This document shows positions 1 through 49,877 of a stretch of DNA of 49,877 nt, in pieces. The DNA is taken from IMG/VR virus record IMGVR_UViG_3300024344_000024, positions 1 through 49,877 of that record; one strand, written 5' to 3'. The translations under genes were made by a program, and so were the position numbers. Numbering within the stretch: the first letter of the stretch is position 1; every line of letters starts with the position of its first letter. The notes below the pieces were generated by a model, which saw only the letters and a list, made by a program, of their open reading frames with translations, did no database searches and had not been told where the DNA came from. The stretch comes from a virus.

Positions 1-10
1 ACATAATTAA

Positions 11-32
11 TAATATATAGGAGTATATAAAA
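11..32 (+). repeat. 22-bp direct repeat, copy 1
   Basis: This copy carries the Shine-Dalgarno (TAGGAG) of the gene at 33. A second identical copy lies at 291-312, starting exactly at that gene's stop codon. The second copy has no start codon behind it. The pair looks like the trace of a duplication or of recombination that removed a neighbouring gene. Confidence 0.7.
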
Positions 33-293
33 ATGATAACAGATAAACAAAATAATTTTTTATTTAATAACTTTAAAGAAAAAATTGAATTAACATTAAA
101 AGAAAAAAATTATATTTTAGAATTATTAAAAATAAATTATAATGAAGTTTTAAAAGATGATAAAATTAATTTTAAAGAGTTTAAAGATGATATTAAATAT
201 AATAATAATGAGCATTATAAATTAATAGATGATTTAATTTATAAATTAGATACATTAGATTTATTAGATATAAGTGAGCAATATTATAAATAA
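33..293 (+). CDS. hypothetical 86-aa Asn/Lys-rich protein
   Basis: No family recognised. The protein is soluble, rich in Asn, Lys and Asp, and predicted mostly helical (Leu/Ile heptad-like spacing), with no Cys and no membrane segment. The start is supported by TAGGAG 9 bases upstream. Codon use is extremely AT-rich, as in the next gene. It stands alone between the two copies of a 22-bp repeat, so it may be a cassette. Its location at the edge of the early region suggests an early host-interaction gene, which is inference. Confidence 0.55.
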   Translation: MITDKQNNFLFNNFKEKIELTLKEKNYILELLKINYNEVLKDDKINFKEFKDDIKYNNNEHYKLIDDLIYKLDTLDLLDISEQYYK

Positions 294-312
294 TATATAG
301 GAGTATATAAAA
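291..312 (+). repeat. 22-bp direct repeat, copy 2
   Basis: Identical to 11-32 (TAATATATAGGAGTATATAA plus AA). Here the embedded Shine-Dalgarno is not followed by a start codon but runs into the inverted repeat at 311-342. Confidence 0.7.
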
Positions 313-347
313 TAGCTATTGATTTTTTAATTGATAGCTATTATAAT
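311..347 (+). promoter_or_regulatory. sigma70-like promoter with overlapping inverted repeat, upstream of the Gp88 gene
   Basis: -35 TTGATT (319-324) and -10 TATAAT (342-347) are separated by 17 bases. A 9-bp inverted repeat, AATAGCTAT (311-319) and ATAGCTATT (334-342), spans the same stretch and covers the spacer. It could be an operator or an RNA hairpin. The downstream gene starts at 378. Confidence 0.5.
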
Positions 348-377
348 ATATAATTAATTATAAAAGGATAAAACAAA

Positions 378-1112
378 ATGAAATTAAATAAAAATGATAT
401 AGCAATAAAAAATAATACTACTAAATATATTAATAATATTATTGATGATGTAGAAAAACCATATATTTATAGAAATAAAAAATATAATAGTTATCCATTT
501 TCTATAATTAAAAAAAGCACGAATAAAAAATTAGGTAAAAAAGTTTTAAAAGGAAATAAAAAAGACTTTAAAATGTATACATTAACATTAATAGAACGTT
601 CTACTTGTACTGATGAATGTGAGCATTATTTAACTTGCTATGGGAATAATATGATGTATGGAATACGTTTTAATCCATATAATAAAAACTTTTTAATACG
701 TTTAGAAAATGATATAAAAACAATAGCAAATGAACCTAAAAACAAAAAAGGTTTTTTATTGCGTTTGCACGTGTTAGGAGATTTCTATAGTGTTGATTAT
801 GTTTTATTTTGGAAACGTATGTTACAATTATATCCTAATTTACATATATATGGATATACTAGAAACCATAATAATAGTAAGTATCTAGATAAAAGAAATA
901 TTGCAAATGAAATAATAAAATTAAATACTTTATTTAGTACAAGATTTTATATTAGATTTAGTAATAAATTAGATATAGAAGAGTCTGCCAATTCAATAGA
1001 ATTAGGAAAAAAAGGTATAATCTGCCTTGCTCAAGTAGATGAAAAGAAAACTTGTGCTACTTGTACATTATGTTGGACTAGTAAAAAACCAATTAACTTT
1101 ATTACTCATTAA
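378..1112 (+). CDS. Gp88-family (Gene 88) Cys-rich protein
   Basis: 244 aa. It matches the phage Gene 88 protein family by its conserved core. There is an N-terminal cysteine cluster (C-x3-C-x6-CYG, about residues 74-86), a central RLHVLGDFYS motif (about 131-140) followed by W and a YGYTR segment, and a C-terminal CLAQ...KTCATCTLCW cluster (about 213-229). The family is widespread in phages but its activity is unknown. The paired Cys clusters suggest metal or Fe-S binding, which is inference. It has its own promoter (319-347), an AAGGA ribosome site, and a strong terminator at 1134-1170, so it is a single-gene transcript. Codon use is as AT-rich as the neighbour at 33-293. Confidence 0.75.
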   Translation: MKLNKNDIAIKNNTTKYINNIIDDVEKPYIYRNKKYNSYPFSIIKKSTNKKLGKKVLKGNKKDFKMYTLTLIERSTCTDECEHYLTCYGNNMMYGIRFNPYNKNFLIRLENDIKTIANEPKNKKGFLLRLHVLGDFYSVDYVLFWKRMLQLYPNLHIYGYTRNHNNSKYLDKRNIANEIIKLNTLFSTRFYIRFSNKLDIEESANSIELGKKGIICLAQVDEKKTCATCTLCWTSKKPINFITH

Positions 1113-1133
1113 TTAATTTCATAAATTCCCAAT

Positions 1134-1170
1134 AAAAGCTAGTATTATTAATTTATTACTAGCTTTTTTT
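1134..1170 (+). terminator. rho-independent terminator after the Gp88 gene
   Basis: Perfect 11-bp stem AAAAGCTAGTA (1134-1144) with TACTAGCTTTT (1157-1167), a 12-base loop, and a T run to 1170. Confidence 0.85.
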
Positions 1171-1289
1171 ATATCTATTATACAATTTAAAAGCTTTTTA
1201 AAGCTCATAGAGTGCCATTAAATAATATTATGATACTATCTAACATAAAATAAAATTAAGTTAATCAGCAAGTCTTAAAATAGTTTTTA

Positions 1290-1312
1290 TATTATAGGAA
1301 AAACTTATAATA
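1290..1312 (+). repeat. GGAAAAACT hairpin repeat, member 1
   Basis: Perfect 7-bp stem TATTATA (1290-1296)/TATAATA (1306-1312) closing the 9-base loop GGAAAAACT. A sigma70-like promoter begins 8 bases downstream. Related elements: 1557-1594, 1682-1706, 2438-2452 and 2743-2777. Confidence 0.75.
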
Positions 1313-1320
1313 GATATAGG

Positions 1321-1348
1321 TTGTAATTATAATATATGTTGCTATAAT
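1321..1348 (+). promoter_or_regulatory. sigma70-like promoter P1
   Basis: -35 TTGTAA (1321-1326), 16-base spacer, -10 TATAAT (1343-1348). It lies 8 bases after hairpin member 1. No coding gene follows before the terminator at 1484-1517, so its product would be a short noncoding RNA. Confidence 0.55.
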
Positions 1349-1354
1349 GTATAT

Positions 1355-1517
1355 TAATAATATATAAATAAAAACACTTAATGAGAATATTTATTTTATT
1401 ATTTTAATAAAACATAAAACATCTATTGAAGACATTTAAATTATATATTATTATTTTTTCATTTTATAGTTAAACTCCTGATTGAGAGTGTCAAAAATAA
1501 TGGCACTCTCTTTTTTT
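1355..1517 (+). ncRNA. candidate phage small RNA (~160 nt)
   Basis: Inferred transcript from P1 (expected start about 1355) to the rho-independent terminator ending at 1517. The longest ATG frame inside is eight codons, with no ribosome site. Nothing is known about its sequence family. Alternatively the terminator stops leftover transcription from upstream and the promoter is fortuitous in AT-rich DNA. Confidence 0.35.
1484..1517 (+). terminator. strong rho-independent terminator in a noncoding region
   Basis: Stem GAGAGTGTC (1484-1492)/GGCACTCTC (1502-1510), nine pairs including one G-U, 9-base loop, then seven T (1511-1517). No gene ends nearby on the + strand, which is why a noncoding transcript is proposed. 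Confidence 0.85.
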
Positions 1518-1556
1518 ATGTGACCTTTATGCAACAGGTGTGATATATTTATCACT

Positions 1557-1594
1557 ATAGAAAAAACTAATAAGCATTATAAGAAAAACTTATA
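1557..1594 (+). repeat. GAAAAACT repeat, member 2 (compound)
   Basis: Bases 1557-1581 match 1682-1706 at 24 of 25 positions. They run directly into the hairpin TATAAG (1578-1583)-AAAAA-CTTATA (1589-1594), so two forms of the element are fused here. A short tandem TAGCCATA repeat follows at 1596-1614. No clear -35 box follows this copy. Confidence 0.65.
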
Positions 1595-1681
1595 TAGCCA
1601 TATGGTAGCCATAGAGTACATATAAATATAAAATAGATAGTAAGATATATAAAAAAATAAACTGAAGCATTTAAACAGGTC

Positions 1682-1706
1682 ATAGGAAAAACTAATAAGC
1701 ATTATA
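1682..1706 (+). repeat. GGAAAAACT repeat, member 3
   Basis: 24 of 25 bases match 1557-1581. This copy keeps the GGAAAAACT loop sequence but lacks a self-complementary stem. A consensus TTGACA -35 box begins 3 bases later (1709). Confidence 0.65.
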
Positions 1707-1708
1707 GA

Positions 1709-1735
1709 TTGACACTCTATAGTGTGACATAAATA
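1709..1735 (+). promoter_or_regulatory. promoter-like element with palindromic spacer
   Basis: Consensus -35 TTGACA (1709-1714), then a weak -10 (TAAATA, 1730-1735) at 15 bases. The spacer carries an imperfect palindrome, TGACACT...AGTGTGACA, which could be an operator. It may work with the next element (1766) to drive the gene at 1834. Confidence 0.4.
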
Positions 1736-1765
1736 CAACATAAAAAAATTATTTATATTTTACTA

Positions 1766-1796
1766 TTGACAATAAAAAAATAATCTATAATATATA
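1766..1796 (+). promoter_or_regulatory. promoter-like element upstream of the gene at 1834
   Basis: TTGACA (1766-1771) is followed by several overlapping -10 candidates in an AT run: TATAAT (1786-1791, 14-base spacer), TAATAT (1788, 16) and TATATA (1791, 19). The exact -10 cannot be chosen from sequence. Confidence 0.45.
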
Positions 1797-1833
1797 TATT
1801 AAGTTTTTATTAATTATTAAATGGAGTTTATAT

Positions 1834-2127
1834 ATGTCACATATTATAAGAATAAGAAAAACAAAATATAAAGCTAATCCTATTATAACAATAGGAGATA
1901 AAAAATATATTGAAGTATCAGAAACAAAAGAAAAACAATTAAGAATAGACATAAATAATTTAGTTGTTTATCCTAATACGAAAGTTGATTTAGTAGACAA
2001 TGCTATAATAGACTTACAAGGTACAGAGATTAGAGCAGACCATACTAATTTACAGATAAATCAACATAGAAAAAGTAAAACTATTAAGCCAAAAGAAACG
2101 CATATAAGTTTATTAAATAGAGATTAA
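1834..2127 (+). CDS. hypothetical 97-aa basic protein
   Basis: No family recognised. The protein is Lys/Arg- and Ile/Thr-rich with a beta-rich look (alternating hydrophobics through residues 15-60) and a basic C-terminus. It has no Cys, signal or membrane segment. The start is supported by TGGAG upstream and by promoter candidates at 1709 and 1766. A hairpin at 2135-2166 follows. A small early regulator or nucleic-acid binder would fit the charge, but this is a guess. Confidence 0.6.
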   Translation: MSHIIRIRKTKYKANPIITIGDKKYIEVSETKEKQLRIDINNLVVYPNTKVDLVDNAIIDLQGTEIRADHTNLQINQHRKSKTIKPKETHISLLNRD

Positions 2128-2134
2128 AACTAAT

Positions 2135-2166
2135 TGGTGCTATTGAATTAATTTTTAATAGCACCA
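2135..2166 (+). terminator. intergenic hairpin, weak terminator candidate
   Basis: Perfect 10-bp stem TGGTGCTATT (2135-2144)/AATAGCACCA (2157-2166) with a 12-base loop. There is no T run after it, so it may process or protect RNA rather than terminate. Confidence 0.5.
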
Positions 2167-2189
2167 TTCAACAAAAGGAGAATAGAACT

Positions 2190-2438
2190 ATGACTAAACT
2201 AGGATTTATTGTTTTTACTATGGGAGTAATGTTTTTTTTATCAGCTATGATGATAGATACTTTTGATAACTTACTGCTATACTTTGACCATTTAATAAAA
2301 GCATTAACAGATAAAGAATATTTTTTAAGTAATATTGAAGGAACATTCAGAGTTATGCTATGGTTTTTTATGATGTGGATAGGTTTCTTAATATCTGTAG
2401 CAGGTTTATTAATGATGAGATTAATTAGTTGGAAGTAA
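2190..2438 (+). CDS. small two-helix membrane protein (82 aa)
   Basis: There are two hydrophobic segments: residues about 3-25 and 54-78, the latter very Met/Phe-rich. A polar stretch of about 28 residues lies between them. No family recognised. AAAGGAG lies 10 bases before the ATG. It sits among early genes with separate promoters, so an early effect on the host envelope is possible. It is far from the holin and endolysin, which makes a lysis role less likely. Confidence 0.6.
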   Translation: MTKLGFIVFTMGVMFFLSAMMIDTFDNLLLYFDHLIKALTDKEYFLSNIEGTFRVMLWFFMMWIGFLISVAGLLMMRLISWK

Positions 2439-2452
2439 TAGGAAAATCCTAT
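2438..2452 (+). repeat. GGAAAA hairpin repeat, member 4
   Basis: Perfect 6-bp stem ATAGGA (2438-2443)/TCCTAT (2447-2452) with loop AAA. It overlaps the last base of the upstream stop codon and lies 12 bases before a -35 box. It is a divergent member of the family. Confidence 0.6.
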
Positions 2453-2464
2453 AGCAGATATAGA

Positions 2465-2493
2465 TTGAAATTATAATAGGTGTGTAGTATATA
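2465..2493 (+). promoter_or_regulatory. sigma70-like promoter P3
   Basis: -35 TTGAAA (2465-2470), 17-base spacer, -10 TATATA (2488-2493). It drives the gene at 2527. The GATATAG(G/A)TTG(T/A)AATTATAATA context is shared with P1 at 1313-1334. Confidence 0.55.
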
Positions 2494-2526
2494 TTGTTAT
2501 ATTAAATATAACAAAGGAGAATTAAA

Positions 2527-2739
2527 ATGAATTGGGAATGGGATAAAGAAACACAAAAACAATTTGAAGAAATGCAAGAGAAGTGTAGAGAATTTTCTCA
2601 AGTAGTAGAAAAGTTTAGAGATGATGTCACTAGAAATAGAGATGATATGCAGACTGAAGATAGTGCAGTAAGTAAGTTTGAGCATCAAGTAGATATGATG
2701 GCAGAAAACTTTAGAAGAATGAAACATAATTGTTTCTAA
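2527..2739 (+). CDS. hypothetical 70-aa acidic coiled-coil protein
   Basis: Highly charged, helical throughout, with heptad-like spacing and only one Cys in the interior and one near the C-terminus. No family recognised. It has its own promoter (2465-2493), an AAAGGAG ribosome site, and the 13-bp hairpin at 2743-2777 right after its stop, so it is a single-gene transcript. Confidence 0.6.
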   Translation: MNWEWDKETQKQFEEMQEKCREFSQVVEKFRDDVTRNRDDMQTEDSAVSKFEHQVDMMAENFRRMKHNCF

Positions 2740-2742
2740 AGA

Positions 2743-2777
2743 TATAAGTGCTATAGGAAAAACTTATAGCACTTATA
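2743..2777 (+). repeat. GGAAAAACT hairpin repeat, member 5 (13-bp perfect stem)
   Basis: TATAAGTGCTATA (2743-2755) pairs fully with TATAGCACTTATA (2765-2777) around the loop GGAAAAACT (2756-2764). It is the longest stem of the family. It lies 3 bases after one gene's stop and 2 bases before the next -35 box, so it could end one transcript and mark the next promoter. Confidence 0.75.
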
Positions 2778-2779
2778 GG

Positions 2780-2808
2780 TAGACAAAAATAAAATAGTAT
2801 GTTATATA
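2780..2808 (+). promoter_or_regulatory. sigma70-like promoter P4
   Basis: -35 TAGACA (2780-2785), 17-base spacer, -10 TATATA (2803-2808). It would start the long small-gene operon that begins at 2844. Confidence 0.5.
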
Positions 2809-2843
2809 AGAATATATTAAATATAAATGAAAGGAAAAATAAA

Positions 2844-3053
2844 ATGGTAAGAAACAATTTAGATTTAGCTATGCTAATAACTGATGCAATTTTAAATGAA
2901 TTTGAAAAGAATGGTAAATGTAATATACCATTAGACGAATCAAAAGATTCCAAACCATATGCTTGGGATTTGCAAGATGTAATTCAAACTGAATTAGAAA
3001 AGATTGCTGAAGGAGATAATATAAATGATAATACTAAATCAATAGGAGAATAA
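2844..3053 (+). CDS. hypothetical 69-aa acidic protein
   Basis: No family recognised. Soluble, acidic, probably helical. The ATG at 2844 is chosen over an in-frame ATG at 2799 because AAAGGAAA precedes it at good distance and the upstream 15 codons would overlap promoter P4. First gene of the small-gene operon; the next gene starts 3 bases after the stop. Confidence 0.6.
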   Translation: MVRNNLDLAMLITDAILNEFEKNGKCNIPLDESKDSKPYAWDLQDVIQTELEKIAEGDNINDNTKSIGE

Positions 3054-3055
3054 AT

Positions 3056-3358
3056 ATGGCATACAAAGAAGTAACAGAAACAACAGTAACTTATCCAGAC
3101 CTAGACGAGCAGGACAAACAAGACTTACGAGATAATCCTAAAAGTTTTAGAGTTTTTATAGTTAAAGAAGTTACTGAAGAGTTTGTTGTTCAAGCTTATA
3201 ATCAAGAGGAAGCTGAAGATATAGCAAAAAACAAAGCAGAAAGTTATAGTAAACCAGATGGTTCAGAAGTAGAAGATATAACTGTTGATTGTACTGAACT
3301 TGATAGACAAACATATCAAGATGATGAGATAGAATTTTTATTAGAGGAGGTATTATAA
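3056..3358 (+). CDS. hypothetical 100-aa protein, possibly DpnD/PcfM-like
   Basis: Very acidic. A central segment (about residues 30-55: FRVFIVKEVTEEFVVQAYN then EEAEDIA) has the strand-strand-helix look of small DpnD/PcfM-type proteins, in which a beta hairpin is followed by an 'A-n-x-EEA' helix. The match is by eye and weak. AGGAG precedes the start; the stop overlaps the next start as TAATG. Confidence 0.6.
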   Translation: MAYKEVTETTVTYPDLDEQDKQDLRDNPKSFRVFIVKEVTEEFVVQAYNQEEAEDIAKNKAESYSKPDGSEVEDITVDCTELDRQTYQDDEIEFLLEEVL

Positions 3359-3513
3359 TGTCACATAGTGGTAACGAACAAAGAAAAGAACAAGCATTTG
3401 AACAAATGGTTGAAGACAATATGAAGCAAGGTATGACTAAAGAGCAAGCAGTAGCTAGAGCAGAACATTTTGTAGAAAAGAATAAAGATTTTTGGATAGG
3501 AGATAGTGACTAA
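3358..3513 (+). CDS. small 51-aa helical acidic protein
   Basis: Short gene starting at the TAATG overlap with the previous stop and ending in another TAATG overlap. GAGGAGG lies 7 bases before the ATG, inside the upstream gene. The protein is helical with a Gly-Met-Thr-Lys-Glu-Gln-Ala pattern that looks like a helix cap; no family recognised. Confidence 0.65.
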   Translation: MSHSGNEQRKEQAFEQMVEDNMKQGMTKEQAVARAEHFVEKNKDFWIGDSD

Positions 3514-3725
3514 TGAGTAAAGAAAAAGAATTAAAAGAAAGGTTAATTAAATTAGATGATGAATACGAATGTAGTATTGCATCAAGAGAGCAAAGAGAAC
3601 CTGAAGAAATATCTGATGATGCTTTTAAAGTTATCAATAAATTAATTGCTGATAAAAATATTACAGATATAAATAATGAAGAAGATGCTCACGATTATGT
3701 AGATTGGTATAAAGGAAGATATTAA
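3513..3725 (+). CDS. hypothetical 70-aa acidic protein
   Basis: No family recognised. N-terminal charged helix (residues 1-30), then a second helical part ending in an aromatic tail (DYVDWYKGRY). Start coupled to the previous stop (TAATG); AGGAGA lies upstream. Confidence 0.6.
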   Translation: MSKEKELKERLIKLDDEYECSIASREQREPEEISDDAFKVINKLIADKNITDINNEEDAHDYVDWYKGRY

Positions 3726-3759
3726 AATTAATGGAGAGAAATTATAAAGGAGAAAACAA

Positions 3760-4062
3760 ATGGATAGAAAAGATTTTATACAGTTTAGAACATACATAAC
3801 TCAAGCTAGGAAAGTATATACTTATGTAAATATGCATCAAGAAGGTCAAGAAGGTGAGTATGTTAAGGTATCTAAAAAAGATTTGATAGATAGGTTAGAT
3901 GATATTTATATTCAGAACGAAAAGAATATAAAAGATTATGGAGATGGTGCAGTAGTAAGAGATATTGATTTTAATAAGTTTACTTTTGTTACTAAAGATT
4001 TTAAAAAGTTTTGGTTTGATACAAAATGGTTAGGAAGACCTGAAGAAGTATGGATAGATTAA
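3760..4062 (+). CDS. hypothetical 100-aa protein
   Basis: Charged, aromatic-rich soluble protein with no recognised domain. Likely alpha+beta: an N-terminal helix followed by strands around FNKFTFVTKDFKKFWFDTKW. AAGGAG lies 8 bases before the ATG. Its 3' end overlaps the next small gene by 13 bases in another frame. Confidence 0.65.
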   Translation: MDRKDFIQFRTYITQARKVYTYVNMHQEGQEGEYVKVSKKDLIDRLDDIYIQNEKNIKDYGDGAVVRDIDFNKFTFVTKDFKKFWFDTKWLGRPEEVWID

Positions 4063-4175
4063 GAAAAATAAATCCTATTGCAAAGTTATTGAGAACTTCT
4101 TTGTTTAGAAAAAGAGTAACAAAGAATAAGAAGAAGTATACAAGGAAAGAAAAACATAAAGATGTGGTTTGTTGA
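4050..4175 (+). CDS. 41-aa very basic protein
   Basis: Starts inside the end of the previous gene. Lys/Arg make up close to half of the residues, with an Asn-Pro-Ile-Ala-Lys start and a VTKNKKKYTRKEKHK core. Small basic proteins of this pattern recur in marine phage genomes next to replication genes (from memory, not searched). RNA or DNA binding is likely from charge only. The following 110 bases are structured and noncoding. Confidence 0.65.
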   Translation: MDRLRKINPIAKLLRTSLFRKRVTKNKKKYTRKEKHKDVVC

Positions 4176-4284
4176 GGGTTGCCCTAGTTCTTCCACTAAA
4201 AAAAGGAACTAAATTGCGAGTAATGTTTTTGGTAGTTTTTAGACTCTAAAAGAAAAAACTACCACATAATATGGAGAGAAACAA
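4176..4284 (+). other. structured intergenic segment
   Basis: Noncoding. It contains a weak TAGTTC/GAACTA pairing and then a near-perfect 11-bp hairpin, TGGTAGTTTTT (4230-4240)/AAAAACTACCA (4254-4264), with a 13-base loop, ending 21 bases before the next start codon. It may be an RNA processing site or a translation control element. There is no T run typical of a terminator. Confidence 0.5.
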
Positions 4285-4455
4285 ATGAAGCTACGACAAC
4301 ACCAGATAACTAGAGTAGAGCAGATATTAAGTGACCTTGAGAGAAAGGTAGAGGAGATGGAGCAACAAGATTATATTACATATGATTTAGGTAAAGACCT
4401 AGAGAATATTTTATTTATGCTTGATAAAATAAGAGAGGAGATTGAGAATGAGTAA
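4285..4455 (+). CDS. 56-aa coiled-coil protein
   Basis: Entirely helical, acidic, with Leu/Ile heptads (IEQIL-like spacing through residues 12-55). GGAGAG upstream. Overlaps the next gene by 8 bases (ATGAGTAA). No family recognised. Confidence 0.65.
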   Translation: MKLRQHQITRVEQILSDLERKVEEMEQQDYITYDLGKDLENILFMLDKIREEIENE

Positions 4456-4615
4456 GAGATATATGTCAACAATAACTGTAACTTGGGAAGGTAATATGCT
4501 TGAAGTTAAAAATAAAGAAGAATATATTAAACAATTAAAGCAAGGATTTCTTGAAGAATATGGTATACTTTTAAGTGATAACAACATAACAAATGTGGAG
4601 TTAAAAAATGAGTAA
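4448..4615 (+). CDS. hypothetical 55-aa protein
   Basis: Begins in an 8-base overlap with the previous gene; GAGGAG lies just upstream inside it. N-terminal strand (STITVTWEGN), then a helix and a strand, a possible small alpha/beta fold. No family recognised. Ends in the same ATGAGTAA type of overlap with the next gene. Confidence 0.65.
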   Translation: MSKRYMSTITVTWEGNMLEVKNKEEYIKQLKQGFLEEYGILLSDNNITNVELKNE

Positions 4616-4787
4616 GAACCTAACAACTAAAGAACATTGGGAACTGCATCAAAGCCTATGGCATATGATAGGTTGTGATATGGAACTCAAGTATAGAGAT
4701 AGAAATAATGTTGTATATGTTGACAAGAAAGAAAATATACAGTACACTTATTCAGCATTAGGAATTATACAGGAGAAAAAATTATGA
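4608..4787 (+). CDS. hypothetical 59-aa protein
   Basis: Overlaps its neighbours at both ends (8 and 4 bases). Soluble, with a His/Trp-rich middle (HWELHQSLWHM) and a Tyr-rich C-terminal half. No family recognised. The tight packing and embedded ribosome sites (TGTGGAG upstream) support it as real. Confidence 0.6.
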   Translation: MSKNLTTKEHWELHQSLWHMIGCDMELKYRDRNNVVYVDKKENIQYTYSALGIIQEKKL

Positions 4788-4933
4788 GTAAAAAGAAACC
4801 TACTTGGGTATACATCTATGGAGATGAGTGCCAAGATATATGGGAGCATTTTGGATTTCCTTTTCCTAATCCAAATGATAGAATGAAACTAAAGTTTGTT
4901 AAGTATGAAACAAAGGAGAATAAAGATGGCTAA
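4784..4933 (+). CDS. hypothetical 49-aa protein
   Basis: ATGA overlap with the previous gene and 8-base overlap with the next. Aromatic- and Pro-rich (WVYIYGDE, FGFPFPNPN). CAGGAG lies upstream. No family recognised. Confidence 0.6.
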   Translation: MSKKKPTWVYIYGDECQDIWEHFGFPFPNPNDRMKLKFVKYETKENKDG

Positions 4934-5111
4934 ATATACATTGTATGCAAAGAAAGTGTATTACTATCGTAAAGATATTAATGCTCAAGATAGAAAGAGT
5001 GCAGAGAAAAGAGGTGCTGACTATGAAGCAGACGATAATCCAGAAAGATTGTTTGAACCTTCAGGTACTGAGTTTTACATAACAAGTATAGAGGAGAGTG
5101 ATGATGAGTGA
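4926..5111 (+). CDS. hypothetical 61-aa protein
   Basis: The ATG at 4926 has AAAGGAG 7 bases upstream, and is preferred to an in-frame start at 4896 that lacks a ribosome site and would lie deep in the previous gene. Beta-rich start (KYTLYAKKVYYYR) and acidic tail ending EESDDE, whose codons also hold the next gene's ribosome site and start. No family recognised. Confidence 0.65.
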   Translation: MAKYTLYAKKVYYYRKDINAQDRKSAEKRGADYEADDNPERLFEPSGTEFYITSIEESDDE

Positions 5112-5247
5112 TAAAGAAAAGTATGAAGAACTATGTGAAGCATTAGTAGGTATAGATGCTACTGAAAGATATACTCACGAAGATATACTTTCATATGTTT
5201 ATAACTTAAAAGATACAGAGGAGAAATTTTATGACAACAAAAAGTAA
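5104..5247 (+). CDS. hypothetical 47-aa protein
   Basis: 8-base overlap with the previous gene and 17-base overlap with the next; GAGGAG lies inside the upstream gene. Acidic and helical. No family recognised. Confidence 0.6.
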   Translation: MSDKEKYEELCEALVGIDATERYTHEDILSYVYNLKDTEEKFYDNKK

Positions 5248-5533
5248 ACCAACAATAGATGCAGTAACATTAAATTTAGTTAATAAACTAAAGCAGATAG
5301 ATGATACAATGAATGAAGGTGCTTGGGAATACATACATCTAGGAGATATATTAAGATTACAAGATGCTTTTCATAAAGCTATTAGACACTATGACCTAAA
5401 GAAAGAAGGTGGTATACACGACTATGGAGCAGACAAAGGTAAGTACCAACAGTTCTGGCATAGTGATTATGTATGTCATACAGACCCAAAAGCATTTGAC
5501 CCAAGCAAAGTAGAGGAGGAAGATGATGAGTAA
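5231..5533 (+). CDS. hypothetical 100-aa protein
   Basis: Soluble; helical N-terminal half (residues 10-60), then a Gly/His/Tyr-rich region and an acidic tail VEEEDDE that overlaps the next start. GAGGAG upstream. No family recognised. Confidence 0.65.
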   Translation: MTTKSKPTIDAVTLNLVNKLKQIDDTMNEGAWEYIHLGDILRLQDAFHKAIRHYDLKKEGGIHDYGADKGKYQQFWHSDYVCHTDPKAFDPSKVEEEDDE

Positions 5534-5786
5534 ATATACATATGAATATGAGGTTAAAAAATTAAATAAATATACTATAGAGTGTGATAGAAAACTTACG
5601 ATTGGTGAAGTAAATTTTGTTATGTTTGAAGTCCAAACAAAAACAGATTTAAAAATAGAAGAAATGACATATAAAATTCCACTAGAAGATGGTACTATTG
5701 CACTTATTACTTATGCCCCTATTTTGTATGGTGGTGATATAACAACAGGAAAGGAAAATTTATTAGAGGAGAATGATGATGAGTGA
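5526..5786 (+). CDS. hypothetical 86-aa protein, paralogue of the next gene
   Basis: Two ATGs in a row (5523, 5526); the second has the better distance from GAGGAGGA. Starts MSKYTYEYEV and has alternating strands, then a helix, then an acidic tail. The start and the 'K-L-T-x-x-E/G' helix resemble the gene at 5779, suggesting an old tandem duplication. Confidence 0.65.
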   Translation: MSKYTYEYEVKKLNKYTIECDRKLTIGEVNFVMFEVQTKTDLKIEEMTYKIPLEDGTIALITYAPILYGGDITTGKENLLEENDDE

Positions 5787-6021
5787 ATATAAATATACAT
5801 ATAAATTTAGTGAGCAGACAGTAGACACTAGATACTACAAGGTAGAATCTAATACGAAACTTACCAAGAGTGAGATGCAAGATTTAGCTTGGTCAGTAGA
5901 GCAGACAGAAGGAGAAACCTTTAAATGTAATGAAGGTAAAGCTACCTTTGAAGGTACTGAAATTGGAGATGATGCACAGTATAAAATGGAAGAAGGAGAA
6001 GAGGATTTAGCAGATGATTAA
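5779..6021 (+). CDS. hypothetical 80-aa acidic protein, paralogue of the previous gene
   Basis: Three in-frame ATGs (5773, 5776, 5779); the third lies 7 bases from GGAG and gives MSEYKYTYKF, parallel to MSKYTYEYEV in the previous gene. Strand-rich N-terminus, a KLTKSEMQDLAW helix, acidic tail. No family recognised. Confidence 0.65.
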   Translation: MSEYKYTYKFSEQTVDTRYYKVESNTKLTKSEMQDLAWSVEQTEGETFKCNEGKATFEGTEIGDDAQYKMEEGEEDLADD

Positions 6022-6337
6022 ATATATTATATACACACAACACTCTTGTAACTTTTGTAACAAAGCAAAAGATTTATTACGAGAAGCAGGCGAACATTTT
6101 GAAGAACGATTATTAGATACACCTGCAAAGCTAAAAAGATTTAAAGATGCAGGACACACAACTGTACCACAAATCTTTCTACATATAGGTGGGTTTAATG
6201 AACTAGAAGAATTTATGTTTCCAGAAGATATAGAGTTTGACCCAGATATAAAACTTGTAGAGGAAACAAAACCTACTGCAAAGGTATTACCTTTTAAGAT
6301 AGGTGCTATCTCTGGAGATATAGAGAAAGATAAATGA
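6014..6337 (+). CDS. glutaredoxin
   Basis: 107 aa with a thioredoxin fold. The redox motif C12-N-F-C15 follows the first strand; the cis-Pro motif is TVPQIF (about residues 50-55); then a Gly-Gly and a helix for glutathione binding (GGFNELEEF). Family members pass electrons from glutathione to disulfides, classically to ribonucleotide reductase. A class II reductase is encoded at 15154, so supplying electrons for dNTP synthesis is plausible. The C-terminal 30 residues extend past the core. Start overlaps the previous gene by 8 bases with GGAG upstream. Confidence 0.9.
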   Translation: MIKYIIYTQHSCNFCNKAKDLLREAGEHFEERLLDTPAKLKRFKDAGHTTVPQIFLHIGGFNELEEFMFPEDIEFDPDIKLVEETKPTAKVLPFKIGAISGDIEKDK

Positions 6338-6510
6338 AATACAAAATAGAAATGGAGATTGATTTTAATAAAAGACCTACAAAAAAAGATGTATTAAACA
6401 AACTGTTTGATATGTTAAGAGACAACAAAGTTGAATACAAATTACATAAGTATAACAATAACTTATGGGAACAAATTAAAAGGAGTATTAAGAATGATAA
6501 ACATAAATAA
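6334..6510 (+). CDS. hypothetical 58-aa basic protein
   Basis: Starts in an ATGA overlap with the glutaredoxin stop. Lys/Asn-rich, alpha/beta (MKYKIEMEIDF strand, then helices). No family recognised. Confidence 0.6.
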   Translation: MKYKIEMEIDFNKRPTKKDVLNKLFDMLRDNKVEYKLHKYNNNLWEQIKRSIKNDKHK

Positions 6511-6586
6511 AGAAATGGTACAAATATTATTAAGTATTTTAATATGGTATTTACTATGTTTTATTGTGCCTTACATAGGGTATTGA
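6494..6586 (+). CDS. 30-aa single-span membrane peptide
   Basis: One hydrophobic helix (about residues 10-28) after a short charged start. AGGAG lies 7 bases before the ATG inside the previous gene, and the stop is 4 bases before the next gene. Very short, so coding status rests on the ribosome site and packing. Confidence 0.45.
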   Translation: MININKEMVQILLSILIWYLLCFIVPYIGY

Positions 6587-6590
6587 CTAT

Positions 6591-6824
6591 ATGGAAAATG
6601 TAATGTATAATAAAACTAATGTGAAAAAACAAATGTTTGTTATAGCTATGCCATATCCTAAAAATAAAAAATTACCAGATATTTTAGAGGAAGAAGATGG
6701 TCAGGTAATGTATTTTAAAAAAGAGAAAGATGCTATAACTTTTTTACAGAACTTATATGATGAAAGAAACATTCATATACAAGCATTGATAGATGATAAT
6801 ATAAAAATTATGAGGGTACAATGA
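6591..6824 (+). CDS. hypothetical 77-aa protein
   Basis: Soluble alpha/beta; pattern strand (KKQMFVIAMPYP), Gly turn, strand (QVMYFK), helix (KDAITFLQNLYDERN), strand. No family recognised. No strong ribosome site is seen. Overlaps the next gene by 4 bases. Confidence 0.6.
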   Translation: MENVMYNKTNVKKQMFVIAMPYPKNKKLPDILEEEDGQVMYFKKEKDAITFLQNLYDERNIHIQALIDDNIKIMRVQ

Positions 6825-7018
6825 CTGAAGATATTTATGAAAAAACTTTAGCAGAAAAAGAAAAAGAAGTACACATATTAAGAGTTAGAGTAAAAGAATT
6901 AGTAGAAGAAGTTAGTGTATTAAAAACAGAACTTAAACAATATAAGAGAGTACAAAGTGATTTTGGATATGATTTAGTTGTAGAAAATCCAGATGCAGAG
7001 CATATAAAAAATGAGTAG
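6821..7018 (+). CDS. 65-aa coiled-coil protein
   Basis: Long charged helix with clear heptads (residues 5-45). ATGA overlap with the previous stop; ends in an 8-base overlap with the next gene. No family recognised. Confidence 0.6.
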   Translation: MTEDIYEKTLAEKEKEVHILRVRVKELVEEVSVLKTELKQYKRVQSDFGYDLVVENPDAEHIKNE

Positions 7019-7148
7019 AGATAGAGAAAGAAGACTAAAAGCTACAGGAAAATGGTTTAAAAAATCTAGTGTAAAAAACTTATGGGCAAACCACATATTC
7101 CCTATACTTTTAATTGTAAGCTTTACTTTTTATTTGTTTACTTTATAA
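7011..7148 (+). CDS. 45-aa tail-anchored membrane peptide
   Basis: Arg/Lys-rich N-terminus (first 25 residues) and one C-terminal hydrophobic span (about 29-44), so probably N-inside. ATGAGTAG overlap with the previous gene. No family recognised. Confidence 0.55.
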   Translation: MSRDRERRLKATGKWFKKSSVKNLWANHIFPILLIVSFTFYLFTL

Positions 7149-7161
7149 GAAAGAGAAAAAA

Positions 7162-7341
7162 ATGAATTTATTAGAACAAGAAATAAAAGAACTAATTAAA
7201 GAAAGATATTATGAGTACCTTGAAGAAGGTTATGAATCTTTTGAAGCTATGGAATTAGCAAAGAGAGATATATATGAAACAAAAGAAGTAGAGATACATA
7301 CTTATAATAAAATATATGATAGTTCTTTTGAAGTTGACTAA
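7162..7341 (+). CDS. 59-aa acidic helical protein
   Basis: AAGAGAAA precedes the ATG. Charged helical N-terminal two thirds (EQEIKELIKERYYEYLEEG) with an 'ESFEAMELAKRDI' helix, resembling small phage regulators, but no family is assigned. Its last codons contain the -35 box of the next promoter. Confidence 0.6.
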   Translation: MNLLEQEIKELIKERYYEYLEEGYESFEAMELAKRDIYETKEVEIHTYNKIYDSSFEVD

Positions 7342-7362
7342 CAGTATTAAATAATATATAAT
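7334..7362 (+). promoter_or_regulatory. strong sigma70-like promoter for the replication genes
   Basis: -35 TTGACT (7334-7339), exact 17-base spacer, -10 TATAAT (7357-7362), 22 bases before the primase-helicase start codon. Confidence 0.8.
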
Positions 7363-7383
7363 AAAAATTTTAATGGGGAAATT

Positions 7384-9027
7384 ATGGAAAAAAAATGGCT
7401 AGACAGGGGTGCTTGTCCTAAATGTGGGTCAAGTGATGGGAATGTTAAACATTCTGAAGGGTACAGTTATTGTTTTTCCTGCAACACTAGATTTGGAGAG
7501 CAAATGGAACACGAAAAAGTAATACCTATACCTACTGAAAGTAATATAAAAACTGTAGGTGTAACAGGTGCATTAACTGAAAGAAATATTAGTAAGGAAA
7601 CTGCACAAAAGTATCACACACAAGTTAAAGCAAATGGTAGTATGAATACACATCATATCTATAAATATTTTGATAGTGGTGGAAACAATATTGGTAATAA
7701 GATTAGAGATGTAGCTACAAAGAATATGTGGGTAGAAGGTAATGTAACTGATGCATTATTGTTTGGACAAGATTTATTTACAGGTGGTGGTAAGTATGTA
7801 ACTATTACTGAAGGAGAGGTAGATGCTATGTCTGCCTATGAATTATTAGGTAGTAAGTGGGCTTGTGTATCTATTAAGACAGGAGCAGGTTCTGCTGTAC
7901 GAGATTGTAGAAAAGCATTTGAATATTTAGATAGCTTTCAAAATATAGTCATATCATTTGATATGGATAAACAAGGGCAAGAAGCTAGTGAGAAAGTAGC
8001 ACAGTTGTTTAGTCCAAACAAATGTAAAATTATGAATATGGAATTTAAAGATGCAAATGAATATCTAAAGATGGGTAAGAGAGAAAAGTTCTCACAAGCT
8101 TGGTGGAACGCACAACCATTTACTCCTGCAGGAATTACAAATCTTCGAGATTTAGGAGATGCTTTATATACAGAAGAGTATTGTGAAACAGTACCATATC
8201 CTTGGGGTAAGATGAATGAAAAGACTTATGGTATGAGAACAGGTGAGTTAATTACATTTACATCTGGTGCAGGTATGGGTAAGTCTTCTATTATGAGAGA
8301 ACTTATGCACCATTTACTCAAGAATACAAATCATAATATAGGTATACTTGCATTAGAAGAGAGTATTAAAAATACTGCATTTAATATTATGTCAGTAGAA
8401 GCTAATGCTAGATTATATATCAAAGAGATTAGAGATAATTGTTTTAGTAGAGAACAATTACAAGAATATCAAAAGAATACAGTTGGCTCTGGTAGGTTCT
8501 TTGCCTTTGACCATTTTGGTTCTATTGATAATGACGAGATACTATCACGAGTAAGATATATGGCTCAAGCATTAGAATGTAAGTGGATATTTATTGACCA
8601 CTTATCTATACTTGTATCAGGTCAGGAAGATGGAGATGAAAGAAAATCTATTGATGTATTAATGACCAAGCTACGAAGTCTTGTAGAACAAACAAATATT
8701 GGTATGTTATTAGTATCACATCTACGAAGACCTTCAGGTGATGCAGGACACGAGAATGGTAAAGAAATTACACTTTCACATTTACGAGGTAGTGCGAGTA
8801 TTGCTCATCTATCTGATGGTGTGATTGGATTAGAAAGAAATCAACAAGATGATGACGAAGTTAAATCTAATACTACAACGATTCGTATATTAAAGAATAG
8901 ATATACAGGAGATACAGGTATAGCTACACATCTACATTATAATAAAGAAACAGGTCGTATGAAAGAGATTGACAATCCTTACGAAGTAGATTATAATGCA
9001 GAGAATACAGAGGAGGTACCATTCTAA
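7384..9027 (+). CDS. T7 gp4-like DNA primase-helicase
   Basis: 547 aa, one polypeptide that makes primers and unwinds the fork. The zinc ribbon is C11/C14 with C30/C33. The TOPRIM domain has E143 (TEGEVDAMS) and DMD at 193-195. The hexameric RecA-like helicase has Walker A GAGMGKS at 295-301, Walker B ending D405 (WIFIDHLS), H446 in LLVSHLRR and the HLRGSASIAHLSDGV segment near 466-480. The length is close to T7 gp4. GGGGA ribosome site and its own promoter. Next gene starts in an overlap with its last base, ahead of the polymerase. Confidence 0.95.
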   Translation: MEKKWLDRGACPKCGSSDGNVKHSEGYSYCFSCNTRFGEQMEHEKVIPIPTESNIKTVGVTGALTERNISKETAQKYHTQVKANGSMNTHHIYKYFDSGGNNIGNKIRDVATKNMWVEGNVTDALLFGQDLFTGGGKYVTITEGEVDAMSAYELLGSKWACVSIKTGAGSAVRDCRKAFEYLDSFQNIVISFDMDKQGQEASEKVAQLFSPNKCKIMNMEFKDANEYLKMGKREKFSQAWWNAQPFTPAGITNLRDLGDALYTEEYCETVPYPWGKMNEKTYGMRTGELITFTSGAGMGKSSIMRELMHHLLKNTNHNIGILALEESIKNTAFNIMSVEANARLYIKEIRDNCFSREQLQEYQKNTVGSGRFFAFDHFGSIDNDEILSRVRYMAQALECKWIFIDHLSILVSGQEDGDERKSIDVLMTKLRSLVEQTNIGMLLVSHLRRPSGDAGHENGKEITLSHLRGSASIAHLSDGVIGLERNQQDDDEVKSNTTTIRILKNRYTGDTGIATHLHYNKETGRMKEIDNPYEVDYNAENTEEVPF

Positions 9028-9290
9028 TGAAGTGTTACAACTGTCAAACAGAACTTATATGGGGTGGAGACCATGATTGTGAAGATAATGAGGAACATGC
9101 TATTGTTACAAACTTATCTTGTCCTAATTGTGGTGCTTTTCATTTAGTGTATTGGGGAGATAAAGATAAACAAGAAGATGACCCAGAGATGTGGAAACAC
9201 TTTTGTGAAGTAGAAGAAAGTGAAATGGAAATAGGTAAAGGAGAAGCATGTAATTGGTGTGGAGAGGAAGAACATGAAAGTCGTACTTGA
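9027..9290 (+). CDS. zinc-ribbon protein (87 aa)
   Basis: Two metal-binding knuckles: C3-x2-C6 and C32-x2-C35, plus a later C-x2-C (residues about 76-79) and a Cys at 17. Acidic overall. Sits between helicase-primase and polymerase in a very tight cluster (1-base overlap upstream, 17-base overlap downstream), the usual place for a similar small protein in marine phages (from memory). It probably helps the replisome, by context only. Confidence 0.75.
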   Translation: MKCYNCQTELIWGGDHDCEDNEEHAIVTNLSCPNCGAFHLVYWGDKDKQEDDPEMWKHFCEVEESEMEIGKGEACNWCGEEEHESRT

Positions 9291-10908
9291 TATAGAAACA
9301 GATACCATAGATGCTACAGTAGTAAATTGTATTGTTGCAAAAGATATAGATACAAATGTATCAACAGTATTTGACCCAGATAATATGCATGTATTTAAAA
9401 GTTGGTCTAAAGATATTGATAAATATATAATGCACAATGGTTTATCATTTGATGCACCTATTTTAAATAGATTATTAGGTGTAGAAATTAAACCTGCACA
9501 AGTAACAGATACATTAATATTGTCTCAAATGTTTAATCCCTTACGAGAAGGTGGTCATGGATTAAGAGCATGGGGAGACAGATTTAATTTTCCTAAAGGA
9601 GAGATAGATTCTTTTGGTAAATATACAGAGGAATTAAGAAGATACTGTATGCAAGATGTAGATATAACACATAAGTTGTATAATTATTTAAAAAAAGAAG
9701 GGCAAGGTTTTTCCAAATCTTCTATTGATTTAGAACACCAAGTAAGAGTTATTATAGACCAACAAGAAAAGAATGGTTTTTATCTTGATGTAAAAAAAGC
9801 TATGTGTTTACACAATACTTTACTAGATGAAGCTAATGAGTTAGAGAAGTGGGGTCGTATAAGATTTGACCCAACAAGAAAAGATTTAAAAACAAAAACA
9901 AAATACATACCTTTTAATATAGGTTCAAGACAGCAGATAGCTGACAGACTTATGGATATAGGTTGGAAACCTAAAAAACATACAGATAAAGGTAATGTAA
10001 TTGTTAATGAAGAAGTATTAGATAATATTAATTTACCAGAAGCTAAAAAGATTTCTAGGTACTTGTTGCTTCAGAAAAGAATAGCACAAATTAAGTCATG
10101 GATAAATGCTTGTGATGATACAGATGGTAGAGTACATGGTAGAGTTCTTACTCTCAAAACTGTAACAGGTCGTATGGCACATCACAGTCCTAACATGGCT
10201 CAAATTCCTGCTGTTCGTTCTCCCTATGGAAAAGAGTGTAGAGATTGTTGGACAGTTGAAAATCCCTACACTCACTCCATTGTAGGCACAGATGCTAGTG
10301 GATTAGAATTAAGATGTTTAGCACATTTAATGAATGATACTAATTTTACTGAAGAAGTTTTGAATGGAGATATACATACTGCTAATATGAGAATGGCAGG
10401 TATATCAGATAGAGACCAAGCTAAAACATTTATATATGCTTTTATGTATGGTGCAGGTGCTAGTAAGATAGGTCAGATAGTAGGTAAAGGTGCAAAAGAA
10501 GGACAAGAATTAATGAATAGATTTTTATCTAATATGCCTGCACTTAAAAGAGTTCGAGATAGTGTAACAAATTCAGCATCAAAAGGTAAGATAAGAGGTA
10601 TTGATGGTAGATTACTCCATGTGCGTTCTCCACATAGTGCATTAAATACTTTACTACAAGGAGCAGGTGCAGTTGTTTGTAAGCTATGGTTAATTAATAT
10701 GAATAAAAGAATACAAGCATCTGGAGTAGATGCTAAATTAGTTGCTTCAATACATGATGAATATCAATATGAAGTTTCTAAAAAAGATGTACAGAAATTT
10801 GGTAGTATTACCAAAGATGCAATGAAGGAAACAGAACAACAGTTGCAAATGAAATGTCCACTAGACAATGAATGGAAGGAAGGTATGACATGGGCACAAA
10901 CACATTAG
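9274..10908 (+). CDS. family A DNA polymerase (T7-like)
   Basis: 544 aa from the ATG at 9274, chosen because GGAGAGGAAG ends just upstream; an upstream GTG at 9259 is less likely. The 3'-5' exonuclease has Exo I D6/E8 (LDIETD), Exo II N55-D60 and Exo III Y124/D128. Polymerase motif A is D340 (GTDASGLELR). The O-helix R380...K384...Y388...Y392-G carries Tyr at the position of E. coli Pol I residue 762. Motif C is H494-D495-E496. There is no 5' nuclease domain, and the protein is shorter than T7 gp5 (704 aa). Some of the thumb or thioredoxin-binding insertions are probably missing. Confidence 0.95.
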   Translation: MKVVLDIETDTIDATVVNCIVAKDIDTNVSTVFDPDNMHVFKSWSKDIDKYIMHNGLSFDAPILNRLLGVEIKPAQVTDTLILSQMFNPLREGGHGLRAWGDRFNFPKGEIDSFGKYTEELRRYCMQDVDITHKLYNYLKKEGQGFSKSSIDLEHQVRVIIDQQEKNGFYLDVKKAMCLHNTLLDEANELEKWGRIRFDPTRKDLKTKTKYIPFNIGSRQQIADRLMDIGWKPKKHTDKGNVIVNEEVLDNINLPEAKKISRYLLLQKRIAQIKSWINACDDTDGRVHGRVLTLKTVTGRMAHHSPNMAQIPAVRSPYGKECRDCWTVENPYTHSIVGTDASGLELRCLAHLMNDTNFTEEVLNGDIHTANMRMAGISDRDQAKTFIYAFMYGAGASKIGQIVGKGAKEGQELMNRFLSNMPALKRVRDSVTNSASKGKIRGIDGRLLHVRSPHSALNTLLQGAGAVVCKLWLINMNKRIQASGVDAKLVASIHDEYQYEVSKKDVQKFGSITKDAMKETEQQLQMKCPLDNEWKEGMTWAQTH

Positions 10909-11435
10909 TCAAAGAATTTGTGGGTAGAAAAGACCACAAAGATTATATTAAACGTGGTACTGCAGTAGAAAATTTACTTGTAGAAGAAGGTTTACGAAGG
11001 GGATATATTGTAAAATCTTCTTCAGAGAAACAAAATATGTATGACCACATTGATTTAATTTTAACGAAAGGAGATAAAAAATTTACAGTAGATGTAAAAG
11101 CTAGAAGAACAGGAACAGATAAGTCAAAGGGATTTGATGACTTATGGACTGTAGTGGAGTTCAAAAATACTATGGGTGATTCAGGTTGGTTATATAGCAA
11201 ATCTGATTATATTGTTTTTGAACGTAAAGAAGACTTTGTATTTGCAGATACAACACAGCTTAGAAATATGTGTGAAGATATTGTAGATGTAACAAAGAGA
11301 GTAGCATCATTTAGAAATGCAAATTATAAAGTTTGGGGTAGAAGTTATCAAGGTAAAAAAGATTTAATATCAAGAATAGAAATGTGTAAGATTATTGAGT
11401 TAGATAAAACATTTATTTGGTTAAAAAAGTCTTGA
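10890..11435 (+). CDS. PD-(D/E)XK-type endonuclease
   Basis: 181 aa. The ATG at 10890 has GGAAGG at 6 bases; an in-frame ATG at 10872 is possible. Core motif: D in YDHIDLIL, then VDVKA in a following strand (D-x(n)-D-x-K type nuclease site), preceded by a helix with a Glu (AVENLLVEEG). This is the fold of Holliday-junction and restriction nucleases, and T7 encodes a junction nuclease in the same module. The exact substrate is unknown. Overlaps the polymerase by 19 bases and its stop lies in the next promoter. Confidence 0.7.
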   Translation: MGTNTLVKEFVGRKDHKDYIKRGTAVENLLVEEGLRRGYIVKSSSEKQNMYDHIDLILTKGDKKFTVDVKARRTGTDKSKGFDDLWTVVEFKNTMGDSGWLYSKSDYIVFERKEDFVFADTTQLRNMCEDIVDVTKRVASFRNANYKVWGRSYQGKKDLISRIEMCKIIELDKTFIWLKKS

Positions 11436-11460
11436 CAAAAATGTATAACTCTGCTATAAT
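11432..11460 (+). promoter_or_regulatory. perfect consensus sigma70 promoter for the SSB gene
   Basis: TTGACA (11432-11437), 17-base spacer, TATAAT (11455-11460). It matches the consensus at all 12 positions. It overlaps the stop codon of the nuclease gene. It would give very high expression of the SSB, which is needed in stoichiometric amounts. Confidence 0.9.
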
Positions 11461-11483
11461 TTTAATTTTGAAAGGAAAATAAT

Positions 11484-11963
11484 ATGAGTGTATTAAAAGG
11501 AAATGCTTATTGGGCGAGCATAACAAGCCCTAACACAACATTTGATTCTGATGGTGTGTGGACTATTGATGTAGGTAATCTTGATGCAAAGAATAAAAAG
11601 ATTGCTCAAGAAGATGGTCTTAATGTTAAGAATAAAAATGATGACAGAGGAGACTTTGTTACCATTAAAAGAAAAGTTAAGAACAAACGTGGCGATTTAA
11701 ACAAATCACCAGAAGTTGTAGATGCACAAAAGAGAGTCATGATTAATACTTTAATTGGTAATGGTTCAGAAGTTAATGTGTTGTACTCTACATATGATTG
11801 GGAGTTTGGTGGTAAGTCTGGAGTGTCTGCTGATTTAAGAGCAGTACAGGTTACTAACTTAATACCTTACAATGCAGATGCAGATGCAGATGATGCATTT
11901 GATGTTGTGCCTGATGGTTTTGTGTCTAACGAAGCAGAAGAAGGTGTAAAGTTTGCTTCTTAA
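11484..11963 (+). CDS. T7 gp2.5-like single-stranded DNA-binding protein
   Basis: 159 aa. Beta-rich (OB-fold-like) body with the start MSVLKGNAYWASI, central basic stretch (KRKVKNKRG) and a strongly acidic, Asp-rich tail (residues about 130-155) of the kind that contacts polymerase and helicase in T7. Coats ssDNA at the fork and in recombination. AAAGGAAAA ribosome site; driven by a perfect promoter and closed by a terminator, so it is also expressed as a single gene. Confidence 0.8.
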   Translation: MSVLKGNAYWASITSPNTTFDSDGVWTIDVGNLDAKNKKIAQEDGLNVKNKNDDRGDFVTIKRKVKNKRGDLNKSPEVVDAQKRVMINTLIGNGSEVNVLYSTYDWEFGGKSGVSADLRAVQVTNLIPYNADADADDAFDVVPDGFVSNEAEEGVKFAS

Positions 11964-11976
11964 TTAAGAAAGGATA

Positions 11977-12032
11977 ATGGGGAGTTCTGGCAAAAACCAA
12001 CATACAGTAATCAGCTTGGTCTCCCCATTTTT
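11977..12032 (+). terminator. branched rho-independent terminator after the SSB gene
   Basis: Outer stem ATGGGGAG (11977-11984)/CTCCCCAT (12021-12028) followed by T run 12028-12032. An inner ACCAA/TTGGT stem lies within the 36-base loop. The same ATGGGGAG-type stem recurs in simpler form after the Hsp20 gene (18019). Confidence 0.8.
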
Positions 12033-12038
12033 AATTAT

Positions 12039-12902
12039 ATGAAAACAATAGACACATTAGTAGAAGATATATATAATTTATTTGACCCTATGGTTACAAA
12101 TACTATAGACGAAAAAGAATTAGATAAACACTTAAAAGAATTTACAAAGAACGTAACTAATAATATTAAGACTGTTCTAAATGAACAACCTAGAAAGCAA
12201 AGAAGATTATCTTTATCTTCTATAGGTAAACCTACCAGACAGTTATGGTATGATAGACATTCTAGTTCAGAAGCAAGACCTATATCTTCATCTACTAGAA
12301 TTAAGTTTTTATATGGTCATATACTTGAGGACTTACTTATACTATTGTCTAGAGCATCTGGTCATACAGTTACAGAAGAACAAAAGCAAGTAGATGTAGA
12401 AGGTATTAAAGGACATCAAGATTGTAAGATAGATGGTGAATTAGTTGACTGTAAAAGTGCTAGTGGTTTTGCATTTAAAAAGTTTGCTAATAATAGACTA
12501 GCTGATGATGACCCTTTTGGATATATAGCACAAATATCTGCATACTCTGAAGGTAATGGTGTCAAAGAAGCTTACTTTTTAGCAATAGATAAACAACATG
12601 GTAACATTGCACTAACAAGAGTGCATGATATGGAGATGATAAATGCAAAAGAAAGAGTACAGTATCTCAAAGGTGCTTTGGAATCTAAAACAGTTCCTGA
12701 TAGATGTTATAGTGATATTCCTGAAGGTAGTTCTGGGAATAGGAAGCTTGCTATTGGTTGTGTTTTTTGTCCTCATAAAAGAGAGTGTTGGTCTGATGCT
12801 AACAATGGTCAAGGACTTCGTGCTTTTAAGTATGAAAAAGGTACGACATATCTTACACAAGTTTATAAAGAACCTAGAGTAGAGGAAATATTAGAATGGT
12901 AA
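12039..12902 (+). CDS. Cas4/RecB-like PD-(D/E)XK exonuclease
   Basis: 287 aa. Active-site pattern: a helix with Glu (GHILEDLLIL), Asp in GHQDCKIDG, then LVDCKSAS (D-x-K) and a QISAY helix, typical of RecB-family nucleases. Four C-terminal Cys (CYSD...GCVFC...C) could hold an Fe-S cluster as in Cas4, although Cas4 usually has one Cys N-terminal. Likely does the job of T7 gp6: host DNA breakdown and recombination. The start codon sits in the loop-exit of a terminator, 6 bases past it, with no clear ribosome site. Confidence 0.75.
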   Translation: MKTIDTLVEDIYNLFDPMVTNTIDEKELDKHLKEFTKNVTNNIKTVLNEQPRKQRRLSLSSIGKPTRQLWYDRHSSSEARPISSSTRIKFLYGHILEDLLILLSRASGHTVTEEQKQVDVEGIKGHQDCKIDGELVDCKSASGFAFKKFANNRLADDDPFGYIAQISAYSEGNGVKEAYFLAIDKQHGNIALTRVHDMEMINAKERVQYLKGALESKTVPDRCYSDIPEGSSGNRKLAIGCVFCPHKRECWSDANNGQGLRAFKYEKGTTYLTQVYKEPRVEEILEW

Positions 12903-13699
12903 ATAATCATTGGATATTTTATAAAAGTGATAAACCTTTTATTCCTAATGCAGATAAGTTTGGTTTTGTTTATATAATAACTAATACTAAAATAAAAAAA
13001 GCTTATGTAGGTTGTAAACAATATTATATAGGTAAGTCTAAAAAACAATCTAAATGGCAAACATATATAGGTTCTTCTAAATATTTAAAAGAAGATATTA
13101 AAAAAATAGGGAAGAAACATTTTACTTTTGAAGTAATAGCAGAGTATAAAAACAAAAGAAGTTTACGTTATTATGAAATGTATTATCAAGTAAAATGGAA
13201 TGTTCTTACTGCCACTATAGAGGGTAGTGATGAAAGAGCATATTATAATTCTTATGTTGGTGGTAAATTTTTTCCTCCTATTGAGTTGTATCAAGACCCA
13301 GACTATAAAGAAATGATGCGTAAAAAAGTATATGATAATGTTAAAGTTCTAGATAAAAAAAGAAAATCAGCTTTAAAAAGAGAAGAGAATATTGAATATA
13401 AAAAAAAGATGAGAGAGAATAACTATGATAATCTTGAAGTTAAAAAAAAGTTACGTGACAAAAATTTAGGAGAAAAAAGTTCTAGTGCACTTGGACCTCA
13501 TAAATTAACTTTTGAAGATGGTCGTTTAATAGTTGTTCCTAATTTAGCTAGATGGGCAATGGACAGTAATAAATACGATTGGGCACAATTATTTCATTTA
13601 AAAAGGGGTTATAAAATACAGGGTGGAAAAAAAGTTAGAATATTAAAATGTAAAGATATAATAAAAGTAGAGGAATTAAATGATTCAAGAAATATTTAA
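12896..13699 (+). CDS. GIY-YIG homing endonuclease (Seg-like)
   Basis: 267 aa. GIY-YIG core: GFVYIITN (about 22-29) and AYVGCKQYYIGKS (36-50), then WQTYIGSSKYLKEDI, the usual run in SegA-like phage nucleases, and a basic linker and C-terminal DNA-binding part. These selfish nucleases cut unoccupied alleles and spread with flanking DNA. Inserted directly after the exonuclease with a 7-base overlap; followed by an unrelated HNH endonuclease. Confidence 0.85.
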   Translation: MVNNHWIFYKSDKPFIPNADKFGFVYIITNTKIKKAYVGCKQYYIGKSKKQSKWQTYIGSSKYLKEDIKKIGKKHFTFEVIAEYKNKRSLRYYEMYYQVKWNVLTATIEGSDERAYYNSYVGGKFFPPIELYQDPDYKEMMRKKVYDNVKVLDKKRKSALKREENIEYKKKMRENNYDNLEVKKKLRDKNLGEKSSSALGPHKLTFEDGRLIVVPNLARWAMDSNKYDWAQLFHLKRGYKIQGGKKVRILKCKDIIKVEELNDSRNI

Positions 13700-14255
13700 A
13701 CCATTAATGTTTATAAAAGATAATAAATGGATTAGAGCACCAGGTTATGAAATAAGTAATTATGGAAATTTAAAAAGTTTAAAGACTAATAGAATAATGA
13801 AGAAGAGTTATGAAAGAACACAAAGAGGAAAAAGAGATGGCAAAGGTTATATTAAATATCAAATAAGTTTAGATGGTCATGTAAACAATCAAGCGAAAAG
13901 TAAAAAAAATGTTAGTATTAGAGAACATAGAATGGTTGCTTTAAACTTTGTACCTTTTAATTTGTTTGATAGATATTTATGGTGGTCTAATATTCCTCCT
14001 GATTTTCAATTAAGATTTGGAATATTAACTCACCAAGTAAATCATATAGATGGAGATATATGGAATAACAGAGTAGATAATTTAGAGTGGGTTACACCAC
14101 AACAAAATACTAAACATGCCTATGCTAATTTTGATAGAGAACATCATTCAAAAATTTGTGCACCTTTTAACAAAAGAAAAGTATTAGAAGGAATACATAG
14201 AGGTAAAAATAATCCTATGTATAAACATGGAAAAAAAACACGACCACTAAATTAA
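13680..14255 (+). CDS. HNH homing endonuclease with NUMOD4 and NUMOD3
   Basis: 191 aa. The N-terminal NUMOD4 (WIRAPGYEISNYGNLKSLKT, residues about 17-36) is followed by an HNH core (HQVNHIDGDIWNNRVDNLEW, about 119-138) and a C-terminal NUMOD3 (GKNNPMYKHGK). Overlaps the GIY-YIG gene by 20 bases. The domain order is as in many phage and intron HNH nucleases. Confidence 0.9.
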   Translation: MIQEIFKPLMFIKDNKWIRAPGYEISNYGNLKSLKTNRIMKKSYERTQRGKRDGKGYIKYQISLDGHVNNQAKSKKNVSIREHRMVALNFVPFNLFDRYLWWSNIPPDFQLRFGILTHQVNHIDGDIWNNRVDNLEWVTPQQNTKHAYANFDREHHSKICAPFNKRKVLEGIHRGKNNPMYKHGKKTRPLN

Positions 14256-14268
14256 CAAAGGAAAAAAC

Positions 14269-14490
14269 ATGGCAATAAAAACACATATATTAGAAGCAGT
14301 TATGTCTCACTATACAGCAGAAAGAGATAAAGCTTTAGCAAATATTAAGATACATCTTAACAATCCTGTAGGTGTAGGTGAACATCCTAAGATTGTAGAA
14401 GATGTTATTGAATTAGTACATAAAGCATCTGAAGCAAAAGATGCAATAGAAATGTTGACGCATATAGTAAATGACGAAAAAGACCATTGA
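14269..14490 (+). CDS. conserved marine-phage 73-aa protein
   Basis: Helical. The run from KTHILEAVMSHY to NNPVGVGEHP resembles a small protein I recall from many marine phage genomes near replication genes; function unknown. AAAGGAAAA ribosome site; overlaps the next gene by 20 bases. Confidence 0.7.
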   Translation: MAIKTHILEAVMSHYTAERDKALANIKIHLNNPVGVGEHPKIVEDVIELVHKASEAKDAIEMLTHIVNDEKDH

Positions 14491-14776
14491 CATTTTTTTA
14501 GATGTAGAGTATAATAAAAAAGAATCAGCAGAACGAGGTTTGTTTTTATCTGTTATTTTACAAGCATTATTAGATGCAACTAATAATAAAAGTAAAGTAC
14601 ATAAAGATAGAGCCATAGCATGGTTCTTTTGTAGTGTTGGTGTTACGTGTGATAACTTTGAGCAAATATGTGAGCATGCAGGATTAAGTCCTACATACAC
14701 AAGAAGTTTTGCATACAAAGTTATTCACTCACCAGACTTAAAATATGTTAGACAAAGAATAAAAAAGATACTATAA
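14471..14776 (+). CDS. conserved 101-aa protein, HTH-like
   Basis: Helical domain with FFCSVGVTCDNFEQICEHAG then a 'LSPTYTRSFAYKVI' helix, which looks like a helix-turn-helix recognition region. The segment RAIAWFFCSVGVTC is familiar from marine phages near DUF3310 and RNR genes (memory only). Possible DNA-binding regulator; not proven. Confidence 0.65.
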   Translation: MTKKTIDIFLDVEYNKKESAERGLFLSVILQALLDATNNKSKVHKDRAIAWFFCSVGVTCDNFEQICEHAGLSPTYTRSFAYKVIHSPDLKYVRQRIKKIL

Positions 14777-14777
14777 T

Positions 14778-14867
14778 ATGGAATTTAATTTATTAACATG
14801 CTTTATAATAGGAATAATATTAGGTATGTTTATTGTTTTAATAGCATACTTTTTAACAAAATTATAG
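14778..14867 (+). CDS. 29-aa single-span membrane peptide
   Basis: One hydrophobic helix (residues 5-27) ending in Lys. It starts 2 bases after the previous stop and ends 9 bases before the next gene. There is no strong ribosome site, so translation would be by coupling. Confidence 0.45.
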   Translation: MEFNLLTCFIIGIILGMFIVLIAYFLTKL

Positions 14868-14876
14868 GAGAGGATT

Positions 14877-15164
14877 ATGGGATTAATGGATGAAGCAATT
14901 AAAGATACTATAAAAGATACAAAAGATTTTAAGAAAACAGATTTAAAAAGATTAGCTACAAGAAATAAACAAATAGGTGGTAATCATTATAAAAATTTAA
15001 GTATACAACCAGTAGATTATATTGTAGAAAATAACTTAACTTATCTTGAAGGTAATATAATTAAATATATTACAAGACATAGAAGAAAAGGTGATGGAAA
15101 AAAAGATATAGAAAAAGTAATACACTATGCTGAAATGATATTGGAGATGGAATATGGGGAATAA
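14877..15164 (+). CDS. DUF3310 protein
   Basis: 95 aa. Diagnostic motif QIGGNHYKNLSIQPVDYI (about 32-49) followed by EGNIIKYITRHRRKG and a final helix. DUF3310 occurs in many phages near nucleotide metabolism and replication genes; its role is not settled. AGGAGAGG ribosome site; overlaps the RNR gene by 11 bases, consistent with a link to dNTP supply. Confidence 0.9.
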   Translation: MGLMDEAIKDTIKDTKDFKKTDLKRLATRNKQIGGNHYKNLSIQPVDYIVENNLTYLEGNIIKYITRHRRKGDGKKDIEKVIHYAEMILEMEYGE

Positions 15165-17076
15165 CTATTTACCAACAGAATATCAGACGTTTATCCATGC
15201 GTCTAGATATGCACGTTGGTTACCTGATGAAGGTAGAAGAGAGACATGGATAGAAACAGTATCTAGGTTTAGTAATTTTATGCAAGGTCATTTAGATAAA
15301 AATTTAGGTGTAGTATTAGATAGTGAAGTATGGAGAAGAATAGAAGATAGTATTATAGGGTTATCTGTTATGCCATCTATGAGAGCATTAATGACAGCAG
15401 GTCCTGCATTAGAAAGAGAAAACATAGCAGGATATAATTGTTCTTATATACCTATTGATAATCCAAAAGCATTTGATGAAGTATTATATATACTTATGAA
15501 TGGTACAGGTGTAGGTTTTTCTGTTGAAAGACAGTACATAGATAAGTTACCTACTATACCAGATAGAGAGTTTGAAAAGACAGATGATGTTGTTTCTGTT
15601 AATGATTCTAAAGAAGGTTGGGCAAGAGCATTTAAGGATTTAATATCTTATCTTTATACAAATAGAATACCAAAGATAGATGTAACTAAAGTTAGACCTG
15701 CAGGTGCTAGATTAAAAACATTTGGTGGTCGAGCAAGTGGTCCTCAACCTTTAGTTAATCTATTTGATTTTACAGTTGAAAAGTTTAAAGGTGCTAAAGG
15801 TAGAAAGTTATCTTCTATGGAAGCTCACGATATAGTTTGTAAGACAGGTGAGGTTGTAGTGGTAGGTGGTGTGCGTAGGTCAGCTCTTATATCTCTGTCT
15901 AACTTATCAGACCAGAGATTAAGAGTTGCCAAGTCTGGTGCATGGTGGGAGACTAATCCAGAGAGAGCATTAGCTAATAACTCTGTAGCTTACACAGAGA
16001 AACCAGATGCAGGTATCTTTATGAAAGAATGGTTAGCATTATATGAAAGTAAATCTGGTGAACGTGGTATCTTTAATAGAAAGTCTGCTCAAGAAAAAGC
16101 TAGAGAGAATGGTAGACGTAATGGTGATTGGGACTTTGGTACTAATCCTTGTAGTGAAATTATATTAAGACCTAATCAGTTTTGTAATCTTACAGAAGTA
16201 GTAGTAAGACCATTGGATACAGAGGAGTCATTACATAATAAGATAGAAGTAGCTACAATACTAGGTACAATACAAGCTACACTTACAGACTTTGGTTACT
16301 TGCGTAAAAGATGGCAAACAAATACAGAAGAAGAAAGATTACTTGGTGTATCTCTTACAGGAATTATGGATAATAGTCTACTATCTAGAATGAGAACAGC
16401 ATTACCAGATGTGTTAAATAAGATGAGATACAAAGCTGTATTAACAAATGAAGAATGGTCAAAGAAACTAGGTATACCACAATCAACAGCTATTACATGT
16501 GTCAAACCTTCTGGCACAGTTAGTCAATTAGTTGACTCTGCTAGTGGTATTCATGCTAGACATAATCCATATTATATTAGAACAGTTAGAGGAGATAAGA
16601 AAGACCCATTAACACAGTTTATGGCAGACCAAAGCATACCTTGTGAAGATGATGTTATGCAACCTAATAACTCTGTCTTTTCTTTTCCTATGAAAGCAGA
16701 CTCTAGTGCTATCTTTCGATATACTATGACTGCTATTGAACAGTTAGAGATATGGAAGTGTTATGCACAACATTGGTGTGAACATAAACCATCAGTAACT
16801 ATATCTGTTAAAGAACACGAATGGATTAATGTAGGTAACTGGTGTTGGGATAACTTTGATACACTATCTGGTATATCTTTTTTACCCTTTTCTGACCATA
16901 CATATCAGCAAGCACCTTATCAAGATATAGATGAAGTACAATACAATGAATTACAATCAAAGATGCCTAAAGATATTAACTGGAATAAATTACAAGAGTA
17001 TGAAACAGAAGATAATACAAGAGGTTCACAGGAGTTAGCATGCAAAAGTGGGTCGTGTGAATTGGTGGATATATAA
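15154..17076 (+). CDS. class II (adenosylcobalamin-dependent) ribonucleotide reductase
   Basis: 640 aa, monomeric RTPR type, reducing ribonucleotides to deoxyribonucleotides for phage DNA. Redox Cys C96 (YNCSYIP) pairs with C344; the radical-site run is N331-P-C333-S-E335 (NPCSEI), with C344 in FCNL. The C-terminal relay pair is C630 and C635 (CKSGSCELVDI). GTGVGF (117-122) lies in the substrate region. It needs cobalamin from the host. It is shorter than the L. leichmannii enzyme (about 740 aa), fitting a phage form without part of the regulatory region. Followed with 1-base overlap by a DUF59 protein. Confidence 0.9.
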   Translation: MGNNYLPTEYQTFIHASRYARWLPDEGRRETWIETVSRFSNFMQGHLDKNLGVVLDSEVWRRIEDSIIGLSVMPSMRALMTAGPALERENIAGYNCSYIPIDNPKAFDEVLYILMNGTGVGFSVERQYIDKLPTIPDREFEKTDDVVSVNDSKEGWARAFKDLISYLYTNRIPKIDVTKVRPAGARLKTFGGRASGPQPLVNLFDFTVEKFKGAKGRKLSSMEAHDIVCKTGEVVVVGGVRRSALISLSNLSDQRLRVAKSGAWWETNPERALANNSVAYTEKPDAGIFMKEWLALYESKSGERGIFNRKSAQEKARENGRRNGDWDFGTNPCSEIILRPNQFCNLTEVVVRPLDTEESLHNKIEVATILGTIQATLTDFGYLRKRWQTNTEEERLLGVSLTGIMDNSLLSRMRTALPDVLNKMRYKAVLTNEEWSKKLGIPQSTAITCVKPSGTVSQLVDSASGIHARHNPYYIRTVRGDKKDPLTQFMADQSIPCEDDVMQPNNSVFSFPMKADSSAIFRYTMTAIEQLEIWKCYAQHWCEHKPSVTISVKEHEWINVGNWCWDNFDTLSGISFLPFSDHTYQQAPYQDIDEVQYNELQSKMPKDINWNKLQEYETEDNTRGSQELACKSGSCELVDI

Positions 17077-17387
17077 TGACTAATAAAAATTTAAAAGAAA
17101 ATATTATAGATGTACTACAAAAAGTATATGACCCTGAAATACCTATTTCTATATATGATTTAGGTTTAATATATAATATAGATATAAAAGAAAATAAAGA
17201 TGTAAATATTCTTATGACACTAACAACACCACATTGTCCAGTAGCACAGGAATTACCAAAACAAATAGAAGATGCAGTAGCAACATTAGAAGAAGTTAAG
17301 AAAGTTAAAGTTGGTATTACTTGGGACCCACCTTGGACACAAGATATGATTTCAGAAAGTGGTAAACTAGAATTAGGATTAATATAA
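17076..17387 (+). CDS. MIP18/DUF59 (SufT/PaaD-like) Fe-S assembly protein
   Basis: 103 aa, full-length domain. Motifs: VYDPEIPISIYDLGLIY (about 17-33), the Cys-bearing MTLTTPHCPVAQELP (about 48-62), and WDPPWTQDMISE near the end. In bacteria such proteins help mature Fe-S proteins. Here it may support a host or phage Fe-S enzyme during infection; the Cas4-like exonuclease or the Gp88 protein are possible clients, but this is inference. It is the last gene but one of the RNR operon. Confidence 0.85.
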   Translation: MTNKNLKENIIDVLQKVYDPEIPISIYDLGLIYNIDIKENKDVNILMTLTTPHCPVAQELPKQIEDAVATLEEVKKVKVGITWDPPWTQDMISESGKLELGLI

Positions 17388-17510
17388 ATGACACTACTAG
17401 ATATAATATGTAAATTAATAGTTAATGGTATGGTTATTTGCGTAGGTGCTTGGTTTATCTATGTAATAGTTATGGCTATATTAAACACATTTGGTTTATT
17501 AAATATATAA
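17388..17510 (+). CDS. 40-aa membrane peptide
   Basis: Directly abuts the DUF59 stop. Nearly all hydrophobic, with one or two short spans (residues 3-20, 20-36) and a Trp in the middle. No ribosome site beyond coupling. No family recognised. Confidence 0.5.
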   Translation: MTLLDIICKLIVNGMVICVGAWFIYVIVMAILNTFGLLNI

Positions 17511-17518
17511 AAAAGTTC

Positions 17519-17547
17519 TTGACTTTTATATGTTTATAATGTATAAT
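17519..17547 (+). promoter_or_regulatory. strong sigma70-like promoter for Hsp20
   Basis: TTGACT (17519-17524), 17-base spacer, TATAAT (17542-17547). A second TATAAT at 17535 is too close to the -35. The expected start is about 17554, the first base of the hairpin described next. Confidence 0.85.
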
Positions 17548-17553
17548 TACATC

Positions 17554-17579
17554 ATGAGTGCCAATAAAGGACTCATTTT
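17554..17579 (+). promoter_or_regulatory. 5' leader hairpin of the Hsp20 mRNA
   Basis: ATGAGT (17554-17559) pairs with ACTCAT (17571-17576), extended by CC/GG past one bulged base, then TTTT. It is at the predicted 5' end of the transcript. It could protect the mRNA or attenuate it. The ribosome site (AAGGAG, 17592-17597) is outside the stem, so a classic RNA thermometer is not shown. Confidence 0.5.
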
Positions 17580-17603
17580 AACTTGCTTAATAAGGAGATA
17601 AAT

Positions 17604-18011
17604 ATGGTTAATTTTGAAGTAGATACATTCTCAAGACAAGCTATTGGCTTTGATAGATTGTTTGATGTAATGAATAACATAAGAGGGACAGATACAAACT
17701 ATCCACCTTATGATATTATAAAAGAAGATGAAGAAACTTTTATTATAGAGTTTGCTTTATCAGGATTTAAGAAAGATGATTTAAATATTGTAGTTAAAGA
17801 AAATCATTTAACAATAAAAGGTGATTATGTAAGAGGAGATGATATTGAATACTTACATAAGGGTATAGCAAAGAGGTCTTTTACTAGGGACTTTGTTCTA
17901 CACGATACGTTACACGTTGAAGACGTTACATTCAGCGAGGGTATATTAAGATTAACTCTTAAACAAATGATACCTGAAGAACAAAAACCTAAAAAGATTA
18001 AGATTAATTAA
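17604..18011 (+). CDS. Hsp20/alpha-crystallin small heat shock protein
   Basis: 135 aa, IbpA-like. The N-terminal GFDRLFD element is followed by an alpha-crystallin domain (about 35-125) with YDIIKEDEETFIIEFALSGF, IAKRSFTRDFVLHD and the closing FSEGILRLTL. Holds unfolded proteins in the cytoplasm; phage copies are known from cyanophages and pelagiphages. The ATG has AAGGAGAT at 6 bases. It has its own promoter and a strong terminator, so it is a single-gene transcript. Confidence 0.9.
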   Translation: MVNFEVDTFSRQAIGFDRLFDVMNNIRGTDTNYPPYDIIKEDEETFIIEFALSGFKKDDLNIVVKENHLTIKGDYVRGDDIEYLHKGIAKRSFTRDFVLHDTLHVEDVTFSEGILRLTLKQMIPEEQKPKKIKIN

Positions 18012-18018
18012 GTTAATA

Positions 18019-18049
18019 GGGGAGTTGAAATATACTCCCCATTTTTTTT
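18019..18049 (+). terminator. rho-independent terminator after Hsp20
   Basis: GGGGAGT (18019-18025)/ACTCCCC (18034-18040), 8-base loop, then eight T (18042-18049). Confidence 0.9.
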
Positions 18050-18058
18050 GGAGAAAAT

Positions 18059-18310
18059 ATGAATAAGTTATTTATTATGCTGACATTATTATGGTTACAA
18101 AATATATTTTTTACTAACGTATATGCTTTTGATTCGTTAGGTTATAGATACTATCATGATTTAGATAATGAACATGATGGTTCAAAGTTTAGAGCTTATG
18201 CTACTAAAAAGTTTTATAAAAGTAAATTTAAGTTTGCTTATGAAAGAAAAAGAACAGGTCGTGGAGTAGAAGCAGGTACTTGGTTTATTGACCACGAATA
18301 TAAATTTTAA
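18059..18310 (+). CDS. small secreted beta-type protein
   Basis: 83 aa. Signal peptide (residues 1-24, ending in VYA before FDS). The mature 59 residues have alternating aromatic strands (YRYYHD, SKFRAYATKKF, SKFKFAYERK) and end in Phe, as short outer-membrane beta proteins do. Too short for a full barrel alone. Located between Hsp20 and the sugar-modifying genes. An effect on the host envelope is possible but unproven. Confidence 0.65.
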   Translation: MNKLFIMLTLLWLQNIFFTNVYAFDSLGYRYYHDLDNEHDGSKFRAYATKKFYKSKFKFAYERKRTGRGVEAGTWFIDHEYKF

Positions 18311-18320
18311 GGAAATGCAT

Positions 18321-19109
18321 ATGCTATTAAAAAAACAAATGGTAAACACAGTTTACGTAGGGTATGACCCTAAAGAATATACTGCTTATGAGGTATTAAA
18401 ATTTTCATTAGAAAGAATATCCACTAAACCTGTTAGAGTTATACCTTTGAGAAGAGATATACTTACAAAGATAGGTATATATACTAGAAAACATAATAGC
18501 ATTGGTGGTCAAGATTATGATGAGATAGATGGTAAACCTTTTTCTACACAGTTTAGTTTTAGTAGATTTTTAATACCTGCACTAAACATGTATGAAGGTT
18601 TAGCTTTGTATATGGATTCTGATATGTATGTAAGGTCAGATATATCAGAACTATTTGAGAAGTGTAAAGATAATTATTATGCTATACATGTAGTTAAACA
18701 TAAATATGAACCTACAAATAAAACTAAAATGGATGGTAGAGAACAACATGTATATCCTAGAAAAAATTGGTCTAGTTTAATTATGTTTAATTGTGGTCAT
18801 GAATACAATCAAAAACTTACACCACAAGAAGTAAATACTAAATCAGGTAGATGGTTACACACTTTTCAATGGTTACCAGATAAAGAAGCAGATATAGGAA
18901 CAATACCAGAAGAATGGAATTGGTTAGACAATCATTCCTCTACAGATATAGATGCAAAGAATGTTCACTTTACAACAGGTGGTCCTTGGTTTAAAGACTG
19001 GGGTTCTAAAAGAGATAAAGATACACAGTATGCTATTGAGTGGTCTAATGATGCAAGATGGTTACAAATGCATAACATACTAGATGCTAATAAGGATTAT
19101 ATGATATGA
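18321..19109 (+). CDS. glycosyltransferase, GT8-like
   Basis: 262 aa. The ATG at 18321 is chosen because AAGGAA is 6 bases upstream. Nucleotide-binding start NTVYVGYDPKEYTAYEV, then the metal-binding D-x-D in LYMDSDMYVR (about 91-100), and FNCGH and GGPWFKDW motifs in the second half, as in GT8-type enzymes. It likely transfers a sugar to a host envelope or phage component. It is the first of three linked sugar/methyl genes; overlaps the next by 4 bases. Confidence 0.75.
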   Translation: MLLKKQMVNTVYVGYDPKEYTAYEVLKFSLERISTKPVRVIPLRRDILTKIGIYTRKHNSIGGQDYDEIDGKPFSTQFSFSRFLIPALNMYEGLALYMDSDMYVRSDISELFEKCKDNYYAIHVVKHKYEPTNKTKMDGREQHVYPRKNWSSLIMFNCGHEYNQKLTPQEVNTKSGRWLHTFQWLPDKEADIGTIPEEWNWLDNHSSTDIDAKNVHFTTGGPWFKDWGSKRDKDTQYAIEWSNDARWLQMHNILDANKDYMI

Positions 19110-21403
19110 AAATAAACTTTGTTACATCTTATAATGAAGACTTATATAATAGATTTGGTAATATATTTTTTAAATCTATACAGGAAAATTGGGAACCTAC
19201 TTTAAAAGTAAAAGCTTACTATCATAACTTTCCTGCTGATAAATATTCATTAGATAAAGCTATTGAGTATTCTAATCTTGAAGATAATAAAAAATATAAA
19301 AAATTTAAAGAAGATAATACGAAACATAATGGTACTGAAGATGGACAGATACCTTATAATGCAAAGCTTGATGCTATCAGATGGTGTCATAAAATGTTTG
19401 CATTAACAGACTATGCATTTACATTAACAGAAACTAATAAAGATGCAGGTTGGTTAGTATGGATTGATATAGATTGTTATGCTAATAAAAGATTAACATA
19501 TAAAGAAATGTTAGATATGTTACCTGATAGTGCTGATATAGTACATGGTGAAGGTATGTCTTTTATGGCTTTTAATCTAAATAAAAAACCACCATTAGAT
19601 TTGTTGTGGGATTTGCGTAGAATATATATGAATGACGAACTTACTAACTATAGAGAATGGCATGATGGTTTTGTTATTCAAAGATTATTAAACTTATATA
19701 AAGCACATGGTTTAAAAATTCATAATATTGAAAACCAAATATCAAATTATATTGTTCATTTACAAGGTGTATCTAATTCTAATATTATACCTTTAAGAGA
19801 TTCACAAGGTAATCGTGTATTTGAATTATCAAAAGATAAAGTATCCCAAGATATATTACCATCAAGGTATCAAAAAAATGCTGAACTTATTAGACATTTT
19901 AAACCTAAAACTATATTAGAAACAGGTACATGGAATGGTGGTCGTGCAATAGAAATGGCATTAGCTGCTTTTGAAAATACAGATAGAGTTGTATACTATG
20001 GTTTTGATTTGTTTGAAGATGCTACAATAGAAACAGATAAAGAAGAATTTAATGTTAAGGCTCATAATACTTTAGAAGCTGTAGAAAAAAGACTTGAAGA
20101 ATTTAAAGCTAAAATGAAAGAAAAAAATAAAACATTTCATTTTGTTTTAACGAAAGGTAATACAAGAGAAACATTAAAAGCTGAAAATTTATTTGAATTT
20201 TTACTAGATATAGACTATGCTTTTATAGGTGGTGGTGATAGTATTAAAACAAAACAAAGTGATTATGATTGTTTAAAGAATGTACCTGTAGTTGTTATGG
20301 ATAATTACTTTTCTAAAGATACAGATGGTAATGAAGTAGAAGATAAATATAAAGGTACAAATAAAGTTAAAGAAAAATTAAATAAAAAAATAACAAATAA
20401 TATATTACCTAGTGAAGATAAAGTAAGAGAAGGTGGGCATACACATTTATTATTTATATTACATGATGATAAATTACCTGCTCCTTCTAAACATTTATTT
20501 AGTGTTCCTATTAAAGTTAATCCTAGAGATTGTGTGCCTAAAGATTATATTAGAAATAATATAAAAACAAATTTTAAAAAGATTAATAAATGGTTAGAGA
20601 AATTTCCTTTACATGATTACAAATGTATATTAGTATCAGGTGGACCTTATACAGATTATAAAGAACTACATTCTACAATTAAAAATAATCCTAATGCAAA
20701 GGTAGTAGCTGTTAAACATTCTTATCCTAAATTACTTGAGCATGGTATTAAACCTTGGGCATGTGTTGTATTAGACCCTAGACCTATTACTGGTACGAGT
20801 ACACATGGTGTAGTCAGAAAAGATTTGTTTAAAACAATAGACCCTAATACAAAGTTTTTTGTTGCATCTATGACTGACCCTTCTGTTACTGATTATTTAA
20901 TAGAAAGGAAAGCAAACATATGGGGATGGCATGCATTTACAGAATCATTACGTGACCCTGAAGAACAAAAGAAAGGTATACAAAATAATTTAGTAACTTT
21001 AAATAAAGATTTAGGATTGCCTGAAGGAACTACATTAATAACAGGTGGTACCTGTGCAGCTATGAGAGCTATAGGTATTATGCATACATTAGGTTTTCGT
21101 TTCTTTGATTTGTTTGGTTTTGATTCCAATATGAAAGAACCTACTGAAGAACAAAAGAAAGAAACAACAGGTGCAGAAGGAGAACAACCTAGACCTAAAT
21201 ACTTTAAAGTATCTGTAGGTAAACAAGAGTTCTGGACAACAGGAGAATTACTTGCATTAGCACAAGATTGTGAAAAATATTTTAATGAATCACCTATGGA
21301 AATGGATATTAATTTTTATGGTAAAGGAACTTTAGTTTCTGCTTTATGGAAAACATCTAATAGATATAAACAAAAACAACAATCTTTTAAAGGGGATTTA
21401 TAA
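19106..21403 (+). CDS. three-domain protein: GT-A glycosyltransferase, SAM methyltransferase, MptE/DUF115-like
   Basis: 765 aa. Residues about 1-240: glycosyltransferase-like, with metal site D121/D123 (VWIDIDCY) and a conserved H-D-G-F-V. Residues 255-410: class I SAM methyltransferase (LETGTWNGG, 271-279; YGFDLF near 298-303). Residues about 505-745: MptE-like/DUF115 domain (CILVSGGPYTD, VVAVKHSYPKLL, VVLDPRP, ASMTDPSVTD, WGWHAF, FGFDS), a family including flagellin-glycosylating Maf proteins. The combination suggests that it builds a methylated, nonulosonate-like or other surface sugar. Ends 1 base into the next gene. Confidence 0.75.
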   Translation: MKINFVTSYNEDLYNRFGNIFFKSIQENWEPTLKVKAYYHNFPADKYSLDKAIEYSNLEDNKKYKKFKEDNTKHNGTEDGQIPYNAKLDAIRWCHKMFALTDYAFTLTETNKDAGWLVWIDIDCYANKRLTYKEMLDMLPDSADIVHGEGMSFMAFNLNKKPPLDLLWDLRRIYMNDELTNYREWHDGFVIQRLLNLYKAHGLKIHNIENQISNYIVHLQGVSNSNIIPLRDSQGNRVFELSKDKVSQDILPSRYQKNAELIRHFKPKTILETGTWNGGRAIEMALAAFENTDRVVYYGFDLFEDATIETDKEEFNVKAHNTLEAVEKRLEEFKAKMKEKNKTFHFVLTKGNTRETLKAENLFEFLLDIDYAFIGGGDSIKTKQSDYDCLKNVPVVVMDNYFSKDTDGNEVEDKYKGTNKVKEKLNKKITNNILPSEDKVREGGHTHLLFILHDDKLPAPSKHLFSVPIKVNPRDCVPKDYIRNNIKTNFKKINKWLEKFPLHDYKCILVSGGPYTDYKELHSTIKNNPNAKVVAVKHSYPKLLEHGIKPWACVVLDPRPITGTSTHGVVRKDLFKTIDPNTKFFVASMTDPSVTDYLIERKANIWGWHAFTESLRDPEEQKKGIQNNLVTLNKDLGLPEGTTLITGGTCAAMRAIGIMHTLGFRFFDLFGFDSNMKEPTEEQKKETTGAEGEQPRPKYFKVSVGKQEFWTTGELLALAQDCEKYFNESPMEMDINFYGKGTLVSALWKTSNRYKQKQQSFKGDL

Positions 21404-22014
21404 TGTTAACACAACCTTCAGAAGATTATTATGAATTAATAAATTCTTATAAAAAATTACATAAAGAAAAAGGTAAGTTTAAAGGTATAAGTTTAATACC
21501 TCTTGTAACTACATTAATGAAAATTGTAGAAGAAAATAAATGTAAAACTTTATTAGATTATGGTTGTGGTAAAGCAGTTCCTTATATGAAAAGAAGATGT
21601 AAAGAATTAGGTATAAGAAAACCTATACAAGAATTACTTAATTTAAATTCATTTGATTTGTATGACCCTGCTTATCCTAAATATAATAAACTACCTAATA
21701 AAAAATATGATATTGTAATATGTACAGATGTATTAGAACATATAGCAGAACAAGATTTAGATTGGGTATTAACAGAGATATTATCTCATAGTAAAAACAC
21801 AGTATTCTTAAATATATCTTGCCAACTTGCTTTAAAACATTTTAAAGAAGGTAAGTTTAAAGGACAGAATGTACATATATCTGTTTTTAATCATGATTGG
21901 TGGTCAAATAAAATAAAAAATATTTGGAATAATTTTAAACATTTAAAAATATATATAATATGTGTGGGAAAAGAATATACTCATGCTGATTTAATAAAAA
22001 AGGAGAAAGAATAA
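21403..22014 (+). CDS. SAM-dependent methyltransferase
   Basis: 203 aa class I fold: motif I LLDYGCGKA (50-58), acidic loop SFDLYDP (about 82-88), motif IV-like IVICTDVLEHI (about 103-113). Substrate unknown; neighbours suggest a sugar or small metabolite rather than DNA, since the DPPY-type motif of DNA methylases is absent. Last gene of the sugar-modification block; overlaps the holin start by 1 base. Confidence 0.8.
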   Translation: MLTQPSEDYYELINSYKKLHKEKGKFKGISLIPLVTTLMKIVEENKCKTLLDYGCGKAVPYMKRRCKELGIRKPIQELLNLNSFDLYDPAYPKYNKLPNKKYDIVICTDVLEHIAEQDLDWVLTEILSHSKNTVFLNISCQLALKHFKEGKFKGQNVHISVFNHDWWSNKIKNIWNNFKHLKIYIICVGKEYTHADLIKKEKE

Positions 22015-22421
22015 TGGCATTAACTGCACTAATAGGACCTGCTACAAAGTTACTTGGTAAGTTCATAAAAGACAAAGACAAACAAATGCAACTTGCACAT
22101 GACCTGTCTACTATGGCAGAGAAACATGCACAAGAATTATCTAAATCACAAATAGAAGTAAACAAAGAACAAGCAAAACACCCTAGCTTATTTGTTAGTG
22201 GGGCTCGCCCTGCAATAATGTGGGTCTGTTGTCTTGGATTACTATGGCAGTTTTTTGTAGGACCTATATTAACTTGGACTACAGGTATATGGTTTCCTGA
22301 AATGGTTCCACCACAACTAGAAGTAGAAGGATTAATTACATTAGTAATGTCGCTTCTAGGACTTGGAGCTATGAGGTCTTTTGAGAAATCTAAAAATGTA
22401 GCAAGAGATAATTTAAAGTGA
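22014..22421 (+). CDS. GTA-type 3TM holin
   Basis: 135 aa. Charged N-terminal helix (residues 10-50), then SGARPAIMWVC (about 62-72), a hydrophobic segment to about 85, a polar turn and a third span (107-123), ending basic. This fits the 3TM holin family of gene transfer agents and marine phages. Forms membrane lesions that release endolysin at lysis; the M15 endolysin is in the converging unit at 23621. AAGGAG precedes the start. Confidence 0.8.
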   Translation: MALTALIGPATKLLGKFIKDKDKQMQLAHDLSTMAEKHAQELSKSQIEVNKEQAKHPSLFVSGARPAIMWVCCLGLLWQFFVGPILTWTTGIWFPEMVPPQLEVEGLITLVMSLLGLGAMRSFEKSKNVARDNLK

Positions 22422-22624
22422 CAACTGTATTTCTATTAGTAATTTATTTAGGTGATGCTGTTCAACAAAGTGATATGCATTTTCGTGACATTAATAGATG
22501 TAAATACTTTGCTAATAGAATAAGTAAACAACCTGCAGTACCAGGTACTAAAAAAAAATATACTGGTATTTGTAAACCAGTAAATGTAGATATTACAAAC
22601 CCTAACATAAGGTTATATCAATGA
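22418..22624 (+). CDS. small secreted or anchored protein, GTG start
   Basis: 68 aa from GTG in a GTGA overlap with the holin stop. N-terminal hydrophobic segment (residues 3-14), then a polar part with two Cys (about 28 and 51), which could form a disulfide outside the membrane. Next to the holin, a spanin-like role is possible; no lipobox is seen. Confidence 0.6.
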   Translation: MTTVFLLVIYLGDAVQQSDMHFRDINRCKYFANRISKQPAVPGTKKKYTGICKPVNVDITNPNIRLYQ

Positions 22625-22749
22625 ATATATTTGACTATATATACTATAAATTAAAGAATGTAGATTCTATGTATTATGAAGTTTTTGCTTATGCAATTAT
22701 AACAGGATTAATATGTGGAGGATTTCATTGGATAGTAGGATTATTTTAA
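22621..22749 (+). CDS. 42-aa membrane peptide
   Basis: Starts in an ATGA overlap and ends 0 bases before the next gene. Polar aromatic N-terminus and one span (about residues 22-42). Part of the holin cluster; no family recognised. Confidence 0.55.
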   Translation: MNIFDYIYYKLKNVDSMYYEVFAYAIITGLICGGFHWIVGLF

Positions 22750-23238
22750 ATGGCTCTTAATGACAAACAAGAAAAGTTTGCTCAAGCTTACTTAATTCAT
22801 GGTAATGCTACTGAAGCAGCTAGAGTTGCAGGTTATAAAGCTAACTCTAGTTTTGCTTTAGCTAATACAGGTCATAGATTAAAAAATGACCCTGAAGTAC
22901 AAGAAAGAATTAAAGAGTTAGAACAAAATTTAGAAACAAATGTTGATGTTATTACTGAAATAGAAAGACAATATGAGTTTGCTAAAACAAGTGGTCATAC
23001 AAATAGTGCTATAAAAGCATTAGAGTTATTATCTAGAATACGTGGTGCTAAAAGTGATAAAGAAATTAGCACTTCACCTGAAGGATTAGAAACTAATATA
23101 GTAGAAGCTTTAGAGGTGTTAGGTAAAAATAAAGTTATGGAGCTTGTTAGTAGATGTAAGTTTAATAAACAACTAGAATTAGATACAGAACAGCACCAAC
23201 AGCACCAAGAAAAAATACAACAAGAGCACCAAGAATAA
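22750..23238 (+). CDS. terminase small subunit (Terminase_2-like)
   Basis: 162 aa. N-terminal helix-turn-helix typical of the family: LNDKQEKFAQAYL (2-14), GNATEAARVAGYK (18-30), then LAN-GHRLKNDPEVQERI. Long helical middle for oligomerisation and a Gln/His-rich tail (EQHQQHQEKIQQEHQE). Recognises phage DNA and hands it to the large subunit, which is not in the window. It is encoded on the + strand apart from the rest of the head genes, and its last 77 bases overlap the converging gene. Confidence 0.85.
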   Translation: MALNDKQEKFAQAYLIHGNATEAARVAGYKANSSFALANTGHRLKNDPEVQERIKELEQNLETNVDVITEIERQYEFAKTSGHTNSAIKALELLSRIRGAKSDKEISTSPEGLETNIVEALEVLGKNKVMELVSRCKFNKQLELDTEQHQQHQEKIQQEHQE

Positions 23239-23611
23239 CATTCTCTACCATTTGAGCTTGTTTTCTTTTAGCTTCTAATATTGCTTCTTTTTTTTTCTTT
23301 CTTATACTAGCTTGTATTCTTATTACTTCTGCCCAAGCATTAGGACCATAGGATAGATTTACAAAGTTACGTAAATCATTTTCCATTTGTTGTGCTTTTT
23401 TTAAAGCAGCAAAAGACTCTAGTGCTTCTTCTTCAACAGAGCCAAAGCTCCTGCCTTTAGCTTTAGTATGTCCTTCTTTAACATCTTGAATAGCACCCAT
23501 CCATCTGCCAAGGTCTTTGGACATGTTTTCAATTTCTTTACCAACTTGGAATCCTTTTTTAATTGCATTATACGCAGTTGTAGCAACACCAATCGCTGAT
23601 ATAGGGTCCAC
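23162..23611 (-). CDS. 149-aa virion-type protein with C-terminal membrane span
   Basis: Starts at GTG with AAGGAGAT upstream. The N-terminus MDPISAIGVATTAYNAIKKG is a small-residue amphipathic segment of the kind seen at the ends of phage internal and lysis-linked proteins. Then a charged helical middle and a C-terminal hydrophobic span (about 124-148). A recurrent marine phage protein of unknown role (memory). Last gene of the late unit; its 3' 77 bases overlap the terminase small subunit gene on the other strand, with no terminator between. Confidence 0.65.
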   Translation of the reverse strand: MDPISAIGVATTAYNAIKKGFQVGKEIENMSKDLGRWMGAIQDVKEGHTKAKGRSFGSVEEEALESFAALKKAQQMENDLRNFVNLSYGPNAWAEVIRIQASIRKKKKEAILEAKRKQAQMVENVILGALVVFFLGAVGAVLYLILVVY

Positions 23612-23620
23612 ATCATCTCC

Positions 23621-24013
23621 TTATTTATAAGACCATATCCAAGGTCTAGGTGTTCCTTGATATTTATTAGGTTCTACATCATCTAAATGTATAAATCTTT
23701 TACTATGGTCTCCACGTTGTTGTATACCTATACCTGTAAAACCTAATTCTAAAGCAAGTCTAACTATATTATAGGCTTTTTCTCCAGAACATACAACATC
23801 TACAGCTTTTCCTAATATATGAGCAGACTTACTAGAACCACCTATTCTTTCATTATATTCAGGTGTTCGATAACCAGAACTAATAATCATAGATTGTCCT
23901 AGTTTTTCTCTTAAAAGAATAAGCTTATCCATAAACTCTTCCATCATTTTAATTTCACCTGTGCCCCTACATCTTAATTCATCTTCAGAAAAATAATTCC
24001 ATCTTTTATTCAT
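23621..24013 (-). CDS. M15 peptidase endolysin
   Basis: 130 aa. N-terminal FSEDELRCRGTGE, then MIISSGYRTPEYN, zinc-site SAHILGKAVDV (H and D ligands, about 65-75) and a final RFIHLDD (His ligand). VanY/M15-type L,D- or D,D-peptidases cut peptidoglycan cross-links. No signal peptide, so release depends on the holin encoded at 22014. Follows small late genes on the same strand. Confidence 0.88.
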   Translation of the reverse strand: MNKRWNYFSEDELRCRGTGEIKMMEEFMDKLILLREKLGQSMIISSGYRTPEYNERIGGSSKSAHILGKAVDVVCSGEKAYNIVRLALELGFTGIGIQQRGDHSKRFIHLDDVEPNKYQGTPRPWIWSYK

Positions 24014-24015
24014 TA

Positions 24016-24411
24016 TTATAAACCTTTGTAAGAAGAAGCTACCATTAAGTCTCCACCATTTTTTCTGTTGTAGACTTTTCCACCTTTTTTAGCTTTACTT
24101 ATTGGTCCTCCTTTTTTAGACATAGCCATAGGCTCATCAAATATTGGTTTTTTTTTCTTTTTAATTATTGGTGTTTTCTTTTTAATTTCTTTATTAGGTC
24201 TTATACCCATTAAATATTTTCTTAAAGATTCTCTACCAAAAGATGTAAAACCTGCTTTTTGCATATCTTCTTTAGTCACAGCAGCTTTTTCTATTCCTTT
24301 TTTATCTTTAAAAGTTTTCATTTTTCTTGTCTTTGCAGCATCAATAGTTGTAGATAAACCACCTTTTCTACCTACTTCCATTAATCTTCTTTGTTTTTCT
24401 TTCATATTCAT
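24016..24411 (-). CDS. Lys-rich basic protein (131 aa)
   Basis: More than a quarter Lys/Arg, with a poly-Lys stretch (KKKTPIIKKKKK, about 78-89) and KGGPISKAKKGGK motifs near the end. It resembles the K-x-G-G tails of the basic proteins at 45085 and 46264. AAAGGAG precedes the ATG. Possibly virion DNA-binding; no family assigned. Confidence 0.65.
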   Translation of the reverse strand: MNMKEKQRRLMEVGRKGGLSTTIDAAKTRKMKTFKDKKGIEKAAVTKEDMQKAGFTSFGRESLRKYLMGIRPNKEIKKKTPIIKKKKKPIFDEPMAMSKKGGPISKAKKGGKVYNRKNGGDLMVASSYKGL

Positions 24412-24422
24412 TGTATTCTCCT

Positions 24423-24671
24423 TTATTTATTAGATTGTCTTCTTATCATATCATCTATCTTACTTTCTAGTCTATCAAATCTTTGTAAGAGTTGTTGCAT
24501 ATCATCTTTTACATCTTCTTTAGTAGCATACATAAGAGCCATCTTTTCTCTAGATTCTGCAGCTTCTTCTTTTACTTTAATAATAGCAGCAGATGTAGAA
24601 CGTATCCACCATAGAAATCCACCTATAGCCATTGTTAGTATTGCGTTCCATATCATTGTCATATCTGCCAT
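24423..24671 (-). CDS. small membrane-anchored coiled-coil protein (82 aa)
   Basis: N-terminal span (about residues 6-22) with a double Trp, then a charged coiled coil to the end (EDVKDDMQQLLQRFDRLESKI). Looks like small phage lysis or tail accessory proteins; next to the endolysin. AGGAGATAA precedes the ATG. Confidence 0.7.
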   Translation of the reverse strand: MADMTMIWNAILTMAIGGFLWWIRSTSAAIIKVKEEAAESREKMALMYATKEDVKDDMQQLLQRFDRLESKIDDMIRRQSNK

Positions 24672-24681
24672 TGTTTATCTC

Positions 24682-27600
24682 CTAAAATTTTTTATTTGTA
24701 TATTCTTTATGAACATTTTCTAGTTTAGTACGTAATGAAGAACCTGGAGACATATCAACTTTTAAATCTCCTATTCTTTCTACTAATTTTTCATTAGATT
24801 TTGTAGATAATAATAATTGATTATTATCATACTTACCTTTAAGTAGTCTAGTTATAGCCTGTTCTTTTACATTACCTGTTTTTAAATTTTTACTAACAGC
24901 TTCTGCTATTTCTTTTTCAGTCATTAGTAATTTTCTAAAATCTCTTGTTAAATAAAATAATTTTTTATCTGCTTGATAACTTTTTTCTAAAGCATCTTTA
25001 TACATCTGAACAAAAGTATCCTCATTAAAAGTTCTTTCTTTATATTTAAAAACTGTTTTTGTAAATTCATTTTTAGCATTATTTTTAGCTTGATATAAAG
25101 GAGCTAATTTAAATTGAACAGCATCCATTACGTTAAATTCTTTTGTTCTTAATCCTAATAAACCATAAAAAGAATCTTTTGTCATACCATCTGTAAAAAA
25201 AGATGTTGCTTCATATTTACTAGGTCTTAGTCTACCTTTAACTGTTCCTTTTGGTTCTTCTTTTCTTCTATTAACAAACTCTTTACCATTCCAATCCCAA
25301 ACATTAATAACATTATTTAATTCTTTTTGTCTTTTCTCATTCTCTAATGCCCTAGCATAAACTGTTACTTCTGTTAAAAATCCTGGACTAAATGCTGCAT
25401 TAGGTCCAAGTGTTTTCTCCCAAAATTCTGCTGCTTCTCTTTTACCAGAGCCTTCAGCAACTAAGTCAGCACTTCCAAATTTAATTAAATCTGTTAAACC
25501 TTCTATACCTATACCTACATCTATAAAGGGAGCAAAAAAATCAAGAGCAACTTTAGCCATCATTGTATTATATTCTGCATCACTAATTCTATCACCTAAT
25601 TTTTGTGTTCTAATTATTTGTCTAACAGCATTTTTATAAGATTGCCATATATCAATTCTTGATGGGTCTCTATAAGAATATACAATTTGTTTTTCTGCCA
25701 TACGACCTGGTGTTCTAACTGTTCTATACTCAACAGGTTTAACTATTATTTTAGGAGCAGTTGAATAATAATCAGTCATTCTACTTAATGCATCCATTTG
25801 AGGTCCTGTTACATTATAAGAAGTTTGAGACTGCACAGATAAAGCATCATAACCTAATCCTAAAGCTATAGTTGCTCCTAAACCAAATAAACCTTTTGAT
25901 TCTAATGATGACATAACTTTAGGTTTTTTTATATCATACCCTGTTCTTGCTAACATATCTTCAGCATTTTTATAACCTGCTGCTCTAGCTAAATCATTAA
26001 CACTAGAACCTGATATATCTTTTCCTATACCAATAAGTTGATTTTTAGATGTTCGTATTATTTCTACTGCCCAAGAAGGAAAAGTACCTAAAGGTAATCC
26101 TCTTAATTGTCTAATAGCTTTTGGAACATAACTCCAATTTGGCATACGAGTTCTAACACGTTGTGCTATAAAAGAGTCAATTACCTCTTCAACACTTTTA
26201 TTATTAGCAGTTGGCATATCAGTTAAATGTCTTTGAATTGTTCTCCTAGCATTACTTCTTAGACTATCATAAATACCTAATCTCCATAATGTATCTGATA
26301 ATTCATAAACTTTACTTAAACCTTTTGCTGTTGCTTTAACAGGATATAAGATAGCTTGTAAACCTTTTGCTAACATAGTTTTGTCTGCATCTTTATAAGC
26401 TAGACTTTTACCTGCTAATTCTAAATAATCTTTTAATTGTTCTCCTCTTATACTTTGGTCTATTAAACCTAATTCTGCTTTATTTCTAAACCAATCTTCA
26501 TAGTCTTGTCCTCTAGTTATAGTAGATAATCTTCTTATAGTTCTTACCATTCCTAAAGGATTAATAGCACCAAGAGCCATAGCAAAATTTGCATTACCAA
26601 TAAAGTTTACAACTTGTGTTATAGGTGAAAAAATAGTTTTACCTAATTCACCAACAAGTTTAAATCCTGAAATACTACCTTTCCATATATTATTTAAATC
26701 ATCATTACCAGGTCTCATAGAATCTAAACCATGAGTTATACCTCTAGCAAAAGCAGTATCTGCAAATATACCCTCTAAAGGACTTCTAATAGAACGAGGT
26801 AATCTTAGTCCACCTATTTGAGGAGTTATTTCTCTTCCCACTCTACCTTTACCTAAATGTTGTAAACTACCTACTTCATCATAAATATTATCTGCAAATT
26901 CATCAATATCAAATTCATCTCCTAAACCTGATATTTCATCTGCTTGTTCTTTTAAAGGAATTGTGGGTTCAGATACACCTTCTTTTCTAGCTTTTCTTCC
27001 TAATGGAACTTTTTTTCCAGGAACTAAATAACCTTTAGATAAACCATCATCTCTTAAACTTTTTAAAAATTTAACTTGAGCAACTACCTCTCCTAAAGGT
27101 CTCATAGTTTTTTGATAACGAGCTATAGGATTTGTTTCCATAGACCATAAATCTTGTAATTCTTTTGATGCTAATGTTCTTTTCTTTAATACATTTGCAG
27201 GTGTAGCACCTACATAATTTTTTTGAAACTGATTAAAAATACCATTAATAGCTCCTTCAATAGCATCTTTATCTGGTAAAGTACCTATAAAATCTTTTGC
27301 AACAGCAGCTAATATTCTATTATCAGTAGTACCTACAATATCTGCTATATAATTTTTAAAGTTTTCTATTTTAGTAATTTCAGTTTGATATTCTTTTATA
27401 ACTTTAGGTGATACTTTTTTACCTGATAATATTTCATTTGATATTTTTAATGCTTTATTTAATTTTCTTGATATTTCTGGACTATCAAAAAAATTATAAC
27501 TACGTTGCATATAAAATTTATTTCTTTTTCCAAAAACACCACTAAGTCTTTGTCCTAATGTACCAGAGTTTTTTAAATAATTAGAACTATCATCTATATG

Positions 27601-29199
27601 ATTACGAATAGTTTTAATAGCTTCTCTTGTTTTAGGTTGAAAAGAAGATAGTAATTCTTGTTGTTGATTTCTAAAAAAATCTCTTGTTCTTGAATCACCT
27701 AATTCTTCTGCTTCTATTTTTACTTTTTGATTAAAAACTTTTTTATTAACCTTTATAGGTTTTTTACCTTCTTTTATTCTATTAGCATTTTTGTTAGCTA
27801 TTTCTTTTTCAACTTTTATTTTAGCTTCAGGTATAGCTTGTTCTACATTTTGTTTTTTAAGAGATATAAATTCAGGAATATCTTCATCTAATACTAAAGT
27901 TCTATTTATCTTTTGTTTTAAATCAACAGGTAAACTTTCAAAGTCTTTTACTTTATATTCTTCTTTTAAAACTTTATTAAAATTTTTTACATTTAATGCA
28001 GTTTGTCTTTGAAATACTTTAGGTTGTGCTTTTTTTACAAGAAATAAACCATACGCATCTTCAGTCATACCTTTTGCTGAGTAAAATAATTCTTTTATTT
28101 TATCAGGTATAAAACTTTTTTTATTAACATCATACTTTTGTGTTGTTATTGTTTCTTCTGATAAAGACTCAACAGGTTTAGTAACTTTTATTTCTTGTAT
28201 ATAATCTTCTTGCACATCTTCTATAACATCATTAGAGGTAACTTTTTCACGATTAGCTTGATTCTCTAAAGTATCAGGACCTTCTTCTTTTGTAACTTGA
28301 ACAGGTGCAGTTGCTCCATCATCTATTGCTTTTTGTTTTTTAAATAAACTTGCTCCATCTTTAAGAACTTTAAGACCAAGTATAGCTGATTCAAATATAC
28401 CTGCAGTAACTAATTCTTGAGCAAATGTATTAAGATATTGTAATGCTGCAGGGTCATCAGGGTCTACTGCTATTCTATCTAAGAAAGGTTTTGCAGGAGC
28501 AAATGTTTTAGGAAATGCTTTTGATAGATTATCTAATGTAGCTTCTTCAGGATTAAAAGCTAATGTTAATGCTACAGAATCTACTACAGTATCTTTAGCA
28601 GCTTTTTTTATTCTATCTTTTGTAAATAAACGTGGAACTTTTTTAATAATATTATCTGCACTCTTAGCAATTTGTTTTACATCTTTAACTGCTCCTTTTG
28701 GTTTAGCTATTGCTTTACGTAATGCAACAACAGCACCTAAACCTTGTGATACATCTTCTCCTATTTCACCTATTACTTGTGCTTTACCTTTTCCATAGTA
28801 AGGGTCTGAGTAACCTTGTATCCAATCTTTTACAGAGTCAGGAGTTTTATCTCCTACTTTATCAGCTACTTTTTTAGCAGTATTAGTAATAAAATTAGGT
28901 GTTATTTTTTCTGCTTTATCAACTAATTCAGTACCTAAATCTATTGTACCTTTTACAACAGCTTTACCTATACCTTCTGCTATACCTACTTTTCTAGGGT
29001 CTCTACCTTCAGCTTGTAATTTTATATATTCATTATTAGCTTCTAAAAAATCTTCAGGCTCAAAACCCATATCTATAATATATGATTCAGCATCTGCATC
29101 ATTTTTTAATATTCCTTTTTTAAAACCTTCATTAATAGCATCACTCATTTCTATAAAGGTTTGAGATGTAGGACTTAAAGAAGTTTTTAAATTAGACAT
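24682..29199 (-). CDS. large internal virion-type protein (1505 aa)
   Basis: Longest gene in the window. Charged and helical almost throughout, with a hydrophobic Gly-rich segment near 870-920 (IFSPITQVVNFIGNANFAMA) and another near 1160-1175 (GLFGLGATIALGLG). It lacks the N4 vRNAP catalytic motifs by eye. Position between the three internal/structural proteins and the endolysin, and its length, fit internal core proteins such as T7 gp16, which are ejected with the DNA. No lytic transglycosylase motif is obvious. Confidence 0.7.
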   Translation of the reverse strand: MSNLKTSLSPTSQTFIEMSDAINEGFKKGILKNDADAESYIIDMGFEPEDFLEANNEYIKLQAEGRDPRKVGIAEGIGKAVVKGTIDLGTELVDKAEKITPNFITNTAKKVADKVGDKTPDSVKDWIQGYSDPYYGKGKAQVIGEIGEDVSQGLGAVVALRKAIAKPKGAVKDVKQIAKSADNIIKKVPRLFTKDRIKKAAKDTVVDSVALTLAFNPEEATLDNLSKAFPKTFAPAKPFLDRIAVDPDDPAALQYLNTFAQELVTAGIFESAILGLKVLKDGASLFKKQKAIDDGATAPVQVTKEEGPDTLENQANREKVTSNDVIEDVQEDYIQEIKVTKPVESLSEETITTQKYDVNKKSFIPDKIKELFYSAKGMTEDAYGLFLVKKAQPKVFQRQTALNVKNFNKVLKEEYKVKDFESLPVDLKQKINRTLVLDEDIPEFISLKKQNVEQAIPEAKIKVEKEIANKNANRIKEGKKPIKVNKKVFNQKVKIEAEELGDSRTRDFFRNQQQELLSSFQPKTREAIKTIRNHIDDSSNYLKNSGTLGQRLSGVFGKRNKFYMQRSYNFFDSPEISRKLNKALKISNEILSGKKVSPKVIKEYQTEITKIENFKNYIADIVGTTDNRILAAVAKDFIGTLPDKDAIEGAINGIFNQFQKNYVGATPANVLKKRTLASKELQDLWSMETNPIARYQKTMRPLGEVVAQVKFLKSLRDDGLSKGYLVPGKKVPLGRKARKEGVSEPTIPLKEQADEISGLGDEFDIDEFADNIYDEVGSLQHLGKGRVGREITPQIGGLRLPRSIRSPLEGIFADTAFARGITHGLDSMRPGNDDLNNIWKGSISGFKLVGELGKTIFSPITQVVNFIGNANFAMALGAINPLGMVRTIRRLSTITRGQDYEDWFRNKAELGLIDQSIRGEQLKDYLELAGKSLAYKDADKTMLAKGLQAILYPVKATAKGLSKVYELSDTLWRLGIYDSLRSNARRTIQRHLTDMPTANNKSVEEVIDSFIAQRVRTRMPNWSYVPKAIRQLRGLPLGTFPSWAVEIIRTSKNQLIGIGKDISGSSVNDLARAAGYKNAEDMLARTGYDIKKPKVMSSLESKGLFGLGATIALGLGYDALSVQSQTSYNVTGPQMDALSRMTDYYSTAPKIIVKPVEYRTVRTPGRMAEKQIVYSYRDPSRIDIWQSYKNAVRQIIRTQKLGDRISDAEYNTMMAKVALDFFAPFIDVGIGIEGLTDLIKFGSADLVAEGSGKREAAEFWEKTLGPNAAFSPGFLTEVTVYARALENEKRQKELNNVINVWDWNGKEFVNRRKEEPKGTVKGRLRPSKYEATSFFTDGMTKDSFYGLLGLRTKEFNVMDAVQFKLAPLYQAKNNAKNEFTKTVFKYKERTFNEDTFVQMYKDALEKSYQADKKLFYLTRDFRKLLMTEKEIAEAVSKNLKTGNVKEQAITRLLKGKYDNNQLLLSTKSNEKLVERIGDLKVDMSPGSSLRTKLENVHKEYTNKKF

Positions 29200-29207
29200 A
29201 TTTATTC

Positions 29208-31127
29208 CTAACTAGGTGTATTAATATATTTACTTCTATTTCCCTTATTAACATTTTTTTCTTCACTCTTTTTTAATATAACACCTTCATTATCAAATAA
29301 ATCAAATATTCTGCTAAGTATTTCTGTCTCTACACTTTTAAGTTTACCTGTTTGTCTTTTTTGTGATAATAAATTTAAATTTTCTCCTTTAGATAAACCA
29401 ACCTCATCTTTTGATAATGTAATTGTAACAGCTTTTTTTCCTCCTTTTCCATCAGGTACATTAATAGTTTTAGAAAAAGGTTCGTCTGTTTTATTAAAAT
29501 GAGTTCTTGCTGCACTAAATATTTTTTGACCTGCATTAACTATGGGTCTATTTTCTCCTTCAAAAATATAACCTCCTTGACCATCAGATACTGCATCTAA
29601 CTTTCCATAACCTGCTGTTATTTTTTCAATATCATTTGTGGATAAACCACCCTTTGCTTCAAAAGATGTAGCTGATTTTTTAGAAGCTTCAATAGTTTGT
29701 AGTTTATTTATCTGGTCTGTAATTTTTGTTATTGCTTCTAAATCACCTTTAGATTGTGCATCTAATAAATTCATTCTTAATTGTCTAATATCAGTACCTG
29801 CTGCAAGTCTTTTTGCTTTAGCTGCATCTTCTGTTTCTTTAAAATCTTCTGCTGTTTTACCTATACCTGCTAAAACTTTTCCTGCTCCAGAACCTGCTTC
29901 AGTAACCTCTGGTGAATAAACAGCTTTCATTATAGCTTGAAGTAAATTTTGTTCTCTACTAAACTGTGGGTCTACTAAAGCTTTTTGTTTAGCTGCTATA
30001 TCTTCTTGTGTTATTTCTCCTATATCACTTAAAACTTTTTGTCTTCTATTCTGAGCATCTATAGTTGCTTGTAAACCTGCTCTACCTAAAGCATCTAATG
30101 AATAAGTTCCTGTTGGTTGATTTATCATATCAGTTAATTGAGGTAGTCCTATTTGACCTGGTACAGCTCTCTTAACTAATCCTGCAATACCACCACCAGT
30201 TTTACTTTTAGTGGGTTGACCAAATATAGGTTTACCAGTAAAGGTTCCATATAAGCTACCTATACCTGCTAATCCACCTATAAGCTGTTGACCTAAACTA
30301 GGTTGTGGAGGTGGAGGAGCTGCAAACTGTGTTGTAGTTAATGGAGCACCTGTTACTACTGCTTGATACTTTTGCATATCTGTATAAGGTTGTTCTCTCT
30401 CTTGTAAGAATTGTCTATATGCTTCATCTAATGCAGTTTGTGTTTGTGCTTGTTTTATTTCACCTACAGATTGTTGAGCACCTAATTCTGCTAGACCTGT
30501 TTTAAATGCTTGTGGTGCAATATTAGCTAATTGTGTAGCACCTTGTCCTTGTCTAACTCTTTCAGCTTCTAATGCTTTTCTTGCATCTGCAAAAGCTGCA
30601 GCACTACCTTTAGCTTGTATATCAGCTAACATTTTTTGTTGGTCTGCTAATGATTGTGCTTCTAGTAACGTACCTCTTGTACCACCAAAAGAACCTTTAG
30701 CTACTTGTGCTGCTCTAACTTTAGGTAATACATTTTGTTCAAAAGCTTTTTGTGCTTCTCTTTTTTCTATGTCTACAACAGCTTGTTGATATGGTGACAT
30801 AGCTTCTTGTATCTGTGCACCTGTAATACCTGCTGCAGCATCTCTAGTTAATTGTTCTGCTTCTGCAAATTTAGGTGCAACCTGTCCCTGCAAACCTGCT
30901 ATACCTGTAAATGTTTGTTGTTGTTCTGGAGTAAATTGTGCAATCGTTGGACCTTCATAAGGAACAAAACCTTCTTCTGTTCTTTTATCATATAGTGCTT
31001 GAGCTTTACTTAATATATCTGAATAATAAGGTTGTAATTGTTTAGGTATTTCTGAAACTGCTATTGGTTGTCCACCTACTGCAGGTTGTTGTTGCTGTGC
31101 TCCAAATAATGAAGATAATATTGCCAT
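29208..31127 (-). CDS. internal virion-type protein (639 aa)
   Basis: N-terminal Gln/Ala-rich helical region (residues 30-260) with a FGGTRGTLLEAQSL motif, a poly-Pro patch (PPPPQP, about 277-282) and a Gly-rich hydrophobic segment (GQQLIGGLAGIGSLYG). Then charged helices. Pattern of a core protein that packs as long helices; common next to the 1505-aa type protein in marine phages (memory). AAGGAGTAT ribosome site; 9 bases from the next gene. Confidence 0.65.
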   Translation of the reverse strand: MAILSSLFGAQQQQPAVGGQPIAVSEIPKQLQPYYSDILSKAQALYDKRTEEGFVPYEGPTIAQFTPEQQQTFTGIAGLQGQVAPKFAEAEQLTRDAAAGITGAQIQEAMSPYQQAVVDIEKREAQKAFEQNVLPKVRAAQVAKGSFGGTRGTLLEAQSLADQQKMLADIQAKGSAAAFADARKALEAERVRQGQGATQLANIAPQAFKTGLAELGAQQSVGEIKQAQTQTALDEAYRQFLQEREQPYTDMQKYQAVVTGAPLTTTQFAAPPPPQPSLGQQLIGGLAGIGSLYGTFTGKPIFGQPTKSKTGGGIAGLVKRAVPGQIGLPQLTDMINQPTGTYSLDALGRAGLQATIDAQNRRQKVLSDIGEITQEDIAAKQKALVDPQFSREQNLLQAIMKAVYSPEVTEAGSGAGKVLAGIGKTAEDFKETEDAAKAKRLAAGTDIRQLRMNLLDAQSKGDLEAITKITDQINKLQTIEASKKSATSFEAKGGLSTNDIEKITAGYGKLDAVSDGQGGYIFEGENRPIVNAGQKIFSAARTHFNKTDEPFSKTINVPDGKGGKKAVTITLSKDEVGLSKGENLNLLSQKRQTGKLKSVETEILSRIFDLFDNEGVILKKSEEKNVNKGNRSKYINTPS

Positions 31128-31128
31128 T

Positions 31129-32877
31129 CTATACTCCTTGTACCATTGGTTTTAAAGCAGCTAAACCATCTATTTCGTTAGGTTGCTTTGTATTACCAAA
31201 TGCTTTTTCTCTAATTTGTTTAATTGTTTTATCCATAACTTTTGCTCCTTCTTCAGGATTACCATCACCTAATGCTGCCATTGTATAACTATCTACTACA
31301 TATTCTGTAGGACTTACTGCTAATGTTCCTACTTGTTCTCTACCTTCTTTAATTGGCATATATACATTATCATCCATACCACCACCTTGACCAGGAACCA
31401 TACCACTAAACTCACCACCTGCAGCTAAATTAATTAATCCACCTTCTTTAGTTTCTACATATGTAGTTTTAGGTGCAAATTGAAAAGAACCACCACCTAC
31501 TGCTCTATCTAAAATTTGTTGTGCTGTAAGTGTTGCAGGTAACGTAACTCCACTTGGGTCTGTAATAACTTTTTGTGTACCATAACCAGTAATAGTATAA
31601 CCCATATTTTGTAATTCATCTTCTGCTTGTTGGTTAATTTTATCTGCCATATTTTGTGATTCAACAACTGATGCTCCTAAATCTGCAGTAGCTCCTTTTG
31701 TTAATAAATTCATAGCTCCTTGTTTAGTAAAAGGATTAAAATCTTGACCTATAGCACTACCTATCTTTTTTACAGACTCAGGTAAAGCTTCTCCTGCTTT
31801 TGCAATTCCTCTCTCAAATAAATTAGGAGAGTCTTTTATAGCAAATTGTTTAGCTAAATCACTTGTTTGACTATCTGCTATTTTAGCTTGAAAATCACTT
31901 AATATTTTATCTGAAGCTGCAGTATCTAACTTACTTAATGCTGTTGAATCAACTGCAGTTTTAGCATCTACAGGAACATATTGATTACCTGTAAAAACAT
32001 TTTTTTGAGCTAAAGCATCTTGTTGTATTTGTTGTTTTAAAGGTTCTGATTGTATAGTTTGATAATCCATAGATGCTGTTCCTTCAGGAGTTCCACCCAT
32101 AAATGTTTTACCTGCCATTTTATTAGATACACCTCTTAAAACACCTGCAGTTCCACCAGTTATTGCTGCAGCTTTTGCAGAATCTGAAAAACTTTTACCT
32201 GCTAATATATTACCTACAAGAGAACCAACACCTGTTGAACCACCAAAAAAGTATGGATTCATAGCAGCTACTTTTGCTTTTAAACTTAAACCTGAAGCAG
32301 CAGTAGGAACTCCAAATCCCATATAAGCACCTGCATATGGAGCAGCTATAGCTAATGCAATAGGTGCTAATGTTTTAAATGCTTTTGACTTTGTTACCCT
32401 ACTTACAGCTCTTCTTAATCCTTTTAAGAAAGCTTCTGGCATACCTGTTTCTGGATTAATAGTAATAGTAAGCATAGAAGATAAACCTTGTAATTCATCA
32501 GGTCTAACATGTAATATTAATTTATCTCCACCTCTACCATAACTAGCTACTTCTTGTGCCATAGCCATAGCTTCAGGATTAGGTTGTCTTGGGTCTTGTT
32601 GTTCTACCTGTTCCATTAACATAGCTTCTTCTGGATTCATAGGAGCTTGTTCTGGCATTTGTTCTTCTTGCATCATAGCTTCTTCCATCATACCACCTTC
32701 TTGCATAGGAACTGTTACTTGAGGTAACCTATTTAATCCACCTGTTGGTTGTTGTTGTGCTTGCATATATCGCATTGCATTAAGGGTATCATTATAATCT
32801 GTACTATTTAAATCATCTCCAAAATTTTGAAAATCTTGAACAGTTGCAGACTGTGGAAGGGCATTAGGATTTATCAT
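31129..32877 (-). CDS. internal virion-type protein (582 aa)
   Basis: Met/Gln/Glu-rich N-terminus (about 60-115), a hydrophobic Ala/Gly segment (about 165-200: PIALAIAAPYAGAYMGFGV), Gly-Thr-rich middle, and helical C-terminus. First of three large proteins in a row. Likely part of the ejected core or tail. Starts 14 bases inside the upstream gene's end (it overlaps the gene at 32864). Confidence 0.6.
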   Translation of the reverse strand: MINPNALPQSATVQDFQNFGDDLNSTDYNDTLNAMRYMQAQQQPTGGLNRLPQVTVPMQEGGMMEEAMMQEEQMPEQAPMNPEEAMLMEQVEQQDPRQPNPEAMAMAQEVASYGRGGDKLILHVRPDELQGLSSMLTITINPETGMPEAFLKGLRRAVSRVTKSKAFKTLAPIALAIAAPYAGAYMGFGVPTAASGLSLKAKVAAMNPYFFGGSTGVGSLVGNILAGKSFSDSAKAAAITGGTAGVLRGVSNKMAGKTFMGGTPEGTASMDYQTIQSEPLKQQIQQDALAQKNVFTGNQYVPVDAKTAVDSTALSKLDTAASDKILSDFQAKIADSQTSDLAKQFAIKDSPNLFERGIAKAGEALPESVKKIGSAIGQDFNPFTKQGAMNLLTKGATADLGASVVESQNMADKINQQAEDELQNMGYTITGYGTQKVITDPSGVTLPATLTAQQILDRAVGGGSFQFAPKTTYVETKEGGLINLAAGGEFSGMVPGQGGGMDDNVYMPIKEGREQVGTLAVSPTEYVVDSYTMAALGDGNPEEGAKVMDKTIKQIREKAFGNTKQPNEIDGLAALKPMVQGV

Positions 32878-33088
32878 TTGTTATTCCTCTTGGATTCATA
32901 TAGTTAGATTGTGGTTTTGTATTGTTTGCTATGAAGTTACTACTATTATACACTATTTTTTGAGAGTTTGCCATAGGTTCTACCTTTTGTTGTAAAGAAA
33001 AATGATTAGGTAATACAGTTTGTCCTGTATTTAAATTACCTAAAAAGGTACTATTGTAAACATAATCAAAATATTTTTTATCAGTCAT
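32864..33088 (-). CDS. hypothetical 74-aa Asn-rich protein
   Basis: Polar, Asn/Ser/Gln-rich, no Cys, no membrane span. Translated by an 8-base overlap with the upstream 53-aa gene and overlapping the next gene by 14 bases. Structural or chaperone-like; no family recognised. Confidence 0.6.
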   Translation of the reverse strand: MTDKKYFDYVYNSTFLGNLNTGQTVLPNHFSLQQKVEPMANSQKIVYNSSNFIANNTKPQSNYMNPRGITNDKS

Positions 33089-33242
33089 TTATTATCTTTA
33101 TTATTTCTTCTTTTTGTTTTATAATTTCTTGTTGTTGTAACATAATTTGTTCTTGTTGTTTTAAAATATCTTCTTTACTTATAATATTATTTTCTTCTTG
33201 TATTATTTTATCTTTAGGAAATATAATTATATTATCAGTCAT
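33081..33242 (-). CDS. 53-aa Gln/Glu-rich coiled-coil protein
   Basis: Fills the gap between the genes at 33242 and 32864. Starts at the TAATG overlap with the upstream stop and ends 8 bases inside the next gene. The last 30 residues alternate Gln/Glu/Lys with Ile/Leu (KQQEQIMLQQQEIIKQKEE), a clear coiled coil. Confidence 0.65.
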   Translation of the reverse strand: MTDNIIIFPKDKIIQEENNIISKEDILKQQEQIMLQQQEIIKQKEEIIKIIND

Positions 33243-33535
33243 TAATTTAAATCATGCCATGATGTTTCAGAAGCTAAACTTACATATCCTTTAAATTTAC
33301 CAGTTGATGCTGAATAAGCTATATCTCCTGCTTGTGGATTTGTAATATTAGTAACAGTAGTAACTGTATATATTTTTGTTGATGGTCTACTATCTACTTG
33401 TATATCTCTAGTATTTAATTCATTAACTAAAGTAGAACCCCATTTTTCAATTAATATATATAGCTGTCTTAATTCTTCATTATCTTGCATTTGATAACCA
33501 TATAATTTAGGTATAAGAGGATACTGTTGTGCCAT
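33242..33535 (-). CDS. 97-aa virion-associated protein
   Basis: N-terminal helix (NEELRQLYILIEKWGSTLVNEL, about 18-39) followed by strands with an NPQAGDIAYSASTGKFKGYV segment like the small tail-tip or fibre-adaptor domains of marine phages. Overlaps the upstream gene by 1 base (TAATG). Confidence 0.65.
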   Translation of the reverse strand: MAQQYPLIPKLYGYQMQDNEELRQLYILIEKWGSTLVNELNTRDIQVDSRPSTKIYTVTTVTNITNPQAGDIAYSASTGKFKGYVSLASETSWHDLN

Positions 33536-35400
33536 TATCTTCTACCATCTGGTTGCATTGCTAAACGAACTGAACCCCATCTCCAACTTGTATTAGCTGA
33601 ATTACAAGATACTCTCACTCTCCCTTGCCTTCCTCTTGCTCTCATATCTATTTTAGTCGTACTATTTGTAACTGTATGTGGTGGTTGTGGTTTTTCTCTA
33701 GCTGTTGAACTTTCAGGAAAATCTTTTGTTTTAATTGAAAAAGTTAAACTACCATCATTTAATGTAAAGTCTGGTATTACTCTAGATAAAAACATAATTT
33801 CATTACCATTTGCTATATCAAAATCTGCTGACTCTATAAAAGAAGATTGTGCTATACCATCTTCTGTATACATTCCATCAGGTTCATTGTTATATAAATT
33901 ATTAGCAGTACCTTTTGTTCCTGTTGTTATTGTATTTCCAAATACATGTTTATCTGCAAAGGTTGTAAAAATACTAGAACCATATGTCCAGTAACCTTCA
34001 CTTGGAGAATAAATAACATAGCTATCACATTCAGTTGAATTTGTAGAAGGATATAACCATATAACTTCTTTAAATTCAGAATTAATTCCACAAAATATTT
34101 TATCTTTTTGGTCTTTATTTAATCTATCAAATATAAATCTTCTTACAGTACAATCTAAATTTTTAACTTGTCCATCAAACATATAAAAGTTATCATATCC
34201 CATCCATACTGTTACACCATCATAATCAACTGCAGCATGTGGTGCTATTAATCCACAATTACTACCTAACTGTTGAAACTGAAATGTAAAAGGTGGTCCA
34301 ACAAAAGTCATAGTCCATAATGAATTATCTGTCCATATGTTAATAGCATTTCTACTTCTTACTCCACCTATTATTTCTGTACCATCTGTTAATATATTTT
34401 CTCCTGCTGTAGAACTTAATGAAGGAACCCAGTTAGTAAAGTCTTCTTGATTAGACCACTTAACTAACATAGGTTCAAAGGTTCCATTAGGGTTAGCAGT
34501 TGTATTAAATTGATTTGCTCCTAAACAAACTAAATGTCTATCATTAGGTGAAACAATAACAGAGTTTACTTTTAATGGAGTTGAACTTGTAGCACCTGAA
34601 ACTAATACAGCTCTTACAGGACTTGTTGATGCATCTGTATCAAAATGATAAATAGAGCTACCTCTTCTATTTGCAACTACATCTTCACCCCAGTTATCTA
34701 AACTCCATTGTGTTATTTGACTAGCAAAATCACTAGCTCCTACAGATGTAGGACTATTCCATCCTCTAGCTCCTGCTGTACTTACACCTGCATTATAAGA
34801 AGCAGCTCCATAACCTAAACCTGTTGCAGCATTATCTATACCACTAGCTAATAAATAATGTATAGTACCACTACCTGCAGATGATTGAGCAGCACTAGAT
34901 GTAGTAGCTACTGATAAAGCAAATGTATTTGCATTAATAACACTTACAGGATATGTTGTTGTTCCTAATAAAATATTACCACCAATCGTAGTAGAACTTG
35001 TAAAAAAAACAAAATCACCTGTTGCTCTACCATGAGCTGTTGCAGATACTGTTACTGTATTAGAGCTAATAGCACAAGTAAAAGCACTTGCTAAAGTAAC
35101 ACTTGCAGATACAGGAGTAATATCAAATATCTGGTCACCATTATGTTCATATAACATTTGAGCAGTACCAAAAGCTGCTCTTTTAAATTGGTCATTATCA
35201 GACCATGTAATTAAATCTCTACCTGCACCATTAAATGAAGCAGATACTTTAGTTTCATAGCCACCTATATTTTCTGGTTTACCTGCTCTAAAACGTACTT
35301 TATCAACATTATACCATGCACCTGCTTCTGCATATTGAGTTGATTCTCTATGGATTCCTGCTTTAAAATCCATCTTTACTAATTTAGAACTAGATGACAT
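33535..35400 (-). CDS. large tail nozzle/stabilisation-like protein (621 aa)
   Basis: All-beta with repeated VWMGYDNFYMFDG-like blades and NIWTDNSLWTMTFVG, which looks like a beta-propeller in the style of P22 gp10 or T7 gp12 nozzle proteins. N-terminal FKAGIHRESTQYAEAGAWYNVDKVRFR motif and C-terminal RGRQGRVRVSC segment (inter-subunit). Sits between fibre genes and internal proteins; probably part of the short tail. Fold call is by eye. Confidence 0.65.
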   Translation of the reverse strand: MSSSSKLVKMDFKAGIHRESTQYAEAGAWYNVDKVRFRAGKPENIGGYETKVSASFNGAGRDLITWSDNDQFKRAAFGTAQMLYEHNGDQIFDITPVSASVTLASAFTCAISSNTVTVSATAHGRATGDFVFFTSSTTIGGNILLGTTTYPVSVINANTFALSVATTSSAAQSSAGSGTIHYLLASGIDNAATGLGYGAASYNAGVSTAGARGWNSPTSVGASDFASQITQWSLDNWGEDVVANRRGSSIYHFDTDASTSPVRAVLVSGATSSTPLKVNSVIVSPNDRHLVCLGANQFNTTANPNGTFEPMLVKWSNQEDFTNWVPSLSSTAGENILTDGTEIIGGVRSRNAINIWTDNSLWTMTFVGPPFTFQFQQLGSNCGLIAPHAAVDYDGVTVWMGYDNFYMFDGQVKNLDCTVRRFIFDRLNKDQKDKIFCGINSEFKEVIWLYPSTNSTECDSYVIYSPSEGYWTYGSSIFTTFADKHVFGNTITTGTKGTANNLYNNEPDGMYTEDGIAQSSFIESADFDIANGNEIMFLSRVIPDFTLNDGSLTFSIKTKDFPESSTAREKPQPPHTVTNSTTKIDMRARGRQGRVRVSCNSANTSWRWGSVRLAMQPDGRR

Positions 35401-35402
35401 TT

Positions 35403-36326
35403 TTACCTATCAAAGTTTTTTAATAATACTGAATCTATTGTTGTTGCACTTCTTGCACTATATACTAACATATCTACATCACTTGCACCTGTACTTAATG
35501 TAGGTGCTGCTGCAGATACAAACTGCCATGCTGAATTATAAGATAATGTACGTGAACCTGAACTATCTTGTATTACATAAAAGTTTCCTGTTTGACCTGC
35601 AGTACAATTAGCAGGAGCTTTTAATGTTCTATTACCACCAAGAGTAACTAAAAAGTTATTACCTAATGCAAAGTTTACACTTATACATGCAGCATCTGTT
35701 ACAGTTACTATAGGACTATAAGCTCTAGCAGATGTTCCTACTTTTAAAGAACCTGCTTCATATGTTATATTACCTCTAATAGTTGTATCAGTTGTTACTG
35801 ATGTTCTTACATATCTTAAATCTGCTACAGATACTTTAGGTACATTTTCTCCACCTGTTCCTATATCTGCAGAAGCTGCTGTACCAAATCCTTGTCCTTT
35901 AACATTAGTTGCAAATACACTTGTACCATCACAGATAACTAATCCTATTGCTCCAAAAGGAACATCATATCCTGTACCACTAGCTGTTTTTATTTTAACT
36001 ATATCACTTGCAGTTGTATTAGCAGATACTTTATTATTAATAACATAACTTTTAGATTGAGCAGGTACTATCATTGTTATTGTAGTATTTGTTCCACCTA
36101 CTGAACCTTTAAATTCAATAAAAGCATTACGTGGTACATCACTTGCACCATCTACTGCTGATAATGTTACTGTAGCATTAGCTCCTATTTCTACTGTAGT
36201 ATATCCTGCAATAGCATCATCTACTAAACTTATCATGCCATCATTTAATACAGTACCCCAAGTATTTGGATTATCTCCATCTCCTTGTTTTACTAATCTT
36301 AATCTACTTGTATATGATGCTACCAT
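35403..36326 (-). CDS. tail fibre protein (307 aa)
   Basis: Thr/Gly/Ser-rich beta protein. It starts with a fibre base motif, SRLRLVKQGDGDNPNTWG, which marks tail-fibre N-termini in marine phages. The last 100 residues (from ISVNFALGNNFLVTLGG through GQTGNFYVIQDSSGS and PTLSTGASDVDMLVY) share a domain with the end of the repeat-built fibre at 39894. Confidence 0.75.
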   Translation of the reverse strand: MVASYTSRLRLVKQGDGDNPNTWGTVLNDGMISLVDDAIAGYTTVEIGANATVTLSAVDGASDVPRNAFIEFKGSVGGTNTTITMIVPAQSKSYVINNKVSANTTASDIVKIKTASGTGYDVPFGAIGLVICDGTSVFATNVKGQGFGTAASADIGTGGENVPKVSVADLRYVRTSVTTDTTIRGNITYEAGSLKVGTSARAYSPIVTVTDAACISVNFALGNNFLVTLGGNRTLKAPANCTAGQTGNFYVIQDSSGSRTLSYNSAWQFVSAAAPTLSTGASDVDMLVYSARSATTIDSVLLKNFDR

Positions 36327-36335
36327 TTATTTCTC

Positions 36336-36644
36336 CTATTCAAATATAAATTCTTGTTTACCACCCATGAGACCACAAGTGATTTTGTCTGTTCCTGTTA
36401 TCATGATTAACCAATCACCTTTTTGTTTATTTGTATATAATTCTATAAGACTATTATTAGAAGTTACTGAAAAAGCTGTTCTAGTAAGATTTAATCTATT
36501 ATTTAAATCACTAACTGCAAAATTTCTAGCTGAACAAGTATAATTCATTGTAAGTGTTCTAGTTATAATTTCATTTGCTACTACACAATATGATAGTAAT
36601 AAAAATAATATATGAAATATAATTGAATATCCTAAATACTTCAT
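36336..36644 (-). CDS. secreted small protein (102 aa)
   Basis: N-terminal signal peptide (hydrophobic residues 5-21, SYCVVAN cleavage region); a Cys near residue 20 could make it a lipoprotein, though the lipobox is poor. The mature part is beta-rich with two Cys (about 37 and 90). Function unknown; recurrent beside fibre genes in marine phages (memory). Confidence 0.6.
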   Translation of the reverse strand: MKYLGYSIIFHILFLLLSYCVVANEIITRTLTMNYTCSARNFAVSDLNNRLNLTRTAFSVTSNNSLIELYTNKQKGDWLIMITGTDKITCGLMGGKQEFIFE

Positions 36645-36748
36645 TAATCGTCACACTTACAAAGTTTACCAAATAATCTTTTTTTAATTTTTATATATAA
36701 TCTTTTTATTTTTCTTTTATATCTACCTAATATACGTTTTAACATCAT
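36644..36748 (-). CDS. 34-aa very basic peptide
   Basis: Thirteen or more Lys/Arg in 34 residues, ending KLCKCDD, where C-K-C could bind metal. Double ATG start; its stop overlaps the next start (TAATG), and it overlaps the upstream gene's end by 26 bases. The amphipathic helix is Leu/Ile/Arg/Lys. Packing argues that it is real. Confidence 0.55.
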   Translation of the reverse strand: MMLKRILGRYKRKIKRLYIKIKKRLFGKLCKCDD

Positions 36749-37376
36749 AATCATCACTCCATCTGTTTATTCTTGCTATTGTTTTAACTGATTCAATTTC
36801 TCCATCACTATCATAATTATATATATCTTGATAAAGAGCTTTAAAAGCTGTCATATCACTAGCATTATCTATTGCAGTTTCTATTTCAGCACAATCAGTT
36901 CTAATGGCTGCTACATATGTTGTAACAACACTTGGTATAGTTTTACTACTATCATAAGCTAATCTTTCTACTAACCAATTAAATCTAGATATATAACCAT
37001 TAGCTTGTTGTTTAGCTTTTTCTTTAGCTTGTGTTTTTAAACCATAAGTATAAGTTTTATTACCTTTATAATCTAATATATTATTACCAGAATCATCTTT
37101 ATTTTCTACATCAACTAAAGACTTTGCTGTTATAGTATAAGATGTTGTTACTTTTTTATTAGAAGCACTCCAAGTATATGTAGCTTGTGAAGTATATTCA
37201 AATTTATCATCTCCTTTTGTACCACTATCTTCTACAGGATATATTCCTATAGCAGCTTTTTCATTATCTGTATATTTTGTAAACATATTAGATGGATAAC
37301 GAACATTATTTAACATAATAGATTTTGGTCTTTGATATAATTGTTCTAGTTTGTTATCCTTTATATAAGCCCACAT
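36723..37376 (-). CDS. virion-associated protein of DUF4376-like type (217 aa)
   Basis: The N-terminus has a strand-rich part with VRYPSNMF and IYPVEDSGTKG. The middle is Thr/Lys-rich strands (EYTSQATYTWSAS). The C-terminal helical half carries AKEKAKQQANGYISRFNWLVERLAYD, which resembles the tail-fibre-chaperone-like DUF4376 proteins of phages. Located between adhesins, as in those. AGGAGATAA ribosome site. Confidence 0.6.
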   Translation of the reverse strand: MWAYIKDNKLEQLYQRPKSIMLNNVRYPSNMFTKYTDNEKAAIGIYPVEDSGTKGDDKFEYTSQATYTWSASNKKVTTSYTITAKSLVDVENKDDSGNNILDYKGNKTYTYGLKTQAKEKAKQQANGYISRFNWLVERLAYDSSKTIPSVVTTYVAAIRTDCAEIETAIDNASDMTAFKALYQDIYNYDSDGEIESVKTIARINRWSDDYDVKTYIR

Positions 37377-37387
37377 ATTATTATCTC

Positions 37388-39109
37388 CTAAAAAATATTA
37401 CTATATTTAAATGGAACGTCACCCCAACACATAGAAAGGTATGTATCTCCACTTGTATTTGTATCAGACCTACTATTCCTGATTTTAAATCCAGATGCTA
37501 AAAAGTCTATATTTATTGAACCTGCTGTATCTTCTGATAAATCTCTTTGACCATATAAATATCTATTTACAGGATTAAATGTTGACCTTTCAGTATCATA
37601 CATAAACCAAGTCTGTGCTGAATCTGCTGCTTTTATTATTAAAAATCTAGGTCTAAAACCTGTATAGACAAATGGTCCATTAGCATCACCATTTCCAACA
37701 TAGCTTGAAAATTTACTATAACCTTCAATCTCTGACCACGCATATACTATTCCATTACCAGTTCCTGCAAATGTATTTCCTAAACTTAATACATCAGCAG
37801 TTGGTGCTGTATTAGCCCAATATCCTATTGCTGTTGCTGCTGATGCAGTTGTATTCCATATCATGGCTTTTGTTGCACCTATACCAGAATGATATACATG
37901 CCAAGGTTTTGTGTTACCTAAAGGTTTATGCATATAGAAAGAAGGTGCTGTATCAAGCCCATGTCCTAAAGTAACTCCACTAGCACTTGTATAGTTAGCT
38001 AATGTCATTATACTAAATCCTGCTTTTGCATTTGCTTGTAAAGTGCAATCATGATTACCTTCACTATTTGTAGCTGTCGTTCCTCCTGCACATCTCCAAG
38101 CCCAAGCAACATAAGTATCACTACTATTATTATAAGCAGCATCAGAACCTACTGTAAAACCATCACTACCAAAAGCTGTTAAACCATTTGTATCTGTTGC
38201 TTCATTAGTAGTATCATTTGGCTCTAATGATTTTGTAACACCTCTTGTTGAATCTGTTAATTTATGGTCTGCTGAACCATTTCTTCTTTTAACCCAAACT
38301 AAATCTGGTTGAAATCCTAATCCTGTTAATGCATTACTAGAACCTGTGCCAGTATAAAGAATTGTATTAAATTGTTTACCACCTATATAATCATCATCAG
38401 TTTGTGCAGGGTCTATGTCATCACTAATTGAAAGGTTTGAAGAACATAATGACAAGAACCCTGTGGGAACACTACTATGAAAATCTCCATGACTATTACC
38501 ATCTGCATTACCTCCTGCTGTTTCATTTCCACCAAATGTAGAATCCTGTCCAAAGTTATAATGAGAAGGTCTATTTGCTGCATAATTTTTTGAAGTAGGT
38601 GTTACAAATGTATCAGTAGTCCAACTAAATTGTGGATTAGTTCCATTTGCAGGGTCTCCAGAATTAAAATATGTTCCATCTAAACCAAAAAATAATTTTC
38701 TATTATCCATATCTAAAGCTATATTAATAACTTGATTACTTGAAATAGCACTTACACCAGTTGATGTAGTAGTTATTGTACCTAATCCTACATATCCTGC
38801 TGCTGTTGCTGTTAATGTACCTGCTATAGATTGATATACAAGACCTTCAGAAAAACCTGAATTAGCTGTAGGTGTTGCTGTTCCTGCACTTCCTACTGAT
38901 ATTCCTACTTCTCCATAAGAAGAACCTCCTACTGTTTGTCTTACTTCCCAATACCATTTACCACTATTTACATAAAAAGTTGCTCCTCTTTTAGCTTGGT
39001 CTGCTGTAGAAGAACCTGTGCCACCTACTATTAATCCTCCTCCTGTTATAGTTTGAAATACACCAGGGTCTACTTGATTCATTGTACAAAAATTTCCACT
39101 ACTTGCCAT
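37388..39109 (-). CDS. SPRY plus DUF7483-like adhesin (573 aa)
   Basis: Residues about 20-180: SPRY-like beta sandwich (GKWYWEVRQT and later LFFGLDGTYFNSGDP). The remaining two thirds carry marine phage adhesin motifs: GLGFQPDLVWVKRRNG, YVAWAWRCAGG, HGLDTAPSFYMHKP, YAWSEIEGYSKFSSYVGNG. Likely a receptor-binding or decoration protein at the tail. AGGAG-like ribosome site; next gene 10 bases away. Confidence 0.75.
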   Translation of the reverse strand: MASSGNFCTMNQVDPGVFQTITGGGLIVGGTGSSTADQAKRGATFYVNSGKWYWEVRQTVGGSSYGEVGISVGSAGTATPTANSGFSEGLVYQSIAGTLTATAAGYVGLGTITTTSTGVSAISSNQVINIALDMDNRKLFFGLDGTYFNSGDPANGTNPQFSWTTDTFVTPTSKNYAANRPSHYNFGQDSTFGGNETAGGNADGNSHGDFHSSVPTGFLSLCSSNLSISDDIDPAQTDDDYIGGKQFNTILYTGTGSSNALTGLGFQPDLVWVKRRNGSADHKLTDSTRGVTKSLEPNDTTNEATDTNGLTAFGSDGFTVGSDAAYNNSSDTYVAWAWRCAGGTTATNSEGNHDCTLQANAKAGFSIMTLANYTSASGVTLGHGLDTAPSFYMHKPLGNTKPWHVYHSGIGATKAMIWNTTASAATAIGYWANTAPTADVLSLGNTFAGTGNGIVYAWSEIEGYSKFSSYVGNGDANGPFVYTGFRPRFLIIKAADSAQTWFMYDTERSTFNPVNRYLYGQRDLSEDTAGSINIDFLASGFKIRNSRSDTNTSGDTYLSMCWGDVPFKYSNIF

Positions 39110-39114
39110 ATTAA

Positions 39115-39894
39115 TTAACTCCCAAATGTTGGGCTATCAGAAACTTGATGGTCTGTACCCATGTTATTTGCTGTAAAATCATTATTATTCCCTGAACTAT
39201 CATTACCTAAATCACTTGCATTTTCAAATTTAAGATGATACCCATTACTTCCAAATGTTAAACCACTTGGGTCTACAGGTATCCACACACCATTTTTTGT
39301 TTCACCAAAAGAAGTTGGTGCAAGTTGTTGCCCATCAATAAATACAAATTCTGCCATATAACCATCAAAAGCAGTAGCTGTATTTTGTGTAGTTTTACCT
39401 ATATAATTTTGTCCTGTATTAAAAGTTGAATCACCAGATAAACTACTTCGTTGGTCTGTTCCCCAAGTTGTAACTTCTGTTCCATTTACATATACTCTAA
39501 TTTTTTCAGCATTAGTTCCATTATCTATATCAAAAGCTACAACTATATGCATCCAAGAACTATAATCTCTATAAATAGGTCCACTTGAACTTCCAAATAA
39601 ATTATTACTTCTTTGTATGTACCAATAACCTAAATAAAAAGCTATGGTATTATTATTAGAGCTTCCTGTTACTATAGACTGACCATAATTAGAATCACTT
39701 TCTGATGATAATTTTACCCATACAGAATATGTAAATACTTTTAAATTACCTGCACTTGTAAAATTTCTATTTAAATAACTTTCACTAGCTCTATCAAATC
39801 TAGCTGACTGTTCTATCTGATGTGAATAAAATGCTCCACCACCTGCACTTGCTGCTGCTGCTGCTCCCATTAAATGATTTTGAAATACTCCCAT
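39115..39894 (-). CDS. LamG-like lectin-fold adhesin (259 aa)
   Basis: After an Ala-rich start, a concanavalin/LamG sandwich: FTYSVWVKLSSES, WMHIVVAFDIDNG, KIRVYVNGTEV, NYIGKTT, and GYMAEFVFIDGQ, the standard order for LamG. Lectin-like folds bind sugars; here probably host surface glycans. The stop of the upstream fibre gene overlaps its start by 1 base. Confidence 0.8.
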   Translation of the reverse strand: MGVFQNHLMGAAAAASAGGGAFYSHQIEQSARFDRASESYLNRNFTSAGNLKVFTYSVWVKLSSESDSNYGQSIVTGSSNNNTIAFYLGYWYIQRSNNLFGSSSGPIYRDYSSWMHIVVAFDIDNGTNAEKIRVYVNGTEVTTWGTDQRSSLSGDSTFNTGQNYIGKTTQNTATAFDGYMAEFVFIDGQQLAPTSFGETKNGVWIPVDPSGLTFGSNGYHLKFENASDLGNDSSGNNNDFTANNMGTDHQVSDSPTFGS

Positions 39895-42449
39895 TATGCG
39901 TATGCCTGTGAAATTACCATTTGAATATCTCCTCCAACTCCATCACTAGATGCTGATACTATAATATAATCTAATCTATCTACTGCACCATCTCCTGTTG
40001 ATAAGGTTGGGTCTGTACCACCTATAAATTTAAAATCTGCATGATATGCCATAGTTCCACTTCCTCCACTTTGTACCATAAATATACTTCCTGTTTGTCC
40101 TGTTCTACATCCTATAGGTTGAGCTAAAGTATGAGCTGCAGTAACTGTTGTACTAAAGTTTTGACATGCACCAAAGTTTAATGATACTGAAGCTACACCA
40201 TTAATAGCTGTTGCACATACAACTGCTGCTGCACTTTTTGTTAATTGTAATTGTCCTTCTAATGAAGTATTACCTGATACTCTAACAGTACCTAAAAATC
40301 CTGAATTACCTGTTATTGTTGTAGCACCTGTAATTTTAGCAGTACCTACTAATTGTGAATTACCTGATATACAAACATCTCCATCAAATTCTGCTTTACC
40401 ACCAACAACTAATGTTCCTTCTAATGAAGTATTAGTAGATACTCTAAAAGTTCCACCTACTCCTAAATTACCAGTTATAGTTGTATTGCCTGTAATAGTA
40501 GCTGTACCACCAACTGTTAAATTACCTACAAGAGTTGTATTTCCAGATACACAAACATCATCATCAAATTCAGCTTTAGCTCCAACAACTAATGTACTTG
40601 CTATACTTACTGCATCTTGTAAATGTACTGCTCCTGCTACTGTTACAGTTCCACCTACACCTAAATTACCAGTAAGAGTAGTATTACCTACTATTGTACA
40701 TGTACCACCTACTTGAAGATTACCTACTAATATTGTATTTCCTGATACGCAAACATCATTATCAAATTCTGCTTTACCAGTTATAACTGCAGTACCTCCT
40801 ATAGATGTATTACTATTAACATCTAATGTTCCTCCTAATGATACATTACCTGTAATAGTAGTTGTACCCCCTACAGCAAGATTACCTACTAATATTGAAT
40901 TACCTGAAACACATACATCATCATCAAATTCTGCCTTACCAGTAATAACTGCTGTACCACCTATAGATGCATTACTATTAACATCTAATGTACTACCAAG
41001 AGATACTGCACCTGTTATTGTTGTTGTACCTCCAATCGCAACATTACCACTTACTGATACATCATCTTCAAACTCTGCTTTACCTGTAATATTAGATGTA
41101 CCACCTATTGATGTATTACCTGATACATCTAATGTACTTCCTAAAGATACAGCTCCTGCTATAGTAGCTGTTCCACCTATAACTGCATTACTTGCAACAC
41201 TTAATGTACTTTGTAAATGAGTAGCACCTATGATAGTAGCTGTAGAAGATACTTGTAATGTTCCTCCAACAACAGCATTAGATACTGATATATTACCTGA
41301 TATAGCTCCTGTAGGTACGTTTGTTAAATTAGCACCATCACCATAAAAAGCACTAGCACATACTTTAGCATTTGCAGCTTGTACATTTGCTCCTGCTATA
41401 GTAACTGTACCACCTACATTTAAATTTCCAGTAAGAGTTGTATTACCTGCAACTGTAAGAGTAGATGCTAAATGTGTTGCACCTCCAACAGATAAAGTTC
41501 CTCCAATAGATGCATTACTTGCTATTGTAGCTGTTCCACCTATATTAACATTACCAGATACAGATACATTTGTTTTAAATGTAGCATCTCCTGATACTGT
41601 TGCAGTACTTGCAAAAGTAGCAGCTCCTCCAACTGATACTGTACTTTGTAAATGTGTTGCACCTTCTACTGTTGCTGTACTTGCAAGATTAACAGCACCA
41701 CCTACACCAAGAGTTCCAGTTAAAGTTGTATTACCTGCTACTGTTAAAGTTGATGCAAGATGTGTTGCTCCACCTACAGTTAATGTACCACCTACTGAAG
41801 CATTACCTGCAACTGTAGCTGTTCCTCCAACTGCTAAATTACCTACTAATACTGTATTACCTGAAACACATACATCATCATCAAATTCTGCTTTACCTGC
41901 TACTGTTAAGGTAGAAGCTAAATTAACTGCCCCATTTACAGATAATGTACCACCTATTGTTGTATTACCTGAAACTCTAACTGCTCCAAGAAAACCTGTT
42001 TCTCCAGATACTGTAGCTGTGCCTAATACATTTAGATTACCACCTATTGATGTATTTGCTGCTATACTTAATGAACTTTGTAAATGTGTTGCTCCCACAA
42101 CTGTAGTAGTTCCACTAACATAAAGATTACCACCTACTGTTGCATTACCAACAGATATATTACCTCCAACAGACATAGTAACACCTGTAAGATTAGAGCC
42201 ATCACCATAAAAAGCAGAAGCACATACTTTATTTGTTACTTGTAAATCTCCTGCTACAGAAGCATTATTAGTAACACCTAAATTACCTGATACTTCAACA
42301 GCACTTGTTGCTATTTTTAAAGCAATACTTGTTCCATCACCTGTTTGTATTTTTCTTAAAGTTCCATCAGCTCCTTCATTACCAGATGTTTCTATTTGTA
42401 ATAATTTTTTATATGTCGAATTAATTAATTTACCTGTTAAATCACTCAT
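39894..42449 (-). CDS. repeat-built trimeric tail fibre (851 aa)
   Basis: The start is the ATG at 42449, overlapping the upstream stop as ATGA; an in-frame ATG at 42461 is less likely. Residues about 60-750 are tandem short beta repeats of GNLNVGGTVTIAG type. They include six copies of a KAEF(D/E)(D/N/G)DVC(V/I)SGN module and two copies of a VCASAFYGDGxNLT module. A C-terminal globular domain (from VSLNFGACQNF) is shared with the fibre at 35403. Such repeats form long triple beta-prisms. Likely the main side or tail fibre. Confidence 0.85.
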   Translation of the reverse strand: MSDLTGKLINSTYKKLLQIETSGNEGADGTLRKIQTGDGTSIALKIATSAVEVSGNLGVTNNASVAGDLQVTNKVCASAFYGDGSNLTGVTMSVGGNISVGNATVGGNLYVSGTTTVVGATHLQSSLSIAANTSIGGNLNVLGTATVSGETGFLGAVRVSGNTTIGGTLSVNGAVNLASTLTVAGKAEFDDDVCVSGNTVLVGNLAVGGTATVAGNASVGGTLTVGGATHLASTLTVAGNTTLTGTLGVGGAVNLASTATVEGATHLQSTVSVGGAATFASTATVSGDATFKTNVSVSGNVNIGGTATIASNASIGGTLSVGGATHLASTLTVAGNTTLTGNLNVGGTVTIAGANVQAANAKVCASAFYGDGANLTNVPTGAISGNISVSNAVVGGTLQVSSTATIIGATHLQSTLSVASNAVIGGTATIAGAVSLGSTLDVSGNTSIGGTSNITGKAEFEDDVSVSGNVAIGGTTTITGAVSLGSTLDVNSNASIGGTAVITGKAEFDDDVCVSGNSILVGNLAVGGTTTITGNVSLGGTLDVNSNTSIGGTAVITGKAEFDNDVCVSGNTILVGNLQVGGTCTIVGNTTLTGNLGVGGTVTVAGAVHLQDAVSIASTLVVGAKAEFDDDVCVSGNTTLVGNLTVGGTATITGNTTITGNLGVGGTFRVSTNTSLEGTLVVGGKAEFDGDVCISGNSQLVGTAKITGATTITGNSGFLGTVRVSGNTSLEGQLQLTKSAAAVVCATAINGVASVSLNFGACQNFSTTVTAAHTLAQPIGCRTGQTGSIFMVQSGGSGTMAYHADFKFIGGTDPTLSTGDGAVDRLDYIIVSASSDGVGGDIQMVISQAYA
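40230..42300 (-). repeat. degenerate tandem repeats within the fibre gene
   Basis: The DNA encoding the GG-T-x-T-I/V-x-G repeats is itself similar from unit to unit, with near-identical blocks around each KAEFDDDVCVSGN module (for example near 40380, 40560, 40740, 40920, 41060 and 41880). Such a layout allows length change by recombination between units. Confidence 0.75.
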
Positions 42450-42736
42450 ACTGTACCCCATTTTCTAGTGTCTGGTTCTGGAATATCATTCCATGTAATA
42501 TTAGCTGCTTCCCATATTATATTTCTACCACCTATATCTGGTCTTGCGTTAGGAACTATTGTATCATCTCTTACATCAGCAGCTTTATTTTGTGGGTGGT
42601 TTTTTAAATCATAATTACCTTCAAAACATTCAGGGCATACTAGCATATCATAACTGTTTAATTTCATAACTCTCATGTCATAAACAAATGAACATGAATC
42701 ACACATTGCTTTTGCTTTTGTACTTCTTCTAGACAT
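42446..42736 (-). CDS. small zinc-binding virion protein (96 aa)
   Basis: C-x2-C (residues 12-15) and C-x2-C (34-37) form one zinc knuckle at the N-terminus; the rest is polar with Trp at the end. Overlaps the upstream gene by 1 base and the fibre start by 4 bases. Familiar from marine phages next to adaptor genes (memory); role unknown. Confidence 0.7.
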   Translation of the reverse strand: MSRRSTKAKAMCDSCSFVYDMRVMKLNSYDMLVCPECFEGNYDLKNHPQNKAADVRDDTIVPNARPDIGGRNIIWEAANITWNDIPEPDTRKWGTV

Positions 42737-43416
42737 TAAACATATCCTAATTTAGGTTTAAAATAAATACTTGCTCTTTCTTTATCTTCTTCCATAGCTC
42801 TTTTAAATGTTTCTTCATAACTTGCTTTTAACATAGCTACTCTTGCATCAGGAACACCTGGTCTTTTTTGTGCTAATTGATGTGCAAGTCCATAAGTTAA
42901 ACAAGGTAAAAATCTTTTTGGTATGTCTGCATTTTGTTCTGCAGACTTATTTACATCTTGTAATTGTCTTATTGCTTCTATTGTTAATATTTCTGTACTA
43001 TTATTAGGTATAGGATATAAAAATACTGTAGGTTTATCTACATTTCTTTTTATAGCATATTGTGTTGGTCTACCTGTTTGTGACTTATTAGGTAATACAT
43101 TATATTCTTCAAATGATATTCTTGTTAATTGTGTTTCTGTTGCAGCAGCACTTGCTTTAACTGTAATTATTAATGCATCATTTACTGAATCTGCTAAATC
43201 ATAAGATGTGACACTTGTTGATACTGTTACTGCTGTAGTAAATGTTGACCATAGTAAGACACCTCTATTTTGCCAATCATTTAATAATAAATTTATAGAC
43301 CTTCTAGCTGATTGAGGTGTATGACCAAGAGTTTGTTCACCACCTATCATTTCTGTAGCTTCTTGAATTACTTCATCTATATCTAGATTAAAATTATATG
43401 TTCCTGAAGATGCCAT
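42736..43416 (-). CDS. P22 gp4-like tail accessory/adaptor protein (226 aa)
   Basis: N-terminal helices (IDEVIQEATEMIGG, then PQSARRSINLLLNDWQNRGVLLW), a beta central part and a final helix bundle (PCLTYGLAHQLAQKRPG, KASYEETFKRAMEEDKERA). This order matches P22 gp4-type proteins that join portal to tail. It is the second adaptor-type gene in the late unit, with that at 46401. Confidence 0.75.
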   Translation of the reverse strand: MASSGTYNFNLDIDEVIQEATEMIGGEQTLGHTPQSARRSINLLLNDWQNRGVLLWSTFTTAVTVSTSVTSYDLADSVNDALIITVKASAAATETQLTRISFEEYNVLPNKSQTGRPTQYAIKRNVDKPTVFLYPIPNNSTEILTIEAIRQLQDVNKSAEQNADIPKRFLPCLTYGLAHQLAQKRPGVPDARVAMLKASYEETFKRAMEEDKERASIYFKPKLGYV

Positions 43417-43432
43417 TAATATACCTTTTTAA

Positions 43433-43555
43433 TTATATTTTATTTTTTATCCATCTATATGCTGCATAAACACCTAATCCTAGTATAATATAAAGTATTC
43501 CATCAAACCAAGATATATTATGTATTGTAGTAATTAGTTCAGGTGTTATGTTCAT
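43433..43555 (-). CDS. 40-aa single-span membrane peptide
   Basis: ATGA overlap with the upstream stop. One hydrophobic span (about residues 17-32) followed by a basic tail (YRWIKNKI). Fills the gap between two structural genes. Confidence 0.55.
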   Translation of the reverse strand: MNITPELITTIHNISWFDGILYIILGLGVYAAYRWIKNKI

Positions 43556-43980
43556 GCACTTTTCTTTTTAAATGTTTTTACAAATGTAGGTTTACCACTT
43601 ACTCCTTGTGCTTTAGCTCTTTTTCTTTTTACTGCAGATGCTTTTTGACCTGCTGTCATTCTTTTAGCTTTTGCTAATGGTACACATTTAGGATATTTAC
43701 GTTTACTACCTTTAGCATTTTTTCTACCACATGGTTGAAATTTACCATCTTTTTTAGGAGCTCCAATATCAACCCATTTTTCTTGTACCCATTTACGTAA
43801 GCCACCTCCAGTAGCAGCTTTGTAAACTTTTTTGTTCTTTTTCTTTTTAGTTTTTTTTTTACCACCAGGTTTTATTTTGCCAGAGCAAACTGCAGAAGCA
43901 TACATATTAGCATATGCAGAAGGATATACATCAAACTTTCTTTTAGCTGCTGCTTTACCTTTTGCACATAACTTTGCCAT
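43552..43980 (-). CDS. DUF5872-like very basic protein (142 aa)
   Basis: Lys makes up roughly a quarter. Characteristic runs: AAAKRKFDVYPSAYANMYASAVCSGKIKP (two overlapping motifs, residues 10-38), GLRKWVQEKWVDIGAP, CGRKNAKGSKRKYPKC. DUF5872 proteins occur in large eukaryotic viruses and phages; nucleic-acid packing is suspected. Its start lies in a TAATG overlap with the 43-aa gene. Confidence 0.8.
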   Translation of the reverse strand: MAKLCAKGKAAAKRKFDVYPSAYANMYASAVCSGKIKPGGKKKTKKKKNKKVYKAATGGGLRKWVQEKWVDIGAPKKDGKFQPCGRKNAKGSKRKYPKCVPLAKAKRMTAGQKASAVKRKRAKAQGVSGKPTFVKTFKKKSA

Positions 43981-44111
43981 TATCTAGTTCTACCACCACG
44001 TTTTCTTTTAAGTGTACCACCTTTAGAAGCATATTTAGTTTTTTTAGTCATACCTCCACCCATTCTTTTTAGTGTTCCACCTTTAGATGCATATTTAGTT
44101 TTCTTATACAT
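43980..44111 (-). CDS. 43-aa basic peptide with an internal duplication
   Basis: The 14-residue unit KKTKYASKGGTLKR occurs twice (residues 3-16 and 23-36), the copies joined by a Met-Gly linker. It overlaps both neighbours (TAATG downstream). The repeat is also visible in the DNA. It is part of a run of Lys-rich late proteins. Confidence 0.7.
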   Translation of the reverse strand: MYKKTKYASKGGTLKRMGGGMTKKTKYASKGGTLKRKRGGRTR

Positions 44112-44773
44112 TATTTATTCTCCTTATATAAATTATTAAATGTTACTTCTGGGTTTGTGTAACTATCGTGTATTTCTGCTGAATGAATATATTGACTTGG
44201 TGCAAAGTCTGGTGCACCTTCACCAGTTACCCATAAAGCAGGATTAGTTACTCTAACTCTATTATTAGGTAGTGCCACGATATTACCTGTCCATTTATCT
44301 GCATCTATAAGTTGCAGTACGTGACTTTGTTTATGTTGTGCAGAGTCATCACTAATATAACTATCTGTATAATCAACTGTAAACATATATCTTCCTTTAT
44401 AAAACTCACCACCTATTTTACACATCCAAGGACTTGAGCTTATTCTATCCATTACTATTATAGAATGTCCTCTTGAGGAACAATCCCAAGGTTGTGCTAA
44501 ATGTGTGTCCATTCTTTCTGGCATCTCTTCTAAAACTTCGTCTGCTACTAAACTTGTTATTGGCATCCTTGCCCACATTGCACCTCCATGTATATTTTCT
44601 TCTTCATCTATTCCAGTAAAGACTACTTGAAAACTTAAACATCTATCTGGTATTGTATTAACTGCTATCGCTAGTCCATGTAAATATTCGCCATGATAAT
44701 CTATGTGGTTATTTGTAAATTCTTTTCTTACCCAACATTTAAAATGAGGAATATTACTTATTAAATACGACAG
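44111..44773 (-). CDS. conserved 220-aa virion protein, probable CTG start
   Basis: Frame open from CTG at 44773 to the stop at 44111. The first in-frame ATG is codon 66 (44578); no ATG, GTG or TTG precedes it. The 65 codons before it encode a conserved-looking sequence (SNIPHFKCWVRKEF, DYHGEYLHGLAIAVN, PDRCLSFQVVF). GGAGG lies exactly 6 bases before the CTG. I recall MSYL at the start of this family, which matches CTG-TCG-TAT-TTA. The residue before the CTG is the in-frame TAA ending the upstream gene, so stop read-through is the main alternative. Confidence 0.75.
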   Translation of the reverse strand: MSYLISNIPHFKCWVRKEFTNNHIDYHGEYLHGLAIAVNTIPDRCLSFQVVFTGIDEEENIHGGAMWARMPITSLVADEVLEEMPERMDTHLAQPWDCSSRGHSIIVMDRISSSPWMCKIGGEFYKGRYMFTVDYTDSYISDDSAQHKQSHVLQLIDADKWTGNIVALPNNRVRVTNPALWVTGEGAPDFAPSQYIHSAEIHDSYTNPEVTFNNLYKENK

Positions 44774-45085
44774 TTAGCACCTCCATCTACGTCTTGCTTG
44801 TCTTAATCTTGAGTTAGGATTCTTTGCTGCTTTAGGAAACTTCTTCATTTGTCCTGCAGACCTAGCACAATAACTCTTTCTTCTTTTAGCTCTACTACCT
44901 GTAGGGCTTTTTTCTGTTACAGCAGTTTTTAATTTACTTCCAGGATTTTGTCTTTTATATTTTGCTACTCCTGCTTTGGTAAGACCTGCTCCTTTTTTAG
45001 TAGGTCTCTTATGACCACCACCAATGGTCATACCTTTCATACCTTTGCCTTTTATTTTTCTTTTCTTTTTCTTTTCTCTAGGCAT
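44774..45085 (-). CDS. DUF6321-like basic protein (103 aa)
   Basis: Lys/Arg-rich; C-terminal pattern RRKSYCARSAGQMKKF...NPNSRLRQARRRWRC and middle GLTKAGVAKYKRQNPGS fit the DUF6321 type found in phages and large eukaryotic viruses. Probably binds nucleic acid. Its last codons contain the GGAGG ribosome site for the next gene. Confidence 0.8.
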   Translation of the reverse strand: MPREKKKKRKIKGKGMKGMTIGGGHKRPTKKGAGLTKAGVAKYKRQNPGSKLKTAVTEKSPTGSRAKRRKSYCARSAGQMKKFPKAAKNPNSRLRQARRRWRC

Positions 45086-45939
45086 TAAACTCTACGAACT
45101 GCTCCTAATCCTTTAAGTGCAACTCCACCACCAACAGCTCGTTTAACTACTCTACCACCTCTTTTATTAAAACCCATTTTATTTCTAACAGGTGTTGGTA
45201 GATTAGGTAATCCTTTATTTCCTGCAGGTATAATTTTTAATGGTCCACCTGCTCTTTTTTTTATAGTAATTTTTGACATATCAACATCTTGATACACAGA
45301 TTTTCTATCTGGAGATAACTCTTCTTTTTTAGGCATATTAATTTTTTGACCTATACTTATTTTATTTAAATTAAGATTAGGATTTGCTTTTTTAATAGCA
45401 CCTAATGTAACACCAGGAGTATTTTTAGCTATTTCTGAAAGAGTATCTCCTTTTTTTATAGTTATTGTATTAGGTAATTTTGATGTTGTTATTTTATTAG
45501 TTTTAGTTTCTTTTTTAACATTATCTACAGACTTATCTTCTTTTTTCTTTTTATCTAAAGCTAAAGAAGCAGCAGTTGTTGTTAATAATAATTCTCTACT
45601 AGCTTTCTTTTTCTTTAGTTTTTTATCTAAAATATTTTTGTCTTTTTGTAATTTAGTTTCTTTACGTTTTAATCTTTTAGCTTGGTTTATACTAGGACCT
45701 GCTTCTACATTTTTAGGTCCTTTTTGTTTATTTATATTTTTTATTTGTTTATTAATATTATCAAGTCTTTTAGTATCTTTACTTTTAAAAGCATCTTTAG
45801 CTTTATTAATTAAAGTTTTAGCTTTAGTTTTATCCATTTTTTTTAAAGCTGATATAGCTCTTGGACCTAATCTAGTTGCTAAAGTTCTTGCTATTGCTGT
45901 TCCTCCTATATAAAGTCCTGCGACTAAAGGTGCTACCAT
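45085..45939 (-). CDS. LysM-domain virion protein (284 aa)
   Basis: Basic N-terminal coiled region (residues 30-115, many Lys) and a LysM domain (about 155-200: TITIKKGDTLSEIAK, LGAIKKANPN, IGQKINMP). The Gly/Arg tail carries RAGGPL and KRGGRV motifs. LysM binds peptidoglycan, so it may help at entry or be a virion anchor; it could also only be a structural module. Overlaps the next gene by 1 base; GGAGAAGG precedes its start. Confidence 0.75.
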   Translation of the reverse strand: MVAPLVAGLYIGGTAIARTLATRLGPRAISALKKMDKTKAKTLINKAKDAFKSKDTKRLDNINKQIKNINKQKGPKNVEAGPSINQAKRLKRKETKLQKDKNILDKKLKKKKASRELLLTTTAASLALDKKKKEDKSVDNVKKETKTNKITTSKLPNTITIKKGDTLSEIAKNTPGVTLGAIKKANPNLNLNKISIGQKINMPKKEELSPDRKSVYQDVDMSKITIKKRAGGPLKIIPAGNKGLPNLPTPVRNKMGFNKRGGRVVKRAVGGGVALKGLGAVRRV

Positions 45940-46136
45940 TATCCTTCTCCTTGTGTTTTATATTCTCTAGGCTCTTCTTTAACTTGAGCTTCGATTGGTC
46001 CTCTTACTCCAGGTCCTTTTCTAGCTGCTCCATAACCTTGACCAGTAGGCTTTGCACTTGTATCATGACCTGTAGAATTATTCATAGTTCTTGCATTTGC
46101 TCCTACTATTAAAGTTGTTTGTTTTTTATCTTTCAT
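45939..46136 (-). CDS. hypothetical 65-aa Gly-rich polar protein
   Basis: Polar, Gly/Lys/Thr-rich, no hydrophobic core (KPTGQGYGAARKGPGVRG); probably disordered. AGAGGAG precedes the ATG. Member of the small basic/disordered protein cluster. Confidence 0.6.
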   Translation of the reverse strand: MKDKKQTTLIVGANARTMNNSTGHDTSAKPTGQGYGAARKGPGVRGPIEAQVKEEPREYKTQGEG

Positions 46137-46139
46137 TAT

Positions 46140-46274
46140 TTATCTCCTCTTTTTTTTTAATTTATTATAAACAACAGCTATAGCCTGCTTTTTACTTTTT
46201 ATATTTTTATTACCTTTTTTAAATTCTTTTATTTCTTTACTAATTTGTTTTGATACAGTAGCTCTATTTACCAA
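46140..46274 (-). CDS. DUF6496-like basic protein (44 aa), TTG or GTG start
   Basis: Translation from TTG at 46274 (AGGTGG at 5 bases) gives 44 aa; GTG at 46283 is possible. Motif EFKKGNKNIKSKKQAIAVVYNKLKKKRR is typical of DUF6496 (EFKxG...KQAIAIAL). Its 3' end overlaps the ribosome site of the next gene. Confidence 0.65.
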   Translation of the reverse strand: MVNRATVSKQISKEIKEFKKGNKNIKSKKQAIAVVYNKLKKKRR

Positions 46275-46401
46275 TCTTACCACCTGCTTTAGATAATATA
46301 GTTTTTACTTTAAAATTTTTTTTATTTTTATTTTTCTTTCTTTTTTTTTGTTGTTTTTTTAATTCTTTTTTTATTAAATCATGATATGATTTTTGTCCCA
46401 T
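46264..46401 (-). CDS. 45-aa Lys-rich peptide
   Basis: About half Lys/Arg/Asn with an AGGKIGK end. Starts at TAATG overlap with the upstream gene. Overlaps the next small gene by 11 bases. Part of the basic cluster. Confidence 0.6.
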   Translation of the reverse strand: MGQKSYHDLIKKELKKQQKKRKKNKNKKNFKVKTILSKAGGKIGK

Positions 46402-47099
46402 TATTGTGCTCCTTGAATTACTGGGTTAGGTCCTCCTGCAGGACTTGCTGCTACTTGCATATCATCTTGTCTCATTCTTCGAGCTTGATTACGCAGAGCA
46501 TCTATTGAGTTTTTATATTTACCTTCCCAGTTTGCTAGTGTTTTAAAATCTTTTATAAAATATGTAGCTTCTATCATACATGCAGAAAATAAAGCATTAT
46601 AACAAAACTCACTAAAATAATTTGATGTTGTTACACTTGTACCTGTAGCACTAGCTAATGCCAAAGGTCTACGTGTATACTGTATCTCACCTGATACTGC
46701 AGATGCAGGTGTTGGTACAATATAAATTTGTGTATTAGTTTTTCTTGAATAGTATCTTGGGGTTCCTGTTGATGCACTAGCATAAGGAAAATAATCTATT
46801 GCATATTCATAAGGTCTTTGTAATAAACTTATTTTTGAATTAGCAGGAATTGCTGCTGTTGAAACACTTGTGGTATAGTTTACATTTCTTACGACTAATG
46901 TATCAGCAGGTAAACTAACTACTGGATTAGAAGCTGTAAATGAAAAAGTAGAATAGTTATCTAAACCTGGGTCGTCAAGTTCTTTTACTAATCTATCTTC
47001 AGCTTTTTCTACAATATAAGGTATTTGTTCTTCAAATTCTGTTGAATTATTTTCTATTGTATTTATTATATCAGTCTTTAAAAAAGAATAGGATGCCAT
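46401..47099 (-). CDS. T7 gp11-like tail tubular/adaptor protein (232 aa)
   Basis: N-terminal helices with PYIVEKAEDRLVKELDDPGLD, beta middle, and helical C-terminal half (FCYNALFSACMIEATYFIKDFKTLANWEGKYK). This layout is seen in marine phage head-to-tail adaptors. Follows the small head protein at 47104. Confidence 0.75.
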   Translation of the reverse strand: MASYSFLKTDIINTIENNSTEFEEQIPYIVEKAEDRLVKELDDPGLDNYSTFSFTASNPVVSLPADTLVVRNVNYTTSVSTAAIPANSKISLLQRPYEYAIDYFPYASASTGTPRYYSRKTNTQIYIVPTPASAVSGEIQYTRRPLALASATGTSVTTSNYFSEFCYNALFSACMIEATYFIKDFKTLANWEGKYKNSIDALRNQARRMRQDDMQVAASPAGGPNPVIQGAQ

Positions 47100-47103
47100 T
47101 TAA

Positions 47104-47373
47104 TTATCCTACTATTAGAGTAACACTACCTTCATGAGGTGTAGATATACTAACTGTTCCACTACAAAGAACACCCATTTCTCCAAAGTACATATCTGAT
47201 TCTGCACTTGCACCAACTTCATATACTATAACTGCTCCTGATTGGTCTCCAATAGTAACTACTCCTGCTATAGTAGAATAGGAATGAACTCCTAATATTC
47301 TAGTTCTATTAGTGGTACTAATAATATCTCCATCACCACCTCTTTTATTAACTGTTCTTATATTTGTTGCCAT
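47104..47373 (-). CDS. small beta-type head protein (89 aa)
   Basis: Start ATG at 47373 (AAAGGAAAA upstream) preferred to an ATG at 47400. Beta-rich: ILGVHSYSTIAGVVTIGDQSG, CSGTVSISTPHEGSVTLIVG. Possible capsid decoration or head-completion protein; conserved beside the capsid gene in marine phages (memory). Confidence 0.65.
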   Translation of the reverse strand: MATNIRTVNKRGGDGDIISTTNRTRILGVHSYSTIAGVVTIGDQSGAVIVYEVGASAESDMYFGEMGVLCSGTVSISTPHEGSVTLIVG

Positions 47374-47427
47374 ATTTTTTCCTTTAAGTAGGAAGGGCAT
47401 TTTACTACCCTCCCTAGTTATTAATGG

Positions 47428-48327
47428 TTATGCACCTTGATTACCAAACCAACCTCTCCAGTCAGATACTCCAAAAGAATATCTTTCTCTGGCTTTAAAT
47501 CTGAGGTTACCAGTATCAAAATCAGGCTCCATTTTGGTTTGTAAAGGTGTTCTATTGAACATCTTTGTACCATTAGGAACATCAGTCTTAATGAACCATG
47601 CATTAGTATCTGTAAATCTTCTATTAGTCATATATCCTTTTGGGAATACTCCTAAATTTTTTACAGAGTTAAGGTCATTATCTGCACTACCTACAATTCC
47701 TGGTGTATTTAATAATACATCAGTTGTAAACATTAAGTCTACAGGTACGTGTAAAGATACAGCAGAAGAACCAATTAAGATACCTCTATCATCTTTAAAC
47801 TTTTGAATTGAAATTACAGCAGATTCTAATGTAGCTTCTGAAATTGCTGCTGCTGTGCTTGTATTACTTTGGTTTCCATCTCCAACAGTTGGATGTGCAG
47901 TATTAAATAAACTTACTCCATCTCCTTGTGCTGTAGCAAAACCATCATTATAAAGTTTAGCAGCTTTTACTTGTTTAGTAGTTGCCATTGCTCTTGCTAA
48001 TCCTTTTGCTCTTAATTTTGCAAAAGTATCATAAAGGTTATCTTCCATTGCTTCTTCTGTAACAGCAAAAGCTAAAGCTATAGTCTCGTTTGTATAACGA
48101 GCTGTATAACTTTCACTTGCGTCATCATAAACAACAGCAGCACCTTCATTTTTAACAGGGGCTTGACCAAATCCTGTAAATAGGACTTCTTCTTCAAAAG
48201 ACCTATCAGAATTTTCTATTTCATAAAGAGGTATATGTTCGTCATTAACCTCACCATACTCCATTCCAAAGACAGCATTTAGTCCAGGAAGGAGTTCTTT
48301 GCTTATCGCAGCTCTATTTATTGGCAT
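47428..48327 (-). CDS. major capsid protein (299 aa)
   Basis: HK97-type features: N-terminal INRAAISKELLPGLNAVFG, an acidic loop region (DRSFEEEVLFTGFG), the helical spine (VKAAKLYNDGFATAQGDGVSLFNTAHPTVGDG, about 120-150), and C-terminal HVPVDLMFTTDVLL with a P-domain-like strand (YSFGVSDWRGWFG). It looks like the Mu-like/phage T7-distinct class common in marine phages. AAAGGAGAT precedes the ATG; the next gene lies 15 bases upstream. Confidence 0.85.
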   Translation of the reverse strand: MPINRAAISKELLPGLNAVFGMEYGEVNDEHIPLYEIENSDRSFEEEVLFTGFGQAPVKNEGAAVVYDDASESYTARYTNETIALAFAVTEEAMEDNLYDTFAKLRAKGLARAMATTKQVKAAKLYNDGFATAQGDGVSLFNTAHPTVGDGNQSNTSTAAAISEATLESAVISIQKFKDDRGILIGSSAVSLHVPVDLMFTTDVLLNTPGIVGSADNDLNSVKNLGVFPKGYMTNRRFTDTNAWFIKTDVPNGTKMFNRTPLQTKMEPDFDTGNLRFKARERYSFGVSDWRGWFGNQGA

Positions 48328-48342
48328 AATTTATCTCCTTTC

Positions 48343-48969
48343 CTATGCTGATGAAACAGTAGTTGTTATATAATTATCCATATGTGAGTTAATTCTAACT
48401 TCATACCAAGGATATGCATCTGAAACACCTATTGATGCTCCAATACCTGTATCCCAAGGTGCTCTACGAATAACTCTCAAATGACTTGTTGCTTGAGTAG
48501 GTCCAGAAGCATCTAAAACATAAGCACTTTGTCCAGTCTTATGACTTCCAGTTCCTAAAATATAAGGTGCATTATACACACCAACACCCATTCCTGCTGA
48601 TGCAGTTACTGTAGCATCTGCTTGAATAAAGAATGTTTGGTCAGGGTCACTTGCAATATGAATCTTAACGTCTGTAGCTGTGGTTCCACCTGTAAAACTT
48701 CTTGCGAACTTTTGTTCTCCACTAGCATTTACGTAACTAATTCCTTGAAAAACACCTGCACACTTAACTGTTACATTTGCAGGATTAGGTTTAATTGTAC
48801 CTAAAGACTCAATCATAATTGGGTCACCTGTAAATATATCAGAAGGTATTAACGCAGAAGCTACTTTAGGACTTACATTCAAATCAATAGTACGTATACC
48901 AGTAGAGTTAGAACCATCACCATTTTTCTTAGCGAGGACTAATCCTCTTGGGGCATTATTACTTGCCAT
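48343..48969 (-). CDS. beta-type head decoration/structural protein (208 aa)
   Basis: Beta-sandwich-rich; starts ASNNAPRGLVLAKKNGDGSN, and contains DQTFFIQADATVTASAGMGVGVY and a RRAPWDTG motif. Found immediately before the capsid gene in the reading direction, as decoration or head-associated proteins are. AAAGGAGAT ribosome site. Confidence 0.75.
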   Translation of the reverse strand: MASNNAPRGLVLAKKNGDGSNSTGIRTIDLNVSPKVASALIPSDIFTGDPIMIESLGTIKPNPANVTVKCAGVFQGISYVNASGEQKFARSFTGGTTATDVKIHIASDPDQTFFIQADATVTASAGMGVGVYNAPYILGTGSHKTGQSAYVLDASGPTQATSHLRVIRRAPWDTGIGASIGVSDAYPWYEVRINSHMDNYITTTVSSA

Positions 48970-49008
48970 AGTCTAATCTCCTTTATTGTTAAAATAGCAA
49001 CAAAAGAC

Positions 49009-49503
49009 TTACTCTTGAAAATTAGGTTGTCGACCTTTTGTTACTGTTGATTTACTTGAATTAGAAATGGGCATGCTAGAATTATTTCCTCTCATTAATT
49101 GACTGTTAACAGCTTCCATTAATTTATCAGACTTCTTTCTATAAAACTCATTTCTACTTTGGAATAACTTGGTAGGTATTTTACCTAACGCAATGTCTCC
49201 ACGACAGACTGCTCCAGAGTATCTTCCATCCATCTTCACGACTGATGTTTGTTCTAATTCAGGTACTTCTTTAATATCAACAAATTGCCAACCTTCTTGC
49301 ATTTTTTTACCAATATATTTAAAATCATCTTGACCTTTAAGAGTTATTCTTAACCATCCAAGAGTCATTCCTTCGTTTTTGAAACGATTCATTATTGCAT
49401 CTGGTATGTGTAAACTATCTTGTTCTTCAAACTGATAATTTGTTTCTTCATTAGTATTATTTTCTCTTAATTGAGAACTACGTGTATTGATTCGTGTTGT
49501 CAT
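49009..49503 (-). CDS. conserved head-region protein (164 aa)
   Basis: Polar N- and C-termini around a compact core (GWLRITLKGQDDFKYIGKKMQEGWQFV, then KMDGRYSGAVCRGDIALGKIP). Recurrent in marine phages between the scaffold-like and capsid genes (memory); function unknown. GGAGGTAAATAA precedes the ATG. Confidence 0.7.
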   Translation of the reverse strand: MTTRINTRSSQLRENNTNEETNYQFEEQDSLHIPDAIMNRFKNEGMTLGWLRITLKGQDDFKYIGKKMQEGWQFVDIKEVPELEQTSVVKMDGRYSGAVCRGDIALGKIPTKLFQSRNEFYRKKSDKLMEAVNSQLMRGNNSSMPISNSSKSTVTKGRQPNFQE

Positions 49504-49877
49504 TTATTTACCTCCACGTTGCATGTTTACTGTTGTATACTCACCTTCAGCTTGATTAGCTTTCAGCTTTTCTTGAGCATATTGTTCAAGGGGTATATTC
49601 CATTTTTCAGCTAATCTTACATCATCTTTTGAAAGCTTAACTTTATTTTTGGAACTAGGAGTGCTACGTGTACCTCCTGCTACCACTTGAGCAGGTGACG
49701 TTTCCTGCTTACGAGTTTCCTCAACTGGTTCATCTTCTTTTGTTTTGTATCTATGAGGAAAAGCTTCTTTTAATCTACTATCTACTTCTGTATAATAATC
49801 ATCATCAGTAGGATTAAAACCTTCTTCTTTTAAATCTGCATCTATTGCTAGAGCAGCAGCAGTTCTTATTTTATCTT
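49504..49877 (-). CDS. scaffold-like protein, C-terminal part (partial)
   Basis: Open reading frame running to the right edge (124 codons visible); the start lies outside. Acidic and helical (AALAIDADLKEEGFNPTDD, YYTEVDSRLKEAFP, DVRLAEKWNIPLEQYAQEKLKANQ). The Ala/Glu/Lys-rich unstructured linker fits scaffolding proteins placed before the capsid genes. Internal GTG at 49686 could act as a start but the upstream sequence is clearly coding-like. Confidence 0.7.
   Translation of the reverse strand, partial: DKIRTAAALAIDADLKEEGFNPTDDDYYTEVDSRLKEAFPHRYKTKEDEPVEETRKQETSPAQVVAGGTRSTPSSKNKVKLSKDDVRLAEKWNIPLEQYAQEKLKANQAEGEYTTVNMQRGGK

Follow-up and report, generated by a model that had tools for sequence, protein, structure and literature searches.

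A conserved paired-dyad element over sigma70-type promoters in pelagiphage-like genomes, most likely a phage operator

What is the short sequence that recurs beside promoter-like boxes among the early genes of an uncultured phage, and what would read it? Pelagiphages are among the most abundant marine viruses. The DNA analysed here, a 49,877-base IMG/VR record hereafter referred to as the window, has a G+C content of 30.6% (24% across the first 4.5 kb). By DNA polymerase its nearest cultured phages are the Pelagibacter phages HTVC115P, HTVC104P and HTVC103P (46-47% identity). These have the same two-arm layout as the window, in which the replication genes (primase/helicase, DNA polymerase and reductase) run rightward and the structural genes leftward. 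The large terminase subunit (TerL) is absent from the window; a near-identical contig (G019; L159 1-4243) has an additional 4.2 kb on its left, in which TerL lies on the opposite strand. Because G019 continues to the left of position 1, the end of the window is a contig end. Phage-borne FeS_assembly_P, Hsp20 and glutaredoxin genes are also present (17076-17387, 17583-18011 and 6014-6337, respectively).

Ungapped alignment of the window copies yielded a 45-bp element consisting of two 17-bp dyads in tandem, their centres separated by 22 bp. The first dyad (O1) reads TATAGG-W5-CYTATA and is centred near -55, with half-site centres near -60.5 and -49.5. The second (O2) reads TATAGR-N5-NYWATA and is centred near -33, with half-site centres near -38.5 and -27.5. 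Neighbouring half-site centres are 11 bp apart throughout, and the distance between the O1 and O2 centres corresponds to two helical turns (22 bp). The third half-site, at -41 to -36, abuts the -35 hexamer, which sits within the centre (N5) of O2 at a constant 28 bp after the O1 start; a -10-like box follows 16-17 bp further on. All five sites of the preliminary description (1290, 1557, 1682, 2438 and 2743) were found at their positions. Four copies, starting at 1293, 1681, 2437 and 2752, follow TATAGG-W5-CYTATA-N5-TATAGR, some with one or two deviations, and a -35-like hexamer comes immediately after. These hexamers (TTGTAA at 1321, TTGACA at 1709, TTGAAA at 2465 and TAGACA at 2780) had been noted before, and they occupy the same place in each element.

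All elements lie on the + strand. E1, directly downstream of a GP88-family gene (378-1112, + strand; Pfam PF17338, 1.3e-10), comprises O1 (TATAGGAAAAACTTATA, 1293-1309; recovered by PWM and pattern scans) and O2 (TATAGGTTGTAATTATA, 1315-1331; identified by the fourth half-site test), with the -35 hexamer TTGTAA (1321-1326) in the O2 centre and, at a spacer of 16, a -10 box TATAAT (1343-1348) that is conserved in relatives. E4 is built likewise from O1 (AATAGGAAAATCCTATA, 2437-2453) and O2 (TATAGATTGAAATTATA, 2459-2475), with TTGAAA at 2465-2470 and a -10-like TATATA at 2488-2493. The fourth half-site is thus present in two window copies (TATAGGTTGTAATTATA and TATAGATTGAAATTATA), where the -35 hexamer forms the centre of a second 17-bp dyad; it is missing in about half of all copies, including the other two window promoters. 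In E3, O1 (CATAGGAAAAACTAATA, 1681-1697) is followed by the third half-site TATAGA and TTGACA (1709-1714; together 1703-1714), and the second arm of O2 is out of register. In E5, O1 (TATAGGAAAAACTTATA, 2752-2768) lies within a longer inverted repeat (2743-2757/2763-2777) and is followed by the third half-site TATAGG with TAGACA (2780-2785; together 2774-2785) and a -10-like TATATA (2803-2808). E2, the 1557 site, is a tandem pair with no -35 inside: an O1-like dyad (TATAGAAAAAACTAATA, 1556-1572) and, exactly 22 bp beyond it, a perfect dyad (TATAAGAAAAACTTATA, 1578-1594), with an A-tract in both centres. This explains why a -35 hexamer follows only four of the five sites. In tandem dyads without a -35 (window 1556/1578; G014 5082), the spacing stays at 22 bp and the centre is again an A-tract. 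Around E2 and E3 lies a second family of conserved, operator-like sequences (1527-1553 and 1722-1740; GTGTGAYATAAATACAACA(C) and GTGATATATTTATCAC); its member at 1722-1740 (+ strand) is an imperfect dyad (GTGTGACATAAATACAACA) of another operator class that overlaps the E3 -10 region.

How far the repeat exceeds chance depends on which part of it is counted. The core word that the preliminary description took to be shared, GGAAAAACT, is exact at three sites (1297, 1685 and 2756), whereas 1557 reads GAAAAAACT and 2438 reads GGAAAATCC; three exact occurrences in the window against 0.77 expected, reached by 3 of 100 shuffles, make the word itself only mildly unusual. By contrast, the longer pattern without gaps, TATAGGWWWWWCCTATANNNNNTATAGR, with up to three mismatches has six window matches against 0.06 expected, a number reached by none of 100 shuffles. 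These six matches represent four real elements, one reverse reading of one of these elements and one stray. In a PWM scan of the window, the four copies scored 47.7-51 bits and a degenerate copy at 1554 scored 22 bits, followed by a stray at 12.3 bits; together with the pattern scans, this bears out the earlier remark that no matching element lies elsewhere in the window.

We then consider the copies in related phages. An exact IUPAC scan of IMG/VR returned 32 stretches, and 62 were returned when any A/T centre was allowed, many with two to four copies; the pooled set holds 99 distinct copies from IMG/VR contigs (effective number 48). Since the first three half-sites were built into the search patterns, how often they occur in the fetched contigs is a biased figure; this bias does not affect the four window copies or the fourth half-site. 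The near-invariance of the arms over the 99 copies is thus partly imposed by the search pattern, and ascertainment accounts in part for the third half-site lying at +22, window copies being unaffected. The fourth half-site, part of no search pattern, occurs exactly 11 bp after the third in 44% of the 99 copies, compared with 0-14% at 44 other offsets. At spacers 16 and 17, 24-26% of copies have a good -10 box, compared with 1-15% at spacers 8-15 and 18-26 (in the first set, 20 of 49 copies have one at spacer 16). The promoter overlap seen in the window, with the -35 in the O2 centre, is accompanied in this set by a -10 peak at spacers 16-17. Conservation drops at the element edges.

The element is found in three groups: the window's own uncultured group, relatives of the HTVC023P-type pelagiphages, and a third group. 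The 27 contigs of the first scan set mostly have terminase, primase or polymerase genes in common with the window's group; here the copies are located in the region of the GP88-type gene and small early genes, reading toward the next early gene. The second scan set adds the HTVC023P-type relatives, with one copy upstream of a terminase-carrying operon (TerL of L172 is 75% identical to that of HTVC023P). In the third group (L177, L181 and L183), one to three copies precede small genes that lead to the terminase. TerL identity between at least two of these pelagiphage-like lineages is only about 40%, which suggests a shared or transferred regulatory system. A match in L174, with a TATAT centre, is probably due to chance in an unrelated phage. 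The full element is absent from the whole genomes of six related cultured phages (HTVC103P, 104P, 115P, 023P, 027P and 023Pt_psg01), a direct-repeat search in the HTVC103P-type isolates gave nothing comparable, and blastn of an HTVC023P-type element against phages returned only short chance matches. Other repeats were seen in two of the isolates. HTVC027P has two different dyads (TAGGATARTCCTAT; L211 18668-18682 and 19218-19232) over promoters just upstream of its terminase gene, and in HTVC023P the small terminase gene is preceded by a cluster of four CTAGGAAAA repeats (L210 11688-11771).

The preliminary description had interpreted the sites as hairpins with a conserved loop on covarying stems, and offered a combined terminator/promoter or an N4-type promoter among their possible functions. 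The perfect 7- and 13-bp stems are indeed present, and are longer when G-U pairs are counted. Instead of the four sites said to fold, however, only three of the five do (RNA minimum free energies of -5.4, 0, -0.8, -6.4 and -18.6 kcal/mol for the sites in the 1290s and at 1557, 1682, 2438 and 2743, respectively), and only 2743, which folds strongly, lies far from its shuffles (z -9.1). The GGAAAAACT 'loop' is just one O1 centre variant, A5, the others being A4T, T5 and ATATT. Among the copies tallied, the centre is inverted or replaced (A5 46, T5 21, A4T 14, ATATT 13 and a few others) on unvarying arms. The copies show no excess covariation: in a set of 42 distinct ones, the proportion of paired cells is 65.2% (65.8% in shuffles) and the covariation score 0.114 (0.121 in shuffles), and an independent count agrees. 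Outside the 6-bp half-sites 42.5% of the helix cells are paired, an A-A mismatch falls within the arm in 11 of the 42 sequences, and in the G017 orthologue the 13-bp stem of the 2743 site is interrupted. An RNA or DNA hairpin with covariation was rejected on the basis of shuffles and slid controls. Nor does a T-run follow any element: a GC-rich stem with a direct T-run occurs only at 1484-1517, the sole intrinsic terminator found and separate from the elements. A comparison of the window with Rfam gave no match. N4 virion RNA polymerase promoters are likewise inverted repeats near left-end early genes; here, unlike in N4, there is no conserved hairpin, and sigma70-type -35 and -10 boxes are present. 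No match to an RNA polymerase was found in the large proteins scanned on this incomplete contig, and a search with PF00940 (T7-type polymerase) was as silent as its own control. We regard a structured element of any of these kinds (RNA hairpin, extruded N4-like DNA hairpin promoter or terminator/promoter fusion) as exceedingly improbable.

Two further explanations would dispense with a phage regulator. The alpha subunit of host RNA polymerase might recognise the element as an AT-rich UP element, given the element's place at about -59 to -38 and the A-tract inside it. This is very improbable: conservation is highest at GG and C (1.8-2.8 bits, against a 24-31% GC background), so that the span is not A/T-only, and the A-tract is replaceable by T5 or ATATT; dyad symmetry and the existence of promoterless tandem copies also argue against it. 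If phages had captured a site for a host (SAR11) transcription factor, this would account for the presence of the element in at least two pelagiphage-like lineages with about 40% TerL identity, which presumably share hosts, and yet 117 Pelagibacterales genomes hold no exact full element and only one match with one mismatch. The dyad occurs in none of 58 Pelagibacterales genomes (control, 8). Among 385 Alphaproteobacteria only 3 gave a match, fewer than the 7 of the control, and we regard a host site as very improbable. A scan of genome contigs gave five matches. Four of these are single matches in unrelated bacteria, and the fifth, a contig assigned to a Sneathiella MAG, matches phage contig G013 in length and site. 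A phage contig of the window's group apparently resides in a GenBank Sneathiella sp. MAG (L019/L152; PAKP01000072.1, 33,035 bp) and is probably misbinned. Absence of the element from the host genomes sampled, one match with one mismatch apart, and from the six related isolates points to a phage regulator.

Such a regulator could be an activator that, sitting on O1 and on the half-site next to the -35, would contact sigma or alpha of host RNA polymerase and turn the promoters on. In all copies used, O1 and the third half-site keep an invariant distance from the -35, which an activator would also fit; the -35 hexamer begins right where the third half-site (-41 to -36) stops; and weak -35 boxes (such as TAGATT, TTGCAT and TTTACA) are frequent. 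The fourth half-site, however, would put a second dimer atop the -35, and several copies have a consensus TTGACA or TATAAT that should need no help. We consider an activator possible, although unlikely. A repressor is the reading that we favour, with slightly better than even confidence: the element would be a sigma70-type operator-promoter, with paired operators for cooperating dimers of a predicted phage repressor that switches the promoters down jointly. The regulator is predicted to be a repressor because O2 covers the -35. The element is most likely the operator of a phage-specific regulon with a predicted dimeric, cooperative regulator, and the paired dyads in fixed -35/-10 register support the earlier suggestion of a phage operator or regulator site beside a sigma70-like promoter.

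Under the repressor reading, each element would be a promoter for host RNA polymerase over which two tandem 17-bp operators are built. With half-sites 11 bp apart and O1 and O2 centres two turns apart, two dimers of one phage-encoded protein would lie side by side on the same DNA face and bind cooperatively. Protein at O2 would keep RNA polymerase off the -35, and a set of phage promoters would be turned down jointly. The predicted targets are the promoters of small early genes in the window's group and, in HTVC023P-type relatives, the promoter of the operon carrying terminase and structural genes.

No regulator was found among the candidates assessed (1834-2127, 14471-14776 and GP88), and the early ORFs scanned gave no match to HTH repressor families. 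The early ORF at 1834-2127, previously put forward as a binder, is found in only 7 element-bearing contigs, all from the window's subgroup, and this narrow distribution makes it unlikely to be the general regulator. ORF 14471-14776 belongs to the sole small uncharacterised family shared by the three element-bearing groups. Its family is predicted to be a five-helix protein (pLDDT 80), has no significant PDB sequence or fold match and has a weak match also in isolates without the element, and is only a lead. GP88-type genes flank the elements in most related contigs; GP88 was rejected as the regulator since non-alignable variants occupy its place, with a ParB-like gene there in G013. GP88-like proteins beside elements are of four mutually non-alignable types of 244, 230, 216 and 313 aa (window 378-1112; L160, L154, L161 and others).

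Downstream of E1, the + strand from the -10 box (1343-1348) to the intrinsic terminator (GAGAGTGTC...GGCACTCTC-T7, 1484-1517) has no ORF of at least 60 codons. The E1 promoter, the 3' part of the transcript and the terminator are nonetheless conserved across related contigs, and 1355-1517 (+ strand; start inferred from the -10 box) is thus a candidate operator-controlled noncoding RNA. Promoter and terminator are kept, with no long ORF, in at least eight distinct related contigs. It may be, as a speculation that we hold doubtful, that one phage regulator and its paired operator are common to distant pelagiphage-like lineages, serving early genes in one and a terminase/structural operon in another, that co-infecting phages could cross-repress, and that one target promoter makes a conserved noncoding RNA.

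The element is real, conserved and without description in the literature searched, where four of its main dyad variants do not occur. Such a promoter motif is not mentioned in the pelagiphage papers checked, including a 2025 transcriptome study of HTVC027P whose account is limited to early genes of unknown function. A precisely defined conserved operator would provide a handle on pelagiphage gene control: transcription starts and co-regulated genes can be predicted from it, and it could serve as bait for the missing regulator.

Its kind, a phage operator-promoter, is already known; the paired anatomy is unusually clear, and its reach spans distant pelagiphage-like lineages. The lambda operators OR1 and OR2 are similar tandem dyads of about 17 bp, roughly two helical turns apart, that overlap the -35 of strong phage promoters in an arrangement suited to two cooperating dimers. 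They differ in sequence and spacing (24 bp, compared with 22 bp here) and form one switch, whereas the sites here are dispersed over many promoters; moreover, no repressor or lysogeny genes were found and no CI homologue was seen. Mycobacteriophage L5 stoperators share the many dispersed copies of one site per phage genome, but are short, asymmetric and also located inside operons, unlike the -35 copies described here, which would be promoter operators of paired dyads. The MotA-box middle promoters of T4 also have a phage-specific sequence at a fixed -35 place in a promoter set. By contrast, the MotA box is a single 9-bp site that replaces the -35, whereas the present element extends over about 45 bp, its two 17-bp dyads enclosing a recognisable -35.
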